A DNA stretch of 64,000 bases from Haladaptatus salinisoli (GTDB lineage Archaea; Halobacteriota; Halobacteria; Halobacteriales; Haladaptataceae): positions 248,001-312,000 of the forward strand of contig NZ_CP085329.1 of the NCBI RefSeq assembly GCF_020614375.1. The letters are read 5' to 3'. A program made the position numbers and the translations under genes. The notes under the pieces were generated by a model. That model did not search any database and was not told the origin of the DNA. It worked only from the letters and a program-made list of their open reading frames with translations. Each line of letters begins with the position of its first letter. Position 1 is the stretch's first letter. This document shows, in pieces, positions 1-64,000 of the stretch.

Positions 1-874
1 CTGTTGCCGCAGTCGTTGATCGTACTGCTGTTTGATAATCAAAGATTTCGACGTTGCCCGATAGTGGCTGGGCTGGTGTTGTTTGGCGTTGTAGCGCAGT
101 CGGAGAGCGATCGAGTAAAGCAAGTATATCGTGGCGGGTCGAATCGGAGTCTTTCATGAGATAAGCCCGTTCAGCGTCGAAAATCTCACTAGGAACATCT
201 CCAACGATCAAAATGTTCCCACCCTTCTCCTTGAGTTGTGAAAGTTCAGAACGGATTGTAATCACGCCGTTTCCTGATACTGTAACGAAGTACCCCTCAA
301 ATCCGAACGAAACATAGCCATTGATCCGTGGTGTGCCGTCGGCCAATGGCTGAAAGAGCTCGTTGAGCGCATCCGGATTGATCCGGTCAGCGAGTCGTTC
401 CGTCACCTCTTGAGAATCGATCCCGATAGCGTGAGTAACTGCGAGAACGACCTCTGTTCCGAGATCATCGGTTGGTGCATACTCATATGTGATTGCATCC
501 GTTGAGCCGAACGGAGCGGCAGCGAATTCTGTAGCCAACGGAAGATCTGCGTCGAGCTCTGGGACGAGCGGTTCGTTGGTGATGTAGATGTCACCCGGTT
601 GTTGAATTCGGATCACGTGATCATGCCACGAGAAGATGACTTCCGTTGAAAAGCGGTGAGCGGAATCAAGAGTGAATATTTCGCTGAGAGCTTCGGGGTT
701 GATCACGTTGTAGAGCGGATCAAGCGTGCGGGGATCGGTATCCAAAACAGTTCCCATGGCTTCACAAAGCCGAATACTGATGGTATCGGTGGTATCTTCA
801 GTCGGACTGAAATGTTGGCAATGTTTTGGCTGGAAGATTTCGCGAATCGTGTGCTGCTCGTCGATTAGGGTCAT
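1..874 (-). CDS. HalOD1-HalOD1-DUF7504-type signalling protein, C-terminus outside window
   Basis: Reading from the ATG at 874-872, the frame stays open for 291 codons to the window edge, so the C-terminus is missing. Two copies of a HalOD1-like output domain are visible. The first is at about residues 28-100 (LDPLYNVINPEAL). The second is at about 140-210 (ADRINPDALNELF, then GYVSFGFEGYFVTVSG). The stretch after it, LKEKGGNILIVGDVP, resembles the start of the haloarchaeal DUF7504 module, a RecA/gas-vesicle-like P-loop relative. HalOD1 is an output domain of haloarchaeal signal-transduction proteins whose ligand is unknown. No membrane segment is visible. A single-domain HalOD1 protein at 50351-50629 shares the NPEAL/DPEAL and YWVTV motifs. 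The family call is fairly sure; the role is unknown. Confidence 0.75.
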   Translation of the reverse strand, partial: MTLIDEQHTIREIFQPKHCQHFSPTEDTTDTISIRLCEAMGTVLDTDPRTLDPLYNVINPEALSEIFTLDSAHRFSTEVIFSWHDHVIRIQQPGDIYITNEPLVPELDADLPLATEFAAAPFGSTDAITYEYAPTDDLGTEVVLAVTHAIGIDSQEVTERLADRINPDALNELFQPLADGTPRINGYVSFGFEGYFVTVSGNGVITIRSELSQLKEKGGNILIVGDVPSEIFDAERAYLMKDSDSTRHDILALLDRSPTALQRQTTPAQPLSGNVEIFDYQTAVRSTTAAT

Positions 875-1103
875 GGAGGTTCTATCGCGTTGGTCAATTG
901 AAAACTTATCGGTGGGAGTCGCTCGCTGAGGACCCCCTACCGGAGTCTGTTCGAGTGGATGGTGGATTTCACGCTTACAGGGGGTACTCGCTCTATAGCG
1001 GAGACTACGCGTTGGCACACTCGGCTTGCTGTTGTTGAGAGATAACCCCCTACTAGCCGTGTACGCCTGGAATCCGGTGAAACAACCGAAAGTTTTCGTG
1101 GTA

Positions 1104-2708
1104 TCAGTCGTCGCTGCTCGCCTTCGCTTTCGACATCTGACCCGAGGTTGGTTTTGCCGCGAGGTTCTTGCGCTTTGCATCCCACTCAGAAAACACGTAC
1201 ACCAGTACGATCAGTGTCAAAACGCCGCCGGGCAGCAGCACGAGCGGGCTGAGGTTTGTGAGGCCATACAGCAGATACATGACTGCTGTTGCCAGTAGGA
1301 CAGTGACAGCGTAGTACATTTGGGTACGGACATGATCGATGTGATCTGACCCTGCGAACGTTGAGGCGAGGACGGTCGTATCGGAGATGGGTGAACAGTT
1401 GTCGCCGAAAATCGCACCGCTGAACATCGCACCGATAGCGAGTGAGACGAACTGCGGTGAACTACCCCCGATGTTCCACGCCAACGGTATCACGATCGGG
1501 GTCATGATCGACATCGTTCCCCAAGACGTCCCGATGGCGAAGGAAATGAACGCGGAGGTGAGGAAAATAACGATTGGAAGTACTGTTGGCGAGACGACGC
1601 CCGTCGCATATGAAGTGACGTACGAGCCGGTGCCCAGTGCAGACGCAACGGAGCCGATCGACCACGCCAGCACGAGGATACTAATGGCCGTGAGCATCGT
1701 GCCGAATCCATCGATTACGGTATCCATTGACTCACCAAGCGTCATGGCGTCCTCGATAAGTGCGAGTACAATGGCTGTCGCGACCATCGCAAACGACCCC
1801 CAGACGAGTGCCGTAGCGATATTTGTATTATTGACCATTTCTACCGCTGTTCGTCCTGGGGCATAACCCATCATCACGGCCCCGCCGACAACAACGACGA
1901 CAAGCGCGGACACGGGTGCAATAAACATCCGAAGCGGTGCGTCATCAAGTACTGGTTCACCTAACTCCTCCTTGATGTTCTGCAGTGGACGAGCATCCTC
2001 ACGAATAACGTTTCCCGTCCGTTGGGCACGATTTTCAGCCTCGAGCATTTCGCCAAAATCCCGTTGCGATAGAACGATGATTCCAACCATCGCCACTGCG
2101 AGCAGCGAATACATATTGTAGGGGATACTATGGAGGAACGTCGCGGCGGCAGAGGGGGTTTCCCCAGTGATGCCGAGTTCCTTATACTGTTTCGCAATCA
2201 GCCCAATCTCGAATGCAACCCAACTCGAGATTCCCATTGTCGCCACAGGCGCGGCAGTCGAGTCAAGAATATACGCTAGCTTCTCACGGGACATCTTCAT
2301 GTCGTCAGCAAGGTCTTTCATCGAACTCCCGACGATTGCATTATTGGCGTAATCGTCGAAGTTCCAGATGATTCCGAGCAGCCACGTCGCAGTTCCAACC
2401 TTGCGGTGAGAGTCGATCCGACTGGTAGCGAATCGGGTGATCGCAAACGCGCCACCTAACCGCCAGATGAGCGCAATCCCAGCACCCAGTAGAAGTGTGA
2501 AGACGAGGATTTTCGCGTTGAATGTACTCTTGCCGATTGAGTTCACAATCCACGTAAACGTCTGTGCGATACCGATGCTTCCGGAGTAAATGATGCCTCC
2601 GACCCAAACACCAATAAACAACGACAGCAACGCCCGACGTGTGACGATTGCCAGCGCGATTGCCAGCAGCGGCGGTACCAGTGATAAGATTCCAAAGTCT
2701 GCTGCCAT
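1104..2708 (-). CDS. NhaC-family Na+/H+ antiporter
   Basis: This 534-aa polytopic membrane protein has about a dozen hydrophobic segments and the layout of the NhaC family (IT superfamily). It should exchange cytoplasmic Na+ for H+ at the cell membrane, which suits a halophile. Visible signatures include IWNFDDYANNAIVGSSMKDL in the first half and GAMFSGAIFGDNCSPISDTT in the second. The latter is the acidic and polar unsaturated-helix motif typical of NhaC and relatives. The tail is hydrophilic (AKPTSGQMSKAKASSDD). It stands alone, with about 230 bp to the HalOD1 gene downstream. An amino-acid:H+ antiporter of the same superfamily is a less likely alternative. Confidence 0.85.
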   Translation of the reverse strand: MAADFGILSLVPPLLAIALAIVTRRALLSLFIGVWVGGIIYSGSIGIAQTFTWIVNSIGKSTFNAKILVFTLLLGAGIALIWRLGGAFAITRFATSRIDSHRKVGTATWLLGIIWNFDDYANNAIVGSSMKDLADDMKMSREKLAYILDSTAAPVATMGISSWVAFEIGLIAKQYKELGITGETPSAAATFLHSIPYNMYSLLAVAMVGIIVLSQRDFGEMLEAENRAQRTGNVIREDARPLQNIKEELGEPVLDDAPLRMFIAPVSALVVVVVGGAVMMGYAPGRTAVEMVNNTNIATALVWGSFAMVATAIVLALIEDAMTLGESMDTVIDGFGTMLTAISILVLAWSIGSVASALGTGSYVTSYATGVVSPTVLPIVIFLTSAFISFAIGTSWGTMSIMTPIVIPLAWNIGGSSPQFVSLAIGAMFSGAIFGDNCSPISDTTVLASTFAGSDHIDHVRTQMYYAVTVLLATAVMYLLYGLTNLSPLVLLPGGVLTLIVLVYVFSEWDAKRKNLAAKPTSGQMSKAKASSDD

Positions 2709-3276
2709 GCTATCCGATTACAAGCAACGCCATAAAATATTTCCTGTAGATGTTTATTTTTCAAAAAATCTGGTCAAGTATATCTCGGGCGGATAATCGT
2801 GTTCTCCGACCACTTTCGGAACTGACACCGAACGATTTCTTGTACGTATGGTTGTTGTATTGGCGTATATCGGCGACTAACCAGCGGGAGGGGGTGAAGT
2901 GGTCCTTATCACCGTGTCTGTGGTCGGTACCGCGTAATCGAATCGAACTCGCTGCCGAGAGTTATCACTAAATAGTAAGCGTGACACGTCACAAAGAGAG
3001 GAGTGGAGAGTTATCAGTTCGCCACCTCTCTTGAGAGTGCGTTACGGGTCGGTGTCCTGGGATATGATATCGACCAGTGTGCTGGTCGAAGCCGAGCCGA
3101 TCAGCACTCCCACTAAACAGTTTGAGTCACGTTCCTAAACCATTTTGGCTAGAGACTTGAAAAATTTGTATCTATCCTGATGATCAATGATGGTTAACTA
3201 AATAATACGGTGGAATATTAAGATTGGACGCAAAACCGTGGATGTAAAGCCCTAACTCTCCACTCCGCCTCCACTC
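2709..3276. other. Intergenic region without a supported gene
   Basis: About 570 bp separate the antiporter from the mprF region. The short frames here lack codon bias and family motifs. The stretch at 3150-3240 is AT-rich and may hold the promoter for the rightward genes, but no clear TATA element can be fixed. Confidence 0.5.
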
Positions 3277-3369
3277 ATGCCAAAGACAGACGAGCCAATT
3301 AATAACGACAGAACTGAGATCGAGTCCGCTGTGATAGAATTGAGACCGAGTCCGACGTGGTTCGTATGA
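3277..3369 (+). CDS. Possible 30-aa leader ORF overlapping the mprF start
   Basis: An ATG at 3277 opens a 30-codon frame (MPKTDEPINNDRTEIESA...). Its TGA at 3367-3369 overlaps the ATG of mprF at 3366 in an ATGA arrangement typical of translational coupling. The peptide is hydrophilic and acidic and resembles no family I know. No Shine-Dalgarno sequence precedes it. It may be a leader peptide, a remnant, or chance. The exact stop-start overlap is the only support. Confidence 0.3.
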   Translation: MPKTDEPINNDRTEIESAVIELRPSPTWFV

Positions 3370-5918
3370 AGCGACTAACCTTGAAGCAGTTGACGCCGCT
3401 TTTCGGAAGCGTCGTTTTCGCACTCGCGCTCTTTGCTATCCACCGAGAACTGCATGAATTCAGTATTCACGAAATCATCGGAGAACTCAACGCGTACTCC
3501 CCATGGGCTATCGCTCTCGCCGCCGGGTTGACTGCACTGGGGTACGTACTGATGACGGGATACGATTGGCTCGGCTTTCGATACGTCAACCGCTCGGATC
3601 CGTACCGACGTACCGCCTTGTCCTCGTTCGTTGGGCACGCAATCGGCAATAACGTCGGCGTTTCGGTGCTCACCGGTTGGTCCGTCAGATACCGATTTTA
3701 CTCAGGGATGGGCGTTACAGCGGATGACGTGACGCGAATCGTTGGCTTCTGCACACTATCGATTTGGCTCGGCCTCGTCGTTGATTCCGGTCTCGCCTTC
3801 GTGGCCGAACCTGCCCTTCTCAGTTTGGCACTCGGAATTCCCACGGTATCCGTTAGGATCGTCGGCGTCATTCTTATTGTCGGCGTCGTCGCGTACGTCC
3901 TCTGGGGTGTCCTACGACGGAAGCCGATCGAGATTCGAGGCTGGTCGATTGATACACCTGAGCTACGACTCTCATTCGCGCAGATCTCTTTGGGAATATT
4001 CGATTGGGCAGTTGCTGGCGTGGTACTCTATGTCCTTTTGCCGACTGGCAACCAGATAGGATATATCGGATTCCTTGGCGTCTTTTTCGTCGCACAGTGG
4101 GCAGGGATTACTAGCCAGATTCCTGGCGGGTTGGGTGTCTTCGAGGGTGTGTTCCTGGTACTCCTCTCCGGAATGCTTCCGACGACTGGGATCGCAGCAG
4201 CACTCATCGTTTACCGCATCGTCTACTATCTGCTTCCTCTATTCGCGGCTGCGACCGTCCTCGTCGTCCGCACAACGCTTGTACACCGTGAGGAAGAGGG
4301 AACTACCGCACAAACGATACAACGCTGGGCTGCACCACTCGTTCCAACCGTCCTCGCCGTACTCACGCTACTGGCAGGGGCAACTCTTCTAATTACTGGG
4401 GCTATTCCCGCCGACTCCTCACGGCTCGTTTGGCTCAATCGCGTCCTCCCGCTTTCGGTCATTGAGTTGTCGCACTTTCTCGCCAGTCTCGTCGGGGTTG
4501 GACTGTTGGTGCTCGCTCGCGGCCTCCAGTTACGGCTTGACGCAGCGTATCTCCTCACTGTCGCCATGCTCCTCCTCGGCATCGTTCTGTCAATATTAAA
4601 GGGGTTCGACGTCGAAGAGGCGCTCGTTCTCACGGCGGTGCTCGCGATCGTCGTCCCATCCCGCCGATTCTTTTACCGCCGGGCATCACTGACGCGCGAG
4701 TGGTTTACGACCGGCTGGATCGCGACGATCCTCATTGTTTTCGGAACCTCTGTTTGGCTGGGGCTGTTCGCCTTCCAGCATCTCGAGTATTCAGAACAAC
4801 TCTGGTGGCAGTTCTCGCTCGATGGCAATGCTCCACGGTTCCTGCGAGCATCTGTCGGGACGGCTGTAGTTCTCCTCGCTGTCGCCCTAGTGCGGCTTCT
4901 GAGCCCATCGATGCCCGACCCACTGCCACCCACCGAAACGGAATTGGAACGTGCACGTTCGATCGCCGAGAAGTCCCATCGAGTTGATGCGTATCTGTCA
5001 CTTCTTGGTGATAAATCGCTACTGTTCAACGACGACGGGACGGCTTTCATCATGTACGCCATCGAAGGGCGGAGTTGGATTGCACTGGGACCACCAGTTG
5101 GTCCAGAAGAGGAACGTTTAGAGTTGGCCTGGCGCTTCCATGAACTCGCTTCGCGTAATGGGGGACGGCCCGTATTCTATCAGGTCGGTGATGATGATTT
5201 GCCAATCATGGTGGATCTCGGATTGTCGTTTTTCAGGCTCGGTGAAGAGGGCCGCGTGCCACTGCCGTTTTCGCTTGAGGGAAAACGACGAAAGGAATTC
5301 AGGCGCACGATCAGAAAGGTCGAAGGGGAAGATTGTACGTTCGAAATTATTCCACGTGAGAGCGTTCCTAACATCCTTCCCAGACTACGGGCCGTTTCTG
5401 ATGAGTGGTTGGAAATAAAAGGAGGCAGGGAGATTGGGTTTTCGCTCGGTTACTTTGATGAGAGATACTTGCAGAACTTCCCGATTGCGATCATACGACG
5501 CAACGGTGATATCGTTGCGTTTGCGAATGTCCTCGAAGGAGGCGGAAAACACGAATTGTCGGTTGACCTCATGCGGTACGGTTCCGATGCGCCTAGACGT
5601 ACTATGGACTACCTCTTCGTGAAACTCATGCTATGGGGATCTGAGAACGGATACGACTGGTTTAGCCTTGGAATGGCCCCCTTGTCTGGGTTCACGAACC
5701 GGCAGCCGACGACCGCTTGGGATCGGATCGGTGCGCAAGTGTATCAACATGGAGAACACTTCTACAACTATCGGGGGCTGCGCACATATAAAGCAAAGTT
5801 CGATCCAGAGTGGGAGCCCAGGTACTTGGCCTGTCCTGGCGGTCTCACGTTTCCACTTGTGCTCGTACACGTGATTACGCTGATCTCTGGCGGCGTACGA
5901 CGGATCATCACCAGGTGA
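3366..5918 (+). CDS. mprF: Bifunctional lysylphosphatidylglycerol-type synthetase/flippase, MprF family
   Basis: The 850-aa protein begins with a long polytopic region (about residues 1-520, roughly 14 membrane segments) of the MprF/UPF0104 flippase type, including the motif QWAGITSQIPGGLGVFEG. A soluble DUF2156 domain with a tandem GNAT fold follows (about 535-835; motifs ALGPPVG, KRRKEFRRTIRKVE, FSLGMAPLSG, YNYRGLRTYKAKFDPEWEP). In bacteria MprF transfers an amino acid from aminoacyl-tRNA to phosphatidylglycerol and flips the product outward. The archaeal substrate would be archaetidylglycerol, which is an inference. The ATG at 3366 is preferred over the in-frame GTG at 3357 because it overlaps a small upstream ORF. 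Debris lies downstream. The length matches full bacterial MprF, so both domains appear intact. Confidence 0.88.
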   Translation: MKRLTLKQLTPLFGSVVFALALFAIHRELHEFSIHEIIGELNAYSPWAIALAAGLTALGYVLMTGYDWLGFRYVNRSDPYRRTALSSFVGHAIGNNVGVSVLTGWSVRYRFYSGMGVTADDVTRIVGFCTLSIWLGLVVDSGLAFVAEPALLSLALGIPTVSVRIVGVILIVGVVAYVLWGVLRRKPIEIRGWSIDTPELRLSFAQISLGIFDWAVAGVVLYVLLPTGNQIGYIGFLGVFFVAQWAGITSQIPGGLGVFEGVFLVLLSGMLPTTGIAAALIVYRIVYYLLPLFAAATVLVVRTTLVHREEEGTTAQTIQRWAAPLVPTVLAVLTLLAGATLLITGAIPADSSRLVWLNRVLPLSVIELSHFLASLVGVGLLVLARGLQLRLDAAYLLTVAMLLLGIVLSILKGFDVEEALVLTAVLAIVVPSRRFFYRRASLTREWFTTGWIATILIVFGTSVWLGLFAFQHLEYSEQLWWQFSLDGNAPRFLRASVGTAVVLLAVALVRLLSPSMPDPLPPTETELERARSIAEKSHRVDAYLSLLGDKSLLFNDDGTAFIMYAIEGRSWIALGPPVGPEEERLELAWRFHELASRNGGRPVFYQVGDDDLPIMVDLGLSFFRLGEEGRVPLPFSLEGKRRKEFRRTIRKVEGEDCTFEIIPRESVPNILPRLRAVSDEWLEIKGGREIGFSLGYFDERYLQNFPIAIIRRNGDIVAFANVLEGGGKHELSVDLMRYGSDAPRRTMDYLFVKLMLWGSENGYDWFSLGMAPLSGFTNRQPTTAWDRIGAQVYQHGEHFYNYRGLRTYKAKFDPEWEPRYLACPGGLTFPLVLVHVITLISGGVRRIITR

Positions 5919-6099
5919 ACGAAAAGTCGTTCGGCGGTAGGTACGAATTCGCATGTGACGTCGCTGGCGAACTCGCAGAGGTTCTCGGCCGATACGACAA
6001 CGCAGACAGCCAGCTCTGGTTGGTGATGAGTGATCCCCAACAACTCCGGCGAGCGGAAGAGTATGGGAGCGCTCGTGATCGACGGGAGACACTCCGACG

Positions 6100-6228
6100 A
6101 TGTGGAGGGCGCGCCGTCACTGGGTCATCCTCGCACCTGAACTCCACGGGCAAGGCTTCGGCCACGAGTTGATGGATCGAGCAATGGCATTCCGCGAAGA
6201 GGCTGGCTTCGAGCGTATGTACTCGTAG
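6100..6228 (+). pseudogene. Remnant of a GNAT acetyltransferase (C-terminal part)
   Basis: The frame ending at the TAG at 6226-6228 reads RRHWVILAPELHGQGFGHEL followed by MDRAMAFREEAGFERMYS. This matches GNAT motif A (Q-G-x-G acetyl-CoA loop) and the helix after it. There is no usable start, the N-terminal half of the fold is missing, and the peptide stops soon after the core. It lies in a decayed strip downstream of mprF. What the ancestral enzyme acetylated cannot be said. Confidence 0.5.
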
Positions 6229-6249
6229 AACTCTGTCATCCGTCACTGC

Positions 6250-6625
6250 TCGTACTGAATCGACGACTTAATTGTGACTGCCCAATCGTCTCGATCGTCC
6301 ACTCTGCAAATTGAACGGTTGGGTCTCGGGAAGACGGTGACGCTGACCGGTCGACTGTCCGATGCGGAGTTAGTTGACTGCCTCCGTCGACACCATCTTC
6401 TTGCCGTGCCACCGACGTACGAAGTCTTCGGCATCGTCTACCTCGAATGGATGGGCTTTGGGCTTCCTGCGCTTGCGACTACCGCACTCTGACCACATCC
6501 GAGATTTCGACGGGTGTTTTCATTTGTCAATTGGATTGTGGGTTGAACGCTTGTCTTCACAAATTCGGAACACCATCGATGAACACGCGCTCAATACGAA
6601 TCGCAACACGTGCACCGAGCCATGA
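6250..6625 (+). pseudogene. Remnant of a GT4-type glycosyltransferase
   Basis: The frame at 6274-6492 encodes GLGKTVTLTGRLSDAELVDC followed by LRRHHLLAVPPTYEVFGIVY and LEWMGFGLPALATTA. This is the C-terminal nucleotide-sugar-binding half of GT-B family 4 enzymes, with the E-x7-E-type region (YEVFGIVYLEWMGFGLP). A stop codon interrupts it straight after GLPALATTAL. Related sequence seems to continue in other frames to about 6625. The N-terminal Rossmann half is absent. It is clearly broken by frameshift and truncation. The sugar donor and acceptor are unknown. Confidence 0.65.
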
Positions 6626-6819
6626 AATTCGTCGCGAAACTCTCAAGTGGGAAGCCACAAGACGAGCGTGATCCGCCTGATCACGACAACCCGATTACGC
6701 TCACAAGTCATCGCTATCGGATAAACGCTCTCTATGCAGCGGCTCGCACCTATCAGCACCACAGTAGTACCAAAGCAGTATTTAGCGCCACACTTGTTTG
6801 CTATGTTTAGATATTATAA

Positions 6820-6831
6820 AGTATTATTACT
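6820..6831. promoter_or_regulatory. AGTA/TACT imperfect palindrome before the CehA/McbA gene
   Basis: AGTATTATTACT lies 27 bp before the start at 6859. It is an almost perfect palindrome and closely resembles AGTAATATTACT upstream of the GH92 gene. An A/T-rich stretch around it could be the TATA element. A role in sugar-responsive control, for example by TrmB, is inference. Confidence 0.35.
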
Positions 6832-6858
6832 AAAGGGGATAAAAAACTTAGAGTAGAC

Positions 6859-8322
6859 ATGCCTGGTGAGAATTCGCACACACGCCGAACTATGTTACAG
6901 ACACTGGGTGGGCTTGGGGCACTAAGCCTAGCAACAGTAAGCGTCGAAGATGTCACTGCGTCAAAACCTAACGAGCACAAGAAGCGGATTAAAGGACACA
7001 TCGAACCTGATACTCCAAATTGGGTGTACGTCCCATTCGACGTGTCCGAGAGCGTGACCGAACTTCACGTCAGTTACGATTATAACAAGTCCCAGAGGAA
7101 CTTGCTTGACATCGGTATCTTCGATCCGAGTGGATTTGACCTTGGCAATGCGGACGGGTTCCGCGGATGGTCGGGCGGCGAGCGCACCGAATTCATGCTC
7201 TCTCGCTCGGGGGCAACACCTGGCTACTATCCCGGAGAAATTGATGCTGGCACTTGGAACGTAATTCTCGGCCCCTACCGCGTTGGTGCGGGAGGCATTG
7301 ACTATACACTTGAAATAACCTTTAAGGAAGGTGAACCAGGGCCGACGTTCGAGCCAACCCCTGCGTCGAACGACCCACTCACCAACACCGCCGGATGGTA
7401 TCGAGGCGATCTTCACCTTCACACCGTTCATTCTGATGGCGATTATACACCAGAAGACGTCATCGAAGGTGCGAGGGACAGCGGGCTTGATTTCATTGTT
7501 TCCACCGAGCACAGCACGACGACTGCGAGTCTGGTTTGGGGAAAATACACCCGTCCAGACCAGCGACCACTCGTTATCGATGGCGAGGAAGTCACGACAC
7601 GTGCGGGCCATTACAACGCTATCGGCTTGGAGCCCGGACAATGGATCGATTGGCGCTATCAGCCGAAAGATGACGTCCTCGATCGATTCGTCGAGAGTGT
7701 CCACGATGTCGGCGGCATCACGGTCGCTAACCATCCATTCTGCCCGTACAAGGGCTGTGACTGGCGGTTCACCTATGAACTCATGGACGCAATCGAGGTG
7801 TGGAATGGACCATGGTCCTGGGAAGACGAAGCTGCTGTTCAAACCTGGGATCGAATGCTTCGTGAAGGTCAAGCACTCCCTGCTGTCGGTGCGAGCGATG
7901 CACACGATCCGGGCGACGTAGTTGGCCTCCCACAAACGGTCGTGCGGGCAGACCGACTTGGGCCTGACGGGATCATAACTGCACTTGCCGATGGCCACGC
8001 CTACATTGCCGAATCGGACGATGTAACGGTCACACTGTCAGCCGATTCTAAGGTCGGCGAGGCTTCGATTGGCGAGACCCTTGAAACACCTCAGGAAACG
8101 CCGGTCGAAATAACGCTTGAAGTGACCGGAGCCGCTGGCGCCGAAGTGACGTTCCACACACAAGAAAGCATTATGAAGATAGTGCCGATAGAGAGCAAAC
8201 AACAGAAAGCGACCTACAGCACAAACGCGAAAGCCACCGACTTCGTACGAGTCGAGATCCGTAAACAAAGCGGAGATATGGTAGCACTCACGAACCCAAT
8301 CTTCATCGAGTCGCCCTGCTGA
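6859..8322 (+). CDS. CehA/McbA-family PHP metallohydrolase, exported
   Basis: The 487-aa protein starts with a Tat-like signal (RRTMLQTLGGLGALSLAT, twin arginine at residues 9-10). A beta-rich domain follows (about 45-155), then a PHP-type metal-dependent hydrolase domain (about 180-400). Metal-binding motifs are visible: GDLHLHTVHSDG (H186, H188), STEH, GEE, NHPF and GASDAHD. A C-terminal beta-sandwich ends the protein. CehA/McbA relatives include carbaryl hydrolase, but most members are uncharacterised esterase or phosphoesterase-like enzymes, so the substrate is open. It sits next to the mannan-degradation and sugar-transport genes, which suggests a part in extracellular glycan or phospho-sugar breakdown. 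No lipobox is seen. Confidence 0.82.
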   Translation: MPGENSHTRRTMLQTLGGLGALSLATVSVEDVTASKPNEHKKRIKGHIEPDTPNWVYVPFDVSESVTELHVSYDYNKSQRNLLDIGIFDPSGFDLGNADGFRGWSGGERTEFMLSRSGATPGYYPGEIDAGTWNVILGPYRVGAGGIDYTLEITFKEGEPGPTFEPTPASNDPLTNTAGWYRGDLHLHTVHSDGDYTPEDVIEGARDSGLDFIVSTEHSTTTASLVWGKYTRPDQRPLVIDGEEVTTRAGHYNAIGLEPGQWIDWRYQPKDDVLDRFVESVHDVGGITVANHPFCPYKGCDWRFTYELMDAIEVWNGPWSWEDEAAVQTWDRMLREGQALPAVGASDAHDPGDVVGLPQTVVRADRLGPDGIITALADGHAYIAESDDVTVTLSADSKVGEASIGETLETPQETPVEITLEVTGAAGAEVTFHTQESIMKIVPIESKQQKATYSTNAKATDFVRVEIRKQSGDMVALTNPIFIESPC

Positions 8323-8436
8323 GCTGGGGCAGGCGCCCACCTGCGAGCCGTCGCCTTCAGCAGGTTACACGCAACTACACAACGATCACATCCAAACCCA
8401 CAAGGGGCAACAGTAAACAAAAAGCGAAAATACAGT

Positions 8437-9672
8437 TTATGCTAGGTCGACGTAATCCGGTCTGACCCAGGCGAGTGATGCGTTAATCTGCACGAAAGCA
8501 GATTGTTGAAGTAAATGGGTCGTAGCATCGCCCCGCTTAATCAGATTTGTCGCTGGATCACGAGCAGTTTGCCAAATTTGATCAGCATATTTCTGCATGG
8601 CCTTGAGGTATTTCGGATTGTTTTTGACGTTCCGTAGCAGAAGCAGATTCTTGAAAAAGATCGCGCTAAATGCCATGTCTTCTTCAAAAAGACGGTTTTC
8701 TCTCCCGAAGTATTCCAGTGCTCGATCAGCAATCCTTTCGGCTTCAGCAAGATGATATTCATCTTTAGTAACTTCGTACAGAAGAACGTTTACGCCGATC
8801 ATCGTTCCCTGGTTATAAGTGAAAATCCACTTCGTAATCGTGCCGTCCATATTGACGTGATCCCAATACAGACCATTCGGAGCCTGTAGATGTTCATTAA
8901 CCCAATTATACATACGCTTAGACCAACTCAAGTAATACTGTTTCCGCTCGTCATCATCCGATAATTGATAGAGATGCAACCCAAGTTCCGCTCCGGGTGC
9001 GTTCGAGACGGTGTTACGGTCATCACTCCAGTCGGCCTGCGTCCAGAATACGCCGCCAGGCTTGGGATGCGAGTGATCGTCGTCCCATCCGTGGACTACT
9101 AAGTCGAAAATTTGACGCGCTCGTTTCAGAAATCGTCGGTCATCCGTCATTCGGTACAACTGAATGAGCTCGAGACCGATCCACTCGTTATCGTCATAAA
9201 AGATGTCCCCGCCACCTCCGTAGGGCGGTCGGACGTACGAATCATATCCTTTCGGATCTTTGTTCGGGTTCCAATAGAGTTCTAATGCGTCAAGACGATC
9301 TTGCACATCATCGGCGTAGTCCCCGCCGATTTTCCCATTCCGAATCCCAAATAAATCAATGGTACCCGCCATCGCTTGCGAGAACGGCCAAACGTAGCTA
9401 TACGGATTATCGGTTCGGTTCGGATACTCCTCTAAATAGAGTTTGGAATCTTCCTCGTAAAAGTACTGCTGAAGGGCATCGTATGCGGTTATCGCACGGT
9501 TAACGTTCTCTAATCGACTTACAGACTTTGAATGGCCTGATTTTGCGGCTGAATCCCTCGCCCGGACGTTACCGGCGACCAGTGGTAATGCAAAAGAGGT
9601 CGCAACGCTCGTTCCGGTCACGCTCTGCCTCATGAACTCTCTTCGTGAAGATAGAAATCGATTCTTTCCCAT
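8437..9672 (-). CDS. Glycoside hydrolase family 76 (endo-alpha-1,6-mannanase type), Tat-exported
   Basis: The 411-aa protein has a Tat signal (SRREFMRQSVTG, twin arginine at 10-11) and an (alpha/alpha)6-barrel of the GH76 type. The expected catalytic Asp-Asp pair is at residues 160-161 in IFYDDNEWIGLELI. Other family signatures are GGVFWTQ, NAPGAELGLHLY, GLYWDHVN and FTYNQGTMIGVNVLLYE. GH76 enzymes cut alpha-1,6-mannan backbones such as yeast mannan. The gene lies downstream of the TrmB regulator on the same strand, and the ABC importer is divergent from TrmB. A 16-bp element identical to one before the ABC operon lies 57 bp upstream of its start. GH88/GH105-type hydrolases share the fold but not these motifs. 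Confidence 0.85.
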   Translation of the reverse strand: MGKNRFLSSRREFMRQSVTGTSVATSFALPLVAGNVRARDSAAKSGHSKSVSRLENVNRAITAYDALQQYFYEEDSKLYLEEYPNRTDNPYSYVWPFSQAMAGTIDLFGIRNGKIGGDYADDVQDRLDALELYWNPNKDPKGYDSYVRPPYGGGGDIFYDDNEWIGLELIQLYRMTDDRRFLKRARQIFDLVVHGWDDDHSHPKPGGVFWTQADWSDDRNTVSNAPGAELGLHLYQLSDDDERKQYYLSWSKRMYNWVNEHLQAPNGLYWDHVNMDGTITKWIFTYNQGTMIGVNVLLYEVTKDEYHLAEAERIADRALEYFGRENRLFEEDMAFSAIFFKNLLLLRNVKNNPKYLKAMQKYADQIWQTARDPATNLIKRGDATTHLLQQSAFVQINASLAWVRPDYVDLA

Positions 9673-9728
9673 GGTGGACGAGTTGATGGTTAAAACCCTT
9701 TCTATATAATATTTTCTCAGGAATCACT

Positions 9729-9744
9729 TAATATAGTATAATGT
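9729..9744. promoter_or_regulatory. 16-bp element upstream of GH76, identical to one before the ABC operon
   Basis: TAATATAGTATAATGT occurs here and again at 11032-11047. Its core TATAGTATA is a near-palindrome. Here it is 57 bp upstream of the GH76 start. The second copy is 25 bp before the substrate-binding protein start, where it would coincide with the TATA box. It may be a shared operator, possibly of TrmB, or a strong core-promoter element. Confidence 0.45.
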
Positions 9745-9815
9745 CCATCTTTGGGATTCTTATGGGGTTTCATCCGCCTGAATCTGCGGAGCGAATTACG
9801 GTAACGGTCCCACAA

Positions 9816-10907
9816 CTATTCTGCTTCTTCAGAGAATTCGATCGATTCGATGGTCAACCGCTGTAGTTCAATATCCTCGACTTGCGGAAGCCATCCACCG
9901 ATACTGTAAGTGTTCTCGCCATCATCAACAAATATCGAAACCTGGCCCGAAACCTCGCTTAGTGACGGATAAGCGTTGTCAGTAATAGGACCAGAGAAAA
10001 TTACATCGGTGATCTGTCCAGCTATCCGTCTCTTTTCGCCCGATATCCTATCAAATCCTTGTGCGGAGAGTTGAATAGTCGCCCCTTCGTGGAACAGTGG
10101 TGCGATATCCGCAACGCATTGCCGAATGTTCACATACGTGATCGGAGGCGAAGTATCATGGACGGAATAGACCGTTTCGAAGGAATCCCATAGTGTCGTC
10201 TGGTAGTACCAATGGAAAACGTACGTAAGCGATCTGTTATCTGCGATGATACCAAATTCAGTTCCATCACCGCGTTGTGGAGCAAAACAAACTTTCGAGT
10301 GATCTACGATGATAACGAACGGAGCAAGGAACTCACGAAAGCACACTTCTGACGTAGTATTCTCGAAGTCGAGTTCACGTTCAGAGGGAAGAGAACCATC
10401 TCTCGACGGGGAAAGAGAGAGCTTAATAAAAATGTCCCGATCATAAGCTTCGTGGAGCACGGGACGGAGTTCGTGGTACTGTTTGGGCAAGACGGCTAAC
10501 CTCACCTCATTTTCCGCGGTCCGAATGTAGTGCTGAGCGCGTTCAATTACCGTCTCAAGTCGTTTGACCACGGTCAAATTGTTCTCGGTAAGTTCGGGTG
10601 CATCCCACAGATCATCGAGTTCATCAGCCGTGTCTGCAAATGACTCGGCTCGTTGGCGAAGATCTGTAATGACTGCATCAGGGTCTAAAACCCGTGCCCG
10701 CAAGTTATCTTGCTTGTAAATCTCGATGTGACCGTCGGATTCAAGTCCCCTGAGGACATCGTAGACGCGGGATTTTGGCACGTTGCTCGCGTTAGCGAGT
10801 TCGATAGCGGAGGCTGATCCACGTTTTAAAATTTCGACATAAACTTCCGCTTCATACTGCGTAAAACCTGCATTCTGTAGCGCCTGCAGGGGTGTCGTCT
10901 GCTGCAT
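9816..10907 (-). CDS. TrmB-family sugar-responsive transcription regulator
   Basis: The 363-aa protein has an N-terminal winged helix (about residues 8-80; GFTQYEAEVYVEILKRGSAS, then NVPKSRVYDVLRGLESDGHI), a short linker helix, and a long C-terminal domain of the TrmB sugar-sensing type (DUF1724-like). TrmB proteins bind sugars such as maltose, trehalose or glucose and control transporter and metabolic genes. It lies between the GH76 gene (same strand, downstream) and a divergent ABC sugar importer, so these are its most likely targets. Start ATG 10907 is immediately followed by the canonical HTH, so no extension is needed. The effector is unknown; mannose or manno-oligosaccharides are a reasonable guess from context. 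Confidence 0.88.
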   Translation of the reverse strand: MQQTTPLQALQNAGFTQYEAEVYVEILKRGSASAIELANASNVPKSRVYDVLRGLESDGHIEIYKQDNLRARVLDPDAVITDLRQRAESFADTADELDDLWDAPELTENNLTVVKRLETVIERAQHYIRTAENEVRLAVLPKQYHELRPVLHEAYDRDIFIKLSLSPSRDGSLPSERELDFENTTSEVCFREFLAPFVIIVDHSKVCFAPQRGDGTEFGIIADNRSLTYVFHWYYQTTLWDSFETVYSVHDTSPPITYVNIRQCVADIAPLFHEGATIQLSAQGFDRISGEKRRIAGQITDVIFSGPITDNAYPSLSEVSGQVSIFVDDGENTYSIGGWLPQVEDIELQRLTIESIEFSEEAE

Positions 10908-11031
10908 TGGTGTCGTGGAATAACAATTCGGTGAATAAATCGGTTACTACTACAGTGAAGATGGAACTGGTTAACTCTTAGAGTGGCTAATGAATCAATT
11001 CACTAGGTGAGTTATTAGTCCGGGGAAAAAC

Positions 11032-11047
11032 TAATATAGTATAATGT
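11032..11047 (+). promoter_or_regulatory. TATA/operator element of the ABC sugar-import operon
   Basis: This is the second copy of TAATATAGTATAATGT, ending 25 bp before the ATG at 11072. At that distance it fits a TATA box giving a transcript with a very short leader. A regulator bound here would block TBP. Upstream at 10974-10984 lies ACTC-TTA-GAGT, another small palindrome in the TrmB-ABC divergent region. Confidence 0.45.
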
Positions 11048-11071
11048 AGATTTGGAAACTAGCTTCACGCC

Positions 11072-12448
11072 ATGCGCAAACAAGCCACAAGCGATGATTT
11101 CACACGACGAAGCGCATTAAAACTAGGTACGGCCACGGGGATGAGTGCCCTTCTAGGCGGTCTCGCCGGTTGTCTCGGCGGTGAATCCGATAAGTCATCC
11201 GGAAAGTTAGTGGCGAAAGATCAGATTGGATCGGGTGACGCTAAAACGTCACTTACCTACTGGATGCTTCCCGATCAGTCTCATACTGCTACAGAAAACA
11301 AAAAAGTAGCAAAAGTCGTTGAAAAATTCTTCCGTACGTGGGCGAAGAATCACTCGGATGCTGGCATGCAGATCGAGTACCAGACGAATCTTGAGCAAAT
11401 GAAAACAAAATTGCTCCAAGTAGTCGCAAGAGGAGGCGCACCGTCAATGTCACAGGTGGATTCCTTTTGGGTGCCGAACTTCTACAAAGATCTCCAGCCG
11501 GTGACCGACGCGATTGAAGATCCTGACGACTGGTATCCCTTCGTGAAAGACGTGGTAGTACGAGGCGGAGAGTGGAAAGCCGTCTGGAAAAACACCGATT
11601 GCCGAGCGTTGTACTATCGGCAAGACCTGATAGACAAGTACAATGATGGAAAGCCGCCAGAGACGTGGGACGAACTCATCAACGTAGGCAAAACCATCAA
11701 AGAAAAGGAAGGTATGAACGGGTACATGTACAACGGAGGAAAATGGGAGGCAACCACCTTCGATAACTTAGCCATGTTTTGGGCGCAAGGAGGTGACCTC
11801 GTAAATGACCAAGGAAAACCTGTTTTAGGAGATGGCAAAAACAAAAAAGCACTCCTCAACGTTTTTAAATTCTTCAAGCGAACTATCGACTCAGGAGTAA
11901 CCCCGAAGCGCATCGCTAATATTAACGACTATGCGCTCCTCCGGCAAGCGGCATTGAACGATGAAACTGCGATGTTCCTCGGGGGGAATTGGCAAATAGC
12001 AGTGATGAAACAGAAGACGGATAAGAAGACTTGGGAAAACTGGAAGGTTGCAAAAATCCCGCAGATGAGAGCGGATATGGCCTCCACGGGAACGGGTGGA
12101 TGGACGGAGGGCGTGTTCACTTCGAATGAACAAGAACGAAAAGCCGCTGCTGACTTCGCTGGGTTGTACGCCAAGAAGGAAAATATGGCAACGTACTGTA
12201 AAGCGGCGGGTAATTTACCGACTCGAAAGTCGGTGTACGAGGGAACCAAGTTCTTCTCGGAAGATCCGTATATGCAAGTGTATAAAAAACTGCTCGAAAA
12301 TGGCCGCGCTCGGCCTGGTTATCCGATCTATCTCACCATCTCTTCGGAATGGCAGACTGCCGCCGGGAAAGTCATCACCGGACAGGCATCTCCCGAAAAG
12401 GCGGTGAACACGATGATCCGGAACGTCAATTCGCAATATAACAGCTAA
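11072..12448 (+). CDS. ABC sugar transporter substrate-binding lipoprotein
   Basis: The 458-aa protein carries a Tat signal with a lipobox (twin arginine at 12-13; LAGC with Cys34). It would be exported folded and lipid-anchored outside the cell. The mature part is a family 1 extracellular solute-binding protein of the CUT1 (sugar) class, with motifs ETWDELINVGKTI, AMFLGGNWQIAVMKQ and STGTGGWTEGVF. It delivers sugars or oligosaccharides to the permeases encoded next. It is the first gene of an operon: SBP, permease, permease, ATPase, MocA oxidoreductase. Context (GH76, GH92, GH2) suggests manno- or galacto-oligosaccharides, which the sequence alone cannot prove. Confidence 0.9.
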   Translation: MRKQATSDDFTRRSALKLGTATGMSALLGGLAGCLGGESDKSSGKLVAKDQIGSGDAKTSLTYWMLPDQSHTATENKKVAKVVEKFFRTWAKNHSDAGMQIEYQTNLEQMKTKLLQVVARGGAPSMSQVDSFWVPNFYKDLQPVTDAIEDPDDWYPFVKDVVVRGGEWKAVWKNTDCRALYYRQDLIDKYNDGKPPETWDELINVGKTIKEKEGMNGYMYNGGKWEATTFDNLAMFWAQGGDLVNDQGKPVLGDGKNKKALLNVFKFFKRTIDSGVTPKRIANINDYALLRQAALNDETAMFLGGNWQIAVMKQKTDKKTWENWKVAKIPQMRADMASTGTGGWTEGVFTSNEQERKAAADFAGLYAKKENMATYCKAAGNLPTRKSVYEGTKFFSEDPYMQVYKKLLENGRARPGYPIYLTISSEWQTAAGKVITGQASPEKAVNTMIRNVNSQYNS

Positions 12449-12550
12449 GAGGGAGCAATAACCATAACAATGTTGAAAGAATATTTGGGTTTATGGCGGC
12501 GATCACCCGATAATGGCCGTACAAACGCTCCAGGGAGAGTGGTCTGATTC

Positions 12551-13501
12551 ATGTCTGTGCAGACGAAACGGCTCCCGGAACGTGCTCACGATGTATTATC
12601 AGCAATTATGGGACGTTTGGAGCCAATCCAAAATACGCCAATTACGTGGATTCTCCCGGCGATATTGTTCTTGCTGACCTTCCGCCTCTACCCGCTTCTC
12701 GAGGCGATTCGGATGAGCTTTACGAATATGAGCCTCATGAACCCAGATAATTACCAATACGTCGGGTTAGAGGCCTTTCAGCAGGTGATTTCGTCACCGT
12801 CGTTTTGGACGATGGCGAAGGTGACGGTCATTTTCGTTGCCATTAGCGTCATTCTCCAGATTATTTTGGGAATGATACTCGCCCTCGCGATTGACTATGG
12901 CGTTAAAAAGCATCTGTACGGAAGCGTATCGACTCGCGTTGCGGTGCTTTCTGCATGGGTCATCCCGGGTATCGTAATCGGTATCCTCTGGAAGATCATG
13001 CTCATCGAGACGAATTACGGGATCGTGAATTACTTTCTCGTCCAATCCGGGTTTCATGTCGTCTCATTCCTCTCAGATCCACAAATGGCACTCCTCTCGA
13101 CGATTGCTGCCAATACGTGGCGAGGGACGGCATTTTCGATGATCATGCTATACGCTGGTCTCCAACAAGTGCCCCAACATTTGTACGACGCGGCCAGAGT
13201 GGATGGGGCAAGAGCGCTACAGCGCTTCCGGTACGTTACCCTGCCGCAAATAAAGCCGGTTGTGTTCATCAATCTCGTCCTCATCACCATCTATACGCTC
13301 AACACCTTTGACATGATAATGAGCCTCACGGGCGGTGGTCCCGGACACGCAACCGAGGTGCTCGCCCTCTTCATGTATTTCGAAGGCTTCAATCGATTCA
13401 ATCTGGGGCAGGCTGCTGCAGTAGCAGTTATGATGCTGCTGGTAAACGTCGTGATGACGATCATCTATATGCGATTGTTCATCGACGAGGAGGAGTTCTG
13501 A
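12551..13501 (+). CDS. ABC sugar transporter permease, MalF-like
   Basis: The 316-aa integral membrane protein has six expected helices. It carries the EAA loop YDAARVDGARALQRFRYVTL followed by PQIKP, which docks on the ATPase. The family is the binding-protein-dependent permease of CUT1 systems, MalF/UgpA branch. It follows the binding protein after a 100-bp gap and is followed one base later by the second permease. An ATG at 12600-12610 could be an alternative start, but the chosen ATG at 12551 gives a normal cytoplasmic N-terminus. Confidence 0.9.
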   Translation: MSVQTKRLPERAHDVLSAIMGRLEPIQNTPITWILPAILFLLTFRLYPLLEAIRMSFTNMSLMNPDNYQYVGLEAFQQVISSPSFWTMAKVTVIFVAISVILQIILGMILALAIDYGVKKHLYGSVSTRVAVLSAWVIPGIVIGILWKIMLIETNYGIVNYFLVQSGFHVVSFLSDPQMALLSTIAANTWRGTAFSMIMLYAGLQQVPQHLYDAARVDGARALQRFRYVTLPQIKPVVFINLVLITIYTLNTFDMIMSLTGGGPGHATEVLALFMYFEGFNRFNLGQAAAVAVMMLLVNVVMTIIYMRLFIDEEEF

Positions 13502-13502
13502 A

Positions 13503-14363
13503 ATGAGCACAGAAACTCGAATACGCTCGGCTGCTGACGAATTATCGACTTACACTACGATCACCTATATCGTGTTCGCTGTCGGGATGATTTTCTTCCT
13601 GTTCCCGGTTTTCTGGGTTATTTCGATGAGCGTTCGCCTTCCCGGTGAAGTGCTTACCTACCCGGTGCAAGTGATTCCGCAGCAAATCACGTTCGAGCCG
13701 TATCAGCAGGTGCTAGAAGACTCGGCGATGGTGACATGGATCTTTAACTCGCTGAAAATTGCCGTGTTGGAGGTGATCGGTATCATCCTTATCGCAGTGC
13801 CGGCAGCGTACGCATTTTCCCGATTCGATTTCAGGGGGAAAAAGCACGCCCTCTTTGCGATTCTCCTGTTCCAGATGATCTCACCGGTTGTCATCGTAAT
13901 TCCGCTCTACAATATGATGGCGGAGTTGAACCTACTCAATAAACACGTGGGACTCATACTGTTGTACATCGGTCTGCAAGTGCCGTTTTCGATATGGCTT
14001 TTGAAGAGCTACTTCGATACGATTCCATCCGGGCTCGATGAGGCTGCTCGTGTCGATGGTTGCAACAGGCTACAAACGCTGATTTACATCCTCCTTCCAT
14101 CGATGGGCCCCGGTATCGCGGTGGTGGCCATCTTCAACTTCGTCTTTTCGTGGGCGGAGTTCGTGATGGCATTTACCGTTCTCGGAGAGTCGGAGCTCTA
14201 TACAGTCTCTATCGGCCTCTTTTCCTTCCAAGGTCAGTACTCGACAGACTGGAGAGTTATTTCTGCAGCAAGTGTTATCGCAATGTTGCCGCTTCTCATC
14301 ATGTTCCTCGGCTTACAGCGCTACTTCGTCAAGGGCCTCGTGGAGGGAGCAGTCAAAGGATGA
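13503..14363 (+). CDS. ABC sugar transporter permease, MalG-like
   Basis: The 286-aa permease is of the MalG/UgpE branch, with six predicted helices and the EAA motif DEAARVDGCNRLQTLIYILL followed by PSMGP. It would form a heterodimer with the MalF-like protein. Its ATG lies one base after the stop of that gene, which implies translational coupling. The C-terminus (FVKGLVEGAVKG) matches the usual end of MalG proteins, so it is complete. Confidence 0.9.
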   Translation: MSTETRIRSAADELSTYTTITYIVFAVGMIFFLFPVFWVISMSVRLPGEVLTYPVQVIPQQITFEPYQQVLEDSAMVTWIFNSLKIAVLEVIGIILIAVPAAYAFSRFDFRGKKHALFAILLFQMISPVVIVIPLYNMMAELNLLNKHVGLILLYIGLQVPFSIWLLKSYFDTIPSGLDEAARVDGCNRLQTLIYILLPSMGPGIAVVAIFNFVFSWAEFVMAFTVLGESELYTVSIGLFSFQGQYSTDWRVISAASVIAMLPLLIMFLGLQRYFVKGLVEGAVKG

Positions 14364-14441
14364 ATCCCAAATCGATCACTCTTGCGCGATGCAAAAACTC
14401 GAAAACCGATCGCAAAACCGGACCATACGATAACTGAAAAC

Positions 14442-15590
14442 ATGTCGACGATAGAAATCGATCACCTGACGAAGAAGTATCGAGATGCTAGCGATGATGG
14501 GATCCTTGCGGTGGATGATCTGAATATCAACCTCGCCGATGGAGAATTCCTCGTCTTAGTTGGCCCGTCGGGGTGTGGCAAATCGACCACACTCCGATGT
14601 ATGGCGGGGCTTGAATCAGTGACAAAAGGCCAGATCTATTTCGACGGGGAAAACGTCACCGATCAAACTCCCGAAGAGCGCAACATTGCGATGGTGTTCC
14701 AAAACTATGCGTTGTACCCCAATATGACCGCAGAACAAAATATCGGATTCGGATTAAAGATGACGACAAAGCTCTCAAAAGAGGAACGAAACAAACGGGT
14801 ACAAGAAACCGCCAATATGCTCGACATTGAGGATCTGTTGGACGATAAACCGAAGGAACTCTCAGGAGGACAACAGCAGCGAGTAGCACTCGGGCGCGCG
14901 ATCGTCCGCGAGCCTGAAGTATTCTTGATGGACGAACCACTATCGAATTTAGATGCCAAACTCCGTACGACGATGCGCACTGAAATACAACAATTGCAGT
15001 CAGAACTCGGGATAACAACGGTGTACGTCACTCACGATCAGACCGAAGCGATGACGATGGGAGACCGCATCGCCGTTCTGGATGGCGGTCAGCTACAGCA
15101 GGTAGGAACTCCACTGGAATGCTACTACGAACCGGAGAACCTGTTCGTAGCTAACTTCATCGGTGAACCATCGATGAATTTGTTCCCTCTCGAGGTGAGC
15201 GGGGACGAGTTAATCGGAAACGAAGTTAATTACGCCCTTTCTGATCGCATGCGTGAAGCAGTTGGGGATCATCGCCGTGTCACACTCGGTATTCGCCCGG
15301 AGGATATCGAAATCATAGAAACGGACGATCTCAACGCCTTCGTCGGTACCATTCAAGTGGTTGAACCGATGGGTGATCAAAACTTCCTTCATCTCACTGT
15401 CGGAGGACAAGAAGTGACGGCGGCAGTTTCGGGGGAATACGAGGCCAAGGAGGGCGCAAAAGTATCACTCAAATTCCCGGAAGAAAGCGTCCATATATTC
15501 GCGACCGAAACCGGAGAAGCGCTTCTCAACTGCAAGCGCCACAGTACACAACTCCCGACGATCACCAACTTGGAGGGTGAAACTGCATGA
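14442..15590 (+). CDS. ABC transporter ATPase, UgpC/MsmX type
   Basis: The 382-aa ATPase has Walker A GPSGCGKST (residues 41-49), Q-loop VFQNYALYPNMT, signature LSGGQQQR, Walker B VFLMDEPLSNLDA and H-loop VTHDQTEA. A C-terminal TOBE/MalK regulatory domain follows (GIRPEDIEI, EPMGDQNFLH). The ATG at 14442 is chosen over 14382 because the conserved N-terminus (MSTIEIDHLTKKY) begins there and the upstream stretch is not conserved in type. It powers the MalFG-like pair. MsmX-type ATPases may serve several importers, so a broader role is possible. The stop overlaps the next start (ATGA). Confidence 0.92.
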   Translation: MSTIEIDHLTKKYRDASDDGILAVDDLNINLADGEFLVLVGPSGCGKSTTLRCMAGLESVTKGQIYFDGENVTDQTPEERNIAMVFQNYALYPNMTAEQNIGFGLKMTTKLSKEERNKRVQETANMLDIEDLLDDKPKELSGGQQQRVALGRAIVREPEVFLMDEPLSNLDAKLRTTMRTEIQQLQSELGITTVYVTHDQTEAMTMGDRIAVLDGGQLQQVGTPLECYYEPENLFVANFIGEPSMNLFPLEVSGDELIGNEVNYALSDRMREAVGDHRRVTLGIRPEDIEIIETDDLNAFVGTIQVVEPMGDQNFLHLTVGGQEVTAAVSGEYEAKEGAKVSLKFPEESVHIFATETGEALLNCKRHSTQLPTITNLEGETA

Positions 15591-16627
15591 CGGTTAAGCT
15601 CGCTGCGATCGGGCTTGGACAGCTCTGCATGTACGAATTAGACACCTACCGTTCGATGGACGGAGTTGAAATTATCGCCGGCGCGGATATTTCCCCCCAA
15701 TGCCGTGACCAGTTCGAGGCGCGATTCAACGCACCGTCTTATGACAGCTATGAGATGATGCTTAGAGAGCACGCTTCGCAACTAGATGCGGTCAATATCG
15801 TCACCCCACACACGCTTCACTACGAACAGGCGATGGCTTGCTTGGAGAATGACCTCCATGTCTTTCTTGAAAAGCCTTTGGTGACGGATATCGACGAGGC
15901 ACATACTCTTGTCACTGCTGCACAGCGACGCAACAGGGTGCTTGTTGTGGGCTATCAACGGCATTATCATCCGGCCTATTCTAAGATCAAAGAGCTGATC
16001 GATAGCGGACAACTTGGCGAAGTCCATACGGTTTCCTGCTATATGGGGCAAAACTGGATCCGGAAATTCCCTAACGCATGGCGAACCGACCCTGCCCTCT
16101 CTGGGGGTGGTCAACTGTACGACTCCGGTTCCCATCTTCTCGATACTCTCCTCTGGACGACGGGAACGACACCCGTTTCTGTCTCCGCTGTGATGGACTA
16201 TCAAGAACACCGTGTCGATATAAACAGTTCGCTTGCGCTCCAACTCGAGCGTAACGGACGCCCGGTAACGGCTAGCGTTACCGTCACCGCGGATGGTGTC
16301 CAAGACCCGAATACCTATGAGGGATTAAACATATGGGGCACGAAAGGACGCCTGACCTACGGACAGGACGTATTGACGGTTACCAAACGCGGAGAATCGC
16401 CGGATGAAATAATGATCGACGGTAAAGTTGACTTCCAAACGCTGCTCACGAAAAAATTGCGGGATTTCATCGAAGCAGTCCGTGGTGAGCACCCGCCAAC
16501 GGTACCGGGATCATTTGGTCGAATTGTTGTAGCGCTAACTGAAGCTGCGTACGAGGCTCATAGAACTAACTCTGTTGTAGATGTGGCTCCATACCTCGAT
16601 GCAGATCGAACGTCTCGAGTACAATAA
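15587..16627 (+). CDS. Gfo/Idh/MocA-family NAD(P)-dependent oxidoreductase
   Basis: The 346-aa protein has an N-terminal Rossmann fold (AAIGLGQLCMYELDTYRSMD), the family EKPLV motif (HVFLEKPLV, about residue 94) and a C-terminal alpha/beta domain with GGGQLYDSGSHLLDTLLW. Members oxidise or reduce sugars, inositols or sugar acids in the cytoplasm. The start overlaps the ATPase stop by four bases, so it is the last gene of the sugar-import operon and probably acts on the imported sugar. The usual glycine motif is slightly altered (GLGQLC), but fold features are retained. Substrate unknown. Confidence 0.88.
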   Translation: MTVKLAAIGLGQLCMYELDTYRSMDGVEIIAGADISPQCRDQFEARFNAPSYDSYEMMLREHASQLDAVNIVTPHTLHYEQAMACLENDLHVFLEKPLVTDIDEAHTLVTAAQRRNRVLVVGYQRHYHPAYSKIKELIDSGQLGEVHTVSCYMGQNWIRKFPNAWRTDPALSGGGQLYDSGSHLLDTLLWTTGTTPVSVSAVMDYQEHRVDINSSLALQLERNGRPVTASVTVTADGVQDPNTYEGLNIWGTKGRLTYGQDVLTVTKRGESPDEIMIDGKVDFQTLLTKKLRDFIEAVRGEHPPTVPGSFGRIVVALTEAAYEAHRTNSVVDVAPYLDADRTSRVQ

Positions 16628-17165
16628 TATCAGCATATAAGTTATCGATCGTTCGAAATTAAGCGGTCAGTTAGTAATTCCTTAGCGAACACTTCCGATC
16701 AGGTAACCGTATTCGCATCGCGATCGACTTCCCGCGAACGATCTTCACAGTGAGAGAGGCCTAACCACTGTCGAGGTTTGCATTACAGCTTGGTGCTGAC
16801 GCCCCTACCGTTTACCACGATCGCGCACATCTCGACTTAGCCTGGTAGCTGCGAGCCCACGAAGCCAACGCGGAGATGAAAAACGGAGGTCGGTGATTAA
16901 AGCGTTGTAATCACGGGGGGTTCTCCGAACCCCCACTCGGCGGCACCACCACACGAGATTCACACTGCACTGCCGGTGAACCATGGTGGTACGAGTTAGG
17001 TTGGCTACGGTGGAGTGCGTCATTTTCAGCGAAACGGAGGTGGGTCGCATTCGTGATCCACCTCTATTACAATGGTATAATCGACTACTTCCACTCCTCG
17101 AGACAGTGGATGACAAAAGACAGTAATATTATGTGTGGTACGTTGTCACGTTCTCGAGGCAGGTC
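16628..17165. other. Intergenic region with two strong hairpins
   Basis: No gene is supported. Two inverted repeats stand out. At 16916-16934, GGGGGTTC and GAACCCCC are separated by three bases. At 17037-17064, GAGGTGGGTC and GATCCACCTC form arms with one wobble pair. The region separates the sugar operon from the convergent GH2 pair, so these may help terminate transcripts from both sides. Confidence 0.5.
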
Positions 17166-18797
17166 TCAGTCCGCTGCAGTTATCGGGCCGAGCGGGCCGC
17201 CGTAGATGCCACCCCCACCGCCGCCGTCGTAGACGCGAATCGCGAGCACGTTCTCGCCGCCGAAGTTAACGTTCTCCGGCTGAACCGTGTAGCGCCGGGC
17301 CTGCGACCAAGCGGTCTCGTAACCATTCTCCGGGAACGTCCCGGTTTGCCCGATTTTCGCCCCGTTGAGAAACGTCTCGTCCGCGTCATCGATCTTTCCG
17401 ACCGGAATTTTAAGTGCGTGCCCTTCCCACTCCGCCGGCACGGTGAAGTGCTTACGGAACCATCCGTAGACCGGATTCTCGGTGTAATCAGAGTGGTCTT
17501 CCCAGTTAGCGGGCAGCGTGACCGTCTCCCACTCGCTGTCGTCGAGACTCGGGGCTTTCCACGAGAAATCGTCACTGCGATGGAACAACCACTCGCCAGC
17601 GAGCGAAATCCGTGGCATAGTCAGCAAGCGCGGCGGGAGATCGTCCACGGTCACCTCGAAGATTCCGGCGACTTCGATGTTCCGCTCGAATGAGACACGG
17701 GTTTTCGTGCCGGGTTGCAGCGAGACCGTCTCCGTCGCGACCACCTCGCCGTCGATTTTCAGCGGAGCGTTGATTTCCGCCGGATCGCCGCCCGTGTTTC
17801 GAACGACCGCGCTCACGTCGAGCCGCCCGGTGTCTACGTCAAAGTCGACCGTGAGGTTGCCGAACGTATCCGCGCTTGCGAACGCGTACGGTAGATTGCG
17901 ACGCGAGAGCGCCATCGGTGACTCCTCATCAGTTAGCGGACGGAGACCAACCACAAACGAGAACGAGTCGTCCGGAACGACTCGGTACTCGGGAAGCGTC
18001 TGGATCGGCGTTCCGCCCACGCCAGTGACGGCGTGGTCGAGATTGAGCGTCACGGCGTCCCCGTCCTCGATTTGGTAATCGAACAACGCGCGGTCGAGAT
18101 TCTCGGGAGAGATGTGATGGGCGCTGACGTTCAGACTCGGGTGTCCGAACGCGGCGAGCCCACCGCTCCCGTCGGTAAGGGTCGCCCACTGGACGTCCGT
18201 CTTATTCCCGTAGTCCTGCGGACGGACGTAGGGGACGTACTGATCCGCAACCGTCCCACCGTGGACGCCGACTTTCGTCCCGGTCTTCCGATCGGGGTAC
18301 GTTTCCTGCGGTCCACGCCCGTACCAATTGAACTGTTGAAGTGAATCCCGGAGCTCGAGTTGAACACCCACGCGACCGATCCAGCTCGAAATCGCCTGCT
18401 TCAGGGCGTCGTTCGGTGTCGCACGGACTCCCAGCAGGACGTCGCCGGTTCCGAGCACGTGATAGAGGTAGTCGGTCGCGAACGACGCGTCCTCGCCGGG
18501 TGCGGAGACCGTCGTCTCGAACCGGATGCGCGTCACTTGGTCGGCGACCGACTCGACCGAAACCGAATTGACCGTCTGTTCGAGGCGGTCGAGTCCAGCA
18601 TCACGCCACTCTTCGACCTCGGCTGCCCCCCAGCTGACGTTCTCGTTCGAGATCGGCGTCCGCCAGACATTCAACCGGGGGCCGCTCGCGAGCAGTTCCT
18701 CCTCGTCGCGTTTCATCGACGTGAGCCGCCCCTTCACCTTGTCGAACGTGTACTCGAATCCTGATCCACTGACCGTAATCGTGTCTGTTGCGCTCAT
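17166..18797 (-). CDS. Beta-galactosidase small subunit-like protein (Bgal_small_N plus extra C-terminal jelly roll)
   Basis: The first ~285 residues of this 543-aa protein match domain 5 of LacZ (Bgal_small_N): FDKVKGRLTSMKRDEEELL, FNWYGRGPQETYPDRKTGTK, YVPYVRPQDYGNKTD and NVSAHHISPENL. An Ig-like segment follows (about 300-400), then a GH2-type sugar-binding jelly roll (about 400-543; SLAGEWLFHRSDDFSW, VTLPANWEDHSDYTENPVYG). It begins 46 bp after the large subunit stop. Together they reconstitute a LacZ split between domains 4 and 5, like LacL/LacM, but with an added C-terminal module. No signal peptide is visible although its partner has a Tat signal. GC is high, like its neighbour. Confidence 0.8.
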   Translation of the reverse strand: MSATDTITVSGSGFEYTFDKVKGRLTSMKRDEEELLASGPRLNVWRTPISNENVSWGAAEVEEWRDAGLDRLEQTVNSVSVESVADQVTRIRFETTVSAPGEDASFATDYLYHVLGTGDVLLGVRATPNDALKQAISSWIGRVGVQLELRDSLQQFNWYGRGPQETYPDRKTGTKVGVHGGTVADQYVPYVRPQDYGNKTDVQWATLTDGSGGLAAFGHPSLNVSAHHISPENLDRALFDYQIEDGDAVTLNLDHAVTGVGGTPIQTLPEYRVVPDDSFSFVVGLRPLTDEESPMALSRRNLPYAFASADTFGNLTVDFDVDTGRLDVSAVVRNTGGDPAEINAPLKIDGEVVATETVSLQPGTKTRVSFERNIEVAGIFEVTVDDLPPRLLTMPRISLAGEWLFHRSDDFSWKAPSLDDSEWETVTLPANWEDHSDYTENPVYGWFRKHFTVPAEWEGHALKIPVGKIDDADETFLNGAKIGQTGTFPENGYETAWSQARRYTVQPENVNFGGENVLAIRVYDGGGGGGIYGGPLGPITAAD

Positions 18798-18843
18798 GGC
18801 TTCCTCCGTGTGCTGTCTGTGTCGTTCATCGTCGGCTGCGATG

Positions 18844-21800
18844 TCATTCGTTCACCGAGATAGTCGGCATCTCTGAGACTTGTTCAAGTGCGGGAGCTGG
18901 AACGTCGAACGGCACTTCGAACTGCTCGAAGGCGACCTCGTGGCCAGCACCGGCGTACCACGTGTCCTCGGCGAGGTGGAAGCTGACGACGAGCCAGTAG
19001 TCCGCACCGGGTTCGAATTCCGGCCGGTCGAAGGGAATTTCGACCGTGGTCGTGTCGTTCGGTTCGAGTGCGACATCGAGCGACCCCCGTTGGAGAACGT
19101 CACCGCCCTCGCGCAGCTCCCAGCGCGCGTCGAGTGTGGAGAGGTTCGTGAAGTTGTAGCGATTCGTGACCTCTACGAGGCCCGCGGTAAGGTCGGCCCC
19201 GCGCAACCGAACCGGCTGATGAGCTTTTTTCAATTGCCAGAGTTCGGGCTGAGGGACTCGATCCGCGTCGACGAGGCCGTTACAACAGAACGGGTCGACG
19301 CCGTACGAACGGAACGTCCCGTCGGTTTCGAACGTCTCGAAGTCGAGCCAGAGCACGGTACCGTCACCGGGGGCGGAACGGTTCGACCGGAGTTCGGCGG
19401 CCGAGAGGCCGCGGTCGTGGATAGCCGCCCGTCGATACCGGGCGTTCGAGAGCCAACCGTTCCAGTTCGCCCGGTGTTTGTCCGCGTTCCGACCGACGTT
19501 GACCGGTTGTGGGTTGTGATCGATACTGCCGTCGTGTGGAGTAGAGGCTAACTGCGTACCGTCCACGTAGAGCTGCAATTCACTCCCGGTGTGAACGCCA
19601 GCGACGTGATGCCAGTTCCCGTACCAATCGTCGGGGACGGTCGATTCGACGGTGATCCATTCCTCTTCAGGGTCGTAGACGAAGAACTGGAGCGTCGACT
19701 CGTCGCTCATCTTCAACGCGTACTGGTAGTCGCCCTTCGTAAGGAAGGCGTCCGAGCCAGTCCACGGCTGCCGGGGGTGAACCTCGACCTCGAGCGTTAG
19801 CCCCGGTTCGGTGATATCGAGGCTCGGATCCCGGTAGAGTTCGATCCAGTCGTCGAGTCCCGAAAGCTCGACTGCCGGGTCACCTGCGTCCGTGTCGACG
19901 ACCGTCGGGTTACCGTGGAAGACGCCGTCGTTGCCGTATTCGGTGGCGTCGGGCGTGACGGTGTACTCCGCGTCGAGCCGCTGGTTCACCCAATCCCATA
20001 TGAAGCCACCCTGCAACTGGTCGTGTTCCTCGATGACCTCCCAGAACCGCTCGACGAGACCGAGGCTGTTACCCATTGCATGATTGTACTCGCCCATGAC
20101 AGCCGGGCGTTGTTCGTCTTCGTCCTCGGCGATGTCGACGAAGTCAGACGGACTGACGTATCGCGGGCCGATGACGTCCGCGTAGGGGGCGACGCCGCCG
20201 TTGTTCGCCTGATGGTACAAGAATCTGGTCGGGTCGACGCCTGCGCCCGTATCGCCATCGCCGTCCGGATCGCCGCCATCGACGTACTCGGCCATGTCGA
20301 AGTGCGCTGGGCCGAGGCCGGCTTCGTTCCCCGTACTCCACATGAAGATACTGGCCTGGTTCTTCCATTGCTGGATCATCCGCGTGAAGCGATCCATGAA
20401 CTGCGTGTGGAACGCCGGGTACTCGTCGACGAGTTCGGGGTTCTGGTGGGTCTCGGCGTTGACTTCGTCACACACGTAAAAGCCGAGTTCGTCCGCGAAC
20501 TCGTAGAACTCGGGCCCGCGCGGATAATGCGAGTTCCGGAGCGCGTTGACGTTGAATTGCTTTAGACGCTCAAACTCCTCGCGCCGCAGGTTCTCGGCCA
20601 TGGTGCGACCGAGTTTGGGATGGTGTTCGTGGTGATTGACGCCCTTGAAGTCGACCGGTTCGCCGTTGACGTGGATCCGGCCGTCGAGAATCTCGTACTC
20701 GCGGAACCCGACTTTCGCGAGCTGGGCTTCGATGGCCGACCGCGATCTAGGCTGACGGAGTTCGAACCCAATGCGGTACAGGTTCGGGTGTTCTGCGGAC
20801 CATTTCATCGGCGATGCGACGTCGATCGAGAAGGAGACGCCAGCGCTATCGTCCGCCGGTACGTCGACGGTGGTCGACGTCGTCTTCACGCGGTGATAGT
20901 CGGGATCGAAGAGGTGGGTTCGAAGCTCGTACGTTCCCGCGTTGTCGCCGTAATTCGCGACTTCGGCGTCCACGCGGAGCGTCCCGTTCTCGTAGTTACT
21001 GTCGAGACCGGGTTGGAGGAAGTAATCGCGGAGGTGAGCGTTCGGCGTCGAGTAAAGTGAGACGTCGCGGAAGATTCCCGCAAAGTGCCACATGTCCTGA
21101 TTCTCCAAGTAGCTTCCGTCGGACCATCGGAAGACCTGTACGCCGATTTCGTTCTCGCCGGACTTGAGGTTGTCAGTTACGTCGAACTCCGCGGCGGTCA
21201 TCGACCCTTCGTCGAAGCCGACGTACTCGCCGTTAATCCACACGAAGTACGCGGATTTCACGCCGTCGAAGCGGAGGAACGTCCGGCGGCCTTCCGCCCA
21301 GCTATCCGGCACCGTGAACGTCCGTTGGTACGTTCCGACGGGGTTGATGTCGTCGGGGACGTTCGGCGGGTCGTACGGGTAGAGGTCGAGGGTGATGTTC
21401 CGGTACATCGCGTGGCCGAAGCCGTCGGCCTGCCAGACTCGGGGAACCGTGACGGTGTCCCACAAGTCCGCTCCGTCGAACTCGCTGGGCGCGTTCGCTG
21501 GATTGAGCGCCCAGTGGAAGTTCCAGTCACCGTTCAGTGACTTGAAATGCGGGGATTGTCGCCACCGTTGGAGCGGTGATTTGTTCACTCGGTCCTGGTT
21601 GAGCGCCGATTTAACCGAGGGATACGGAATCGTGGGGACGTGCCCGGGCTCCTGGTTCTCTTCGACCAACTCGGGGTTCTCGATGTACTCGTCAAGGGGA
21701 ACGTCGCCGGGCGTCATAGACGCGATCTCCGAGGTCGTCGATGATGCCGTCCCCCGGTCGCTCAGTCCGGGAAGGAGTGCAATACTACCGGTCGTCAGGA

Positions 21801-21870
21801 ACGTCCGACGCGTCACGTCGAGCGTCGAGCGTCCTGTGGAATCGTCAGTGGTCGGATTAGTCTCACTCAT
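18844..21870 (-). CDS. GH2 beta-galactosidase large subunit with inserted LamG domain, Tat-exported
   Basis: The 1008-aa protein has a Tat signal (DVTRRTFLTTGSIALLPGL). Next come a GH2 sugar-binding domain (about 100-280), an Ig-like domain (280-395) and a TIM barrel. The acid/base Glu is in WSTGNEAGLG (E516) and the nucleophile in GEYNHAMGNSLG (E594). A LamG/concanavalin-like module (about 635-845; NWHHVAGVH, LQLYVDG) sits between WDWVNQ and the last barrel motif FCCNGLVDADR. LacZ domain 4 ends the chain. Domain 5 is encoded by the next gene. An acidic loop DGGDPDGDGDTGAGVDP (531-547) looks calcium-binding. It probably releases beta-galactose from glycans outside the cell. Its GC is well above that of the ABC operon. 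Confidence 0.88.
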   Translation of the reverse strand: MSETNPTTDDSTGRSTLDVTRRTFLTTGSIALLPGLSDRGTASSTTSEIASMTPGDVPLDEYIENPELVEENQEPGHVPTIPYPSVKSALNQDRVNKSPLQRWRQSPHFKSLNGDWNFHWALNPANAPSEFDGADLWDTVTVPRVWQADGFGHAMYRNITLDLYPYDPPNVPDDINPVGTYQRTFTVPDSWAEGRRTFLRFDGVKSAYFVWINGEYVGFDEGSMTAAEFDVTDNLKSGENEIGVQVFRWSDGSYLENQDMWHFAGIFRDVSLYSTPNAHLRDYFLQPGLDSNYENGTLRVDAEVANYGDNAGTYELRTHLFDPDYHRVKTTSTTVDVPADDSAGVSFSIDVASPMKWSAEHPNLYRIGFELRQPRSRSAIEAQLAKVGFREYEILDGRIHVNGEPVDFKGVNHHEHHPKLGRTMAENLRREEFERLKQFNVNALRNSHYPRGPEFYEFADELGFYVCDEVNAETHQNPELVDEYPAFHTQFMDRFTRMIQQWKNQASIFMWSTGNEAGLGPAHFDMAEYVDGGDPDGDGDTGAGVDPTRFLYHQANNGGVAPYADVIGPRYVSPSDFVDIAEDEDEQRPAVMGEYNHAMGNSLGLVERFWEVIEEHDQLQGGFIWDWVNQRLDAEYTVTPDATEYGNDGVFHGNPTVVDTDAGDPAVELSGLDDWIELYRDPSLDITEPGLTLEVEVHPRQPWTGSDAFLTKGDYQYALKMSDESTLQFFVYDPEEEWITVESTVPDDWYGNWHHVAGVHTGSELQLYVDGTQLASTPHDGSIDHNPQPVNVGRNADKHRANWNGWLSNARYRRAAIHDRGLSAAELRSNRSAPGDGTVLWLDFETFETDGTFRSYGVDPFCCNGLVDADRVPQPELWQLKKAHQPVRLRGADLTAGLVEVTNRYNFTNLSTLDARWELREGGDVLQRGSLDVALEPNDTTTVEIPFDRPEFEPGADYWLVVSFHLAEDTWYAGAGHEVAFEQFEVPFDVPAPALEQVSEMPTISVNE

Positions 21871-21900
21871 GTGTAGAGTTCCGTGGCCCTATGCCAATCG

Positions 21901-21924
21901 TTAACTCACAATTGCCTGAGTTAA
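21901..21924. promoter_or_regulatory. Interrupted palindrome upstream of the GH2 operon
   Basis: Arms TTAACTCA (21901-21908) and TGAGTTAA (21917-21924) are exact reverse complements eight bases apart. They lie 31 bp upstream of the GH2 start at 21870. An A/T-rich TATA-like stretch is further upstream at about 21925-21940. The position near the transcription start suits a repressor operator. GAGT/ACTC half-sites resemble those reported for TrmB in Halobacterium. Confidence 0.5.
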
Positions 21925-22062
21925 ACATTATTATATCTATAGTAGTAATTTAATATCCGATTCATTTGTGATTGACCAGATGGGAGAAAATAATACACGG
22001 TGGAGAAGATGGGATGGCTAGATGGTACGGCTACAAATAGGACAGAAAAGCGCCTGTACTGG

Positions 22063-22767
22063 CTAGATGGACGCTGTTAAACCACCATCGACACGGATGT
22101 TCTGGCCGGTGATGTAACTCGACTCGGGGGAGAGCAGGTACGCCACTGCGTCCGCGATCTCCCCGGTTTGTGCCGGTCGTCCCATCGGGATTCGCGCTCT
22201 CGTCTCCTCGTCTATCTCGTAACTATCGACGAATCCTGGCTGCACCGTGTTCATCCGGATGCCGCTCGCTGCGTACTGGTCGGCGTAGAGTTTGGTGAAA
22301 CTTCCAAGTCCCGCCCGAAGCACCGACGATACCGGAAACTCACTCGACGGCTCGAACGCCGAGAACGTGGAGATGTTCACGAACGCCCCGCCACCCTGTT
22401 CGTCCATGATGGGCGTGATGAGTCGCGCCGTCCGAACCGTATTCAACAGCACGAGCTCTACCCCCTCGCGCCACTCCTCGTCCGAGATTTCGAGCAGGTC
22501 GCCGGACGCCGGGTGCCCCGTGTTGTTCACCACCGCGTCGATACGCCCGTAGCGTTCGTACGTCGTCTCGACGAGCGCCGCCAAGTCATCGGGATTCGTC
22601 ACCGACCCTTCGAACCCGTCTCCGCCGAGTTCCTTCGCGACTTCGACGGCGCTCCCTGACCGTGATAACAGAACCGGCGCGTATCCATCCTCGTTTAGGC
22701 GCCGAGCACAGGCTTCTCCGATACCGCTTCCCGCAGCGGTTACTACTGCAACTTTCTTTTCAGGCAT
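22063..22767 (-). CDS. Short-chain dehydrogenase/reductase family protein with atypical active site
   Basis: The 234-aa Rossmann protein has the SDR cofactor motif [10 protein letters not shown] (T-G-x3-G-x-G variant), the NNTG motif (here [11 protein letters not shown]) and a C-terminal [11 protein letters not shown] typical of FabG-like members. The usual Tyr-x3-Lys pair is not found. At the aligned place the sequence is [15 protein letters not shown], so Ser and Arg seem to replace Tyr and Lys. It may be one of the divergent SDRs with altered catalysis or a non-catalytic binder. It lies next to the GH2 genes on the same strand and shares their high GC. Sugar oxidation is a guess from context. 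Confidence 0.8.
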
Positions 22768-22797
22768 GTAACTGTGAACCTTCTAACGTGGCCGTGT

Positions 22798-23342
22798 TCA
22801 TGAAGATACTGCAAGTGTGAGCGTCCCCCCGAGCATCGAAGCGAACGATAGCGGCATCAGCAGCTTCGAGGGAGATGTTTTCCCCTCGTGTGCGAGATCG
22901 GCGATGACGGGGACCAGAATCGTGACGACCGCGTGTTATTGATGAATCCCGAGACAGGCCCAGTGACGTTGACCGTCGTGGCGAGTTGCTTGCGCCGGTC
23001 AGCTCCGGCGAATATAGTCATCTTCCGGCCGATCAACTGGACGAGGCCGGTTCGGTTGATCCCCGTACTCAGAATGGGCATTGCCAACACCGTGATCGTC
23101 GCCGGGTTAGCAAACCCCGAGATTTCCTCCCGTTGAGAGATCTGCGTCCACGGTTCAACTACCATCAACAACACCATCACAAAGATGGCGGTGACGTCGA
23201 TCGGGAACTGTTCAGTCGCGAAGAACACGAGAGCGAGGAGAATGAGGGCGAAGACGACGAGCATCTCGGCCGTCACGGGCGTCGAAGCCAAGCCCTGAAC
23301 GACCAGAAGCGATGAAGAGAACGTCACACCGAACGGAGACAC
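22798..23342 (-). pseudogene. Truncated, frameshifted SLC13-type permease
   Basis: The first ~135 codons from 23342 closely match the N-terminus of the intact permease at 27881-29782 ([42 protein letters not shown]). After NNT the reading frame breaks. In another frame the sequence continues as [20 protein letters not shown] and then [19 protein letters not shown] before a TGA at 22798-22800. One small indel and a truncation, with loss of the TrkA-C domains and most membrane helices, make it non-functional. It is a decayed paralogue of the nearby gene. Confidence 0.8.
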
Positions 23343-23368
23343 CTCGGGGGGAAAAGGACTGGTTTCCC

Positions 23369-23401
23369 CACGGACACCTCCGTCTCTATCAGGTGTCCGT
23401 G
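23369..23401. terminator. 11-bp inverted repeat between hlyC-type gene and the SLC13 remnant
   Basis: CACGGACACCT (23369-23379) and AGGTGTCCGTG (23391-23401) are exact reverse complements with an 11-base loop. It lies about 45 bp past the stop of the CorC/HlyC-type gene and 27 bp before the start of the SLC13 remnant. It could be a transcript-end hairpin or an operator of the remnant. No long T-run follows. Confidence 0.35.
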
Positions 23402-23445
23402 TTCGCGGGTACTGGAGGCTGCTAGGAGGGTGTAAGTGGTATTCC

Positions 23446-24786
23446 CTACTCGTCGTCCGTCTCTCGTACTGCCTGTGCCTCTTGAATCACAAGCCGTTCG
23501 ATTCGGGTGTCATCGACAGCCTCGACCTGAAGGTCGTGCTCGTTCTGTTGGATCTGATCGCCCACTTCAGGAACTCTGCCGAGGCGACTGAAGACCAATC
23601 CACCGATCGTCTCGACGTCGTCGGTCTCGAACTCGGCGCCGAGCCGATCATTCACCTCTCGAACTGAAACCCCTCCGTCGACGACGTACGCTCCGTCGTC
23701 TCGTTTCTTGATCGAGGGATCCTGCGTTGCCGTGTCGAATTCGTCTCGAATGTCGCCCACGATCTCCTCAAGAATGTCCTCGATGGTCACGATCCCTTCA
23801 AACACCCCCCATTCGTCGATCACGACGGCTATCTGTCCACCACCATGCGTCTGAAACTCGGCGAGGATTGCGTCGATCCGTCGTGTTTCTGGGATTACAA
23901 GGACGTCCCGTGCGAGCTCACGAGCAGTGAGCGAGCTGTCGTGATCCGTCTCCGTTTCAATCGCTCGAAGGATGTCCTTCGCGTGGACAAACCCAATCGG
24001 TTTGTCACCATCCTCGTCGAGCACGATATAGCGGGTGTAGGTTCCGTTGGCAGCAACGAACCGAAGCTCCGAGAGGGTCATCGAGGCACCTACGGTTTCG
24101 ACGTCCGGGCGGGGAACCATGATTTCGCGGGCGATTGTGTCCCCGAGTTCGAAGACGCTCTCGATCATTTCGACCTCGTCGAGGTCGATGTGCCCTGTCT
24201 CCTCCGAGTGCGTGAGGATCATCCGAATTTCTTCCTCGGAGTGGGTTTCCTCGCTTTCGGCTGCTGGCGAGACACCGGCGAGGCGGGTGAAGTAGTTGGC
24301 AGTGCCATTGAAGACAATGATGCCTGGCACGAACACGTAGTAGAAGAACTTCATGAGCGGCGCAACGAAGAGTGCGACTCGTTCAGCTTCCTGGATGGCG
24401 AACGTCTTCGGTGCGAGTTCGCCAAAGACGACGTGGAGGAACGTGATGAAGCCGAATCCCAGCGCGAACGCGACGAGATGAATCGTTCCGGTAGGGAGGA
24501 ATTGGCCGAGAATGGGTTCGATGAGCGCTGCCACAGCGGGTTCGCCGATCCACCCGAGACCAAGTGAGGAGAGCGTAATCCCAAGCTGACTGACTGCAAG
24601 ATAGCCATCCAGGTTCTCGATGGCATCCTTCACTAGGGTCGCACCGGGCTTGCCTCGTTCAACGAGTGTGTCCACCCGGGTCGGCCGGACTTTGACGAAT
24701 GCGAATTCCGCGGCCACAAATACTCCGTTCATGACGACGAGGAAGAAGGCGAGGAGCAACCCGCCCACGGAAATCAAATCTACCAT
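23446..24786 (-). CDS. CNNM/CorC-HlyC family membrane protein with CBS pair
   Basis: The 446-aa protein has an N-terminal CNNM (DUF21) transmembrane domain (about residues 1-190; NGVFVAAEFAFVKVRPTRVD, TLSSLGLGWIGEPAV). A pair of CBS domains follows (about 205-345; REIMVPRPDVETV, FVHAKDILRAI), then a CorC_HlyC domain (DGAYVVDGGVSVREVNDRL). Such proteins are linked to Mg2+ or Co2+ transport or efflux and sense adenine nucleotides through CBS. The older name hemolysin is misleading. It is monocistronic here and complete. Confidence 0.9.
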   Translation of the reverse strand: MVDLISVGGLLLAFFLVVMNGVFVAAEFAFVKVRPTRVDTLVERGKPGATLVKDAIENLDGYLAVSQLGITLSSLGLGWIGEPAVAALIEPILGQFLPTGTIHLVAFALGFGFITFLHVVFGELAPKTFAIQEAERVALFVAPLMKFFYYVFVPGIIVFNGTANYFTRLAGVSPAAESEETHSEEEIRMILTHSEETGHIDLDEVEMIESVFELGDTIAREIMVPRPDVETVGASMTLSELRFVAANGTYTRYIVLDEDGDKPIGFVHAKDILRAIETETDHDSSLTARELARDVLVIPETRRIDAILAEFQTHGGGQIAVVIDEWGVFEGIVTIEDILEEIVGDIRDEFDTATQDPSIKKRDDGAYVVDGGVSVREVNDRLGAEFETDDVETIGGLVFSRLGRVPEVGDQIQQNEHDLQVEAVDDTRIERLVIQEAQAVRETDDE

Positions 24787-24919
24787 GCTTTCTCATTGCC
24801 GTGTGGGGGCCTTGTAGGGGGTGGATACTGTGCTTGGAGATACGGGCTGACTTCGGTTTCGTTCGCCATTTGCCACAATCCTCCGTGGTGATCAGATACG
24901 GACAGATTCCCGGATAGAA

Positions 24920-25084
24920 TCACGTAACCGGCTCAACTGTCTTCTCGCCACAGTGGGGACAGTATTCGTAGTCTTCGTCCACCAGTTCTTCACAGGACAC
25001 ACAGACGTACTCCGCCTGCTTGCCGTCGATGAACGCCTGTTTCGTTTTCTCGACTTTTCGTCCGACGCCACTGAACAAGCTCAT
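24920..25084 (-). CDS. Small zinc-ribbon protein, 54 aa
   Basis: The frame from ATG 25084 encodes a basic N-terminal helix (MSLFSGVGRKVEKTKQAFID) and a C-terminal four-cysteine zinc ribbon, YVCVSCEELV...EYCPHCGEK. The longer upstream extension is not conserved in type, so the internal ATG is preferred. Small zinc-finger proteins of this kind are common in haloarchaea and mostly uncharacterised. It may bind RNA or partner proteins. It shares a strand with the CorC/HlyC gene but is 130 bp away. Confidence 0.75.
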   Translation of the reverse strand: MSLFSGVGRKVEKTKQAFIDGKQAEYVCVSCEELVDEDYEYCPHCGEKTVEPVT

Positions 25085-25620
25085 GATCTGAGATTGAATC
25101 GCAACACGAATAAGCGTTAGCTCGTTTAATGCCCCTGGTTTGCGGTAGGAGAGTGGCACCTGTGAGAAACCACTATGACGAATACTCAGTACTCCGTACC
25201 GGCCGACCCTTCATTTTAGGGTGGAATCAAACCTGGAAAAAGATCCCGGTTTATTTGCTTTTAGCGTTTTCTCGTAGGTGTGAAGGGTGAGAAAGTCCTC
25301 GAATGCGTTGACTGTTCATGGAGCGCCAGTTCAGCGACCTATTCTCAGCACAAACTGAATGTGATCGCAATCGATCATTATTGTACGACTAACCATTCGA
25401 TTACGAGCAGTCAGAAGGCAGGGATCAGTTGGGAACTAAGTAGATAGAACCAACGAAATAGTGTGATACGCGCTTCGCCATCCCAACCAATCACTCGACA
25501 GAGCCAGTATCTCAGGGTGAGCATCGGTTGCTGCATCTATCCTCTCTGTGAGCGGTCGCTGGTCGGTGATATCCGAGACCGGCAATTGACGAAACATGAA
25601 TAAAAAGACTGAAGCGTAAA
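25085..25620. other. Intergenic region without a supported gene
   Basis: About 535 bp with no convincing gene. A leftward frame at 25436-25666 lacks family features and overlaps the SWIM remnant. The region is typical of the decayed zone around it. Confidence 0.5.
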
Positions 25621-25976
25621 TTAGTTCGGCAGTTCCTTGCGACCCGCACGAACGCACGGCCAGCACGGGAAGCCACCAAGGCCGTCGCAGTTACAGGCCT
25701 CTATCTCGGGATTGTCTTCGTTGTCCTTCGAGGGGAATGCATCGAGCTTCCCGTCATCAGTCGCGTTTTCGACAGTAGCCATGTGTTTGCAGTACGGGGT
25801 GCGGAGGACGCGATGCGGACACAGGCAGGCCATTAGCTCGTCAGCACGTCATCGATGGGGGCAACGTACTAATGGTCTACAAGCTTCTCGTGGTTTCCAT
25901 TGGTGACGTCGATCACTCTAGGGGCATCAACGTTGACGATGAAGTATTTCCATCGGACGTGTCTCTATGCCGTCTC
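25621..25976 (-). pseudogene. Frameshifted SWIM zinc-finger protein
   Basis: The C-terminal frame from 25833 reads MACLCPHRVLRTPYCKHMAT and ends DGLGGFPCWPCVRAGRKELPN, the haloarchaeal SWIM zinc-finger protein with C-x-C...C-x-H ligands. The expected upstream part is found in another frame at about 25860-25976 (VDAPRVIDVTNGNHEKLVDH followed by a stop). Frameshifts and a nonsense codon therefore split the gene. A second remnant of the same family lies at 55553-55821. SWIM proteins are thought to bind DNA or partners; this copy is dead or reduced to its finger. Confidence 0.65.
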
Positions 25977-26104
25977 GGCCGTTACATAGACCTATACAGT
26001 TTTCGTTGACATCGATTTTGGAATTGTTTATGGAGAAGAACATAGAATAGCAAGAACCGTGGAATAGCGCTACTATGCGTTGTGAGGATAGCCCGAGTGC
26101 TAAT

Positions 26105-26359
26105 ATGTCTAAAGAGAAAATAGTGTGTATGGTTACGTTCGAGGTAGCATTGACCGACCGTATTGAGAGTGATATCGACCGCCTTATCGAACAGGGTGAT
26201 TTTCTGAACCGAGACCAAGCGATCGAAAAACTTCTATCACTCGGTGTGTCAGCTCAGAAAACAGGCGACGAATCCAGCGAAGAGCTGGCTGAAAATTTGT
26301 TTACACAGGCTGTCGACGACCAGCAGGATCCGGCCGACCAAGACAATGATTCACTCTAA
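26105..26359 (+). CDS. Ribbon-helix-helix-like small protein (DUF7120/CopG-like)
   Basis: From ATG 26105 the protein has 84 residues. A beta strand (VTFEVALTDRIESDI) and two helices (DRLIEQGDFLNRDQAIEKLL, SLGVSA) match the RHH fold of haloarchaeal CopG-like proteins. An acidic low-complexity tail follows. RHH proteins usually dimerise and bind DNA, often controlling nearby genes or acting as antitoxins. No toxin gene is visible next to it. ATGs at 26075 and 26129 are alternative starts. Its function is unknown; a regulatory role is an inference. Confidence 0.7.
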   Translation: MSKEKIVCMVTFEVALTDRIESDIDRLIEQGDFLNRDQAIEKLLSLGVSAQKTGDESSEELAENLFTQAVDDQQDPADQDNDSL

Positions 26360-26394
26360 TCCTGATGAGTCCGAGGGAATCCCAGATTCAACGG

Positions 26395-26700
26395 CCGGAC
26401 GTACTCACTCGGATCGACCGCTCCACGCTCAAGTCGACCAATCTACGACCGCAATTCCTCGCGAACTGCTTCCGGGTCGCGATATTCATCCACCGCTCAA
26501 ATGAGTTCCTTCTGAGCCTTATCGATATACGACGGCGTGTTCCGTTGTCGACACTCGATGCCCTTGTACTCGTCTTCGCCAGTGACCTTCCTAGAGTACT
26601 TCGTCAACGTACTGGCATCGAAACCAATTAGAGGAGGTCGCTGGCGAATAGGGCGTGTATTTCTCTGGTGTGATATATTGAGTGGAATATTACACTTCAA
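26395..26700 (-). pseudogene. Remnant of a family B DNA polymerase (C-terminal thumb region)
   Basis: The frame from 26700 leftward reads KVTGEDEYKGIECRQRNTPS followed by YIDKAQKELI, then a stop. Past the stop it continues in frame as AVDEYRDPEAVREELRS, a second stop, and IGRLERGAVDPSEYVRP. This pattern (R-Q-R-x-T-P ... DPEAV ... L-R-R-G-x-V-D-P) matches the last ~100 residues of haloarchaeal family B polymerases. The catalytic palm is absent and there are two in-frame stops. It is a short relic of a replication or repair polymerase, recognised by motif only. Confidence 0.5.
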
Positions 26701-26839
26701 GAGGGTGCAAAATATCGATTACGAGAATCAGATTACGTACTGTCGAGATGAACACGGAACTAACGCTGCTTTTGACGGTACTACCTGAAAAGCAGACAGA
26801 GAGCTAAACCGCTCTGGCATAGCACATGTTATATGTCTA

Positions 26840-27802
26840 ATGATACGTCCTACCCGTCGGCAAGAACGCGATATTGAGACGGAATACAATTCGGATGAAC
26901 AAGAGGGCGTACAGAGTTGTCCTGAGTGCGAATCAAGTGTTCTTCTCACGAACGAAGACGGGAGTGAAATCGCGTGTGAGGATTGTGGGTTAATTGTTGA
27001 GGAAGAGACTATCGACCGGGGGCCTGAGTGGCGGGCATTCAATCATCAAGAGCGACAAACCAAGTCCCGGGTCGGCGCGCCAATCACCCAGACGATGCAT
27101 GATAAGGGCCTCACCACGAACATCGATTGGAAAGATATGGATGCGTCCGGTAACGCGCTTTCTGCCGAGAAACGCAGTCAGATACATAGGCTGCGCAAAT
27201 GGCAAGGGCGCATCCGAACGAAGGATGCTGGTGAGCGCAACCTCCGGTTTGCGCTCAGCGAGATCGACCGGATGGCGAGTGCACTTGGCATCCCACGTAC
27301 TGTTCGCGAAGTTGCCTGTGTGATGTACCGCCGTGCACTGAATGAAAATCTGATCCAGGGCCGATCGATTGAGGGGATTGCCACATGTTGTCTGTATGCA
27401 GCGTGTCGCAGCGAGAATATCCCTCGAAGTCTCGAAGAGGTTTCGGATGTATCGCGTGTGGGACGAACCGAAATCGGCCGATCATACACATATATTGGAC
27501 GGGAACTCGATCTCGAAATACAACCGGTTAACCCGAAACAATACGTCCCTCGATTTTGCTCTGAACTCGGGAGCAGTGATGCCGTTAAAGCGAAAACGAA
27601 CGAAATCCTCGATGTCTCGATAGCAGAGGGACTGCTTTCAGGAAAATCGCCCACTAGTTGCGCCGCTGCAGCGATTTACGCCGCTTCACTGCTATGCAAT
27701 GAGCAACAAACTCAACGTGTGATTGCGTCGGATGCGCAGGTGACTGAGGTCACCATCCGCAATCGCTATAAAGAACAGATCGATGCGATGGACGTCGAAT
27801 AA
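26840..27802 (+). CDS. tfb: Transcription initiation factor IIB (TFB)
   Basis: The 320-aa protein has an N-terminal zinc ribbon (CPECESSVLLTNEDGSEIAC followed by EDCG) and the B-finger/linker motif GPEWRAFNHQER. Two cyclin repeats follow (about 120-215 and 220-315; RNLRFALSEIDRMASALGIP, KSPTSCAAAAIYAASLL). TFB recruits RNA polymerase to TBP-bound promoters and reads the BRE. Haloarchaea carry several TFBs with different promoter sets, so this is one paralogue. The C-terminal recognition helix (ASDAQVTEVTIRNRYKEQID) is present. It stands alone in the decayed zone but is intact. Confidence 0.93.
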   Translation: MIRPTRRQERDIETEYNSDEQEGVQSCPECESSVLLTNEDGSEIACEDCGLIVEEETIDRGPEWRAFNHQERQTKSRVGAPITQTMHDKGLTTNIDWKDMDASGNALSAEKRSQIHRLRKWQGRIRTKDAGERNLRFALSEIDRMASALGIPRTVREVACVMYRRALNENLIQGRSIEGIATCCLYAACRSENIPRSLEEVSDVSRVGRTEIGRSYTYIGRELDLEIQPVNPKQYVPRFCSELGSSDAVKAKTNEILDVSIAEGLLSGKSPTSCAAAAIYAASLLCNEQQTQRVIASDAQVTEVTIRNRYKEQIDAMDVE

Positions 27803-27880
27803 CACACATGCATTAGCTGGACGCAAGCGCTCAGCGCCTCTCCTCTGCGAGTGCCGGAGGTACGAACAGAACAGAGGAGT

Positions 27881-29782
27881 TCACGCTGGCGCACTAACTC
27901 CCCAGAAGAACGCGATCCCAAGGATGGTCACGACTGAAAGAAGAAGCTGAAGCGGCGCACCAACTCTCGCATAATCCGTGAATTTGTACCCCCCGGGGCC
28001 ATACACAAATAGGTTCGTTTGATACCCCACAGGTGTAATAAAGGCCGTCGAAGCTGCAAACGTCACTGCGAGCACGAATGCAAACGGGTTCGCACCAATA
28101 TCCTTGGCTGCTTCGACAGCGACAGGAATCATCAAGACGACGCTCGCATTGTTGCTGATGATACTCGTGATAAGCCCCGTTGCGATATAGAACACCCAAA
28201 GGACGCCGATGAGCGGGAGAAAACTCGCTGTTGCAGCGACAAGCGAGCCGAGGAGGTTTGCCGCACCCGTCTGCTCCAAGGCAACCCCCAGTGGAATAAC
28301 TCCCGCAAGCAGGAAGATAACACTCCAATCGACGCCTTCGTATATCTCACCAGGTTTGACTACATCAGCAACAACCATCAGCACGACCCCTGCAAGCGCT
28401 GTTTGGACAATACTAAATTCAACACCGGCGAGTGCTCCGACACCAGTAACATTCGCGAGAGCACCCCACGGCATCCCGACGAGACCGACAACACCGATGA
28501 GAATTCCCACTGCCCACGGGATTTTCTCCGTACGGTAATCAGGCGATTCAGATTCGTGAGCGACGATGAATTCCGGGTTGCGACTGAGTCGGTCAATGCT
28601 ATCACTTGGTGCTTGGACGAGAAGCGTGTCACCAACCTGTAGTTCAATGTCGTTGAGTCGACTACGTATCGTCTTCCCACCGGATCGGAACGCAAGCACG
28701 CTTGCGTCGTATCGCTCACGAAACGACGACGTGGAAATCGTCTCACCGAGCAACGAAGACCCAGACTGGATGACAATCTCAACGAGTGTCTGTGCCTTTT
28801 CCTCCCTCGGTTCGAGTTCCGAGTTAGAAGGTTGCGTCCCAACAAGATCAAGTCCTTCCTGTTCACGGAGTATTCCGAGCGTCTTACGATCTGTGCGTAC
28901 GGTGAGGATGTCATCTGGACGGATTCGTTTGCTTGCAATGCCCTCGAAAAACTGTTCACCGTCGCGAATGAGTTGAACAATGTCCGCGTCGAACTGTGAT
29001 TCATCGATTGCAGATTGAACAGTTTTCCCAACGATCCCCGATTCGTCGCGAACAATGACTTCAAACACGTAGCCCTGCAGATTGTATTCCTCGATGTAAT
29101 CCTCTCGAGCTGGGACGCGTTTGGGAATAAGTCTGTGACCGACCGTCAGTAAATATATAGTACCTGTAAAAAGCACAATGACGCCAAGACCGGTGAAGGT
29201 GAACATCGAAAACGGCTGCCCGATCAGTCGGTCAGAAACGCTGGATGCCAGTAAGTTCGTCGAGGTACCGATAAGCGTGAGCATCCCACCAAACATCGAT
29301 GCATACGAGAGTGGGATAAGTAGTTTCGAGGGAGACGTATTCCCTTTATGAGCAAGATCAGAAATAACTGGCACGAGGATGGCAACCACTGGGGTATTAT
29401 TGATGAATCCGGAGACAGGCCCAGTAACACCTATCGTCGCGAGGAGTTGTTTTGTTGGGTCGTTGCCGGCGAAAGCAGCCATCTTTCGTCCGATGATCTG
29501 TACAAGTCCTGTTTTGCTAATTCCTGTCGAGAGAATAAGCATTGCGAGAACGGCAACAGTGGCTGTATTTGAAAAGCCCGAAATTCCTTCTGAAACTGAT
29601 ACTCGTGTCCAAGGATTTAGAAACATAAGAAGTACCATTATGAGAATCGCTGTGATATCAATTGGTAATAGTTCAGTTATAAATAGAACAAGCGCGAGAA
29701 GGACGATACCAAATACAACAACCATGCTAGTTGTAACTGGTGGGATTGACCCCGCTTGCGCTAAAACCATAGTAAGTACCAT
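27881..29782 (-). CDS. SLC13-family permease with two TrkA-C (RCK_C) domains
   Basis: The 633-aa protein has N- and C-terminal halves of the CitMHS/DASS fold (ISGFSNTATVAVLAMLILST; GLITSIISNNASVVLMIPVA). Between them are two cytosolic RCK_C domains (about residues 215-300 and 310-400). DASS/SLC13 carriers move dicarboxylates, citrate or sulfate, usually with Na+. The RCK_C pair may gate by ligand. The motif NNTPVVAILVPVISDLA is complete here but broken in the paralogous remnant at 22798-23342. Sulfate is one possible substrate, which would fit the sulfation operon 12 kb away. That link is only a guess. Confidence 0.85.
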   Translation of the reverse strand: MVLTMVLAQAGSIPPVTTSMVVVFGIVLLALVLFITELLPIDITAILIMVLLMFLNPWTRVSVSEGISGFSNTATVAVLAMLILSTGISKTGLVQIIGRKMAAFAGNDPTKQLLATIGVTGPVSGFINNTPVVAILVPVISDLAHKGNTSPSKLLIPLSYASMFGGMLTLIGTSTNLLASSVSDRLIGQPFSMFTFTGLGVIVLFTGTIYLLTVGHRLIPKRVPAREDYIEEYNLQGYVFEVIVRDESGIVGKTVQSAIDESQFDADIVQLIRDGEQFFEGIASKRIRPDDILTVRTDRKTLGILREQEGLDLVGTQPSNSELEPREEKAQTLVEIVIQSGSSLLGETISTSSFRERYDASVLAFRSGGKTIRSRLNDIELQVGDTLLVQAPSDSIDRLSRNPEFIVAHESESPDYRTEKIPWAVGILIGVVGLVGMPWGALANVTGVGALAGVEFSIVQTALAGVVLMVVADVVKPGEIYEGVDWSVIFLLAGVIPLGVALEQTGAANLLGSLVAATASFLPLIGVLWVFYIATGLITSIISNNASVVLMIPVAVEAAKDIGANPFAFVLAVTFAASTAFITPVGYQTNLFVYGPGGYKFTDYARVGAPLQLLLSVVTILGIAFFWGVSAPA

Positions 29783-30321
29783 ACGAGATGGATACGTTCA
29801 ACCATCTTAATGCCACTACAAATGCATTCTATAAGTTATAGAGAAGCAACTATTAGTATAGAATTCATCGAACCGACTGTCTTAACAGCCTCCCTGCTCG
29901 TCATCGGTTTTTCTCCGCGAATCGTCGGCTCCGACGAATCAGTTATACCAGCAAGACGGGGAAGTAAATACATTCAGCGAGAGTTCGCGTTCGGCTCACA
30001 CAACTCTGGAAGCAGAACTGAGCCGAGGTATACTGTCGGGAGACGGTCGCCAGTGCCGAGCAGGCCGACGTGATGCTGTCGTTTGCTGAGGTAGTCCATC
30101 AATAGATTCTCGACTTCGGCTCACTGCGTCACGAATGTGTTCGCTCTCGGTAAACTACCCACCCTACTCACTCGGCACTATGCGCCTCATTACGTTGTGG
30201 TACTAGCTTGTTCCCAGAGTCTGGCACCCCATCGATGGTACTGATTCAGCAGTAGGCTCGGTGTCAAATTAAGTATTGCGTATTTTAACCCCGTACATTT
30301 TTATCCTTCCGCAACATCTGT
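29783..30321. other. Intergenic region, possible insertion-sequence debris
   Basis: About 540 bp without a supported gene. The segment at 30060-30180 has a moderately GC-rich composition unlike its AT-rich flanks and may be an old mobile-element fragment. No terminal repeats or transposase motif could be identified. Confidence 0.4.
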
Positions 30322-30327
30322 TTGAAT

Positions 30328-30564
30328 ATGACGCACACTGCCGAGGGAACGACCCCGTTCGAACGATTAACGTCGCATATGGAAGGCGAGGATCTGGTCT
30401 GTCCGGACTGCGGATACGAGGATAATGGTGGCGAGTGGAAAGCCAAGACGAACGGGAGTCAAATCCTTTATCGGCATCTGTGCCCCAGTTGTGGAGCCGT
30501 TCGAAAGCGAACTTTCGATCTAAGCGATAAGGCATCAACGGTGGCAGAGACGGAAGAAGACTAA
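30328..30564 (+). CDS. HVO_0649-family zinc-finger protein
   Basis: The 78-aa protein has the family hallmarks TTPFERL near the start, and then CPDCGYEDNGGEWKAKTNG and LYRHLCPSCGAVRKRTF, a four-cysteine zinc finger. It belongs to a haloarchaeal group of small zinc-finger proteins named after HVO_0649, whose molecular role is not known. ATG 30328 is preferred over the TTG at 30322. An AT-rich stretch at about 30280-30305 may supply the promoter. The C-terminus is short and acidic. Confidence 0.8.
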   Translation: MTHTAEGTTPFERLTSHMEGEDLVCPDCGYEDNGGEWKAKTNGSQILYRHLCPSCGAVRKRTFDLSDKASTVAETEED

Positions 30565-30818
30565 GCAAAATCCCTTCACAAGAGGTCGAAATTTCTAAGC
30601 GGCAGTGCACTGATTGACTTCGGAGTCAAGCTAGCAACCGAGAAGCAGCCAAGTGCGTAAGACCTAACGTTGAGCAGATAGATCCCTCACGCCCGACGAA
30701 CAACGGAAATCCACCTTCGTATTGCCTGTGTCTATCTGTCGGACTAGTGATTTACTCGTTCTGTAGCGGATCGCACACCCACTGCGGCTTTCAGCACCGA
30801 GGGGAGCGGAGCGGGCTG

Positions 30819-30972
30819 TTATTGCACCGTTTTTCGCAAATACTCTGCTGTGAACGATTGCTCTTCGTCAAGGAGTTGCCTTGGAGTTCCTTCGAAGACG
30901 ATCTCGCCTCCACGTTTGCCACCTTCCGGACTGATGTCGATCACCCAATCGGCGTTTTTCACGATATCTAAA
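30819..30972 (-). pseudogene. C-terminal remnant of UvrA excinuclease subunit
   Basis: Leftward from about 30972 the frame reads LDIVKNADWVIDISPEGGKR and continues GGEIVFEGTPRQLLDEEQSF and TAEYLRKTVQ, ending at a TAA (30819-30821). This is the end of UvrA, including the D-loop/EGG region after the second Walker B. Nothing of UvrA is visible upstream, so it is a ~50-codon relic. The wording (FEGTP, TAEYLRKT) is closer to bacterial or UvrA2-like versions than I would expect for a core archaeal copy, though that is an impression only. Confidence 0.65.
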
Positions 30973-31120
30973 ATGAATCCCACCGGTTCGCAGCGTGATC
31001 GAAATGCGACCCAAAATTTCCCTCTGCAAGAGGATCGTCGGTGGATTGAAGGAATGTCTGTTCGGCAAGGTTCAAATTGCGGTTGGAGATATTCCTCAAT
31101 AAATAGTCACTGATCAATCA

Positions 31121-32176
31121 CTAACGTTTTCCACATGTTGTTGTTACCGTCTGATCATCTTCGAAAATCGCTGTCTGCATGTGGCATCGATACGTGACAC
31201 CGTCGCCACTAGGAACACGAATTGGCGTGCCACTTCCAAGCGGATCAACAACGAGGTGCGTATACACAGCAATAGTAGAGTGTTCACCATTCTGAACGTG
31301 CGATCGGAACCAATCGTCGACCTTGTCGTTGTCCATCGTGACAGGGATGACTATCTCCCGAGTTTCGCCGGGGAGAAGAAGTGTCCGTTCGGTCGAGTTT
31401 GCGGAAAGCACACCGTGTCCTGAGCGAAACATTCGAACACCGTTCACGTCAACGCGCATCCTGAGGCCAGTTGGGTCAACGATGATAGGGATCGTCTCAC
31501 TTGGATTATGGATCCGGAACCGAACTAACACGGTTGTCTGGTTCCGATTTACGCGCCCCCATGTCGCTCGTGCGTCCTGCACCTCTGCCCCGACCGTGAC
31601 ATTCCGGCGGATGGGGCCAATGTTGAGATCTTGAGTACGGACGTATCTCCCTTCAGTTTGCTCGGTGGCCTGCGAGAGGGAGTCGAGAATCGGTGTTTGA
31701 TTTTCAAACTGGGAATGGGTCCTCGACGCTTGGTACTTCCAAGTCTTAATCGGTGTGGTAATTCGAATGCGGCTTTCTGCAGTTGCATGGACTGTCTCAT
31801 TTGCTCTGAGGAACTGTACCCACCATAGCTTCAGCCGGTTATTTTGGAGATATGTAGACTGAGTCTGCGTCGTATTCCCACGTGGGAGATCGACGCTGTC
31901 TCGAGTCCCTTCAGCAACAGTGATTCCATTGAGGGAGAGTGAGTAGTGCACGTGGAGTGTTTTTCCAGTTGTGAAATCAAATGGATAGGGATTGTTTGTC
32001 CAGAACGTCGTGATAATCTCTGTGTGTTGTTCGGTGACTGCTCCCCAGTCACCAACATCCTGGACGCCAGCGGAGGGTTTTGGTATCGCTCCACTATTAA
32101 TCGTTAGAAAGCCAATTCCAGCAAGGATGAGCACCGCTATGACAAAACCAATAATGGGTTTTTTACTCGTTTCCAT
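31121..32176 (-). CDS. Membrane-anchored LEA14/WHy-domain protein
   Basis: The 351-aa protein starts with one membrane helix (PIIGFVIAVLILAGIGFLTI) that would anchor it with the bulk outside. Two beta-sandwich repeats follow that look like LEA14-type WHy domains: about 60-190 (HVHYSLSLNGITVAEGTRDS) and 205-335 (VRFRIHNPSETIPIIVDPTG, LLLPGETREIVIPVT). Similar haloarchaeal proteins are uncharacterised and a role in desiccation or osmotic stress is only suggested by the fold. Two cysteines near the C-terminus (YRCHMQ, TTTCG) could form a disulfide. It is a single gene between two pseudogenes. Confidence 0.72.
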   Translation of the reverse strand: METSKKPIIGFVIAVLILAGIGFLTINSGAIPKPSAGVQDVGDWGAVTEQHTEIITTFWTNNPYPFDFTTGKTLHVHYSLSLNGITVAEGTRDSVDLPRGNTTQTQSTYLQNNRLKLWWVQFLRANETVHATAESRIRITTPIKTWKYQASRTHSQFENQTPILDSLSQATEQTEGRYVRTQDLNIGPIRRNVTVGAEVQDARATWGRVNRNQTTVLVRFRIHNPSETIPIIVDPTGLRMRVDVNGVRMFRSGHGVLSANSTERTLLLPGETREIVIPVTMDNDKVDDWFRSHVQNGEHSTIAVYTHLVVDPLGSGTPIRVPSGDGVTYRCHMQTAIFEDDQTVTTTCGKR

Positions 32177-32284
32177 TTGAAATTAATATTTTTATTTATT
32201 TTTGATGCAGACGGTCTACTGCTAATAGAGAGACGATGAGTTCCAAGGAATAATACTCCATTGGCCTTTTTTGGATATTTTCTA

Positions 32285-32905
32285 GTTGTATCCGCATGGT
32301 TTTCTACTTTCCAACCAGTTCGTTGCACTCTCATCGGAGACGACCTCGCCGTACGCTCCAAGCGTCTGTCCCCAAACCTCGATATTGGGCTTTTTAGCCG
32401 GCGTATCGCCGATATCTCCAGTGCAGACATTGGTCACACGATACGGCAGTTCAAGCGCTTGCATCACCTCCTCAGCGTTCTCCAGTAGCTCATCATAAAG
32501 CTCCCACGAGTCTGCCGACTCGGTATAGATGAACTGTTTCGTTTTCTCGAACTGGTGTACCCGCCAAATCCCGCGGGTTTGTGTGCCGTGCTTTCCGACT
32601 TTGCGGCGGAAGTTGGTGGAGAATCCAGCGTACTCGAGTGGGAGGTTGTCAGCCTCTAAGATCTCGTCGTACTGGATGGCCGCAAGAGGTTATTCTGAGG
32701 TTGCGATCAGATAGCGGTCATGCCGATTGAGTTTGTAAAGTTGCTCTCGGAAGTCGTCTAACTCTGCTACGGCCTCCATCGGTACTTCGTTCAGGTAGTA
32801 AGGGGATTGGACAGGTGTATAGCCACGCTCGATCAGCAAGCCCATAGCGAACTACTGGAGTGCCCAGCTCAGTCGCACTAGATCGCCATGGAGGTAGTAC
32901 GCACG
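32285..32905 (-). pseudogene. Decayed seryl-tRNA synthetase fragment
   Basis: Leftward from about 32905 the sequence reads LIERGYTPVQSPYYLNEVPM, LNRHDRYLIATSE, stop, PLAAIQYDEILEADNLPLEY, AGFSTNFRRKVGKHGTQTRG, IWRVHQFEKTKQF and ELPYRVTNVCTGDIGDTPAK. These are the class II catalytic motifs of SerRS. The nonsense codon at 32690-32692 is TAA where LIATSEQ normally has CAA. The N-terminal tRNA-binding coiled coil is missing. The C-terminus is degenerate where SerRS has a conserved CTDYQ-type motif (here ESATNW). A functional serS must lie elsewhere, because the protein is essential. Confidence 0.72.
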
Positions 32906-33073
32906 CTCGCCTGTACTCACCCCTGTAGAATTAGGTACGGTGGATGGTGGTACGCTCACAGTAGATTCAGAAAACCCCGTGAAACGCCGAGATCAGTTTC
33001 ACTCTGTGGAAGGTCGTTATACGCTCTTGTAGCGTACTAGTGACTGCTAACCCGATAGAGGAGATTTCCACGT

Positions 33074-33505
33074 ATGAACATAACCATTTTCGGAACCACC
33101 GTCGAAATCGACGAGGGTCTCATCGCCGAATCACCTACTGTCGTTCGCGAGCAGATACGCGAGTACGAGCGAGGTGATCGCCAGACGTTCGACCTGACAG
33201 TTACCATTCCGGAGGGAGTGACCGGCGAGGTAATGATCGCGATGACCGACATCCCTTACGGAGAGACTCGAACCTATGGTGAGATCGCTGATCAACTCGA
33301 CACCTCACCCATCGCCATAGGACAAGCATGCGCACGCAACCCTATTCCGTTGATCGTTCCTTGCCATCGCATCGTTGGGAGCGACGGTGGTCTCAGGGGC
33401 TATTCAGCTGCTGACGGCGTCGCCACGAAGCGCCAGTTGCTCAATCTCGAAGCGCGAGAACGGGGAACAGAACCGGTGCAGACGCGGCTACCGACACTGG
33501 AGTGA
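33074..33505 (+). CDS. ogt: Methylated-DNA--protein-cysteine methyltransferase
   Basis: This 143-aa protein has the MGMT/Ogt active-site motif VPCHRIVGSDGGLRGY with acceptor Cys97. The preceding helix-turn-helix segment is PYGETRTYGEIADQL. It repairs O6-methylguanine by irreversible alkyl transfer to the cysteine. The N-terminal ribonuclease-like domain is short, as in many haloarchaeal versions. An AT-poor promoter region lies just upstream. It has no operon partner. Confidence 0.92.
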   Translation: MNITIFGTTVEIDEGLIAESPTVVREQIREYERGDRQTFDLTVTIPEGVTGEVMIAMTDIPYGETRTYGEIADQLDTSPIAIGQACARNPIPLIVPCHRIVGSDGGLRGYSAADGVATKRQLLNLEARERGTEPVQTRLPTLE

Positions 33506-33807
33506 GAATAGATGAGATCGACGAGGTAGAGGGACGAAGACGGCTGTGTTATCTGAGGGGGTGAATTTGCGGTCGTAATGAGATACCCTTCCTAAGATAT
33601 CGCTTCCATCGGATGCCGAATGCCAGAATGTAGTCGGGCGATATGTCGGCTCGACGAGTCGCTCGCGTCCGATGCCACTCGACTGCTTGGTGGTCGTTCA
33701 CTGCTCGTGCGCCCCTTCGTCGATAGTGGGCTCCGTAGAGATTGTATCCATTTCTGCATTGTCACCGAACCGTTCGGCGACAAGGACACCCAGAAACGGG
33801 AGTTGTG

Positions 33808-33990
33808 AAGGAAGATCAAGAGAGCTGTCAGCACGGTGGCTATCACCACGTGTACAGAGTCAACGACGCTGACGCGATTGCGGACGGACTTCAACGAATG
33901 CTCAACGACTGGTACGCCAATACGGGCCAGCTAATCCAAGAGTTCCGAGATACATATGGGGAGCCGACCGCCGGAGATAGAATCGTAGCG
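33808..33990 (+). pseudogene. Remnant of a haloarchaeal winged-helix regulator
   Basis: The frame contains GVVKEDQESCQHGGYHHVYR and VNDADAIADGLQRMLNDWYA, then NTGQLIQEFRDTYGE. It looks like the wing and the C-terminal dimerisation helix of small TrmB-like HTH proteins common in haloarchaea. The recognition helices should lie upstream but are absent or out of frame. It is a truncated relic. The identification rests on pattern resemblance only. Confidence 0.4.
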
Positions 33991-34233
33991 TATCCGTTTA
34001 GGATGTTCGTAGATTATTGCTCTCGTCGACGTGCGTTGAATACCGTATCGTGATCGGTGACCTCGTTTTCCTTAGGGTCAGTAGACGAGCGTTCGAGCTT
34101 CTCTTCGGTGATGATGTCTCGGTCCTCAGAACCGAGCGCTTCAGCCGCATCGGATGCGGTATATGCAAGTCTTCAAGACAATACTGGAACTCCCGAGAAA
34201 AGTCGACGTTGTAGCAGCGATACTCAGCAGTAG

Positions 34234-35208
34234 TTAGCGGAGTTCCGGGATCCACACGGACGAACACAGCGAGAGCCGCGCTTCGCGGGAGCGGACCCAC
34301 CACGCGATGGTGACCGTCCCGACGACGATAGCGCTGACACCGAGGAGACCCGCTTCGGGGCCGAACGGTCCACCGGTAAACGCGCGCGGACCGACCTGTT
34401 CGGTCGCGACGATGGTCACGGGGAGACGAAGTCCGCTGACCGAAAAGCCGTAGACGCTCGTCTGAAAGAGGTTCCACGAGACGTGCAATCCGATGGAAAG
34501 TCCCAGTTCGCCGGTCAGCAGGTAGCCGGAGGCGAGCATGATTCCGGCGAGGACGATGACGAACGTGCTCGTGAGCGTCGCGTTCGGGTTGAACACGTGC
34601 CCGATGCCGAAGAGAACTGACGAACAGAGCGTCGCAACCGCAACCGCCGCGTCGTCCGATAGCCATCGGAACCACCGGAATCCCTCGGCGAAGTTCGTGA
34701 GGAGGTAACCGCGTACCAACAACTCCTCGCTAATGCCGACGAAGAGGAAGAGCAGGACGGACGTGCAGAAGACGAGGACGAACGATAGGCCCGACACCGT
34801 CCGGAAGGTTCCGGTGACGCGAATCCATCCGAGCGCGAGTTCGACCAGAAAAATCGCTGTCATGAGCGCCGCGCCGAGGGCCAGACCGAACCCGAAATCA
34901 AGCCACCACGACCGCGACAGGTGAAGGCCGAAGTCGGCGAATCGACGCCGGTCGATGAACCGCCCGACGAGGTACGTGAACAGGACCACGACGACGAGTT
35001 CGAGCGACGTTTGAAACAGCAGCGTGCCGAGACGTCCGAACGACGCGAACTGGAATCCGACGAAGACGGACGCTAACACCGGACGAAGCGAAAACGCCGC
35101 CGCGAGCGAGACGATTCCGAACGCGATTGCGGCGACGACGAACCGCCACGGGAGACGCAGGCGTCGGTCCGCCGCGTTCCAAAAGACGTTCTTTATCGAA
35201 GTGCGCAC
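34234..35208 (-). CDS. CPBP-family intramembrane metalloprotease-like protein
   Basis: The 324-aa protein has about eight membrane helices and the CPBP (CAAX protease/bacteriocin-processing, Abi) motifs. Motif 1 is EELLVRGYL (E-E-x3-R), motif 2 is FGIGHVFN (F-x3-H) and motif 3 is SIGLHVSWNLFQTSVYG (H-x3-N). The catalytic residues are intact, so proteolytic activity is plausible. Substrates in archaea are unknown; prenylated or small membrane proteins are possible. GC is higher than in adjacent debris. It is a single gene, convergent with the regulator remnant. Confidence 0.88.
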   Translation of the reverse strand: MRTSIKNVFWNAADRRLRLPWRFVVAAIAFGIVSLAAAFSLRPVLASVFVGFQFASFGRLGTLLFQTSLELVVVVLFTYLVGRFIDRRRFADFGLHLSRSWWLDFGFGLALGAALMTAIFLVELALGWIRVTGTFRTVSGLSFVLVFCTSVLLFLFVGISEELLVRGYLLTNFAEGFRWFRWLSDDAAVAVATLCSSVLFGIGHVFNPNATLTSTFVIVLAGIMLASGYLLTGELGLSIGLHVSWNLFQTSVYGFSVSGLRLPVTIVATEQVGPRAFTGGPFGPEAGLLGVSAIVVGTVTIAWWVRSREARLSLCSSVWIPELR

Positions 35209-35368
35209 TATGCGGGTCTACGACGAGGCGGATTGTTAAACCCCAAGCGATAGTCGTTCGACGAAGAGTTCCAGTCAGTACGCATTCGGTTTCGGACTCC
35301 GAAGGGACACCATATGCCACGCTCGGATCTCGACGGAATCAATCCCAGAGACATCCAAACAGGAACCG

Positions 35369-36031
35369 CTATCGATTCTCGGATTCCATTCGCACTCGAA
35401 GCTGATCGGATAGATTGGTCAAATGCGCGGTTCCAAAGATTGCGACGAGCACTCCACCGATCGTATTGTAGAACAGGTCGAGGATCGTATCGTCCAAGCC
35501 GTACTGGGTGAGCACCTTTCCGATGCCAAGGAAGTTCGACACGACAGCGACGTAGAATTCGATGAGCTCCCAGATGACGCCGAATGCCATCACGAATAGC
35601 AATAGATAGACGAACATGAACTTCGGTGGCATCACGATGTACTCCGTGTGCTCTTCGAGTGCTCGCGTCACGGCGTATGCCACGCCGGCGATGAGTGAGG
35701 AGGACAGTGCGTGAGTTATGTGATCCCACCACCACGTCGACTTGTATAGACTAAGGAAACCAAGTTCGGGCAGTGATAATGTCCCGAACGCGTGCAGGAA
35801 CATCGCCACGGTGATCCAGAGGACGATGCCCACATTCATTGTGATGTGGTAATTGCGCTCGAAAAACGCAGGAAGAAACGTGACGAGCAAGCCAACGCTC
35901 GCATTTACGGCGATACCGGCGTTTCCCTGCCAGATGCCGATCGCTAAGATGCCGACCATCGCACCCTGGAGGAGTCGAACTAGCTGCCCTTCTCGGCGTG
36001 CCGAAACGCGGACGGGTGTGTGAAAACTCAT
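35369..36031 (-). CDS. DUF2238 (YjdF-like) integral membrane protein
   Basis: The 220-aa polytopic protein has the DUF2238 features WWDHITHALSSSLIAGVAYA and FGVIWELIEFYV, plus DTILDLFYNTIGGVLVAIFG. These carry conserved Asp, His and Glu residues inside helices, resembling VanZ/YjdF-like proteins. Function is unknown. Its ATG overlaps the stop of the upstream membrane-protein gene (ATGA), so the two form a two-gene operon. Confidence 0.78.
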   Translation of the reverse strand: MSFHTPVRVSARREGQLVRLLQGAMVGILAIGIWQGNAGIAVNASVGLLVTFLPAFFERNYHITMNVGIVLWITVAMFLHAFGTLSLPELGFLSLYKSTWWWDHITHALSSSLIAGVAYAVTRALEEHTEYIVMPPKFMFVYLLLFVMAFGVIWELIEFYVAVVSNFLGIGKVLTQYGLDDTILDLFYNTIGGVLVAIFGTAHLTNLSDQLRVRMESENR

Positions 36032-36624
36032 GCGCTGATTTCCCCCGATCGTTCGGCGTTCGCAGCGAGCTGACGCCGGAAGTACAACCAGAACAGCACT
36101 CCAGCAATAGCGCCCGCGATGAGCGTTGCGGTGAAGATGGTCATAAGCTCGGTGTTTGTCTTGAGGAACGTCGTTCCGAGATACGCCGCCGAGGCTGCGG
36201 ATCCCACTGCCCAGAACCCGGCGGTCGCAAGCGTCACGATGACGGTGAAGAAAATAGCGAACGGTGGTGTCATCCGAACTGCTGTCGTCAGTTCGAGCGC
36301 GACAACAACGAGCATCGCGAGGGTCGCGACGCTGATTCCGGTCACGATTTCATCGTAGAATACCGGCCGAGCTGTCGTAACGAATAGCGGAAGTGATGCG
36401 ACGAACAGTAGCGGCCACGGAATCGTCCAAGTCCATGACCGATAGGCGATAGCGGGTGAGATGGCAACGAACGCTGCGATCGCGGCCATTACCGTTTCGA
36501 CAAGCAGTATATTCAGGAAGCTTACAATGGCAAGTACGACGAAGATGACTGCGAAAGCCCACGCGATCACCGCGTTCACTCGTGTATCTTTGATAAACCA
36601 TTCTTCTGGAAGCGATTGACTCAT
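36028..36624 (-). CDS. Haloarchaeal membrane protein of unknown function
   Basis: From the ATG at 36624 the protein has 198 residues, with about six hydrophobic helices and no recognised domain (WFIKDTRVNAVIAWAFAVIF, IPWPLLFVASLPLFV). Starts at 36648 or 36636 are also possible. The C-terminus is hydrophilic (FRRQLAANAERSGEISA). Its stop overlaps the start of the DUF2238 gene, so they are probably co-transcribed and translationally coupled. They may act together in the membrane, but nothing in the sequence points to a substrate. Confidence 0.7.
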   Translation of the reverse strand: MSQSLPEEWFIKDTRVNAVIAWAFAVIFVVLAIVSFLNILLVETVMAAIAAFVAISPAIAYRSWTWTIPWPLLFVASLPLFVTTARPVFYDEIVTGISVATLAMLVVVALELTTAVRMTPPFAIFFTVIVTLATAGFWAVGSAASAAYLGTTFLKTNTELMTIFTATLIAGAIAGVLFWLYFRRQLAANAERSGEISA

Positions 36625-36832
36625 CCCTTGTTCCCCCATAGAGACCACAAGACGACGGTTTCAGTGCCTTTGTGGTGCCTCCACTATAGATAACTCGCAC
36701 CGACTTATCTGTTAGCAATTCGTTTCGAGAAGGAAGGTTTTCACCCATTCCAGAAGCTCTTTCACGGTTATTTACCGCAACAGAGCGACCCGGTGTGTTT
36801 GTGATACCCGTTTTTCTCCGGGGGGTGAGCTC

Positions 36833-38062
36833 GTGAATACCGACGGCAACGCTAACTCTATTGGGGGTTTATTACACAGTATGGCAACGGGTGGGGAGAG
36901 GTCGGAACCGACACGAATTCGTATCGTACAACCAGGGCTAAAATGGTGGATCACTGGTCTGATTGTGTTCGGAATCATCGCCGGAGTCGCGTTTACGTTT
37001 TTACCGTGGATTGTGTTCGGGCTGTTCATCTACTACGTCGCACGTCCGATAAATCGACGTATTGGCACCCGAGTCAAGAGAGAAAACCTTTCGGCGGCGA
37101 TCTCCCTGCTTCTCATCGTTGTACCGATTGTCCTTTTCTTGGGAGTATTCCTCTCGATCGCGATCAGCCAGTTAGCCGCTTTCGCGACCTCGAACGCAGC
37201 AACACAACTCCTACAGCAGTTACCGATCAACGTCGAAACGATACCGAACGATCCGAATCAGTTGCTTAACGCAGCGAGCAGAACGCTCAAAGACCCCTCG
37301 GTACAATCGGCGCTCACTGGCGTGCAGGCTTTCATTGGTGCCGTTGCCTCTAGCATTTTCATGATGTTCCTGTCGCTGTTGTTGGGATTTTTCCTCTTGG
37401 TCAACGACGAGCGCCTGGCTCGGTGGAGCAAAGAGCAAATTCTCGGGAACGATGCGCTGTCCATCGACTACCTCGCGGCAGTCGATGAGGGCCTGAATTC
37501 GATCTACTTCGGGTACACGCTGACCATCTTCGTCATCATGATATTGACCGCAATTATCTATAACGTATTCAATTTCTTCGCGCCGGGAAACCTCCTCATT
37601 CCAGTGACGATACTGCTGGCAGTCATCACGGGAATTTTTACGCTGGTGCCGTTGGTCGGTCGATCCGTCGTCTACCTTGCAATCGCCGCCGTTCTCGCAG
37701 TGGAGGCGATTCAACAGGATCTAACCGCACTCTGGTACCCACTCGTGTTTTTCCTCTTCATGACGCTCGCGTTCGATAACGTTGTCCGAACGTACATCCG
37801 GCCCTATCTGTCGGGGAAGATGTTCCATCTCTCGCTTGTCATGTTCGCCTATCTCCTCGGTCCGATTTTGTTCGGGTGGTACGGCATCTTCCTTGGACCG
37901 CTGCTAATGGTCATCGTCGTCCAATTCCTCCAAACCGTTATCCCACAACTTCGCGGTGAAGAACTGACGCCCGGTCTTGACATCGATCCGACGACCCAAG
38001 AGACGGATGATGATTTCGAGGACGCGACGAGGGGCGGCGAAGTCGCTGACGGTGGCCAGTAG
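36833..38062 (+). CDS. AI-2E family transporter
   Basis: The 409-aa protein has about eight helices and the AI-2E/PerM layout. A paired N-terminal helix region (TGLIVFGIIAGVAFTFLPWI) is followed by a cytosolic or periplasmic loop (150-200). The C-terminal half ends with DNVVRTYIRPYLSGKMFHLS and LGPILFGWYGIFLGPLLMVI. Archaeal and bacterial relatives transport Na+ with H+ or small molecules. GTG 36833 is taken as start because a G-rich Shine-Dalgarno-like stretch (36820-36827) precedes it by five bases. An ATG at 36881 is an alternative. Confidence 0.85.
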   Translation: MNTDGNANSIGGLLHSMATGGERSEPTRIRIVQPGLKWWITGLIVFGIIAGVAFTFLPWIVFGLFIYYVARPINRRIGTRVKRENLSAAISLLLIVVPIVLFLGVFLSIAISQLAAFATSNAATQLLQQLPINVETIPNDPNQLLNAASRTLKDPSVQSALTGVQAFIGAVASSIFMMFLSLLLGFFLLVNDERLARWSKEQILGNDALSIDYLAAVDEGLNSIYFGYTLTIFVIMILTAIIYNVFNFFAPGNLLIPVTILLAVITGIFTLVPLVGRSVVYLAIAAVLAVEAIQQDLTALWYPLVFFLFMTLAFDNVVRTYIRPYLSGKMFHLSLVMFAYLLGPILFGWYGIFLGPLLMVIVVQFLQTVIPQLRGEELTPGLDIDPTTQETDDDFEDATRGGEVADGGQ

Positions 38063-38365
38063 GTGACGAGGAACCATCGCCGATGCCACAGCAGCGTAAT
38101 GGAAAGCAGTACGAACAAAAACGCGACAAGAACGAATTGCACTGGTTACTAAATCATCCGTTCTCTCCGACGGACCGTGAACTGCGTCGGGGTCAAAACC
38201 CGACGTACTCGGGCTGCTCTGCCTTTCGATTGCACCCCGTGTCAGGCTGAACTTTGTCCCCGGACGAATCCGACGTTGACGACGGTACCTTCCTCGGCCG
38301 TTTTCGTTAGACGCTCGTCGATGAAAATATTTTCCAGTAGGGATCGACTCACGGCGGAAACTTCT

Positions 38366-38779
38366 TCAACGCAACGACGGTGCGTTCTCGAAGTTCTGAA
38401 GCGTCTCTTGGAGAGCGTCGCTAAAGAACTCGAGACCATCCCGTCGGTCGGAGCGAGCGTGCCACTTGACACTATCATCGCCCATCGGGAGTTCGACGTC
38501 AGACGTCGCCCACGCACAGCAATGCGACTCCTTCCACGACGCCTTCGCGACGGCCGCATATGCCTCCGGGCTACGGTCAAACACGAATGTGAACCCGTCT
38601 TCGTGTTCCTGAATGCTTTCAAGGTGCGGGAGAAGACTCTCCTTGACCCACGCCATTCGCTGTTCGGTTTGGTCCGGCGTGAGCGCACACGTGATCGCCG
38701 TCGAATCTCCGTCGATCGATTCGTCAAGCGGTAGCTTGTCGAGCCGTTCGTCGCTATCAGTCTCGGGTGAATTCGTCAT
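38366..38779 (-). CDS. Conserved-looking soluble protein of unknown function
   Basis: This 137-aa acidic protein has no membrane segment and no domain I recognise. It contains ALTPDQTEQRMAWVKESLLP, then DGFTFVFDRSPEAYAAVAKA and HCCAWATSDVELPMGDDSVK. A Cys-Cys pair (HCCAWA) lies in the middle and could bind a metal. It is divergent from an HxlR-type regulator whose N-terminus also has a CxC motif, with about 80 bp between the starts. The pair may be functionally linked, for example in metal or redox sensing. That is an inference from layout and cysteines only. Confidence 0.6.
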   Translation of the reverse strand: MTNSPETDSDERLDKLPLDESIDGDSTAITCALTPDQTEQRMAWVKESLLPHLESIQEHEDGFTFVFDRSPEAYAAVAKASWKESHCCAWATSDVELPMGDDSVKWHARSDRRDGLEFFSDALQETLQNFENAPSLR

Positions 38780-38858
38780 ACTCCACCATTGCTTCGGGAC
38801 TCAAAGTTATTATACTGTCAAGTCCAAAGTATCGAACGAACTGCGGTGAACAACAGTT

Positions 38859-39221
38859 ATGGCGAACAATCCAGAGATACCCGCTAATACAGCGGATTCG
38901 ACCCGCGACGCACCCACTTGTTACTGTCCCGTAGGCGGTGTCATGGAGCTACTCAGTCGCCGCTACGCGATGCAATTGATTTGCGCCGTTGGCGCGATCG
39001 GGCCAGTCAGATACAACGAGGTCGAAGGCGCGTTCGGTGATGTGAGTAGCTCTACGCTATCGTCACGACTCGATGAATTAGTCGAAGCGGAATACCTCTC
39101 CCGAGAGCGGTACGCGGAAATCCCGCCTCGCGTGGAGTATGAACTGACGGACACTGGCGAGGAACTCTGTCACCGGTTAGAGCCACTCCTCGAGTGGGTC
39201 GAGGACCAGGAAACGACGTAG
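38859..39221 (+). CDS. HxlR-family winged-helix regulator with N-terminal Cys motif
   Basis: The 120-aa protein has the HxlR winged helix: CPVGGVMELLSRRYAMQLIC, FGDVSSSTLSSRLDELVEAE, and a C-terminal wing RVEYELTDTGEELCHRLEPL. HxlR proteins are DNA-binding dimers that sense redox, aldehydes or small molecules. TCYC near residue 20 could be a thiol switch. Its start is 80 bp from the divergent unknown gene, and the BASS transporter is convergent 7 bp downstream. The divergent gene and itself are its most likely targets. Confidence 0.85.
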   Translation: MANNPEIPANTADSTRDAPTCYCPVGGVMELLSRRYAMQLICAVGAIGPVRYNEVEGAFGDVSSSTLSSRLDELVEAEYLSRERYAEIPPRVEYELTDTGEELCHRLEPLLEWVEDQETT

Positions 39222-39227
39222 CTGTAG

Positions 39228-40151
39228 TCAGGCCTGCCGACGAAACCACTTCGCGAGGCCAGCGCTTGTCGTCATCTCAATAATGCCGAAGACGACCGCT
39301 GGAAGCGTTGCTGACGGCGGAAAACCAGCACCAACGGGCAAGGCGGCGGCAACGGCGAAGTCACGCATTCCGACCGACAGCGTTGCAGCGATACGTTCAC
39401 CTCGAGTGAAATTTCGACTGACGAGCCAACCGCCAGTGTAACCGATACCGTTGAGGACGAATGCACCGACCATCACGAGAAGTAATACCGTGCCGCTATC
39501 GCGAACGAGCGACGCGTTGGCCGCGGTCACGATTCCGATGATGATAATCACCATCAGGCCCGCAATCGACGGGTAGATCTCGTCATACGCTCCAATGCGG
39601 TCAGGCCACTGAGAGCGAGCGGCGACGGCGAGGCTCATAGGAAACACGACGGCGAGTAACAGTTGTGTGATGATGATTGTTGGATCGACTGCAACGGACG
39701 CACCCAAGAAGAGGGTGACAACTCCAGGGACGAGCACCAACGTCCCGAAACCAACAACGATGAGGACGACCGTCGCAAGTACCGTATCACCCCCGCTTAG
39801 TTCGGTCATCGTCGGCGTGACGAGTTCGGGCGTTACCGCACCCAAAACGACGAATCCGGCCGTGAGTGCGGGCGACAATCCAAGCCCCCGAGCGATACCG
39901 AACGCAAGCAGCGGCATCCCGGTCTGAACGATAAGAATCGTGACGAGCGCTCGCCCGTCAAGGTCACGGAATCGGTCGGGTGCAAGCGCCAATGAAACTG
40001 AGCCGATCATGACTGCGAGAATCAGCGTTGGTAGAGGTGTGAGAGCAGCTATCGATGGAAGAGCTAACCCAATACCAACCGAGAGCAGCACCCACACCAA
40101 CAGATAGTCATCAATGAGGGCAGCGACACGAGCCATCGCATGAGATGACAT
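39228..40151 (-). CDS. Bile acid:sodium symporter (BASS) family transporter
   Basis: From the ATG at 40151 the protein has 307 residues and about ten helices. Features include VQTGMPLLAFGIARGLGLSP, VTPELVTPTMTELSGGDTVL and the second-half motif RIAATLSVGMRDFAVAAALP, the crossover motif of BASS carriers. Substrates in prokaryotes include bile acids, pantoate, keto acids and arsenite-like ions. Here it is unknown. A frame extending to 40334 exists but its N-terminal 61 residues are hydrophilic and not family-like, so the ATG at 40151 is preferred. Confidence 0.82.
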   Translation of the reverse strand: MSSHAMARVAALIDDYLLVWVLLSVGIGLALPSIAALTPLPTLILAVMIGSVSLALAPDRFRDLDGRALVTILIVQTGMPLLAFGIARGLGLSPALTAGFVVLGAVTPELVTPTMTELSGGDTVLATVVLIVVGFGTLVLVPGVVTLFLGASVAVDPTIIITQLLLAVVFPMSLAVAARSQWPDRIGAYDEIYPSIAGLMVIIIIGIVTAANASLVRDSGTVLLLVMVGAFVLNGIGYTGGWLVSRNFTRGERIAATLSVGMRDFAVAAALPVGAGFPPSATLPAVVFGIIEMTTSAGLAKWFRRQA

Positions 40152-40317
40152 CAATGGAGTCACTTGGTTGAGGCGCGGTTTGTTCGTTGGGTTTTGTGAG
40201 AGAGGGGAGCGCTGGCCAAATCGATGTACGGGAACTGCTGTCTCTCCAGTCGGCAGTTGCGGGGAGTCGCTCTCTTTCAAGTTTCTCTCCCGAATCTTAC
40301 GTGCTGGTATTTTATGC

Positions 40318-41124
40318 TCAGAATCCGCCCACATCGAGGAATCGCTCGTACTCCGACTTGGTCAGCCCCGCCTGTCCAAGGTTCTTGTTATGAGCGTCGC
40401 TTCCGCCGGTAATGAGGAGGTCGTGCCGTTCGACCGCTCGTACGTCGCGATCGGAGCGGTAGGCGGTATTGGAGGCCGAATACGGATAGCGATATTCCAC
40501 CGCGTCGAGTCGAGTAGCCAGCTCGAGCACTGCATCGGGATCGCTGTAACGGTAAGGGTGTGCGAGGCTGACTACGCTGCATGCTTCAGAAAGGAGCGAT
40601 ACGCCCCTCTCGAACGAGGGAACCTCACGCGGCACGTGACAAGGGCCATTGTCGGCAATGAGTTCGTCGAACGCGTCCTGATACGAAAAGTCAGTCTCAG
40701 AGTGAGCGTCAATCGCGCGGGCGATGTGTGGACGACCGATACCCTCGTGCGCCTCCATATCGAGCGCGATATCCAGTTCACGCTCGACCAGTTCGATGAT
40801 GCGTGCGCCACGGGTCTTACGGTTCGCCTGAAGGCGGTCGAGTTCGGCGCAGAGTGCGGGTGATTCCGTCACACCGTATCCGAGCAAGTCGATTTTTTCG
40901 GAAAGCGACTCCACCTCGACGCGAAGTTCAATGCCGTGGATAACGTCTATGCCCCCGATTTGCAAAAGCGGCGCGTCCAACTCGGGGTGGATCTTATCGT
41001 GGTCGGTGACGGCGACAGCGCCGACGCCTACCTCAGTCGCTGCAGCCGGAATCTCATCGAGAGCGAGTTCACCGTCCGAGTTCGTCGTGTGGACATGCAA
41101 ATCCGCATGGATAGACCCTTCCAT
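40318..41124 (-). CDS. PHP-domain phosphoesterase
   Basis: This 268-aa protein is a stand-alone PHP domain with metal ligands in DLHVHTTNSDGE (residues 8-19), VTDHD, HGIELRVE, SLAHPYRY and GGSDAHN. Members hydrolyse phosphoesters such as 3',5'-nucleoside bisphosphates or act in nucleic acid repair. It lacks the signal peptide of the CehA/McbA-type PHP protein at 6859, so it is cytoplasmic. If it degrades PAP, it would be useful next to the sulfotransferase operon, which produces PAP. That is an attractive but untested link. It lies 660 bp from that operon and is divergent from it. Confidence 0.85.
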   Translation of the reverse strand: MEGSIHADLHVHTTNSDGELALDEIPAAATEVGVGAVAVTDHDKIHPELDAPLLQIGGIDVIHGIELRVEVESLSEKIDLLGYGVTESPALCAELDRLQANRKTRGARIIELVERELDIALDMEAHEGIGRPHIARAIDAHSETDFSYQDAFDELIADNGPCHVPREVPSFERGVSLLSEACSVVSLAHPYRYSDPDAVLELATRLDAVEYRYPYSASNTAYRSDRDVRAVERHDLLITGGSDAHNKNLGQAGLTKSEYERFLDVGGF

Positions 41125-41781
41125 AGCTCGTCAATTTCCGCCTCCGTATTGGAATTCCACCACCATTAGCTTACGGAGTTCTTTGGCGTTTCTCGGAAGT
41201 GTCCCATCAACGGCATTGCGGACGGTAACAATGGTACGTTGACTCGACGCGCAACTGATCGCTCGTTCCCACTAGCTTTGATCTCCCCGAAGCCCACGAT
41301 GGGAAGCTGCAGTCGCTGCCACGGTGATGCGGATTTCAAGCGCGTATCCCGTCTGTCGGCGGAGTCAAGCGATATCGAGCCTCGTTCCCTGCCAGAATCA
41401 TTTTGGTGTGGCTCGCTGTAACTCAGACTGCTATGGAGTCGGTGAGGGTCCGTCCCTGGATAAACAGGTGATGGCGACGAACGCGGTCTGTTTGTCGCAC
41501 GGCGATAACGCGGATTCCGACGGGACCTCAATGGCCGGGACACAGTGCTACGAGGGGGAAACGAAAGCCCCCCGGTGTGTCGCCGGTTCCCTCCGGGTGC
41601 GGGTTAAAACCTTGAAGGCCGGAATAGCCGAAACCCGGACACCGAATTCCACGGTCTATAGGCTGTGGGGGTCAAGGTCGACGAATAACCAAATCATGAC
41701 AGATAGAACACAATCGATGAAACTGAACCGTCGGTTCCGATTACGGGTTGATTCGGTAAACACGTTAGGAGGTGATGGTGA
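41125..41781. other. Intergenic region before the sulfation operon, unexplained
   Basis: About 650 bp with no supported gene. A rightward frame running to 41785 encodes a cysteine-containing peptide (MAGTQCYEGETKAPRCVAGS, LRVRVKTLKAGIAETRTP). This could be a decayed end of a transposon-encoded TnpB-like protein, but the match is weak. The segment at 41500-41620 is GC-rich with runs of C and G. A strong ribosome-binding site closes the region. Confidence 0.4.
41767..41776 (+). promoter_or_regulatory. Strong Shine-Dalgarno sequence of the sulfotransferase gene
   Basis: AGGAGGTGAT ends five bases before the GTG at 41782. It matches the anti-Shine-Dalgarno almost completely and fixes the GTG as start. 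Haloarchaeal first genes are often leaderless, so this hints at an upstream transcript start well before the gene or a lost upstream cistron. Confidence 0.6.
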
Positions 41782-43005
41782 GTGAGTCTTGAAGAACCGC
41801 CAAGCGATCTCCGAGACCAGGCCAGGCAGAACTACGAACACGTGAAAAACGAGGTTGTCACGGAGGGGAAACAATCGATTCTGACGAAGTACCAAGTTGA
41901 CGACTTTGATAGCGTACTGCTTATCGTGACGGCTCCGAGAGGGGGCAGTAGTCTTCTTTTCGATATCCTTCGACACCATGAAGGAACATGTAGCCTCGAT
42001 GGCGAACACGACCGATGGTACACTCTGAACGGGATCTGTTATCCGGCGTTCGAGTCCGACGTCCTTCCGGCCGACTTCGAGTCGTTCGATAGGGAAAAAC
42101 TCCTGACGGATCTCCTCGCCGAAGTCGGTGCAACCGAACGATCCGGCGACCGAACGCATCGTGTGGATAACGCGCTCGTCCGGCTCCCGTTGCAGTTCCC
42201 CAATCGGGAGCTCCCATACGAGCAGATACACGAAAGGTTGCTCGCGGGAGAATCGCTCAATGAGATACTCGAGGAGTTCGGAATCCCACCGCTGCAATAC
42301 GATGAATATGCGGTGAAAGACGCGAGCAGTCCGTTCGAAACTGAAACGATCGAGGACCGACCGTTCGTCTCCTCGCACAGTCACAAGCGCGGTCTCACGG
42401 CGGACGACTTCGAGCGGACGCTCGTCTTGAAAGCGAGCGGCGATGCATACCGACTCCCATGGATACGCGAGCAGCTACTTCCCGAGACTGACGTCAAAGT
42501 CGTTCACCTCACACGGAATCCAGCAGCGTCGATCAACGGTCTCTACGACGGGTGGCGGCTGAACAGGGGGTTCCAGACGTACAACGTAGGCGATCTTAAT
42601 CTCGAAGGATACAACGGCTCGCTGTGGTGCTACGATCTCCCGCCGGCCTGGGTTAGCGAGGGGAAACTCATCGACGTCTGCCTACTCCAGTGGGCCCAAG
42701 CCCACCGCCATATCCTCGATGGCCGCGACGCGTTCGAGGACGTCCTTCGGGTCCGGTTCGAGGATCTTCTCACCGACACCAGCTCCACTATCAAAGAGAT
42801 CGTCGAGTTCGCCGATCTCGGCGAGTCGGCGCTGCTGTCCGAGAACGTCGAGGACCCCAATAAGGTGATGACGACGAAGGAACCGAGACACGCTCGCTGG
42901 CGAGACAGGGAGGACCTCGTCAAGAGCGCACTCAATCGAGCCGACGAGACGTATACCGAGGTGGTCGAGGAACTGGAATACACGGAGGAATCGGAATGGA
43001 TCTGA
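41782..43005 (+). CDS. PAPS-dependent sulfotransferase
   Basis: The 407-aa protein has the 5'-phosphosulfate loop TAPRGGSSLLFD (about residues 50-61) and the 3'-phosphate motif VVHLTRNPAASINGLYDGWR (about 240-260). These place it in the P-loop sulfotransferase family using PAPS as donor. The acceptor is unknown; glycans, lipids or small molecules are possible. Start GTG 41782 is supported by a strong Shine-Dalgarno sequence. Its stop overlaps the start of an 80-aa ORF, which in turn overlaps the APS kinase fusion that would supply PAPS. The three genes look translationally coupled. No signal peptide is seen, so it acts in the cytoplasm. Confidence 0.85.
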   Translation: MSLEEPPSDLRDQARQNYEHVKNEVVTEGKQSILTKYQVDDFDSVLLIVTAPRGGSSLLFDILRHHEGTCSLDGEHDRWYTLNGICYPAFESDVLPADFESFDREKLLTDLLAEVGATERSGDRTHRVDNALVRLPLQFPNRELPYEQIHERLLAGESLNEILEEFGIPPLQYDEYAVKDASSPFETETIEDRPFVSSHSHKRGLTADDFERTLVLKASGDAYRLPWIREQLLPETDVKVVHLTRNPAASINGLYDGWRLNRGFQTYNVGDLNLEGYNGSLWCYDLPPAWVSEGKLIDVCLLQWAQAHRHILDGRDAFEDVLRVRFEDLLTDTSSTIKEIVEFADLGESALLSENVEDPNKVMTTKEPRHARWRDREDLVKSALNRADETYTEVVEELEYTEESEWI

Positions 43006-43238
43006 GCGAAGCAGCAAAGGACGACAGCAGCGGGACGACTCGCGTCGACGTCAAGACGACCGTGGAGATCGACGACAAGAACTTCGCGATCATAGCTGAC
43101 GAGGTGATACTAATGCCCAAGGACACACCGAATGCGGAGTCGAAACTGGCCGAGGCGTGTGATGTCGAAATCACCACCGTCGATGAGATTTGGAAAGAAG
43201 CAGGTGGGCTCGCCTGTCTCGCAGGGGGGGCAACTTAA
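42996..43238 (+). CDS. 80-aa protein coupled between sulfotransferase and APS kinase genes
   Basis: The ATG at 42996 overlaps the sulfotransferase stop by 10 bases and its TAA (43236-43238) shares a base with the next ATG (TAATG). The double overlap suggests a real gene. The second half (FAIIADEVILMPKDTPNAES, KLAEACDVEITTVDEIW, KEAGGLACLAGG) resembles the C-terminal end of amidinotransferase/arginine-deiminase-fold proteins, where a Cys in a GG-x2-C-L context is catalytic. A whole such fold needs over 250 residues, so this is either a fragment kept for another purpose or a chance likeness. Function unknown. Confidence 0.55.
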   Translation: MDLSEAAKDDSSGTTRVDVKTTVEIDDKNFAIIADEVILMPKDTPNAESKLAEACDVEITTVDEIWKEAGGLACLAGGAT

Positions 43239-44092
43239 TGCCGGGAGAAACCACATGGCTCTTCGGGTTGCCATGTTCTGGAAAGACGACGCTCGCCGAG
43301 GGATTAATCGGCCCGAGTACGGTACATTTGGACGGAGATTATCTTCGGGAGACCCTCAACTCTGATCTCGGGTTTTCGAAGGAGGATCGAACTGAGAACC
43401 TCAGACGGGCCGCTGGAGTTGCACAAGCGTTGAACGAACAGGGGTTCGATGTCGTCGCGTCGTTCATCACCCCGTATCGTTCCCAGCGAGAACTGATCGC
43501 CGAGAAGATTGAGAATGTCTCGTTCATCTATGTCAACGCACCCGTCGAAGTGTGCGAGGAACGTGATGTGAAGGGAATGTACGAGAAGGCTCGTAAGGGC
43601 GAGATCGAGGGCTTTACCGGTATTGATGCGCCGTTCGAGGAGCCAGAGGGAGATATCGAACTCGAAGTTCGAACGGCGACGCGCTCGAAGGAGAAGAGTA
43701 TTGAGGAGATTAACGCAGAACTGGACCTCAAGTTCAACCCAAGCCACATCTTCATCGGTCGCTGGCAACCGCTCCACAACGGCCACCGGACGATCATCGA
43801 TTCAGCCGCTGACAACGGAAAGAACGTCATTATCGCTATCCGCGACACCGAACTTAGCGAGAAGAACCCACTCACCGCACAGGAGCGCCGGAAGCTAATC
43901 GAGGACGTCTACGAGGACCATCCGAACGTCGAGACGATGATTATTCCGGATATCGATACCGTCGCTATCGGACGGGACGTCGGGTACTCGGTCGTTTCTG
44001 TTCCCCAGGAGGTCGCAGAGATCAGCGGAACCGAGACACGCGAGGAGTACGAGAAGAGCGAACTCCTCACAGGGCAACACTTAGAGGATTGA
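43238..44092 (+). CDS. APS kinase fused to NMNAT-like nucleotidyltransferase
   Basis: From ATG 43238 the protein has 284 residues. Residues 1-165 are an adenylylsulfate kinase: Walker A GLPCSGKTT (10-18), LDGDYLRETL, GFSKEDRTENLRR, FIYVNAPVEVCEERDVKGMY. Residues 168-284 are a small nucleotidyltransferase of the HxGH class: FIGRWQPLHNGHRTIIDSA, ENPLTAQERRKLIEDVY and a C-terminal ISGTETRE. The kinase makes PAPS from APS and ATP. The second domain could adenylylate sulfate as an alternative ATP sulfurylase or act on another substrate, which cannot be decided here. The gene is coupled to the sulfotransferase. The start at 43190 is rejected because the Walker A spacing favours MPGETTWLFG. Confidence 0.85.
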   Translation: MPGETTWLFGLPCSGKTTLAEGLIGPSTVHLDGDYLRETLNSDLGFSKEDRTENLRRAAGVAQALNEQGFDVVASFITPYRSQRELIAEKIENVSFIYVNAPVEVCEERDVKGMYEKARKGEIEGFTGIDAPFEEPEGDIELEVRTATRSKEKSIEEINAELDLKFNPSHIFIGRWQPLHNGHRTIIDSAADNGKNVIIAIRDTELSEKNPLTAQERRKLIEDVYEDHPNVETMIIPDIDTVAIGRDVGYSVVSVPQEVAEISGTETREEYEKSELLTGQHLED

Positions 44093-44117
44093 GTGATTCG
44101 TCAACCATATCTCAATC

Positions 44118-44861
44118 ATGAATAGGGGAGGGCAACTGTTTGATCAATCCGAATTGCAAGACGCGATAGACACGGGAGAGCTGATCGCGTGGAAGAAAAA
44201 GAGATATCTCGAGTTCAGGAAAACGATGCGGGATACTCGTTATCCATGTCATTTCGCAGTGAACGCTGAACGTAACGATTCCGCTCGTTACCTCTTCGCC
44301 GGGGACGCTCGTGATCGTGATGCTCTCTTTAAAGTGAGAGAGGGATTACGACGATATCTCGAACGGTATCAGTCAATAGCCAAACGAACGACCTTAGTGA
44401 TATTTTTCAAGCCTGGGGACAGGGATCAAAGCGAACAGGAATATCGTGATCAGTTCTGGGAAGTTATAGAATTCCTGAACAAACGAGATCCGGAACCGTG
44501 GCCTAGCGACATCCCTGAGGATCCAAACGATCCAGAGTGGGAATTCTGCTTCGCTGGAGAACCGATGTTCATCGTTGGCCGCGCTCCGTTTTATACGGAG
44601 CGCAAGAGTAGGTATACGCCATACGGACTAGAAATAACGATTCAGCCGCGTAGAACGCTTGATGATATCAGTGGAGATACGATGGAAGGTCGGCATGCCC
44701 GTTCGGTCATCAGAGATCGGTTGAAGGACTATGATGATATCACTCCGCATCCTGACATTGGAGATTACGGCGACCCCAACACTCGGGAATGGAAACAATA
44801 TCTACTTCCAACATCGAACGAGGAGAGTTTGAACGAATTTCCCTTCGAAATAGAGACATAG
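44118..44861 (+). CDS. YqcI/YcgG family protein
   Basis: The 247-aa soluble protein matches the YqcI/YcgG family: RYPCHFAVNAERNDSARYLF, TTLVIFFKPGDRDQSEQEYR, DPNDPEWEFCFAGEPMFIVG, YTPYGLEITIQPRRTLDDI and YGDPNTREWKQYLLP. The biochemical role of the family is unknown; conserved Cys and acidic residues (EFCFAGEP) could be catalytic. It starts 26 bp after the APS kinase fusion on the same strand, so it is probably the last gene of the sulfation operon. This is an unusual partner for such genes. Confidence 0.85.
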   Translation: MNRGGQLFDQSELQDAIDTGELIAWKKKRYLEFRKTMRDTRYPCHFAVNAERNDSARYLFAGDARDRDALFKVREGLRRYLERYQSIAKRTTLVIFFKPGDRDQSEQEYRDQFWEVIEFLNKRDPEPWPSDIPEDPNDPEWEFCFAGEPMFIVGRAPFYTERKSRYTPYGLEITIQPRRTLDDISGDTMEGRHARSVIRDRLKDYDDITPHPDIGDYGDPNTREWKQYLLPTSNEESLNEFPFEIET

Positions 44862-45038
44862 TAATTGTAGGGATACTTGATTAGTTGATCAAGCTAGACG
44901 GTTTCATCGACACAGCACGTGATCTAGACGTGCGTCCCGAATCGTCCCCCTCTGATTACGGTCAATCGACGTGCCGTCGTCTGTTTGCAATAGAGCAGAA
45001 CAATGGAGCTATGCTCTCTTGCTTCACTATTCCTACCA

Positions 45039-45722
45039 ATGGCGGACTACGTCGACTTAACTCACGAGTTTCGAGACGGGATGCCGGGGTTCAGGCTCCA
45101 GAACGAAGACGGAAGCTATACTGAGTTCACCGCAGAGATCCAGCCGTTTCTCACACACGAGCAAACCCGTCCGAAGTACGATGGCCGGGCTTCATTTGAG
45201 ATCACCGAGATGCGCTTTCAGACCTCGATCGGGACGTATCTCGATGCTCCCAGCCACCGTTTTCCCGAGGCACGCGACATCTCCGAACTCGATTTGACCG
45301 ATCTTATCGCCGATGGTGTCGTTGTTGATGTCCGCGACCGGGACCCGTACGAACCGGTCGACGAAGCAGTGCTCCCGCGCGATGTTGACCTCTCCGGAAA
45401 GGCTGTGCTGTTCGAGTTCGGTTGGGACTCCCATTGGGGCACCGATCAGTACCGCGAGTACCCGTACATCTCGGAGTCGGTGATTGCTCGCTTGGTTGCC
45501 GAGGACGTTTCGTTAGTCGGGGTCGATACTATCAACATCGACGATGATCGGAATCCCGACCGCCCCGCACACACGACTCTCCTCAAAGAGGAGATTCCCA
45601 TCGTGGAGAACCTGTGTGGATTGAAGCCTCTCCGTGATCGTCGGTTCCGGTTCTACGCGATTCCTATCAAAGCCGCCGAAACCGTCACAATGCCCGTCCG
45701 AGCATTCGCCGAGATAACGTAG
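45039..45722 (+). CDS. Cyclase (kynurenine formamidase-like) family metal-dependent hydrolase
   Basis: From the ATG at 45039 the protein has 227 residues. It belongs to the cyclase family, with YVDLTHEFRDGMPGF at the N-terminus, TSIGTYLDAPSHRFPEARDI at the metal site and LVGVDTINIDDDRNPDRPAH further on. Canonical members have H-x-G-T-H-x-D-x-P-x-H. Here His residues are partly replaced (TSIGTYLDAPSH), so metal binding may be altered. Relatives hydrolyse N-formylkynurenine or cyclic amides and lactones. An upstream ATG at 45003 would add 12 residues without family likeness. It is single and convergent with the M24 gene. Confidence 0.78.
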   Translation: MADYVDLTHEFRDGMPGFRLQNEDGSYTEFTAEIQPFLTHEQTRPKYDGRASFEITEMRFQTSIGTYLDAPSHRFPEARDISELDLTDLIADGVVVDVRDRDPYEPVDEAVLPRDVDLSGKAVLFEFGWDSHWGTDQYREYPYISESVIARLVAEDVSLVGVDTINIDDDRNPDRPAHTTLLKEEIPIVENLCGLKPLRDRRFRFYAIPIKAAETVTMPVRAFAEIT

Positions 45723-45819
45723 CGGACAAACTCTGATCCGTGCTTCCCTAACGCTTGTTTCGCTACGCGTAGTGCATTATCAATGAAGCCGAAGAGAACG
45801 ATTTCCGTTTTAGAGCTGT

Positions 45820-46992
45820 TCAAACAATCAGGTCATCAATGTCTCTGGGATAGTAGGTTAGGGTTTCAGTTCCGTCATCAGTTACGAGAACGGTATCCGA
45901 GTGTCGAAACCCACCGATTTCCGGGACATAAAAGCCAGGTTCGACAGTATACAGCTCACCTGACGAAATCGTCCCCTCGTACTCGCGATCTAAGAAGGGA
46001 CGTTCATGCCCCTCCATTCCGATGTTATGCCCAACATGGTGCTGGGTGTACTGCCGAACGCCTTGTTCCTCGTAGTAGTTCATCACGACCTCTTCGACGG
46101 TACTGTATTCGATTCCAGGTTCGATCGTGTCAATGGCGATTTCCTGTGACTCTCGCATAATTGCAAAATAATCTCGCTGGTCATCCGACGGTTCGCCGAC
46201 GATGAGAGTTCGTTCGAGTTCAGTCGTATAGCCACCCACATTTGGTTTTACGATGGTGACAATGTTATCACCCTCCTGAATCTGCGTTGTTTGATCGACG
46301 CTGTGAGGGCGTGCAGTAACAGAGCCTGTCGTGAAGTTGCATTGGAGTGGACTCGCCCAACTTGTCATCTCGTACCGCTCACCGAGCGTATCCAGCAGTA
46401 CCTTGGTGCCTTCGGCTTCGACTTCAGCACTGATCGTAACAGGTCGTCTTCCTGGCTCGAGCTTCTCTTGCAACAATCGATGGCCATAGTGTGCCCACGT
46501 ACTTGCTTCACGGACGAGTTCGATTTCAGTCTCGGACTTTCGCTCTCGCATTGTCGTCACATAATCTTCGACGCCAACAGAACCCGAAATGAGACTCGAG
46601 AGTGATGGTCCAGTATAGCCATTTCGACTCGGGCTTCCATCGCTATCGACAGCGATTAACGCATCTGTAAGCCCAAGATTATCACACATCTCGACGACCC
46701 GTTCCATCGGATTACCTTGTGGATAATCGAAGTAGACGTGAACATCGTCAATCAAGAAATCGTCACGCTCGGCGTGCTCTTGTTCTAAACGCGGGACGAC
46801 AATCTCGATCTGGTCATCGACCACTCCGACCGCGCACGGTCGCTCGGTCGGGAGATGATACATGCCAGTCACGTACTGGATGTTTAGTGCGTTGAACAAC
46901 ACAACGCCATCGTAGCCATCGCCGTGCGCAGTTGTAAGCAGTGATTCTACTCGTTCTTGGTACTCGTCTTTAGAAATACGGAGTTTATCCAT
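45820..46992 (-). CDS. M24-fold peptidase/creatinase-like hydrolase
   Basis: The 390-aa protein has an N-terminal creatinase domain (about 1-150) and a C-terminal pita-bread domain (160-390) with HHVGHNIGMEGHERP and TVEPGFYVPEIGGFRHSDTV. Classical M24 aminopeptidases carry D, D, H, E, E metal ligands. Here the first region reads IVKPNVGGYTTELERT where metallo-forms have Asp, and the last ligand region reads HSDTVLVT instead of EDTVLVT. The protein may therefore be creatinase-like and metal-free, or bind metal differently. Its start is 137 bp from a divergent sodium:solute symporter, which suggests uptake and hydrolysis of one substrate. Confidence 0.82.
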   Translation of the reverse strand: MDKLRISKDEYQERVESLLTTAHGDGYDGVVLFNALNIQYVTGMYHLPTERPCAVGVVDDQIEIVVPRLEQEHAERDDFLIDDVHVYFDYPQGNPMERVVEMCDNLGLTDALIAVDSDGSPSRNGYTGPSLSSLISGSVGVEDYVTTMRERKSETEIELVREASTWAHYGHRLLQEKLEPGRRPVTISAEVEAEGTKVLLDTLGERYEMTSWASPLQCNFTTGSVTARPHSVDQTTQIQEGDNIVTIVKPNVGGYTTELERTLIVGEPSDDQRDYFAIMRESQEIAIDTIEPGIEYSTVEEVVMNYYEEQGVRQYTQHHVGHNIGMEGHERPFLDREYEGTISSGELYTVEPGFYVPEIGGFRHSDTVLVTDDGTETLTYYPRDIDDLIV

Positions 46993-47129
46993 ACGGAGAG
47001 CAAGATACGAGACACGGTAAACTTATTTTCAACCCCGCGATATGGCATGCTGTGAGCAGAAAAAACATGATCGAACAGAGATGCTACGGAAAACCCAACG
47101 AAGAAGAAATTCCAATGGAGAATTGATTT

Positions 47130-48539
47130 ATGCCTGTTCAACCAGACAGTACACTGCTCTATCCAGTTATAGGATATTTGGTAGTTATGAGCGGAATTGG
47201 CATCTGGGCCTATGAGAAAGCAGATACAGCCGATGATTTTCTTCTTGCGGGGAGAAGTTTAGGATCCGTAATCATTGCCGGGACACTACTGGCGACGTGG
47301 ATGGGTTCGGGCAGTATTACAGGTGGAGGTAATTCAATCGCATACCAATTTGGAATTTGGCCTGCGATTTTGCTTGGAACTGCTGCACTCATCGGGGTCG
47401 GGGTTCTACGCGTGTTAGCGTCACAGATTCGAGGATACGACACGTATACGATCCCAGAGATTTTAGACGATGGAATTGGAAAAGAAGCCAAGGCTATCGG
47501 CCTTGTTGTTATCGCGGTTGCGTACGTTGGTATCGTTTCATACCAGTTCATTGGCTTCGGATTTATTCTGAACGTTACCACGGGGATCTCCGTTGAGACT
47601 GGAACACTCATTGCTGCCGTCATGATTATCGGGCTCGCAATGTTAGGAGGACTGATGTCTGTTGCATACACCGATGCAATCAGTGCATTTTTGATGCTCA
47701 TTGGTCTCTTCATCGGATTACCCTTTGTGCTTGGAAGTGTCGGGGGATGGGACTCCATTACGGCGCAAGTCCCCCAAACGGCAATGGACCCCTTCGGAAC
47801 GTTAACTGCGTTGCAATTCTTTGGTTACTGGGCGCCAGTGCTTCTCTTAATTCTTGCAGACCAGAATATGTACCAACGGATCGTCGCTGGCCGGTCTGAC
47901 GAGGGAACAAATCGAGGGATGATAGGATGGTTCGTTGGTGTTGCTGTTGGCGGCATCGTCATCCCGATAATCGCATTTGCCGCTCGCGTTCGATTTCCAA
48001 ATATTGATCCAGGAATGGCGATGATTTCGATGACGACTGTGATTCCCCGTTGGGTAGGGGGAATACTTCTTGCTGCGGCGTCCGCATTCATCATTACGAC
48101 TGGGAACTCCTATCTTCTCTCTGCAAGTACAAATGTCTCCCAGGATTTATATCGCGGATTCATCAACCCAGAGGCATCGGACAAGCAGGTGTTCTGGCTC
48201 ACACGCATCACCGTTGTCGTACTTGGCGTCTTTGCGTTTATTCTCGGACAGTATTTTCCAACAGTGCTCTCAATTCAAATCCTCGCCTATACCGCATATG
48301 GAGCAACAATCACGCCAGCATTATTTGCGATCTTCCTCATGCGAGACCGATTAACTAAAATCGGTGGTGTCACTGGTATGTCCGTCGGGTTTATCATAAC
48401 GATTTTGTGGGATACGGTTCTTGGACAACCATACGAACTGAATGCTGTGATTGCTTCCGCGCCGATAGCGGCAATTACGATCGTTGTGGTGAGCTGGATG
48501 ACTAATCCGACAACAAAAACAGATCCGATGATTGAATAA
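47130..48539 (+). CDS. Sodium:solute symporter (SSS) family transporter
   Basis: The 469-aa protein has about 13 helices and SSS signatures: DDFLLAGRSLGSVIIAGTLL, ATWMGSGSITGGGNSIAYQF, SYQFIGFGFILNVTTGISVE and ITTGNSYLLSASTNVSQDLY (Na2-site Ser-rich helix). SSS carriers import sugars, amino acids, urea or organic acids with Na+. Its divergence from the M24-fold hydrolase points to a nitrogenous or peptide-like substrate. The nearest SSS branches cannot be decided by eye. The gene is complete. Confidence 0.88.
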   Translation: MPVQPDSTLLYPVIGYLVVMSGIGIWAYEKADTADDFLLAGRSLGSVIIAGTLLATWMGSGSITGGGNSIAYQFGIWPAILLGTAALIGVGVLRVLASQIRGYDTYTIPEILDDGIGKEAKAIGLVVIAVAYVGIVSYQFIGFGFILNVTTGISVETGTLIAAVMIIGLAMLGGLMSVAYTDAISAFLMLIGLFIGLPFVLGSVGGWDSITAQVPQTAMDPFGTLTALQFFGYWAPVLLLILADQNMYQRIVAGRSDEGTNRGMIGWFVGVAVGGIVIPIIAFAARVRFPNIDPGMAMISMTTVIPRWVGGILLAAASAFIITTGNSYLLSASTNVSQDLYRGFINPEASDKQVFWLTRITVVVLGVFAFILGQYFPTVLSIQILAYTAYGATITPALFAIFLMRDRLTKIGGVTGMSVGFIITILWDTVLGQPYELNAVIASAPIAAITIVVVSWMTNPTTKTDPMIE

Positions 48540-48998
48540 GGATTTTCACGAGTCATTCGAAGAATCGCTCCTCGAATTCTAGCGTGGTACGCGGAGTCAA
48601 CAGCGGAAAGTAGAAAACGATTTCAATACAATGTGAGCCATACCCGCACATATGACTTCGTATATATGTATCTCGGATATTTTTCTCGTGAATAATTCGA
48701 CCGTGTAGTGCCAGAATCGAACCGCTGAAAGTGAAAACACGAGCGACAGCATCGAATGAACGATTGTGAGACCGTGTTAAATCGTTAAAATAGAGAATTA
48801 GTATCGATGAGAATGCGAGTAGGAGATATGTTGTAATCGTTCTCACGGAAATTTTGGAGAATATAGAATCACATCTATCAGGATAAAACCCTCCAGTCTA
48901 CCAGTAGAAATTTAATGGATAGTAGCTTACCAGGTATGCGGTCGCACCGGGTTGCTGCTAACCACTTAGCCACCGCATTAGCACCGGGTGGGGGAACG
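48540..48998. other. Intergenic region without a supported gene
   Basis: About 460 bp, AT-rich, no family-like frame. Short leftward frames lack codon bias. The right part probably holds the promoter of the small gene that follows. Confidence 0.5.
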
Positions 48999-49343
48999 AT
49001 GAAGAAGTCTTTAGTTAATCACGTCAAACGACGGTTGGATCGAGCGGCGATACAAGACCCAGAAGACCGAGCGCGCACTTTACTCGGTATTAGATCGGAT
49101 TTGGAACGCTTCCGAAAGAATCCGCACATCGATCAAGATACTCTGACACATTTTGAAGAAGACGTTGAGCAACGACTGGCGAAGATAGATGATCACGTTA
49201 CAGTGATACAACGAAAGACGGAATCCCCATCCTGGATATCGAAAACCGCCCGCCTAGCGATGTCCGTCTGTCCTTGGTTGAAGGGTTCCTCTCAAACCGA
49301 CGAGAAAAAGACGAGGGGCGAGTCCTCCTTTCTCAGCGACTGA
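48999..49343 (+). CDS. Hypothetical soluble protein, mostly helical
   Basis: From ATG 48999 the protein has 114 residues, basic at the start (MKKSLVNHVKRRLDRAAIQD) and rich in charged helices (RTLLGIRSDLERFRKNPHID, THFEEDVEQRLAKIDDHVTV). No domain is recognised and no membrane segment is seen. A longer frame begins at 48915. It may be a genuine small gene or the start of a decayed one, since a membrane-protein remnant follows. Function unknown. Confidence 0.45.
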   Translation: MKKSLVNHVKRRLDRAAIQDPEDRARTLLGIRSDLERFRKNPHIDQDTLTHFEEDVEQRLAKIDDHVTVIQRKTESPSWISKTARLAMSVCPWLKGSSQTDEKKTRGESSFLSD

Positions 49344-49449
49344 ACAGGCGCTATCGGCGACGGGTGAATCGTGGTCGATTGTCCAGCGAATCGCGGGAAG
49401 CCGAACGACGACGCGACGTATGCGATAGGGGACATCATCCGTAGACGTC

Positions 49450-49735
49450 TTTTCGCTCACCGTCCCCGTCCGCACCCTTCGGGACGAAATGGCGACCGTA
49501 CTCCTCGGAACTGCGTTTCCCTCGGTACTCATTGGGCTCGTCTATGGTGTGACTTTTGCAACGTTAGGAGACGGCATATTCTGCTGTTGGGGCGGGCGTC
49601 ACAGGCTCATTTGGAGTGTTATTGCTCTCCATCGGTCTCCAAATCCGCTCGCTCGCCAACCGGACGAAAGATCCGGTGTACACCCTTCTTCGCGGTCCCC
49701 ACTCCATCAGGCGACTAACCGCTAGTCACTCACTA
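49450..49735 (+). pseudogene. Frameshifted fragment of a membrane protein
   Basis: One frame gives VFSLTVPVRTLRDEMATVLL and GTAFPSVLIGLVYGVTFATL. About 130 bases on, another frame continues as AYSAVGAGVTGSFGVLLLSI and GLQIRSLANRTKDPVYTLL. Both parts are hydrophobic and plausibly belong to one two-helix protein split by a small indel near 49575. Family unknown. Confidence 0.4.
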
Positions 49736-50041
49736 CAGCGTCGCACCGTGTTAGAAGAAGCACGTTGAACGCAGGGTAAGGGACAAGTTAGACCATGATG
49801 CTAACCAACGACAGCTAGATCCTCCCCGTTACTTTTCTTTCATTTTCAGGCACCGCATAACAATGCCTGCGGCGGCCAACGGGACAAATGCGAGCGTCGC
49901 ACTGAACGCGGTGCCTTACGGTGGACGCTCGAGCACAGAAAAGCACGTCTGGTCACGTCTGACGCCGTATCCATTGGTAACGTGGGATGCCCCGCTGCTG
50001 CTTCCCACGGTTCCGCTTTCCGAGGGGGACTTCCGGGGCGT

Positions 50042-50145
50042 GAACGGGTTGCTTGTTGGTAGAAGCACCATCGATATACGCCGGGTCTTGCACCGTCGGT
50101 GGCGGCCACTTCGTGGCCCCGGTGGTTCGATTCCACCCCCGTTCG
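50042..50145 (+). tRNA. tRNA-like element, possibly a decayed tRNA or attachment site
   Basis: GAACGGG (50042-50048) pairs fully with CCCGTTC (50138-50144) like an acceptor stem. GGTGG-TTCGATT-CCACC (50121-50137) is a perfect T-arm with a canonical T-loop. GCTT/AAGC could be the D-stem with GG in its loop. Between them the anticodon region is too long and no clean anticodon loop with U33 can be drawn. A stable hairpin (GGCCAC-TTC-GTGGCC) precedes the T-arm. It may be a class II tRNA with an intron, a degenerate tRNA, or an integration scar. Identity unassigned. Confidence 0.3.
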
Positions 50146-50350
50146 TTGAATTGACCGTCGCGAGTGCGTGATGTCGTCCGATGGTATCGACTCGCTGACG
50201 CTCAAGTATCTTCCCCGTGAGTTCCCGACTCCACACAACGGCACCGGATCCGGTCGCAAGCGCGAACGATTGCTCAGCCTCCGACCATCCAGAACCACCT
50301 TGGTTTTCGAGTGAAACCGGCGGCTATCGCGTTATAAAACGAGCTCGTAA

Positions 50351-50629
50351 TTATCGATTTTCAGTCTCGAGCTCAACGACACCGTCGCTCGACACCGTTA
50401 CCCAGTACCCTTCATAGTGAAACGAGACTTCACCGACTGGCCGCGATGTGCCATCTACGTGAGGCGCAAAGAGTGCATCAAGTGCCTCAGGATCGATCAC
50501 ATCGTACAACGGTTTGAGTTCGTATATCGACTGACCATCCGTTTCCGCGATAATAGCGGTAATTTGTTCGGTGAGTAAATCCGACGTCCCTTTACTTACC
50601 GTTCTATCCTCCATCCCGGGTGAATCCAT
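50351..50629 (-). CDS. Single-domain HalOD1 protein
   Basis: From the ATG at 50629 the protein has 92 residues. HalOD1 features are seen in ELKPLYDVIDPEALDALFAP and EVSFHYEGYWVTVSSDGVVE. It is one free output domain with a short N-terminal helix and no sensor. The longer GTG start at 50659 adds ten residues. It resembles the second repeat of the large protein at 1-874. A winged-helix DUF7344 gene lies 175 bp upstream on the same strand, a frequent kind of neighbour in haloarchaea. Regulatory function inferred. Confidence 0.82.
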   Translation of the reverse strand: MDSPGMEDRTVSKGTSDLLTEQITAIIAETDGQSIYELKPLYDVIDPEALDALFAPHVDGTSRPVGEVSFHYEGYWVTVSSDGVVELETENR

Positions 50630-50802
50630 TTTCATCAGTTTCTCCTTAAGAGCAGTCACTTTGCCATAGCAAGGTCCTCTTAAGTGACCGCTCTTGCTGA
50701 TTCGGCTAACTGAAGCAATTAGTAAAAAACTTATGGTACGTTATACCTTTTAATACCGAAATCGATCACCGGGGAAGGAGAATCCGTGTCTCGTCCACGC
50801 GA

Positions 50803-51132
50803 TCACTCTCGTTCGTGTTGCTGACCGACTCGCAACAGTGATTCAAGTCGATCGTTACCGTGATAACGAATGGTCTGACTCCGCTGGTCATACTCGATAA
50901 TGTTGTAATCGGCCAACTTCGGCAGGTGGCGGTGGTGTAGATTCAACCGAAGTTGCGTGCGAGTTGTAGTGATGCTTTGCAGAAGTACGTCAATGAGCGC
51001 CGAGAGCGTGATTGTTGCTCCGTTCAATTTTGAGAGATGGTAAAGGGAATGGCGACGCTGTTGGTTAGCGAGAATCTCGAAAAGTGCGTCAAACGTAGGT
51101 TCTGAGGTCCGTATAGGATCGTTTTTTCTCAT
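50803..51132 (-). CDS. DUF7344 winged-helix protein
   Basis: The 109-aa protein matches the haloarchaeal DUF7344 winged-helix pattern: FDALFEILANQQRRHSLYHL at the N-terminus and RLNLHHRHLPKLADYNIIEY in the recognition region, followed by a short wing. Such proteins are predicted DNA-binding regulators with unknown targets. Start ATG 51132 agrees with the usual short N-terminal tail. It is possibly co-transcribed with the HalOD1 gene. Confidence 0.82.
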   Translation of the reverse strand: MRKNDPIRTSEPTFDALFEILANQQRRHSLYHLSKLNGATITLSALIDVLLQSITTTRTQLRLNLHHRHLPKLADYNIIEYDQRSQTIRYHGNDRLESLLRVGQQHERE

Positions 51133-51757
51133 GTAGTCACCGATTCGGAGAGACGACGGATAGCAGTTCCATCACGTCCAGTTCACGCCAGTCGTCGTAG
51201 TGGAGATCGGTATTCGTCACGCCTTATTTTTTCGGACGTATCGTCTAGATTTTAATCTTTTGGCTATATCGGATCTTGCATAGAAATCCGCCCGATTCGC
51301 CTGCTCCACCCCGAAGAAGGGAAGTAACTTTCCGCCTCAGGGAATAAGAGTAGCCGATGTGCCGGGTCCGACGCTATCAGCTGCACCGATCCGTGGGTTG
51401 GATAACGAAGCGAAGAGATACCAGCCTCAGAAACGATGAGTCGACGGGGTAAACCGGAAGAACGAGACGGAGAGCGGAGATCCGTTCCGATGCGGACGAT
51501 CGACGACACGACGTACGGAAAACCTCCGACGAGTCAGCTTAGGCGTCTACTCACTTGAGGTCGGCGATGGTTCCAACTCGATGCGAGCATCCAAGCGTGA
51601 TGCCGAGGCGATTACTGCAGTGGATTTGTTCGAGTCGATTCCGAGAGGAAGTGACGAGTGAGAAATTTTGAAAGGCTGAGCGCGGATATTTCGTAATGTC
51701 AGTAGTGGTGATTGGCGAAAACAGGCCGGTTGTAATTCCGAAGTAGTGACGGGTTCG
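51133..51757. other. Intergenic region without a supported gene
   Basis: About 625 bp. The leftward frame at 51264-51509 has no recognised family and weak codon bias. The GH92 gene ends at 51758 and may terminate here. No clear hairpin with T-run was found. Confidence 0.45.
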
Positions 51758-54700
51758 TCAGCGGTCGCTCATCGACGGCGGCATGTCGACGCTCGTGCGC
51801 GGCTCGACACCCCAGTCCGTATTGGGGTCGCTACCCATCGTTAGTTCGAGTGTGCCGCCATCTTCGAGATCCGCGTGCGTGAACCAGCTTTCGCGATGCG
51901 GTTTCCCATCCAAGTGAGCGGTCTCAATGTAACGGTAATCGTCGTGGCTGAAATCTTGGCCGTTGGTCGTCACCGTAAACGTCCCGCCACCGTAGTGGTA
52001 CTCGGGGAGGTTGATCTCTATTCTCTCGAAAAGTGGGTTCCCGATAATGTACGTTCCCTGCGCCGGTGCGACCGGGTAGAACCCCATCGCACTCAGTACG
52101 AACCAGGCCGACATTTGCCCGACATCTTCGTTGCCAGGGATGCCGCCCGGACCGGTCGTGTACAGTTGGTTCGTGATATCCTGTACCACTTCCTGTGTCT
52201 TCCAAGGCTGCCCAACGTAGTTATAGAGGTAGGGGTAGTGGTGATCTGGTTCGTTCCCCTGCCAGTAATGGGAGAACGATTCGCCCCATCCCGGATAGAC
52301 GAACTCCGAGAAATAGTGGTCGAGACGCTCAATGAACGTCTCCTCGCCCATCAAGTCGATGAGACCGCCGATGTCCTGAAGAACGTGCCACGTATACGAC
52401 CACGAATTCCCCTCGGTGAATCCGTCCCAGTCCGCCGGATCGAATGGCGTCTTCCATGACCCGTCGGAGAGTCGCGGACGCATGAACTTCGTCGCTGGGT
52501 CGAAGACGTTCTTGTAGTAGCCGGCCCGCTCGATGAACCGCTCGTAGTCGCCGGTCTTGTCCATCTCCTTTGCGACTTGGGCGATGGCGTAATCACAGTA
52601 GGTGTCCTCGAGCGTCGTTGAGACCGACCCCCACGCACCACCGGTATCGTCGTGTGGGATATAGCCGTGTTCCCCGTACTGTTGTAGGCCCTGCCGACCG
52701 ACGAAGTAGGTGTCGTCGCCGGGAATCTTCGTGGAGTTCTTGTACATCGCTTCATAGGCTTTTTCAACGTCGTAGTCCCGCAACCCCTTCGTGTAGGATT
52801 CGGCGATGATAGAGGTCGCGTGGTCGGCAATCATCACGTTCGTGTACCGGTTCACGAACTGCCACTTCGGCAGCCACCCGCCGTGATCGTACATATCCAA
52901 CAAGGAGCGGATGGCGTCGGTCTGAACCTCCGGTTCGATGATGTTTAGAAGCGGATGCTCAGCACGGAAAGTATCCCACAACGAAAACATCTGATAGTGG
53001 TGGTAACGCTCACCCTCCCGCTCGGCGACGTACACCGCATCGTCCATTCCCACGTACTCACCGTTAGCGTCCTCGAAAATCGTGGGGCCGAGCATGGTGT
53101 GATATAAAGATGTGTAGAATTTCACCTTATTTTCGGCGTCCCCCTCGACTTGGATCCGCGAGAGGCGCTCGTTCCACGTTTTACTGGCATCCGTGCGCAC
53201 ACCCTCGAAATCCCACTTCGGCACCTCGGCGTCGATGTTCGCAAGGGCGTTCTCAACGCTGACGTACGAGATGCCGACCTTCACGATGAGTTCGTCACCC
53301 GCCGTGGTCGCGTATCTCGCGTACGCACCGACGTCCTGGCCAGCGGCACTGGTCGACCCGTTGTCAACGCTCGATCCACTCCACGTCCCCGCTTCGTCGA
53401 AGGGTCGTGAGAACGCGGCCGCGAAGTGTATCGTGAAGCTCTCAGCACCACTACAGAACGGATCGGGGACGGTCTGCGTTCCGACGATAGTCCGGTCATC
53501 ACGAATTTCGACGCTCGCATCGTCGATCCCCGAATCACCCAAATTATACGATGCATCGAGCGCCACGGTCGCCGTATCGGTCCTTGGGAACGTGTACCGG
53601 TGGACGCCGACTCGGTCGGTGGCGGTGAGTTCGACGTCGATATCGTAGTCCTCGAGCGTGACCGCGTAATATCCCGGCGAAGCTGACTCACTCTCGTGGG
53701 AGAACGCTGAACTCACACTCGGGAGTTCGACTCCGACGGCGTCGCCATCACCGTCAAAGGCGAGTGACTTTCCGCTCGCGCCGCTCTCCCACGTGGGATT
53801 ACCGTGGACGATGCCGGGATGATCGTGACCGGCGAGATCAGAAATTCGTTCGACGCCAGACTCCTCGAAGGAGAACTGGAAGATGGCACTCTCGCTGGCA
53901 GCGGCTGTCCCATTGGCGAGCATTTGCACTTGGTCGGCCGTGAGGGCAGCGTCGAACAACGTGATCTCGTCCAAATTCCCTTGGAAGTACTCTCCGCCTC
54001 TGTCAACAGCGGCTCCGATTGACCACGGGAGGCTACTCGGCGTCAACGACCCGACGCTGTCGGCGGTTGCGGCGACCTCATCACCGTCGACGTAGATAAC
54101 GGCTCGACTGCCGGCTTCATAGGTTATTGCGTAGTGGTGCCACTGATTATCAGCGTACGTCCCAAAGTCGAACGAGAGCGTCTGAAAGCCGTCGGCATCC
54201 TCGCTGAAATAAACGAGGGTACCCGTTTCGCCCCCGTCCCAGAGCTGGAGTGGCGTGATATGCCGATCATGGCGAAAGACTGACGTAATCCCTCCGGGCA
54301 TATCGCCGTTCGTTTTGAACCAGAACGACGCCGACACCGTCTCCGTCGGATTCAACGCCGTACTCTTAAACCGCTCCAGCGGGGCAGTCATCGGCGTCGC
54401 TAGGAAGTTCCCAAGGCCGAAACAGCCCGTTCCGGAGACGTGTGTGTGGCTGAAGCCGAGAATCTCGTCATCCTCGTAGTGATATCCGGCGATGTTCCCC
54501 CTTCCTGTGTCGGGACTGAGCTGAACCATCCCGTGCGGCCGCGTCGAACCTGGGAACATGTTAGGATACGGCATGGCTCCGCCACCGGATCCTGCGGCTT
54601 CTGCTCTCGCAGTACCGATGAAAGGGTCGACGTAATCAACGGGCTTCTCCGCCGATACCGGATCGACCCCAACTGGCCCAGCTCCTTGGTCGGCCGCTGC

Positions 54701-54817
54701 GGCTCCGAACGACGTACCAAGGCTGGCGGCGGCTATCCCTTGTAGTACCGAGCGTCGCGATAGTGTATCGTGCAGGCGATTCGTGTCGTCTCTTCCGTGA
54801 ATATCCTCTGAACTCAT
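51758..54817 (-). CDS. GH92 alpha-mannosidase with inserted permuted LamG domain, Tat-exported
   Basis: From ATG 54817 the protein has 1019 residues. A Tat signal is at 19-45 (SRRSVLQGIAAASLG). The GH92 N-terminal sandwich (VDYVDPFIGTA, GFSHTHVSGTGCFGLG) is interrupted at about 146-366 by a LamG module, then resumes (SHESESASPGYYAVTLEDYD). The catalytic barrel follows: SLWDTFRAEHPL, GGWLPKWQFVNR, GFTEGNSWSYTWHV, YWQGNEPDHHYPYLYNYVGQ and GIPGNEDVGQMSAWFVLSAM, with the catalytic acid Glu and base Asp present. In classical GH92 the base motif is GNDD; here it is GNED. GH92 enzymes are Ca2+-dependent exo-alpha-mannosidases. It probably works with GH76. The upstream in-frame stretch to 55021 is rejected. 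Confidence 0.9.
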   Translation of the reverse strand: MSSEDIHGRDDTNRLHDTLSRRSVLQGIAAASLGTSFGAAAADQGAGPVGVDPVSAEKPVDYVDPFIGTARAEAAGSGGGAMPYPNMFPGSTRPHGMVQLSPDTGRGNIAGYHYEDDEILGFSHTHVSGTGCFGLGNFLATPMTAPLERFKSTALNPTETVSASFWFKTNGDMPGGITSVFRHDRHITPLQLWDGGETGTLVYFSEDADGFQTLSFDFGTYADNQWHHYAITYEAGSRAVIYVDGDEVAATADSVGSLTPSSLPWSIGAAVDRGGEYFQGNLDEITLFDAALTADQVQMLANGTAAASESAIFQFSFEESGVERISDLAGHDHPGIVHGNPTWESGASGKSLAFDGDGDAVGVELPSVSSAFSHESESASPGYYAVTLEDYDIDVELTATDRVGVHRYTFPRTDTATVALDASYNLGDSGIDDASVEIRDDRTIVGTQTVPDPFCSGAESFTIHFAAAFSRPFDEAGTWSGSSVDNGSTSAAGQDVGAYARYATTAGDELIVKVGISYVSVENALANIDAEVPKWDFEGVRTDASKTWNERLSRIQVEGDAENKVKFYTSLYHTMLGPTIFEDANGEYVGMDDAVYVAEREGERYHHYQMFSLWDTFRAEHPLLNIIEPEVQTDAIRSLLDMYDHGGWLPKWQFVNRYTNVMIADHATSIIAESYTKGLRDYDVEKAYEAMYKNSTKIPGDDTYFVGRQGLQQYGEHGYIPHDDTGGAWGSVSTTLEDTYCDYAIAQVAKEMDKTGDYERFIERAGYYKNVFDPATKFMRPRLSDGSWKTPFDPADWDGFTEGNSWSYTWHVLQDIGGLIDLMGEETFIERLDHYFSEFVYPGWGESFSHYWQGNEPDHHYPYLYNYVGQPWKTQEVVQDITNQLYTTGPGGIPGNEDVGQMSAWFVLSAMGFYPVAPAQGTYIIGNPLFERIEINLPEYHYGGGTFTVTTNGQDFSHDDYRYIETAHLDGKPHRESWFTHADLEDGGTLELTMGSDPNTDWGVEPRTSVDMPPSMSDR

Positions 54818-54892
54818 AGGTCGTCCGTTTCGGGTTGTTGATCGTTCGACGGGTTCCGGATTCGTGAGTACGAACTTCGGCCATAATATCCG

Positions 54893-54916
54893 TACTATAA
54901 TATTAGTAATATTACT
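54893..54916. promoter_or_regulatory. Overlapping palindromes upstream of the GH92 gene
   Basis: TACT-N8-AGTA spans 54893-54908 and a perfect 12-bp palindrome, AGTAATATTACT, spans 54905-54916. They lie 76-99 bp before the GH92 start. TACT/AGTA half-sites eight bases apart match the reported TrmB recognition style in Halobacterium. The region is also AT-rich, so a TATA box may overlap it. Confidence 0.45.
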
Positions 54917-55062
54917 CCAACCACGTAAATTTTTCCTACAGCATACATCTATCATAATGGTACGACAAATCAGTGAGACGGGAAGAAACAAAGATACTAC
55001 GATCGAGTTATAAATCGGCACCCAGAATTAACTCCTCCGTTCCCGTAGCTCGAGATACAGCC

Positions 55063-55524
55063 GTGACCACTCCCCAATTCGACAATTTCGAACACGAGTC
55101 GCATATGCGCGAGGCCTTCGAACTCGCGCGTGAGGCTGCTGCCCGCGGCGATGAACCGTTCGGGTCCGTACTCGTCCACGACGATACGGTCGTGATGACC
55201 GATTCGAACCGAGAAATAACGGAATCAGATATTCGACGACATCCCGAACTCCACCTCGCGTACCGTGCATGCCGAGAGTACGACCCCGATGAGCGCGCTG
55301 AGATGGTGATGTACACGAGCACCGAACCCTGCCCGATGTGTGCTGGCGGGATGGCGACTGCGGGTTTCGGGCGCGTCGTCTACAGTGTCGGAAGTGATGA
55401 AATTGCGACCTTCACCAGAAGCGAACCCTCAGTCCGCTCCGCAGAAATCTTAGATGGCGTCAGCGAGGTAGTTGGGCCCGTTTTGAACGACGAGGGCCGC
55501 GAGATCCACCAAGACTACGGCTGA
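55063..55524 (+). CDS. Nucleoside deaminase (cytidine/guanine deaminase fold)
   Basis: From GTG 55063 the protein has 153 residues of the CDA/TadA fold, with zinc motifs RHPELHLAYRA (H-x-E) and TEPCPMCAGGMATAGFGRVV (P-C-x2-C). The N-terminal helix MREAFELAREAAARGDEPFG is typical. Members deaminate guanine, cytosine or nucleosides. The variation at HPE-LHLAY (usually HAEMNAI) prevents substrate assignment. It is separate from the GH92 gene, which it faces divergently. A nitrogen-salvage role agrees with the amidohydrolase and ureohydrolase genes that follow. An earlier start would extend into non-conserved sequence. Confidence 0.85.
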   Translation: MTTPQFDNFEHESHMREAFELAREAAARGDEPFGSVLVHDDTVVMTDSNREITESDIRRHPELHLAYRACREYDPDERAEMVMYTSTEPCPMCAGGMATAGFGRVVYSVGSDEIATFTRSEPSVRSAEILDGVSEVVGPVLNDEGREIHQDYG

Positions 55525-55552
55525 TGACTTCGCCAAATCCCACTCGGGTGAG

Positions 55553-55821
55553 CCGCCGTTAGTGATCCCCAGAAACGAGGTGGAGGCCGACGATTACGAC
55601 GACAATCACGGAGACGAAGAGGAGGCGAGTACTCGTCTCCGGCTCGTCGAATAGGTCGATACCTCGGTCACGTCATCGATGGAGACTGTATACCGGTGCT
55701 CAGCGGGATTCTCGTGGCTCTCGTTGGTGACTTGGATGAGTCCGGGTCCCTTCGACGTCGAAGGTGGATCGTTCGGCCTGTGCGCGTTTCTGTGCCGTCT
55801 CGGCAGCCGTAAGGGCTTCAA
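55553..55821 (-). pseudogene. Remnant of a SWIM-type protein joined to a small-transporter tail
   Basis: In one frame leftward from about 55785 the sequence reads AQKRAQAERSTFDVEG. In the next it reads PGLIQVTNESHENPAEHRYT followed by VSIDDVTE. Both match the N-terminal half of the haloarchaeal SWIM zinc-finger proteins and resemble the remnant at 25621-25976. A third frame then gives DEPETSTRLLFVSVIVVVIV and GLHLVSGDH, which looks like the last helix of a small multidrug-resistance (SMR) transporter. This is a chimera of two decayed genes; the second assignment is tentative. Confidence 0.5.
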
Positions 55822-55854
55822 ATTATTTAACAGAGGAAAGGTACGGAGACTCGC

Positions 55855-57282
55855 TTAGCGGTTCACGAGTTCGTAGGGGTCAGCTCCTTCGGGAAGCGGG
55901 CTCTCGTATTCATGGCTGGCCGAGCGCTCTCCGAACTCCGCGCGGGCCTGTCGGCGGAGTTCGGAGTCTTCGAGCAGATCTGCGAGTGTCGCCGCAATCG
56001 TCTTTGCGGCGAACTCCATCCCCACGGTTCCCAAATCCCTCCCAGCCGCCACGGCTTGCCAGGAGTGGGCGGGTGTCCCGACAGGCCATGTCGCAGCCCT
56101 GAACCGGCCGAGCGGGACATTCCACGAGACGTCGCCTGAGTCCGTCGAATAGGAGCCAGTCTGTCCCTCGTCAGGCGCATTGATGGGTCGGGAGAACATC
56201 GCCTCCTTGCGAGCGGCCTCGCGCTCGGACTCGGGGATGTACTGGAGGGAATCTTCGATATCGCCGAGGGTTTCGCGGAGCTCCGCGGCGAATGTCGCCT
56301 GCTCGTCGTCGAGCGGAAAATCGGCATACTCCATGTTCTTACGGATTGCGTCGGCGAGGGTGTGGTTCGGCAGGACGCCATACATTCCGGAGGTTTTCGT
56401 CGCGGTAAGGTCAGTTCGACTCATCTGGGCAGCTGCCGCAGCGATGTCGCAGACCCATTCGGAGATGTGCTCGACCTCCACGCGCTCGGGAGCGCGCACG
56501 AGGTACTCTACACTTGCCTCGCCCGGGACGACGTTGGCTGCGGAGCCGCCGTTTTGGATGACGTAGTGGATGCGCGCGGCATCGGGTATGTGCTCGCGCA
56601 TGAACTCTACGCCCGTGTTCAGAAGCTGTACCGCATCAAGCGCCGACCGTCCGGATTCAGGGGAGGCCGCGGCGTGAGAGGTCTCCCCCTGGAAAGTAAA
56701 GTCGAAAGCGTCGACAGCGAGACAAGACCCCTTTCCGGGCGCGTTGTACCAGCCGGGATGCCACGAGATGACCGCGTCCACATCGTCGAAGGCACCCTCG
56801 CGAACCATATACACCTTCCCGCCACCGGCCTCCTCCGCTGGCGTGCCGAAGAAGACAACCGACCCGGACAGGTCATTGCGACTTATCGAACGTTTGATGG
56901 CGATAGCTGCGGCGAGGCTGCCGACGCCGAAGAGGTTATGCCCACATCCGTGGCCAGGCGCACCAACCTCGACCGGTTCGCGTTCGGCTTTCGCTTGCTG
57001 GCTCATCCCCGGCAGAGCGTCGAATTCGCCCATAGTGCCGACGACGGGGTTTTCCTCTCCGTATCGGGCAACGAAGGCGGTCTCGATGCCGCCAACACCA
57101 GTCGTTACTTCGAATCCTTCTTCGCGGAGAGCAGATTGGAGCCGTTCGCTTGATTCGGACTCTTGTAGCGCCACCTCGGGATTCTCCCAGATATCTCGTG
57201 CGATCGTCTTCAGTCGACCGCGTTCGGCTTCGATGGTGTCGAACAGCGTCTGCTTCAGGGACTCGGACTCTTGTTCCGACAT
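55855..57282 (-). CDS. M20-family amidohydrolase (AbgB-like)
   Basis: The 475-aa protein has the M20/AbgB layout. The metal and catalytic region is seen in VGTMGEFDALPGMSQQ, PGHGCGHNLFGVGSLAAAIA, FFGTPAEEAGGGKVYMVREG and SWHPGWYNAPGKGSCLAVDA. A dimerisation domain (QGETSHAAASPESGRSALDA) is inserted, and GTPAHSWQAVAAGRD lies near the end. It hydrolyses amide bonds of N-acyl amino acids or p-aminobenzoyl-glutamate-like compounds. The substrate is unknown. It is complete and single. The next genes on this side concern nitrogen compounds, so scavenging is plausible. Confidence 0.9.
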   Translation of the reverse strand: MSEQESESLKQTLFDTIEAERGRLKTIARDIWENPEVALQESESSERLQSALREEGFEVTTGVGGIETAFVARYGEENPVVGTMGEFDALPGMSQQAKAEREPVEVGAPGHGCGHNLFGVGSLAAAIAIKRSISRNDLSGSVVFFGTPAEEAGGGKVYMVREGAFDDVDAVISWHPGWYNAPGKGSCLAVDAFDFTFQGETSHAAASPESGRSALDAVQLLNTGVEFMREHIPDAARIHYVIQNGGSAANVVPGEASVEYLVRAPERVEVEHISEWVCDIAAAAAQMSRTDLTATKTSGMYGVLPNHTLADAIRKNMEYADFPLDDEQATFAAELRETLGDIEDSLQYIPESEREAARKEAMFSRPINAPDEGQTGSYSTDSGDVSWNVPLGRFRAATWPVGTPAHSWQAVAAGRDLGTVGMEFAAKTIAATLADLLEDSELRRQARAEFGERSASHEYESPLPEGADPYELVNR

Positions 57283-57510
57283 GTGTTACCATTCATAGAG
57301 GACACCAAAAGAGTTCGCTCACCGGCAGTCGGAGACATCGAGCGAGAACGGGGTTTCAGCTACGATTCTTCTAACTGCGGTATCGGCAGAGGGCGGCACA
57401 CAGGCGGGCGGAACCAACAGCCGAAAAACGAGCTGTCCGCTGGGAAAGTGATATGTTACTCAATTCGGTGTTGTCCCAACGATCAGAGATAATAACGAAT
57501 ACGTCGTGGA

Positions 57511-57684
57511 CTACTTTGCCTTCAATTCTTCAAGTCGAGCGAGGAGTTCTTCGAGTGAGTCGTCGCCGGTGTATTCGATACGACCTTCGAAGGTCGTCCG
57601 TCGATCGTCCGAATCAGCGTCGACGGAGCTGATCTTCTTCTCGCGACGTTCGTACTCCTCCGCATCAAATGTACCCATTGACAT
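57511..57684 (-). CDS. DUF5786 family small protein
   Basis: From ATG 57684 the protein has 57 residues: MSMGTFDAEEYERREKKISS followed by VDADSDDRRTTFEGRIEYTG and a helical tail (SLEELLARLEELKAK). This matches DUF5786, a haloarchaea-specific small protein of unknown function. A GGAGGT Shine-Dalgarno sequence six bases upstream supports this start over the longer frame. It may be an abundant partner of a larger complex, but nothing shows which. Confidence 0.82.
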   Translation of the reverse strand: MSMGTFDAEEYERREKKISSVDADSDDRRTTFEGRIEYTGDDSLEELLARLEELKAK

Positions 57685-58084
57685 AGAATTACCTCCGTGA
57701 TTGATATTGGTCTTCCATGAATAAATGGCTATCGCACGAAAATAGGCGGATAACCCGTTCAATACCACAGAATTGTAGGAGTTCAATGAGTACATGTCAT
57801 CGTCTTCGTGTCTGATTACGCTCACTCCTCACAAAGTGAGGGTCGCTGGATCGGCCTCACGGAATCGCCAATCGACCGCTCACAAGCCAGTGCACAACGT
57901 CACAAACGGACGATCTCCGCGAACAGATCGAGCACCTCGAATCGCTCACGGACGACGGCACTGAAGTTGGTACGTGGTAGGTCCCGCACAGACATTCGGA
58001 CGACGGTCTAATGGGATTGAGAGAGTTGAGGGGCATCCACCAACCTATCTCAATTGGTAAGTCTGTGCCTCGCTAAGGAGGGCC

Positions 58085-58813
58085 ATGGAAGAAGATCTTC
58101 ACGAATACCACGGGAAGAACATCGAAGTTAGCTACGACCACAACCGATGCATTCACGTCCGGGAGTGTGTCGAGGGGCTTCCCGGAGTTTTTGATCCGAA
58201 TAAGCGACCGTGGATCGACGCCGACAATGCTGACGCTGACGAGGTGGCGAGGGTGATCGAACGGTGCCCAACAGGGGCTCTGCATTACGAGCGAACAGAC
58301 GCTGGCGCTCCTGAACGCATTCCTTCTAGCAATACAGTCACTGCCACCGCTAATGGACCGCTGTATCTCCACGGTGACATCGTGATTCGATCACACGATG
58401 AAGTCGTCCTCGAGGATACTCGAGTCGCTCTCTGTCGCTGTGGGCATACGAGGAACGAGCCACTCTGCGATAACAACCATGCGCGGGTCTTCGAGGCAGA
58501 TGGGGCCGAGTCGGCAGATACAACCGTTGCTGAAGATATTGAGGGCAGGGACGTTGAGGAAGGCGACACCGCGAACGTGAACAATGAGGAAGGCGGTGAC
58601 GACCGACCCGACGGGCGGTTAATCGTGACGCCGACGCCGAACGGGCCTATTATTCTCGAGGGTGCTTTCGAACTCCAACACGGTGGAGAACTTACTCGAC
58701 TTGAAGAAGCGACACTCTGTCGGTGTGGTGGGTCGGGGACCAAACCATTCTGTGACGGGACGCACGCCAAGATCGGTTTCACAACGGACGCTGAGGGGCG
58801 AAACGAGAAATAA
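58085..58813 (+). CDS. Fer4-like plus two-CDGSH iron-sulfur protein
   Basis: The 242-aa protein starts with a divergent 4Fe-4S ferredoxin domain (HNRCIHVRECVEGLPGVFDP, then ERCPTGAL). Two CDGSH-type 2Fe-2S motifs follow: ALCRCGHTRNEPLCDNNHA (about 117-135) and LCRCGGSGTKPFCDGTHAKI (about 212-231), each C-x-C-x-n-C-x3-H. An acidic linker (about 140-180) joins them. CDGSH proteins handle redox or Fe-S transfer. Such Fer4_19-CDGSH fusions are found in bacteria and haloarchaea, with roles unknown. No signal peptide. It is complete and monocistronic. Confidence 0.87.
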   Translation: MEEDLHEYHGKNIEVSYDHNRCIHVRECVEGLPGVFDPNKRPWIDADNADADEVARVIERCPTGALHYERTDAGAPERIPSSNTVTATANGPLYLHGDIVIRSHDEVVLEDTRVALCRCGHTRNEPLCDNNHARVFEADGAESADTTVAEDIEGRDVEEGDTANVNNEEGGDDRPDGRLIVTPTPNGPIILEGAFELQHGGELTRLEEATLCRCGGSGTKPFCDGTHAKIGFTTDAEGRNEK

Positions 58814-58897
58814 CAAAGAGATGGACAGGCAGTAATCTACGGTCGAACCGTCGATGCGTTCGAAATCGATGGAGGCCGTCGTCAGGAGAGGTGAACG

Positions 58898-59981
58898 TCA
58901 TATCTTCCGAGTCCACCACTTCGACCACCGACCGGTCGTTTTCTCCCATCGCTGATGCATCTTCGGATCGCCCTTCGTAGCGTCTTCGATTCCGAACACG
59001 ACGAGTCGGCCGTCCGTAGTCCGCGCGACATCGAGACTGAAACAACGCACGTTCCCGAACTTTTCCCATAGCGGCCAGTCTCCGTTCGGCGATGTCTGCG
59101 TAAGGCGGTGTAACCGACGACCGGTGATAAAGACCGATAATCGACCGGTCGCGTCCCGGCCGACCGCCATGGACTTCGCCTTCGGGCGGTGGAACACCTC
59201 GAAATCCTCCTTATGGCTCAGTTCGTCCCACGTTTCGTCCCAATCGGCGTCCTCGTACCCAGTCTGTCGGAGGTGAACAGGCATGTCGTCCTCCCGGACG
59301 AGGAACGCTTCGAATCGGCCGTCTTCGTTGTTCCCCACGGCGAGCGAGTGGCCGGCTACTCTGCCCCGGCGATGCCAGTCGCCCCACGCCTCACCATCGC
59401 GGTCGAGTTGCCAGAAGTGGTGAACCCTCGCAGTGAGTTCTCGTTCTGCCTTGGTCGACCCGGTTTGATCGGCGTATCTGAGGAAAAAGACGTGGAGGCG
59501 TTCGTCGCGCCGTCGTTTAACGAGAATCTCGTCGCCCATCTGGTCTCCCCGCCGGTTCCAGTCTGACCACGCCGCACTGTTCCGCGACGTCTGTCTCGCG
59601 TGGAACGTACCTGCTTCCGGATCGGTGACGAAGACTTCGAGGCGGCCGTCGCCGTTGGACGCGACCGCGACGGATTCGGCCGGCCGGGGAGCCTCCGCGA
59701 GCGGTCGCCAGCCTTCCCAATCGCTCACGTCGTCGTCGGATGCCAGCGGGGTTTCGCGGCGGTTACAGTACGTGTCCATCGCCGGGTCGGTGACGACGAT
59801 TCGTCGGTCGGCCGTCCCCGTTACGACCGGCAGCGATGGATTCACCGTCGACGCCCGCCAGTCGGTCCCACTCGGTCCACTCCGTTTCGGTCCCGTTCTG
59901 TCTGCTGGTGTAGACCTCGCCGTCGACGAGGACGAACAGTTCCAACTGGTCGCGTTCGTTCAGCGTGGAGGCGATTTTCAT
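58898..59981 (-). pseudogene. Frameshifted lectin-type (PLL-like) beta-propeller
   Basis: The start at 59981 gives MKIASTLNERDQLELFVLVD and continues to about 59815. A frame change near 59803-59815 is then needed to keep reading as VVTDPAMDTYCNRRETPLAS and onward to 58898. The rest has repeated blades of the type NGDGRLEVFVTDPEAGTFHA ... WSDW and GNNEDGRFEAFLV, as in PLL/AAL-like sugar-binding propellers. Intact it would be about 361 residues with six or seven blades. The one-base change could be a sequencing error or real decay. There is no signal peptide. The upstream 111-aa ORF ends 13 bases before its start. Confidence 0.65.
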
Positions 59982-59994
59982 GCTAAATACCCCC

Positions 59995-60330
59995 TCATTC
60001 GGTCGTCTCCGGTAGCCGAACGATATCCTCTGGATTCTGATAAGCGTAGATCACGACAGCACCGTCCCGGCGCTGTTGCTCGACGAGTTTCTCGGCCATC
60101 GCGCGATCGAGGTCGGCAAAGATCTCGATCGCCGTAAAGAGGTCTCGCTGCGGGATTCCCTGCTGTGCGCGCGGCGACTGGCCGCCCGCCGTTTTCTCCT
60201 CCAGCATGACGCGTACGTACTCTGCGACGTCGATCGAATCGAGTACATCCGTGCACGACGAAACTCTGCTCAGAGTCGTATTCGAACGATGCTCAAACGA
60301 GTGTTTATTATTTTGGAGAAAAATCACCAC
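59995..60330 (-). CDS. Hypothetical protein upstream of the propeller gene
   Basis: The 111-aa frame has no recognised domain. Its C-terminal part is helical (DLFTAIEIFADLDRAMAEKL, VEQQRRDGAVVIYAYQNPED). Its stop is 13 bases from the propeller start, so the two were probably an operon. The start at 60330 overlaps the divergent aminotransferase start (60333), so an internal start is likely, for example ATG 60207. It may assist the propeller protein. Function unknown. Confidence 0.5.
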   Translation of the reverse strand: MVIFLQNNKHSFEHRSNTTLSRVSSCTDVLDSIDVAEYVRVMLEEKTAGGQSPRAQQGIPQRDLFTAIEIFADLDRAMAEKLVEQQRRDGAVVIYAYQNPEDIVRLPETTE

Positions 60331-60332
60331 AT

Positions 60333-61655
60333 ATGTCCCGGCAGGAAGCTGGAAACGGAAAAACGATCTCGATTCACCATTGGTACGATCCTGACGCTGA
60401 GCCGATTAGCATCGCAAAAGGCGACGGCATCACCGTTTGGGACGAAGACGGAAACGAATACCTCGACTTCTGTTCGCAGTTGTACTGTACGAACCTCGGT
60501 CACAGTAACGACGCGGTGATTACGGCGATGGAAGAACAGGCGCGAACCATACCGTACGTCTCGTCTGCAAAACGATCGCCCGCTCGCGACCGACTCGCCG
60601 AGAAGCTCGCACGTATCGCACCCGAGCCGCTTACTCATACGTTCTTTTCAGTTTCCGGAAGTGAGGCCAACGAGATCGCCGTTCAACTCGCCCGCGAACG
60701 CCAAGATGCACCAACGGTGCTCACTCGATGGCGGTCCTATCACGGAGGGACGTACGGAGCCGGTGCCCTGACAGGAGACCCCGAGACGCGGGCGACGATC
60801 GAGCGTCACGCAGCGACGTCCGGTGCCGCGAAATTCCTTCCGCCGATTCCGAAGGCGTTCGATACCGACGACCCCGAGGAACTGGCGCGACGAGCAGGTG
60901 ACCACCTCGAATTTGTGATTCGAAACGAAGGACCGGATTCGATCGCGGCGATACTGATGGAACCGATCGCCGGAACGAGTGGGGCGTTCCCCGCCCCGCC
61001 GGGATACTTCGACCGCGTCAGGGAACTCTGCAATGAATACGATATACTGCTCATCGCCGACGAAGTCATCACCGGGTTCGGTCGGTGTGGGGAGTGGTTT
61101 GGAGTGCAAACTGAGAACGTTGACCCCGATATGATCACGTTCGCAAAGGGGGTTACGAGCGCGTACGCTCCACTGGCCGGGGTCATTGTAACCCCCGACG
61201 TAGCCTCGTTCGTTCGGACAAACGGCTTCGACATCGGCCAAACCTTCGGCGGGCACCCAGTGAGTTGCGCCGCGGGCTCCGCCGCCCTCGACGCGTACTC
61301 GGACGGCGTGATTGAAAACGTCGCCGAGCGGGAAGGGACCCTTCGATCAGCATTAGAGGAGGTGGACGCGAACCACGATTGCGTGAGCGATGTTCGCGGC
61401 CGTGGATTCCTGTGGGGAGTCGAATTTGCGGATCCGGCGACGGGTGATGCGTTTCACGATCCGCGCGTGGACGATGACGAAAACCCGGTCGCGAACGTAA
61501 TCGCTGAAGCTCGTGATCGAGGCGTATTGTTCGGCGGTGGCCGTCCGGGATTCCAGATTATAGTCTCACCGCCTCTCATCGCGAACCAGGACGAACTCGA
61601 ACGGGCGATAACCACCCTCGACGAATCGATAGCGGCAGTGTTCGAGGGCGAATAG
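60333..61655 (+). CDS. Class III PLP-dependent aminotransferase
   Basis: The 440-aa enzyme has the fold-type I class III motifs: FFSVSGSEANEIAVQLAR, RSYHGGTYGAGALTG, LIADEVITGFGRCGEWFGVQ and the PLP lysine in MITFAKGVTSAYAPL. Such enzymes move amino groups between omega-amino acids or polyamines and keto acids. Ureohydrolase and NrpR-like genes lie downstream, so gamma-aminobutyrate, guanidinobutyrate or putrescine-type substrates are plausible. Start ATG 60333 is preceded by an A/T-rich promoter-like region. No signal peptide. Confidence 0.92.
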   Translation: MSRQEAGNGKTISIHHWYDPDAEPISIAKGDGITVWDEDGNEYLDFCSQLYCTNLGHSNDAVITAMEEQARTIPYVSSAKRSPARDRLAEKLARIAPEPLTHTFFSVSGSEANEIAVQLARERQDAPTVLTRWRSYHGGTYGAGALTGDPETRATIERHAATSGAAKFLPPIPKAFDTDDPEELARRAGDHLEFVIRNEGPDSIAAILMEPIAGTSGAFPAPPGYFDRVRELCNEYDILLIADEVITGFGRCGEWFGVQTENVDPDMITFAKGVTSAYAPLAGVIVTPDVASFVRTNGFDIGQTFGGHPVSCAAGSAALDAYSDGVIENVAEREGTLRSALEEVDANHDCVSDVRGRGFLWGVEFADPATGDAFHDPRVDDDENPVANVIAEARDRGVLFGGGRPGFQIIVSPPLIANQDELERAITTLDESIAAVFEGE

Positions 61656-61928
61656 CGGTACGATACGAGTAATCGGTCACTCCGTAGATCGCCGTTCAAA
61701 TTCGATTTGTCCCCTTCCACGAAGGGGATGAGTGCTCTCGGACCGATTTAGGCATTCGGCCACCACTCGACAAGCTGACGACGTTGCCGGATCGACTTCG
61801 ATCGGCGATGTTGAGCGCGTTCTCGCGATCTTCGGCACAAACCAGCCCGCCGCGTACTGAATGTCGAAGACGAGAGCGGGAGCGTCGATCCTGATTGTGA
61901 GGCTGACCGAAATTAGTATAATATCTGG

Positions 61929-61946
61929 GTGGCAATACATTGCCAC
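61929..61946. promoter_or_regulatory. Perfect inverted repeat between TATA region and agmatinase gene
   Basis: GTGGCAA (61929-61935) and TTGCCAC (61940-61946) are exact reverse complements with a 4-bp spacer. A TATA-like stretch, AGTATAATATC, lies just before at about 61915-61925, so the palindrome falls near the expected transcription start. The agmatinase gene starts at 62008. The layout suits a repressor, and an NrpR-like regulator is encoded next to it. Confidence 0.55.
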
Positions 61947-62007
61947 ACATGCGTTCGAATGCATTCCGTACGAACAGAATAGCGACGCACCCAGCGGGTA
62001 GCCGTCG

Positions 62008-63018
62008 ATGAGCGAATCCGATCCGACTCCTGCTTCGGAGTTCCGCGCGATGCACGCGGGTACAGACGTGGAAATGGCGTACGCAGGCAGAAACACGTTT
62101 CTGAAGGGAGAATCTCGCGATGTCGACGATCTCGATGACATCGACGTCGGAGTACTCGGTGTACCGTACGACGGTGCGCTCACGAATCGACCAGGTGCTC
62201 GGTACGGTCCCGAGGCGATACGTCGCGCAAGCGCATGGTGGGCCTACCTGTCGAACTATAAGGGAGGGCTTACGAACATGAACACTGGCGCGCAAGTTGA
62301 TTTCTCCGACGTCCGCGTCGCTGACTGCGGTGATGTCCCGGTATTCCCGATGGACTACGAACAGACCGCAGAGAGCATCCGCGCGCACGTTGCAACGATC
62401 GCCGACCGAGCGTTCCCGCTACTGTTTGGGGGCGATCACTACTGCACGTACCCGGCGTTTTGCGGGTTCGCTGAAGGAGCGGACGTCGACTCTGTCGGAC
62501 TAGTTCAGATCGATGCCCACACCGACACTGCCGCCGAGAGCACCACGTTCGGTAATCACTATCACGGCTCGAGCACGCGACTCATCGCCGAGTCGCAGTA
62601 TAGCGATTTCGAGCACGTTAGCCAGGTAGGCATCCGCGGCTACGAGAGTCCAAACTTTTTCGAGTTCGTCGAGGAGTCCGGTCTCAATCTCTACACGATG
62701 CGCGACGTTCACGACCGAGGCATCGCTGATGTGGTCGTAGACGCCGTCGAAGCCGCAGCAGCGGACACAGACGCGGTCTACGTGACCTTCGATATCGACG
62801 GTGTGGATCCGAGTATTGCGCCCGGAACCGGAACGCCGGAACCGGACGGGTTGACCGCGCACCAGGCGTTGCGGGTGATGGAGATTTTAGGAACGCACGA
62901 CGACGTCGGTGCCGCCGATCTGATGGAAGTCTCACCGAAGTACGATCCAACGGAATCGACCCAGACGCTCGGAGCGTACCTCGCCGTCACGCTCATCGAA
63001 CGACGGTTCGCCGAATAG
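62008..63018 (+). CDS. Agmatinase-type ureohydrolase
   Basis: The 336-aa protein has the arginase-fold metal sites: FGGDHYC (His144), QIDAHTDTA (D169, H171, D173) and TFDIDGVDPSIAPGTGTPEP (about residues 258-278). Two Mn2+ ions activate water to split a guanidino group, giving urea and an amine. Agmatine, guanidinobutyrate or related compounds are candidates. Histidine-lined insertion HYHGSSTR supports agmatinase or guanidinobutyrase rather than arginase. A palindromic operator lies upstream and the regulator gene is convergent, 9 bp after it. With the aminotransferase it may form a guanidino-compound pathway. Confidence 0.9.
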   Translation: MSESDPTPASEFRAMHAGTDVEMAYAGRNTFLKGESRDVDDLDDIDVGVLGVPYDGALTNRPGARYGPEAIRRASAWWAYLSNYKGGLTNMNTGAQVDFSDVRVADCGDVPVFPMDYEQTAESIRAHVATIADRAFPLLFGGDHYCTYPAFCGFAEGADVDSVGLVQIDAHTDTAAESTTFGNHYHGSSTRLIAESQYSDFEHVSQVGIRGYESPNFFEFVEESGLNLYTMRDVHDRGIADVVVDAVEAAAADTDAVYVTFDIDGVDPSIAPGTGTPEPDGLTAHQALRVMEILGTHDDVGAADLMEVSPKYDPTESTQTLGAYLAVTLIERRFAE

Positions 63019-63027
63019 CGTCGAACG

Positions 63028-64000
63028 TCAGATCGTTTCGGGGAGACTCGCGATTGCTACGTGCTGAAATGCCGACCGTTCTTTCAACCCGTGTAACGTT
63101 ACCCACGTGTCACTAAATCCCTCCTCGACGAGGAAGGCGATGGCGAGTTCACCGACCGCTCCGTAGGTTAAGGAAGCGAAGTCCCATCCCGGTTGTCCAC
63201 ACGGGAACGGCCCGTTTTCCCGTGGTTTTCGAAGATCGAAAACTCCTCCGAGTTGCTCACGGGTCGCGCCGGCGATGTCGAACGCTTCCTCGTATCGGAT
63301 CAAGGGTAGCTCTCGGTTATCAACGACCAATAAGCCGGGAGCATCGCCGTCGAGAAGCGGACGGATCGACGGTCTCCCGGCCTCGATGAGTAAATCCGCG
63401 ACGTCGACGGTCGACCCCTCCCCGCTGATGGCATCAGTGTAGCGGAGCACGGCACCGCCGTGCTCGCTCGAAATCGTCCCCTCGTGAGCGAACTGTTCGG
63501 ATACCGACGCTGGATTCGGATGATACTCTACGATTCCAGCAACCTGCAACTGAGCGTTGATACCCCGTGAGAGCAACACTCCGTCGAGGGTGATACTCGA
63601 CGGGAAGAACAGGCGAACGAAATCATCGTCGTCAGTTTCGATCGAGGGGTGCTCGACTGCAACGGGGATGGGATTGAGCGGTAGATCGTCTAATTCGTTC
63701 AACGCGTCCAGAGCGTCTTCCGCCATCGAAGCGGGGATATCGATAGAAGCGGTGACGAGTTCGCCGGTGTCCTCGAACGGATCGTACGTCACCTGCCCGG
63801 TTAGAACGGCAATTCGTTCTCGGACCTGTTCGAGTCGACCACTGACGTGGCCGAGTCGCAATTCGGAACGACCTTTTTCGGTCAAACGGCGACCTTTCCC
63901 CGGTATCTTCTCCGTCAGCCCGGCCTCGTCCAACTCTGAGAGGAGGAGTCGAACAGTTCGTCCCTTGATGGAGTAGCCACGGCGGCGGAGTTGATCGACG
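63028..64000 (-). CDS. NrpR-like transcription regulator, N-terminus outside window
   Basis: The frame runs from the window end to 63028, so the first residues are missing. The visible part begins with a winged helix (VDQLRRRGYSIKGRTVRLLL, SELDEAGLTEKIPGKGRRLT) and continues with an NrpR regulatory domain (DUF128). Features are TYDPFEDTGELVTASIDIPA, HPNPASVSEQFAHEGTISSE and GELAIAFLVEEGFSDTW. NrpR represses nitrogen-assimilation genes in methanogens and is released by 2-oxoglutarate. The single DUF128 copy is shorter than methanogen NrpR with two. It lies next to a ureohydrolase, which may be its target. Partial at the 5' end. Confidence 0.78.
   Translation of the reverse strand, partial: VDQLRRRGYSIKGRTVRLLLSELDEAGLTEKIPGKGRRLTEKGRSELRLGHVSGRLEQVRERIAVLTGQVTYDPFEDTGELVTASIDIPASMAEDALDALNELDDLPLNPIPVAVEHPSIETDDDDFVRLFFPSSITLDGVLLSRGINAQLQVAGIVEYHPNPASVSEQFAHEGTISSEHGGAVLRYTDAISGEGSTVDVADLLIEAGRPSIRPLLDGDAPGLLVVDNRELPLIRYEEAFDIAGATREQLGGVFDLRKPRENGPFPCGQPGWDFASLTYGAVGELAIAFLVEEGFSDTWVTLHGLKERSAFQHVAIASLPETI

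What the first reader, a model, noticed from the sequence alone, without database searches (positions are those of the whole stretch)
41767..44861. Compact archaeal sulfation operon with a fused APS kinase-nucleotidyltransferase
Four genes in one direction, with overlaps or a 26-bp gap, combine a sulfotransferase, an 80-aa unknown, an APS kinase fused to an NMNAT-class HxGH domain, and a YqcI/YcgG protein. No classical ATP sulfurylase is present. The HxGH domain could take that place, making one polypeptide that goes from sulfate to PAPS, which the neighbouring sulfotransferase would use. This is inference, but the layout is unusual for archaea.
Basis: partly seen in the sequence, partly recalled or inferred. 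Interest (0 to 1): 0.72.

Follow-up and report, generated by a model that had tools for sequence, protein, structure and literature searches.

The report
Archaeal sulfation cassette with fused enzyme
A small mobile gene cassette in salt-loving archaea, with relatives in many viruses, seems to make the cell's activated-sulfate donor with one fused enzyme whose first step would be done by a tiny, unrecognised kind of sulfate-activating domain; the activity itself has not been tested.

Summary
Observation confirmed: sulfotransferase, 80-aa ORF, APS kinase fused to a ~115-aa HxGH nucleotidyltransferase (NTase), YqcI/YcgG gene. The cassette recurs: 21 copies in 20 of 391 class genomes, under purifying selection. 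Nine of 10 stand-alone APS kinases found in the class lie beside Sat (the tenth is very divergent), whereas 19 of 20 fusion genomes have no Sat, and none reaches the CysD or CysN cut-off. In viruses the NTase is a separate gene with an APS-kinase-family gene upstream in 78 of the 80 best-scoring loci, often with a sulfotransferase nearby. Against it: by sequence and fold the NTase is nearest NadM/CoaD, lacks Sat's sulfate-binding QxRN and fails the Sat family score; Sat is rare in the class anyway (11 of 391). One distant Microvirga relative sits beside an ATP sulfurylase, though its NTase has lost two motif arginines. So it would be a non-orthologous sulfurylase: inferred, not shown. New: the '80-aa unknown' is the remnant of a guanidine-modifying enzyme, intact only in the 3 carrier genomes without any YqcI, which suggests a guanidino acceptor.

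The parts
41767..41776 (+). AGGAGGTGAT, Shine-Dalgarno-like run before the first gene
   Evidence: read directly
41782..43005 (+). sulfotransferase (407 aa), probable PAPS user
   Evidence: Pfam Sulfotransfer_3 and _1 over cut-off; no close solved structure (best E 0.028); conserved in the cassettes
42996..43238 (+). remnant of a guanidine-modifying enzyme gene: about the first 13 and last 50 residues of a 286-288 aa protein
   Evidence: full-length versions in L063, L064, L065, L066; eroded or without a match in the other cassettes; the full protein resembles dimethylargininase / arginine dihydrolase
43238..43738 (+). APS kinase domain of the fusion (residues 1-167)
   Evidence: TIGR00455 over cut-off, PF01583
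43739..44092 (+). compact HxGH nucleotidyltransferase domain of the fusion (from residue 168), candidate APS-forming domain
   Evidence: PF01467; family alignments A1/A2/A4; AlphaFold2 models; dN/dS 0.077-0.134
44118..44861 (+). YqcI/YcgG protein, probable heme N-hydroxylase of a guanidino group
   Evidence: PF08892 249.9 bits; nearest solved structure AglA, E 5e-39, with AglA's heme Cys44 aligned to Cys44 here

Best explanation
A self-contained, horizontally moving sulfation cassette. The fused protein would be an alternative PAPS synthase: its C-terminal compact HxGH nucleotidyltransferase forms APS from ATP and sulfate (inferred), its N-terminal APS kinase phosphorylates APS to PAPS (family membership shown, activity inferred), and the neighbouring sulfotransferase passes the sulfo group to an acceptor (family membership shown). 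The YqcI/YcgG heme enzyme would N-hydroxylate a guanidino compound that is, or becomes, the acceptor (inferred); it seems to have replaced an older guanidine-modifying enzyme whose remnant is the 80-aa ORF (replacement read from the distribution, biochemistry inferred). The NTase would be a non-orthologous ATP sulfurylase drawn from the NadM/CoaD branch, not a member of Sat or CysDN.
For: (1) The APS kinase domain passes the equivalog cut-off. (2) Stand-alone APS kinases found in the 391 class genomes: 10 places; 9 lie directly beside Sat, the tenth (G211) is a very divergent kinase without Sat. Fused kinases: 19 of 20 carrier genomes have no Sat, 0 of 20 CysD over cut-off, 0 of 391 CysN over cut-off; the one carrier with Sat, G337, has a separate Sat-APS kinase pair. 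(3) In G180 (L050) an ORF that is sulfotransferase-like by eye, Sat and APS kinase stand in a row. (4) In viruses the NTase is mostly a separate gene: 78 of the 80 loci kept have an APS-kinase-family gene upstream, and in the other 2 the NTase lies 387 and 25 bases from a contig end. In 17 non-redundant loci, of 65 nearby ORFs 16 match APS_kinase, 6 Sulfotransfer_3, 6 Sulfotransfer_1 (the last two may be the same ORFs) and 3 DUF2061; none of these is among the 25 of 31 families shown for 65 distant ORFs. An HMM built from 3 viral sulfotransferases hits near ORFs in 26 of 80 loci (its 3 seed loci and some near-copies included) and 0 of 422 far ORFs. (5) 0 of 39 virus/phage/plasmid records have Sat over cut-off, and CysD is found only in the Microvirga plasmid. 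(6) In Microvirga (L047) the relative lies between a nodH-like ORF and cysD/cysN (nodPQ-like) genes; there the motifs read HESH, GLDLGY and SPTAVQ, i.e. both histidines kept, the arginines of GRxVGY and SxTxxR lost. (7) 23 of 35 NTase members match Pfam ATP-sulfurylase at E<=1 (best 1e-4) against 0 of 20 NadM controls. (8) All 4 carriers tested keep a second, NadM-like locus (38-44 bits) besides the cassette NTase (154-166 bits).
Against: Profile comparison puts the NTase with NadM (98.7%, E 2e-16) and not Sat (22.5%, 33 columns). Fold search ranks CoaD/PPAT first and NadM from rank 18; Sat-type entries come lower (3cr8 rank 31, 1jhd rank 50) and no hit reaches E 1e-3. QxRN, which binds the sulfate of APS in Sat (PMC3779200, passages), is absent: the NTase has GRWQ. 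The window's own domain does not match PF01747 even at E<=1. HxGH and SGTxxR are shared with other NTases; GR(D)xVGY sets it apart from NadM, but in Sat the GRD loop contacts the ribose, not the sulfate, and residues 245-248 are the worst part of the fusion model. Absence of Sat is the rule in this class (380 of 391), so by itself it does not favour the idea. Most viral NTases kept pair with a short APS-kinase-like protein lacking the RD-KGLY/FTGID segment (by eye), whose substrate may differ. Many viral loci show no sulfotransferase in the piece held. In Microvirga an ATP sulfurylase is present beside the relative. No assay exists.
Confidence: 0.48

Rival explanations
1. The NTase adenylylates or cytidylylates another small phosphate or oxyanion acceptor, and the kinase adds a 3'-phosphate to that nucleotide, giving a PAPS-like donor of a different group (compare, from recall, the APS-kinase homologue that acts on a CDP-phosphoramidate in Campylobacter capsule synthesis).
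For: The NTase is NadM/CoaD-like and lacks the sulfate-binding QxRN of Sat; most viral partner kinases are shortened (by eye).
Against: The haloarchaeal kinase domain passes the APS kinase equivalog cut-off; sulfotransferases recur next to the pair in archaea, in part of the viral loci and in Microvirga.
Confidence: 0.23
2. The APS kinase works with APS from an unrecognised enzyme elsewhere in the cell, and the NTase domain is a regulatory or nucleotide-binding appendage.
For: Sulfated N-glycans are known in Halobacterium salinarum (PMC11980604, title and abstract start) although Sat is in only 11 of 391 class genomes and CysN over cut-off in none, so an unknown APS or PAPS source may exist in the class. 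In Microvirga the kinase has an ATP sulfurylase beside it and a partly decayed NTase.
Against: HxGH, GRxVGY and the S and R of SxTxxR are invariant or nearly so in the 33 rows of A4 (which leaves out the phage AhaSv and Microvirga rows), and the domain has lower dN/dS than the sulfotransferase; in viruses the NTase is mostly a free-standing gene beside the kinase.
Confidence: 0.16
3. The fusion belongs to NAD or CoA metabolism (NMN or phosphopantetheine adenylyltransferase with a kinase).
For: Nearest folds are CoaD and NadM.
Against: Scores far under the NadM and CoaD curated cut-offs (36.1 of 181.2 and 28.4 of 103.3); 4 of 4 carriers tested keep a second NadM-like locus; the neighbours are sulfotransferases.
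Confidence: 0.05

Closest known systems
Bifunctional PAPS synthase / Sat-APS kinase fusions (human PAPSS, Aquifex 2gks, Thiobacillus 3cr8)
   Same: APS kinase domain and an HxxH nucleotidyltransferase in one chain
   Different: NTase is about 115 aa, NadM/CoaD-like and C-terminal, without QxRN or a PF01747 score
Canonical haloarchaeal Sat-APS kinase gene pair (e.g. G180, locus L050)
   Same: can stand in one row with a sulfotransferase-like ORF (by eye)
   Different: separate full-size Sat (382-389 aa); its APS kinases form a separate clade, 100/99 support
phrog_10255 'kinase' (the Xanthomonas/Stenotrophomonas/Clavibacter phage fusions are of this type by match)
   Same: window fusion matches over residues 9-272, both domains in the same order
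   Different: phage fusions 27-30% identical, kinase shortened by eye, no assigned function
AglA of argolaphos biosynthesis (YqcI/YcgG family)
   Same: the window's YqcI protein aligns over residues 16-234 with heme Cys44 kept
   Different: substrate here unknown; neighbours are sulfation genes
Dimethylargininase / arginine dihydrolase (guanidine-modifying enzymes)
   Same: full-length second gene of 4 cassettes aligns over about 220 residues
   Different: below every curated cut-off; in the window only a remnant is left
Sulfation cassette of the adipostatin cluster (PMC12135136, passages)
   Same: sulfotransferase next to its own PAPS-making genes
   Different: uses APS kinase plus a two-subunit sulfate adenylyltransferase

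Membership tests
APS kinase (CysC) | curated family score | tested here: met
   TIGR00455 158.3 bits, cut-off 138.7; PF01583 152.3, cut-off 21.1
APS kinase (CysC) | phosphorylation of APS at 3'-OH | not testable with these tools
   needs an assay
ATP sulfurylase, Sat type | PF01747 score over 24.3 bits | tested here: not met
   window domain gives no PF01747 match at E<=1; 23 of 35 relatives match weakly, best E 1e-4; 0 of 39 viral/phage/plasmid records over cut-off
ATP sulfurylase, Sat type | QxRN sulfate-binding loop | tested here: not met
   GRWQPLH at that place; role of QxRN from PMC3779200 passages
ATP sulfurylase, Sat type | HxxH, GRD and SGTxxR motifs in that order | tested here: met
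   HNGH, GRD(VGY), SGTETR in P0001; HxGH and SGTxxR are not specific to Sat
ATP sulfurylase, CysDN type | CysD and CysN present | tested here: not met
   0 of 20 carriers CysD over cut-off; 0 of 391 CysN over cut-off
NadM (NMN adenylyltransferase) | curated score TIGR01527 over 181.2 bits | tested here: not met
   36.1 bits; profile comparison with NadM nevertheless 98.7%
Bifunctional PAPS synthase | APS kinase plus Sat domain in one chain | tested here: not met
   kinase half met, Sat half fails PF01747
YqcI/YcgG heme N-hydroxylase | family score and heme-ligating cysteine | tested here: met
   PF08892 249.9 bits; Cys44 aligned with AglA Cys44; activity not testable here
GntA (guanitoxin) equivalog | NF041366 over 145 bits | tested here: not met
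   53.9 bits
Guanidine-modifying enzyme (second gene, full-length relatives) | curated score | tested here: not met
   PF02274 21.0 of 22.8; NF045660 48.4 of 340; kinship rests on E 1e-12 and 3.6e-6
Sulfotransferase | curated score | tested here: met
   PF13469 35.9 of 27, PF00685 28.9 of 22

The most novel reading that the evidence does not exclude
The compact NTase founds a third, largely virus-borne class of ATP sulfurylase, unrelated to CysDN and only distantly to Sat, that evolved from a NadM/CoaD-like enzyme. As a gene or a domain it makes PAPS with an APS kinase for portable sulfation modules; in haloarchaea the module makes an N- or N-O-sulfated guanidino metabolite after heme-dependent N-hydroxylation.
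Probability: 0.3. Interest if true: 0.87.

Novelty: new variant of a known kind. Interest (0 to 1): 0.7.

Why it matters
Sulfate activation is known (from recall) through two enzyme types, Sat and CysDN. A third, about a third the length of Sat and carried by viruses, would change how PAPS capacity is read from genomes and could explain sulfotransferases in genomes without a recognisable ATP sulfurylase. It also gives a one-protein test: does the 284-aa fusion make PAPS from ATP and sulfate?

Tried and rejected
Direct descent of the NTase from Sat: rejected. NAD or CoA enzyme: disfavoured. 80-aa ORF as a new small protein: rejected, it is a remnant, although dN/dS 0.31 in the one pair tested is not neutral. 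Absence of Sat as evidence on its own: rejected, 380 of 391 class genomes lack it. NTase profile in 194 genomes of the phylum of the Prochlorococcus record and 199 of the phylum of the Aminicenantes record: none at E<=1e-14; those runs held no positive control, which supplies for the same profile in other genomes. Sulfotrehalose as the product was considered; papers seen only as listing and passages and nothing seen ties this cassette to it. Literature: nothing in the listed titles and abstract starts of searches describes the fusion or the viral pair (open-access PMC only; paper bodies not read for this). Fold search of the fusion in BFVD: best hit a 231-aa 'APS kinase' of Ralstonia phage phiRSL1; not followed.

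Limits of the counts: one search scores at most 6 candidates a genome, so further stand-alone kinases could be missed. Searches used 17 of 24 non-redundant viral loci (7 had under 2.6 kb upstream), and one search shows 25 of 31 families. Related genomes were not thinned in the class counts. One search was a wrong-frame translation and was discarded (repeated). In one search one row (L039, G211) was labelled Sat-linked in the script but G211 has no Sat.
Full report
What is there. The window lies in a 5.0-Mb genome whose close relatives of the cassette are all haloarchaeal records. Four + strand ORFs at 41782-44861 encode a sulfotransferase, an 80-aa ORF, an APS kinase fused to an HxGH nucleotidyltransferase (NTase), and a YqcI/YcgG protein; overlaps of 10 and 1 bp and a 25-base gap suggest one transcript.

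A mobile cassette. The fusion occurs at 21 places in 20 of 391 class genomes; the 20 places other than our own are 73-92% identical to it. It lies in 8 haloarchaeal plasmid records. Sulfotransferase and fusion stay together while flanks differ. dN/dS against four relatives: NTase domain 0.077-0.134, kinase domain 0.094-0.168, sulfotransferase 0.151-0.158, YqcI 0.132-0.158; the 80-aa ORF 0.31 in the one pair tested. In a tree of 27 kinases the fusion kinases are apart from the eight Sat-linked haloarchaeal ones included (clade 100/99); the nearest row is a viral one, L080, with weak support 88/49 and long branches.

The 80-aa ORF. In L063, L064 (two copies in G195), L065 (G337) and L066 (G197) the second gene is a full 286-288 aa protein with weak but consistent kinship to dimethylargininase and arginine dihydrolase. 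The window keeps about its first 13 and last 50 residues. In the other 17 cassettes it is eroded or gives no match. A genome-wide search for YqcI finds none in the three genomes with the intact gene and at least one, in the cassette, in the 17 other carriers; 13 of 22 non-carriers also have one. In G338 and G361 YqcI stands divergently upstream beside a partly deleted copy. The two genes therefore seem to replace one another. YqcI/YcgG proteins hydroxylate guanidine N-H (abstract start of PMC12866846); AglA is the nearest solved structure (E 5e-39) and its heme Cys44 is kept. Both alternatives thus point to guanidino groups, which is the ground for proposing a guanidino acceptor. This is inference.

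Is the NTase the missing sulfurylase? Only 11 of 391 class genomes have Sat and none CysN over cut-off, so lack of Sat in carriers (19 of 20) is what the class gives anyway. The useful comparison is between kinases: of 10 stand-alone APS-kinase places found, 9 lie directly beside Sat and the tenth is a divergent kinase, while only 1 of 20 fusion genomes has Sat, and that one with its own second kinase. In this class a canonical APS kinase thus has either Sat beside it or the NTase attached. Related lineages were not thinned, so no probability is attached.

Viruses. Related NTases are mostly separate genes of about 100-180 aa with motifs GR[WY]QP[LW]H.GH, RD..xxNP, GRxVGY and S[AG]TxxR. Of the 80 best-scoring viral loci kept from 593, 78 have an APS-kinase-family gene upstream in the locus, mostly directly or one gene away; in the other two the NTase motif lies 387 and 25 bases from a contig end. 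Nearly all partners there are short kinases; Pfam still calls such genes APS_kinase (16 of 65 near ORFs). Canonical kinases with the NTase nearby occur in L080-L086, L088, L091, L093, L095, L096, some of them near-copies. A sulfotransferase HMM made from three viral genes hits near ORFs in 26 of 80 loci, seeds included, and none of 422 distant ORFs (only close homologues count). Pfam confirms sulfotransferases in L106, L104 and L116, DUF2061 in L106 and HAD phosphatases in L104 and L085; L117, L170 and L084, sulfotransferase-like by eye, got no Pfam match at E<=0.01, and L096 one under the cut-off. Many loci show no sulfotransferase within the piece held. None of 39 records has Sat over cut-off; 11 give sub-threshold PF01747 hits, and the three whose coordinates I converted (L121, L101, L097) are the NTase gene itself. 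The records may be fragments.

Microvirga lotononidis. A 29.5%-identical fusion relative lies between a nodH-like ORF and cysD/cysN (nodPQ-like) genes in what by eye is a nod locus; CysD is over cut-off. The NTase there reads FHESH, GLDLGY and SPTAVQ: both histidines are kept, the arginines of GRxVGY and SxTxxR, near-invariant in the family, are lost. Partial decay where an ATP sulfurylase is present is what redundancy predicts, but it is one case and does not show loss of activity; on recheck this made me lower the odds slightly.

Verdict. The cassette, its spread, the remnant gene and the kinase-NTase-sulfotransferase linkage are shown. APS formation by the NTase is the best-supported inference at about even odds.

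Noticed in passing
window 42996-43238; L063 8745-9602, L065 8518-9375, L066 9753-10616 (-): Second gene of the cassette is intact only in 3 carrier genomes that have no YqcI anywhere, eroded or missing in the 17 carriers that have it: an apparent replacement of one guanidine-acting enzyme by another.
   Followed up: partly
L104 9598-9948; L085 6519-6884; also L102, L110, L112, L116, L126 by eye: A small HAD-type phosphatase gene sits between kinase and NTase in several viral loci; a PAP-removing role is conceivable.
   Followed up: partly
L106 10323-10541; L094 3961-4206 by eye; N-terminus of the kinase ORF in L084, L085, L088, L091, L096 by eye: DUF2061 membrane proteins accompany or are fused to viral APS kinases (Pfam-confirmed in L106, and in 3 of 65 near ORFs).
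   Followed up: partly
class search: Only 11 of 391 class genomes have Sat and none has CysN over cut-off, although sulfated glycans are known in Halobacterium (PMC11980604; no mention of PAPS or sulfurylase found): their sulfate donor source is unexplained.
   Followed up: no
L048 1033-2190: Sat in G383 lies between a sulfite-reductase-like ORF and a PAPS-reductase-like ORF (by eye), an assimilatory setting; one search listed no APS kinase there.
   Followed up: no
window 45003-48539: Downstream of the cassette: cyclase-family-like, Xaa-Pro peptidase-like and SSS-transporter-like ORFs (by eye, no family scan); not seen beside the cassette in the annotated relatives.
   Followed up: no
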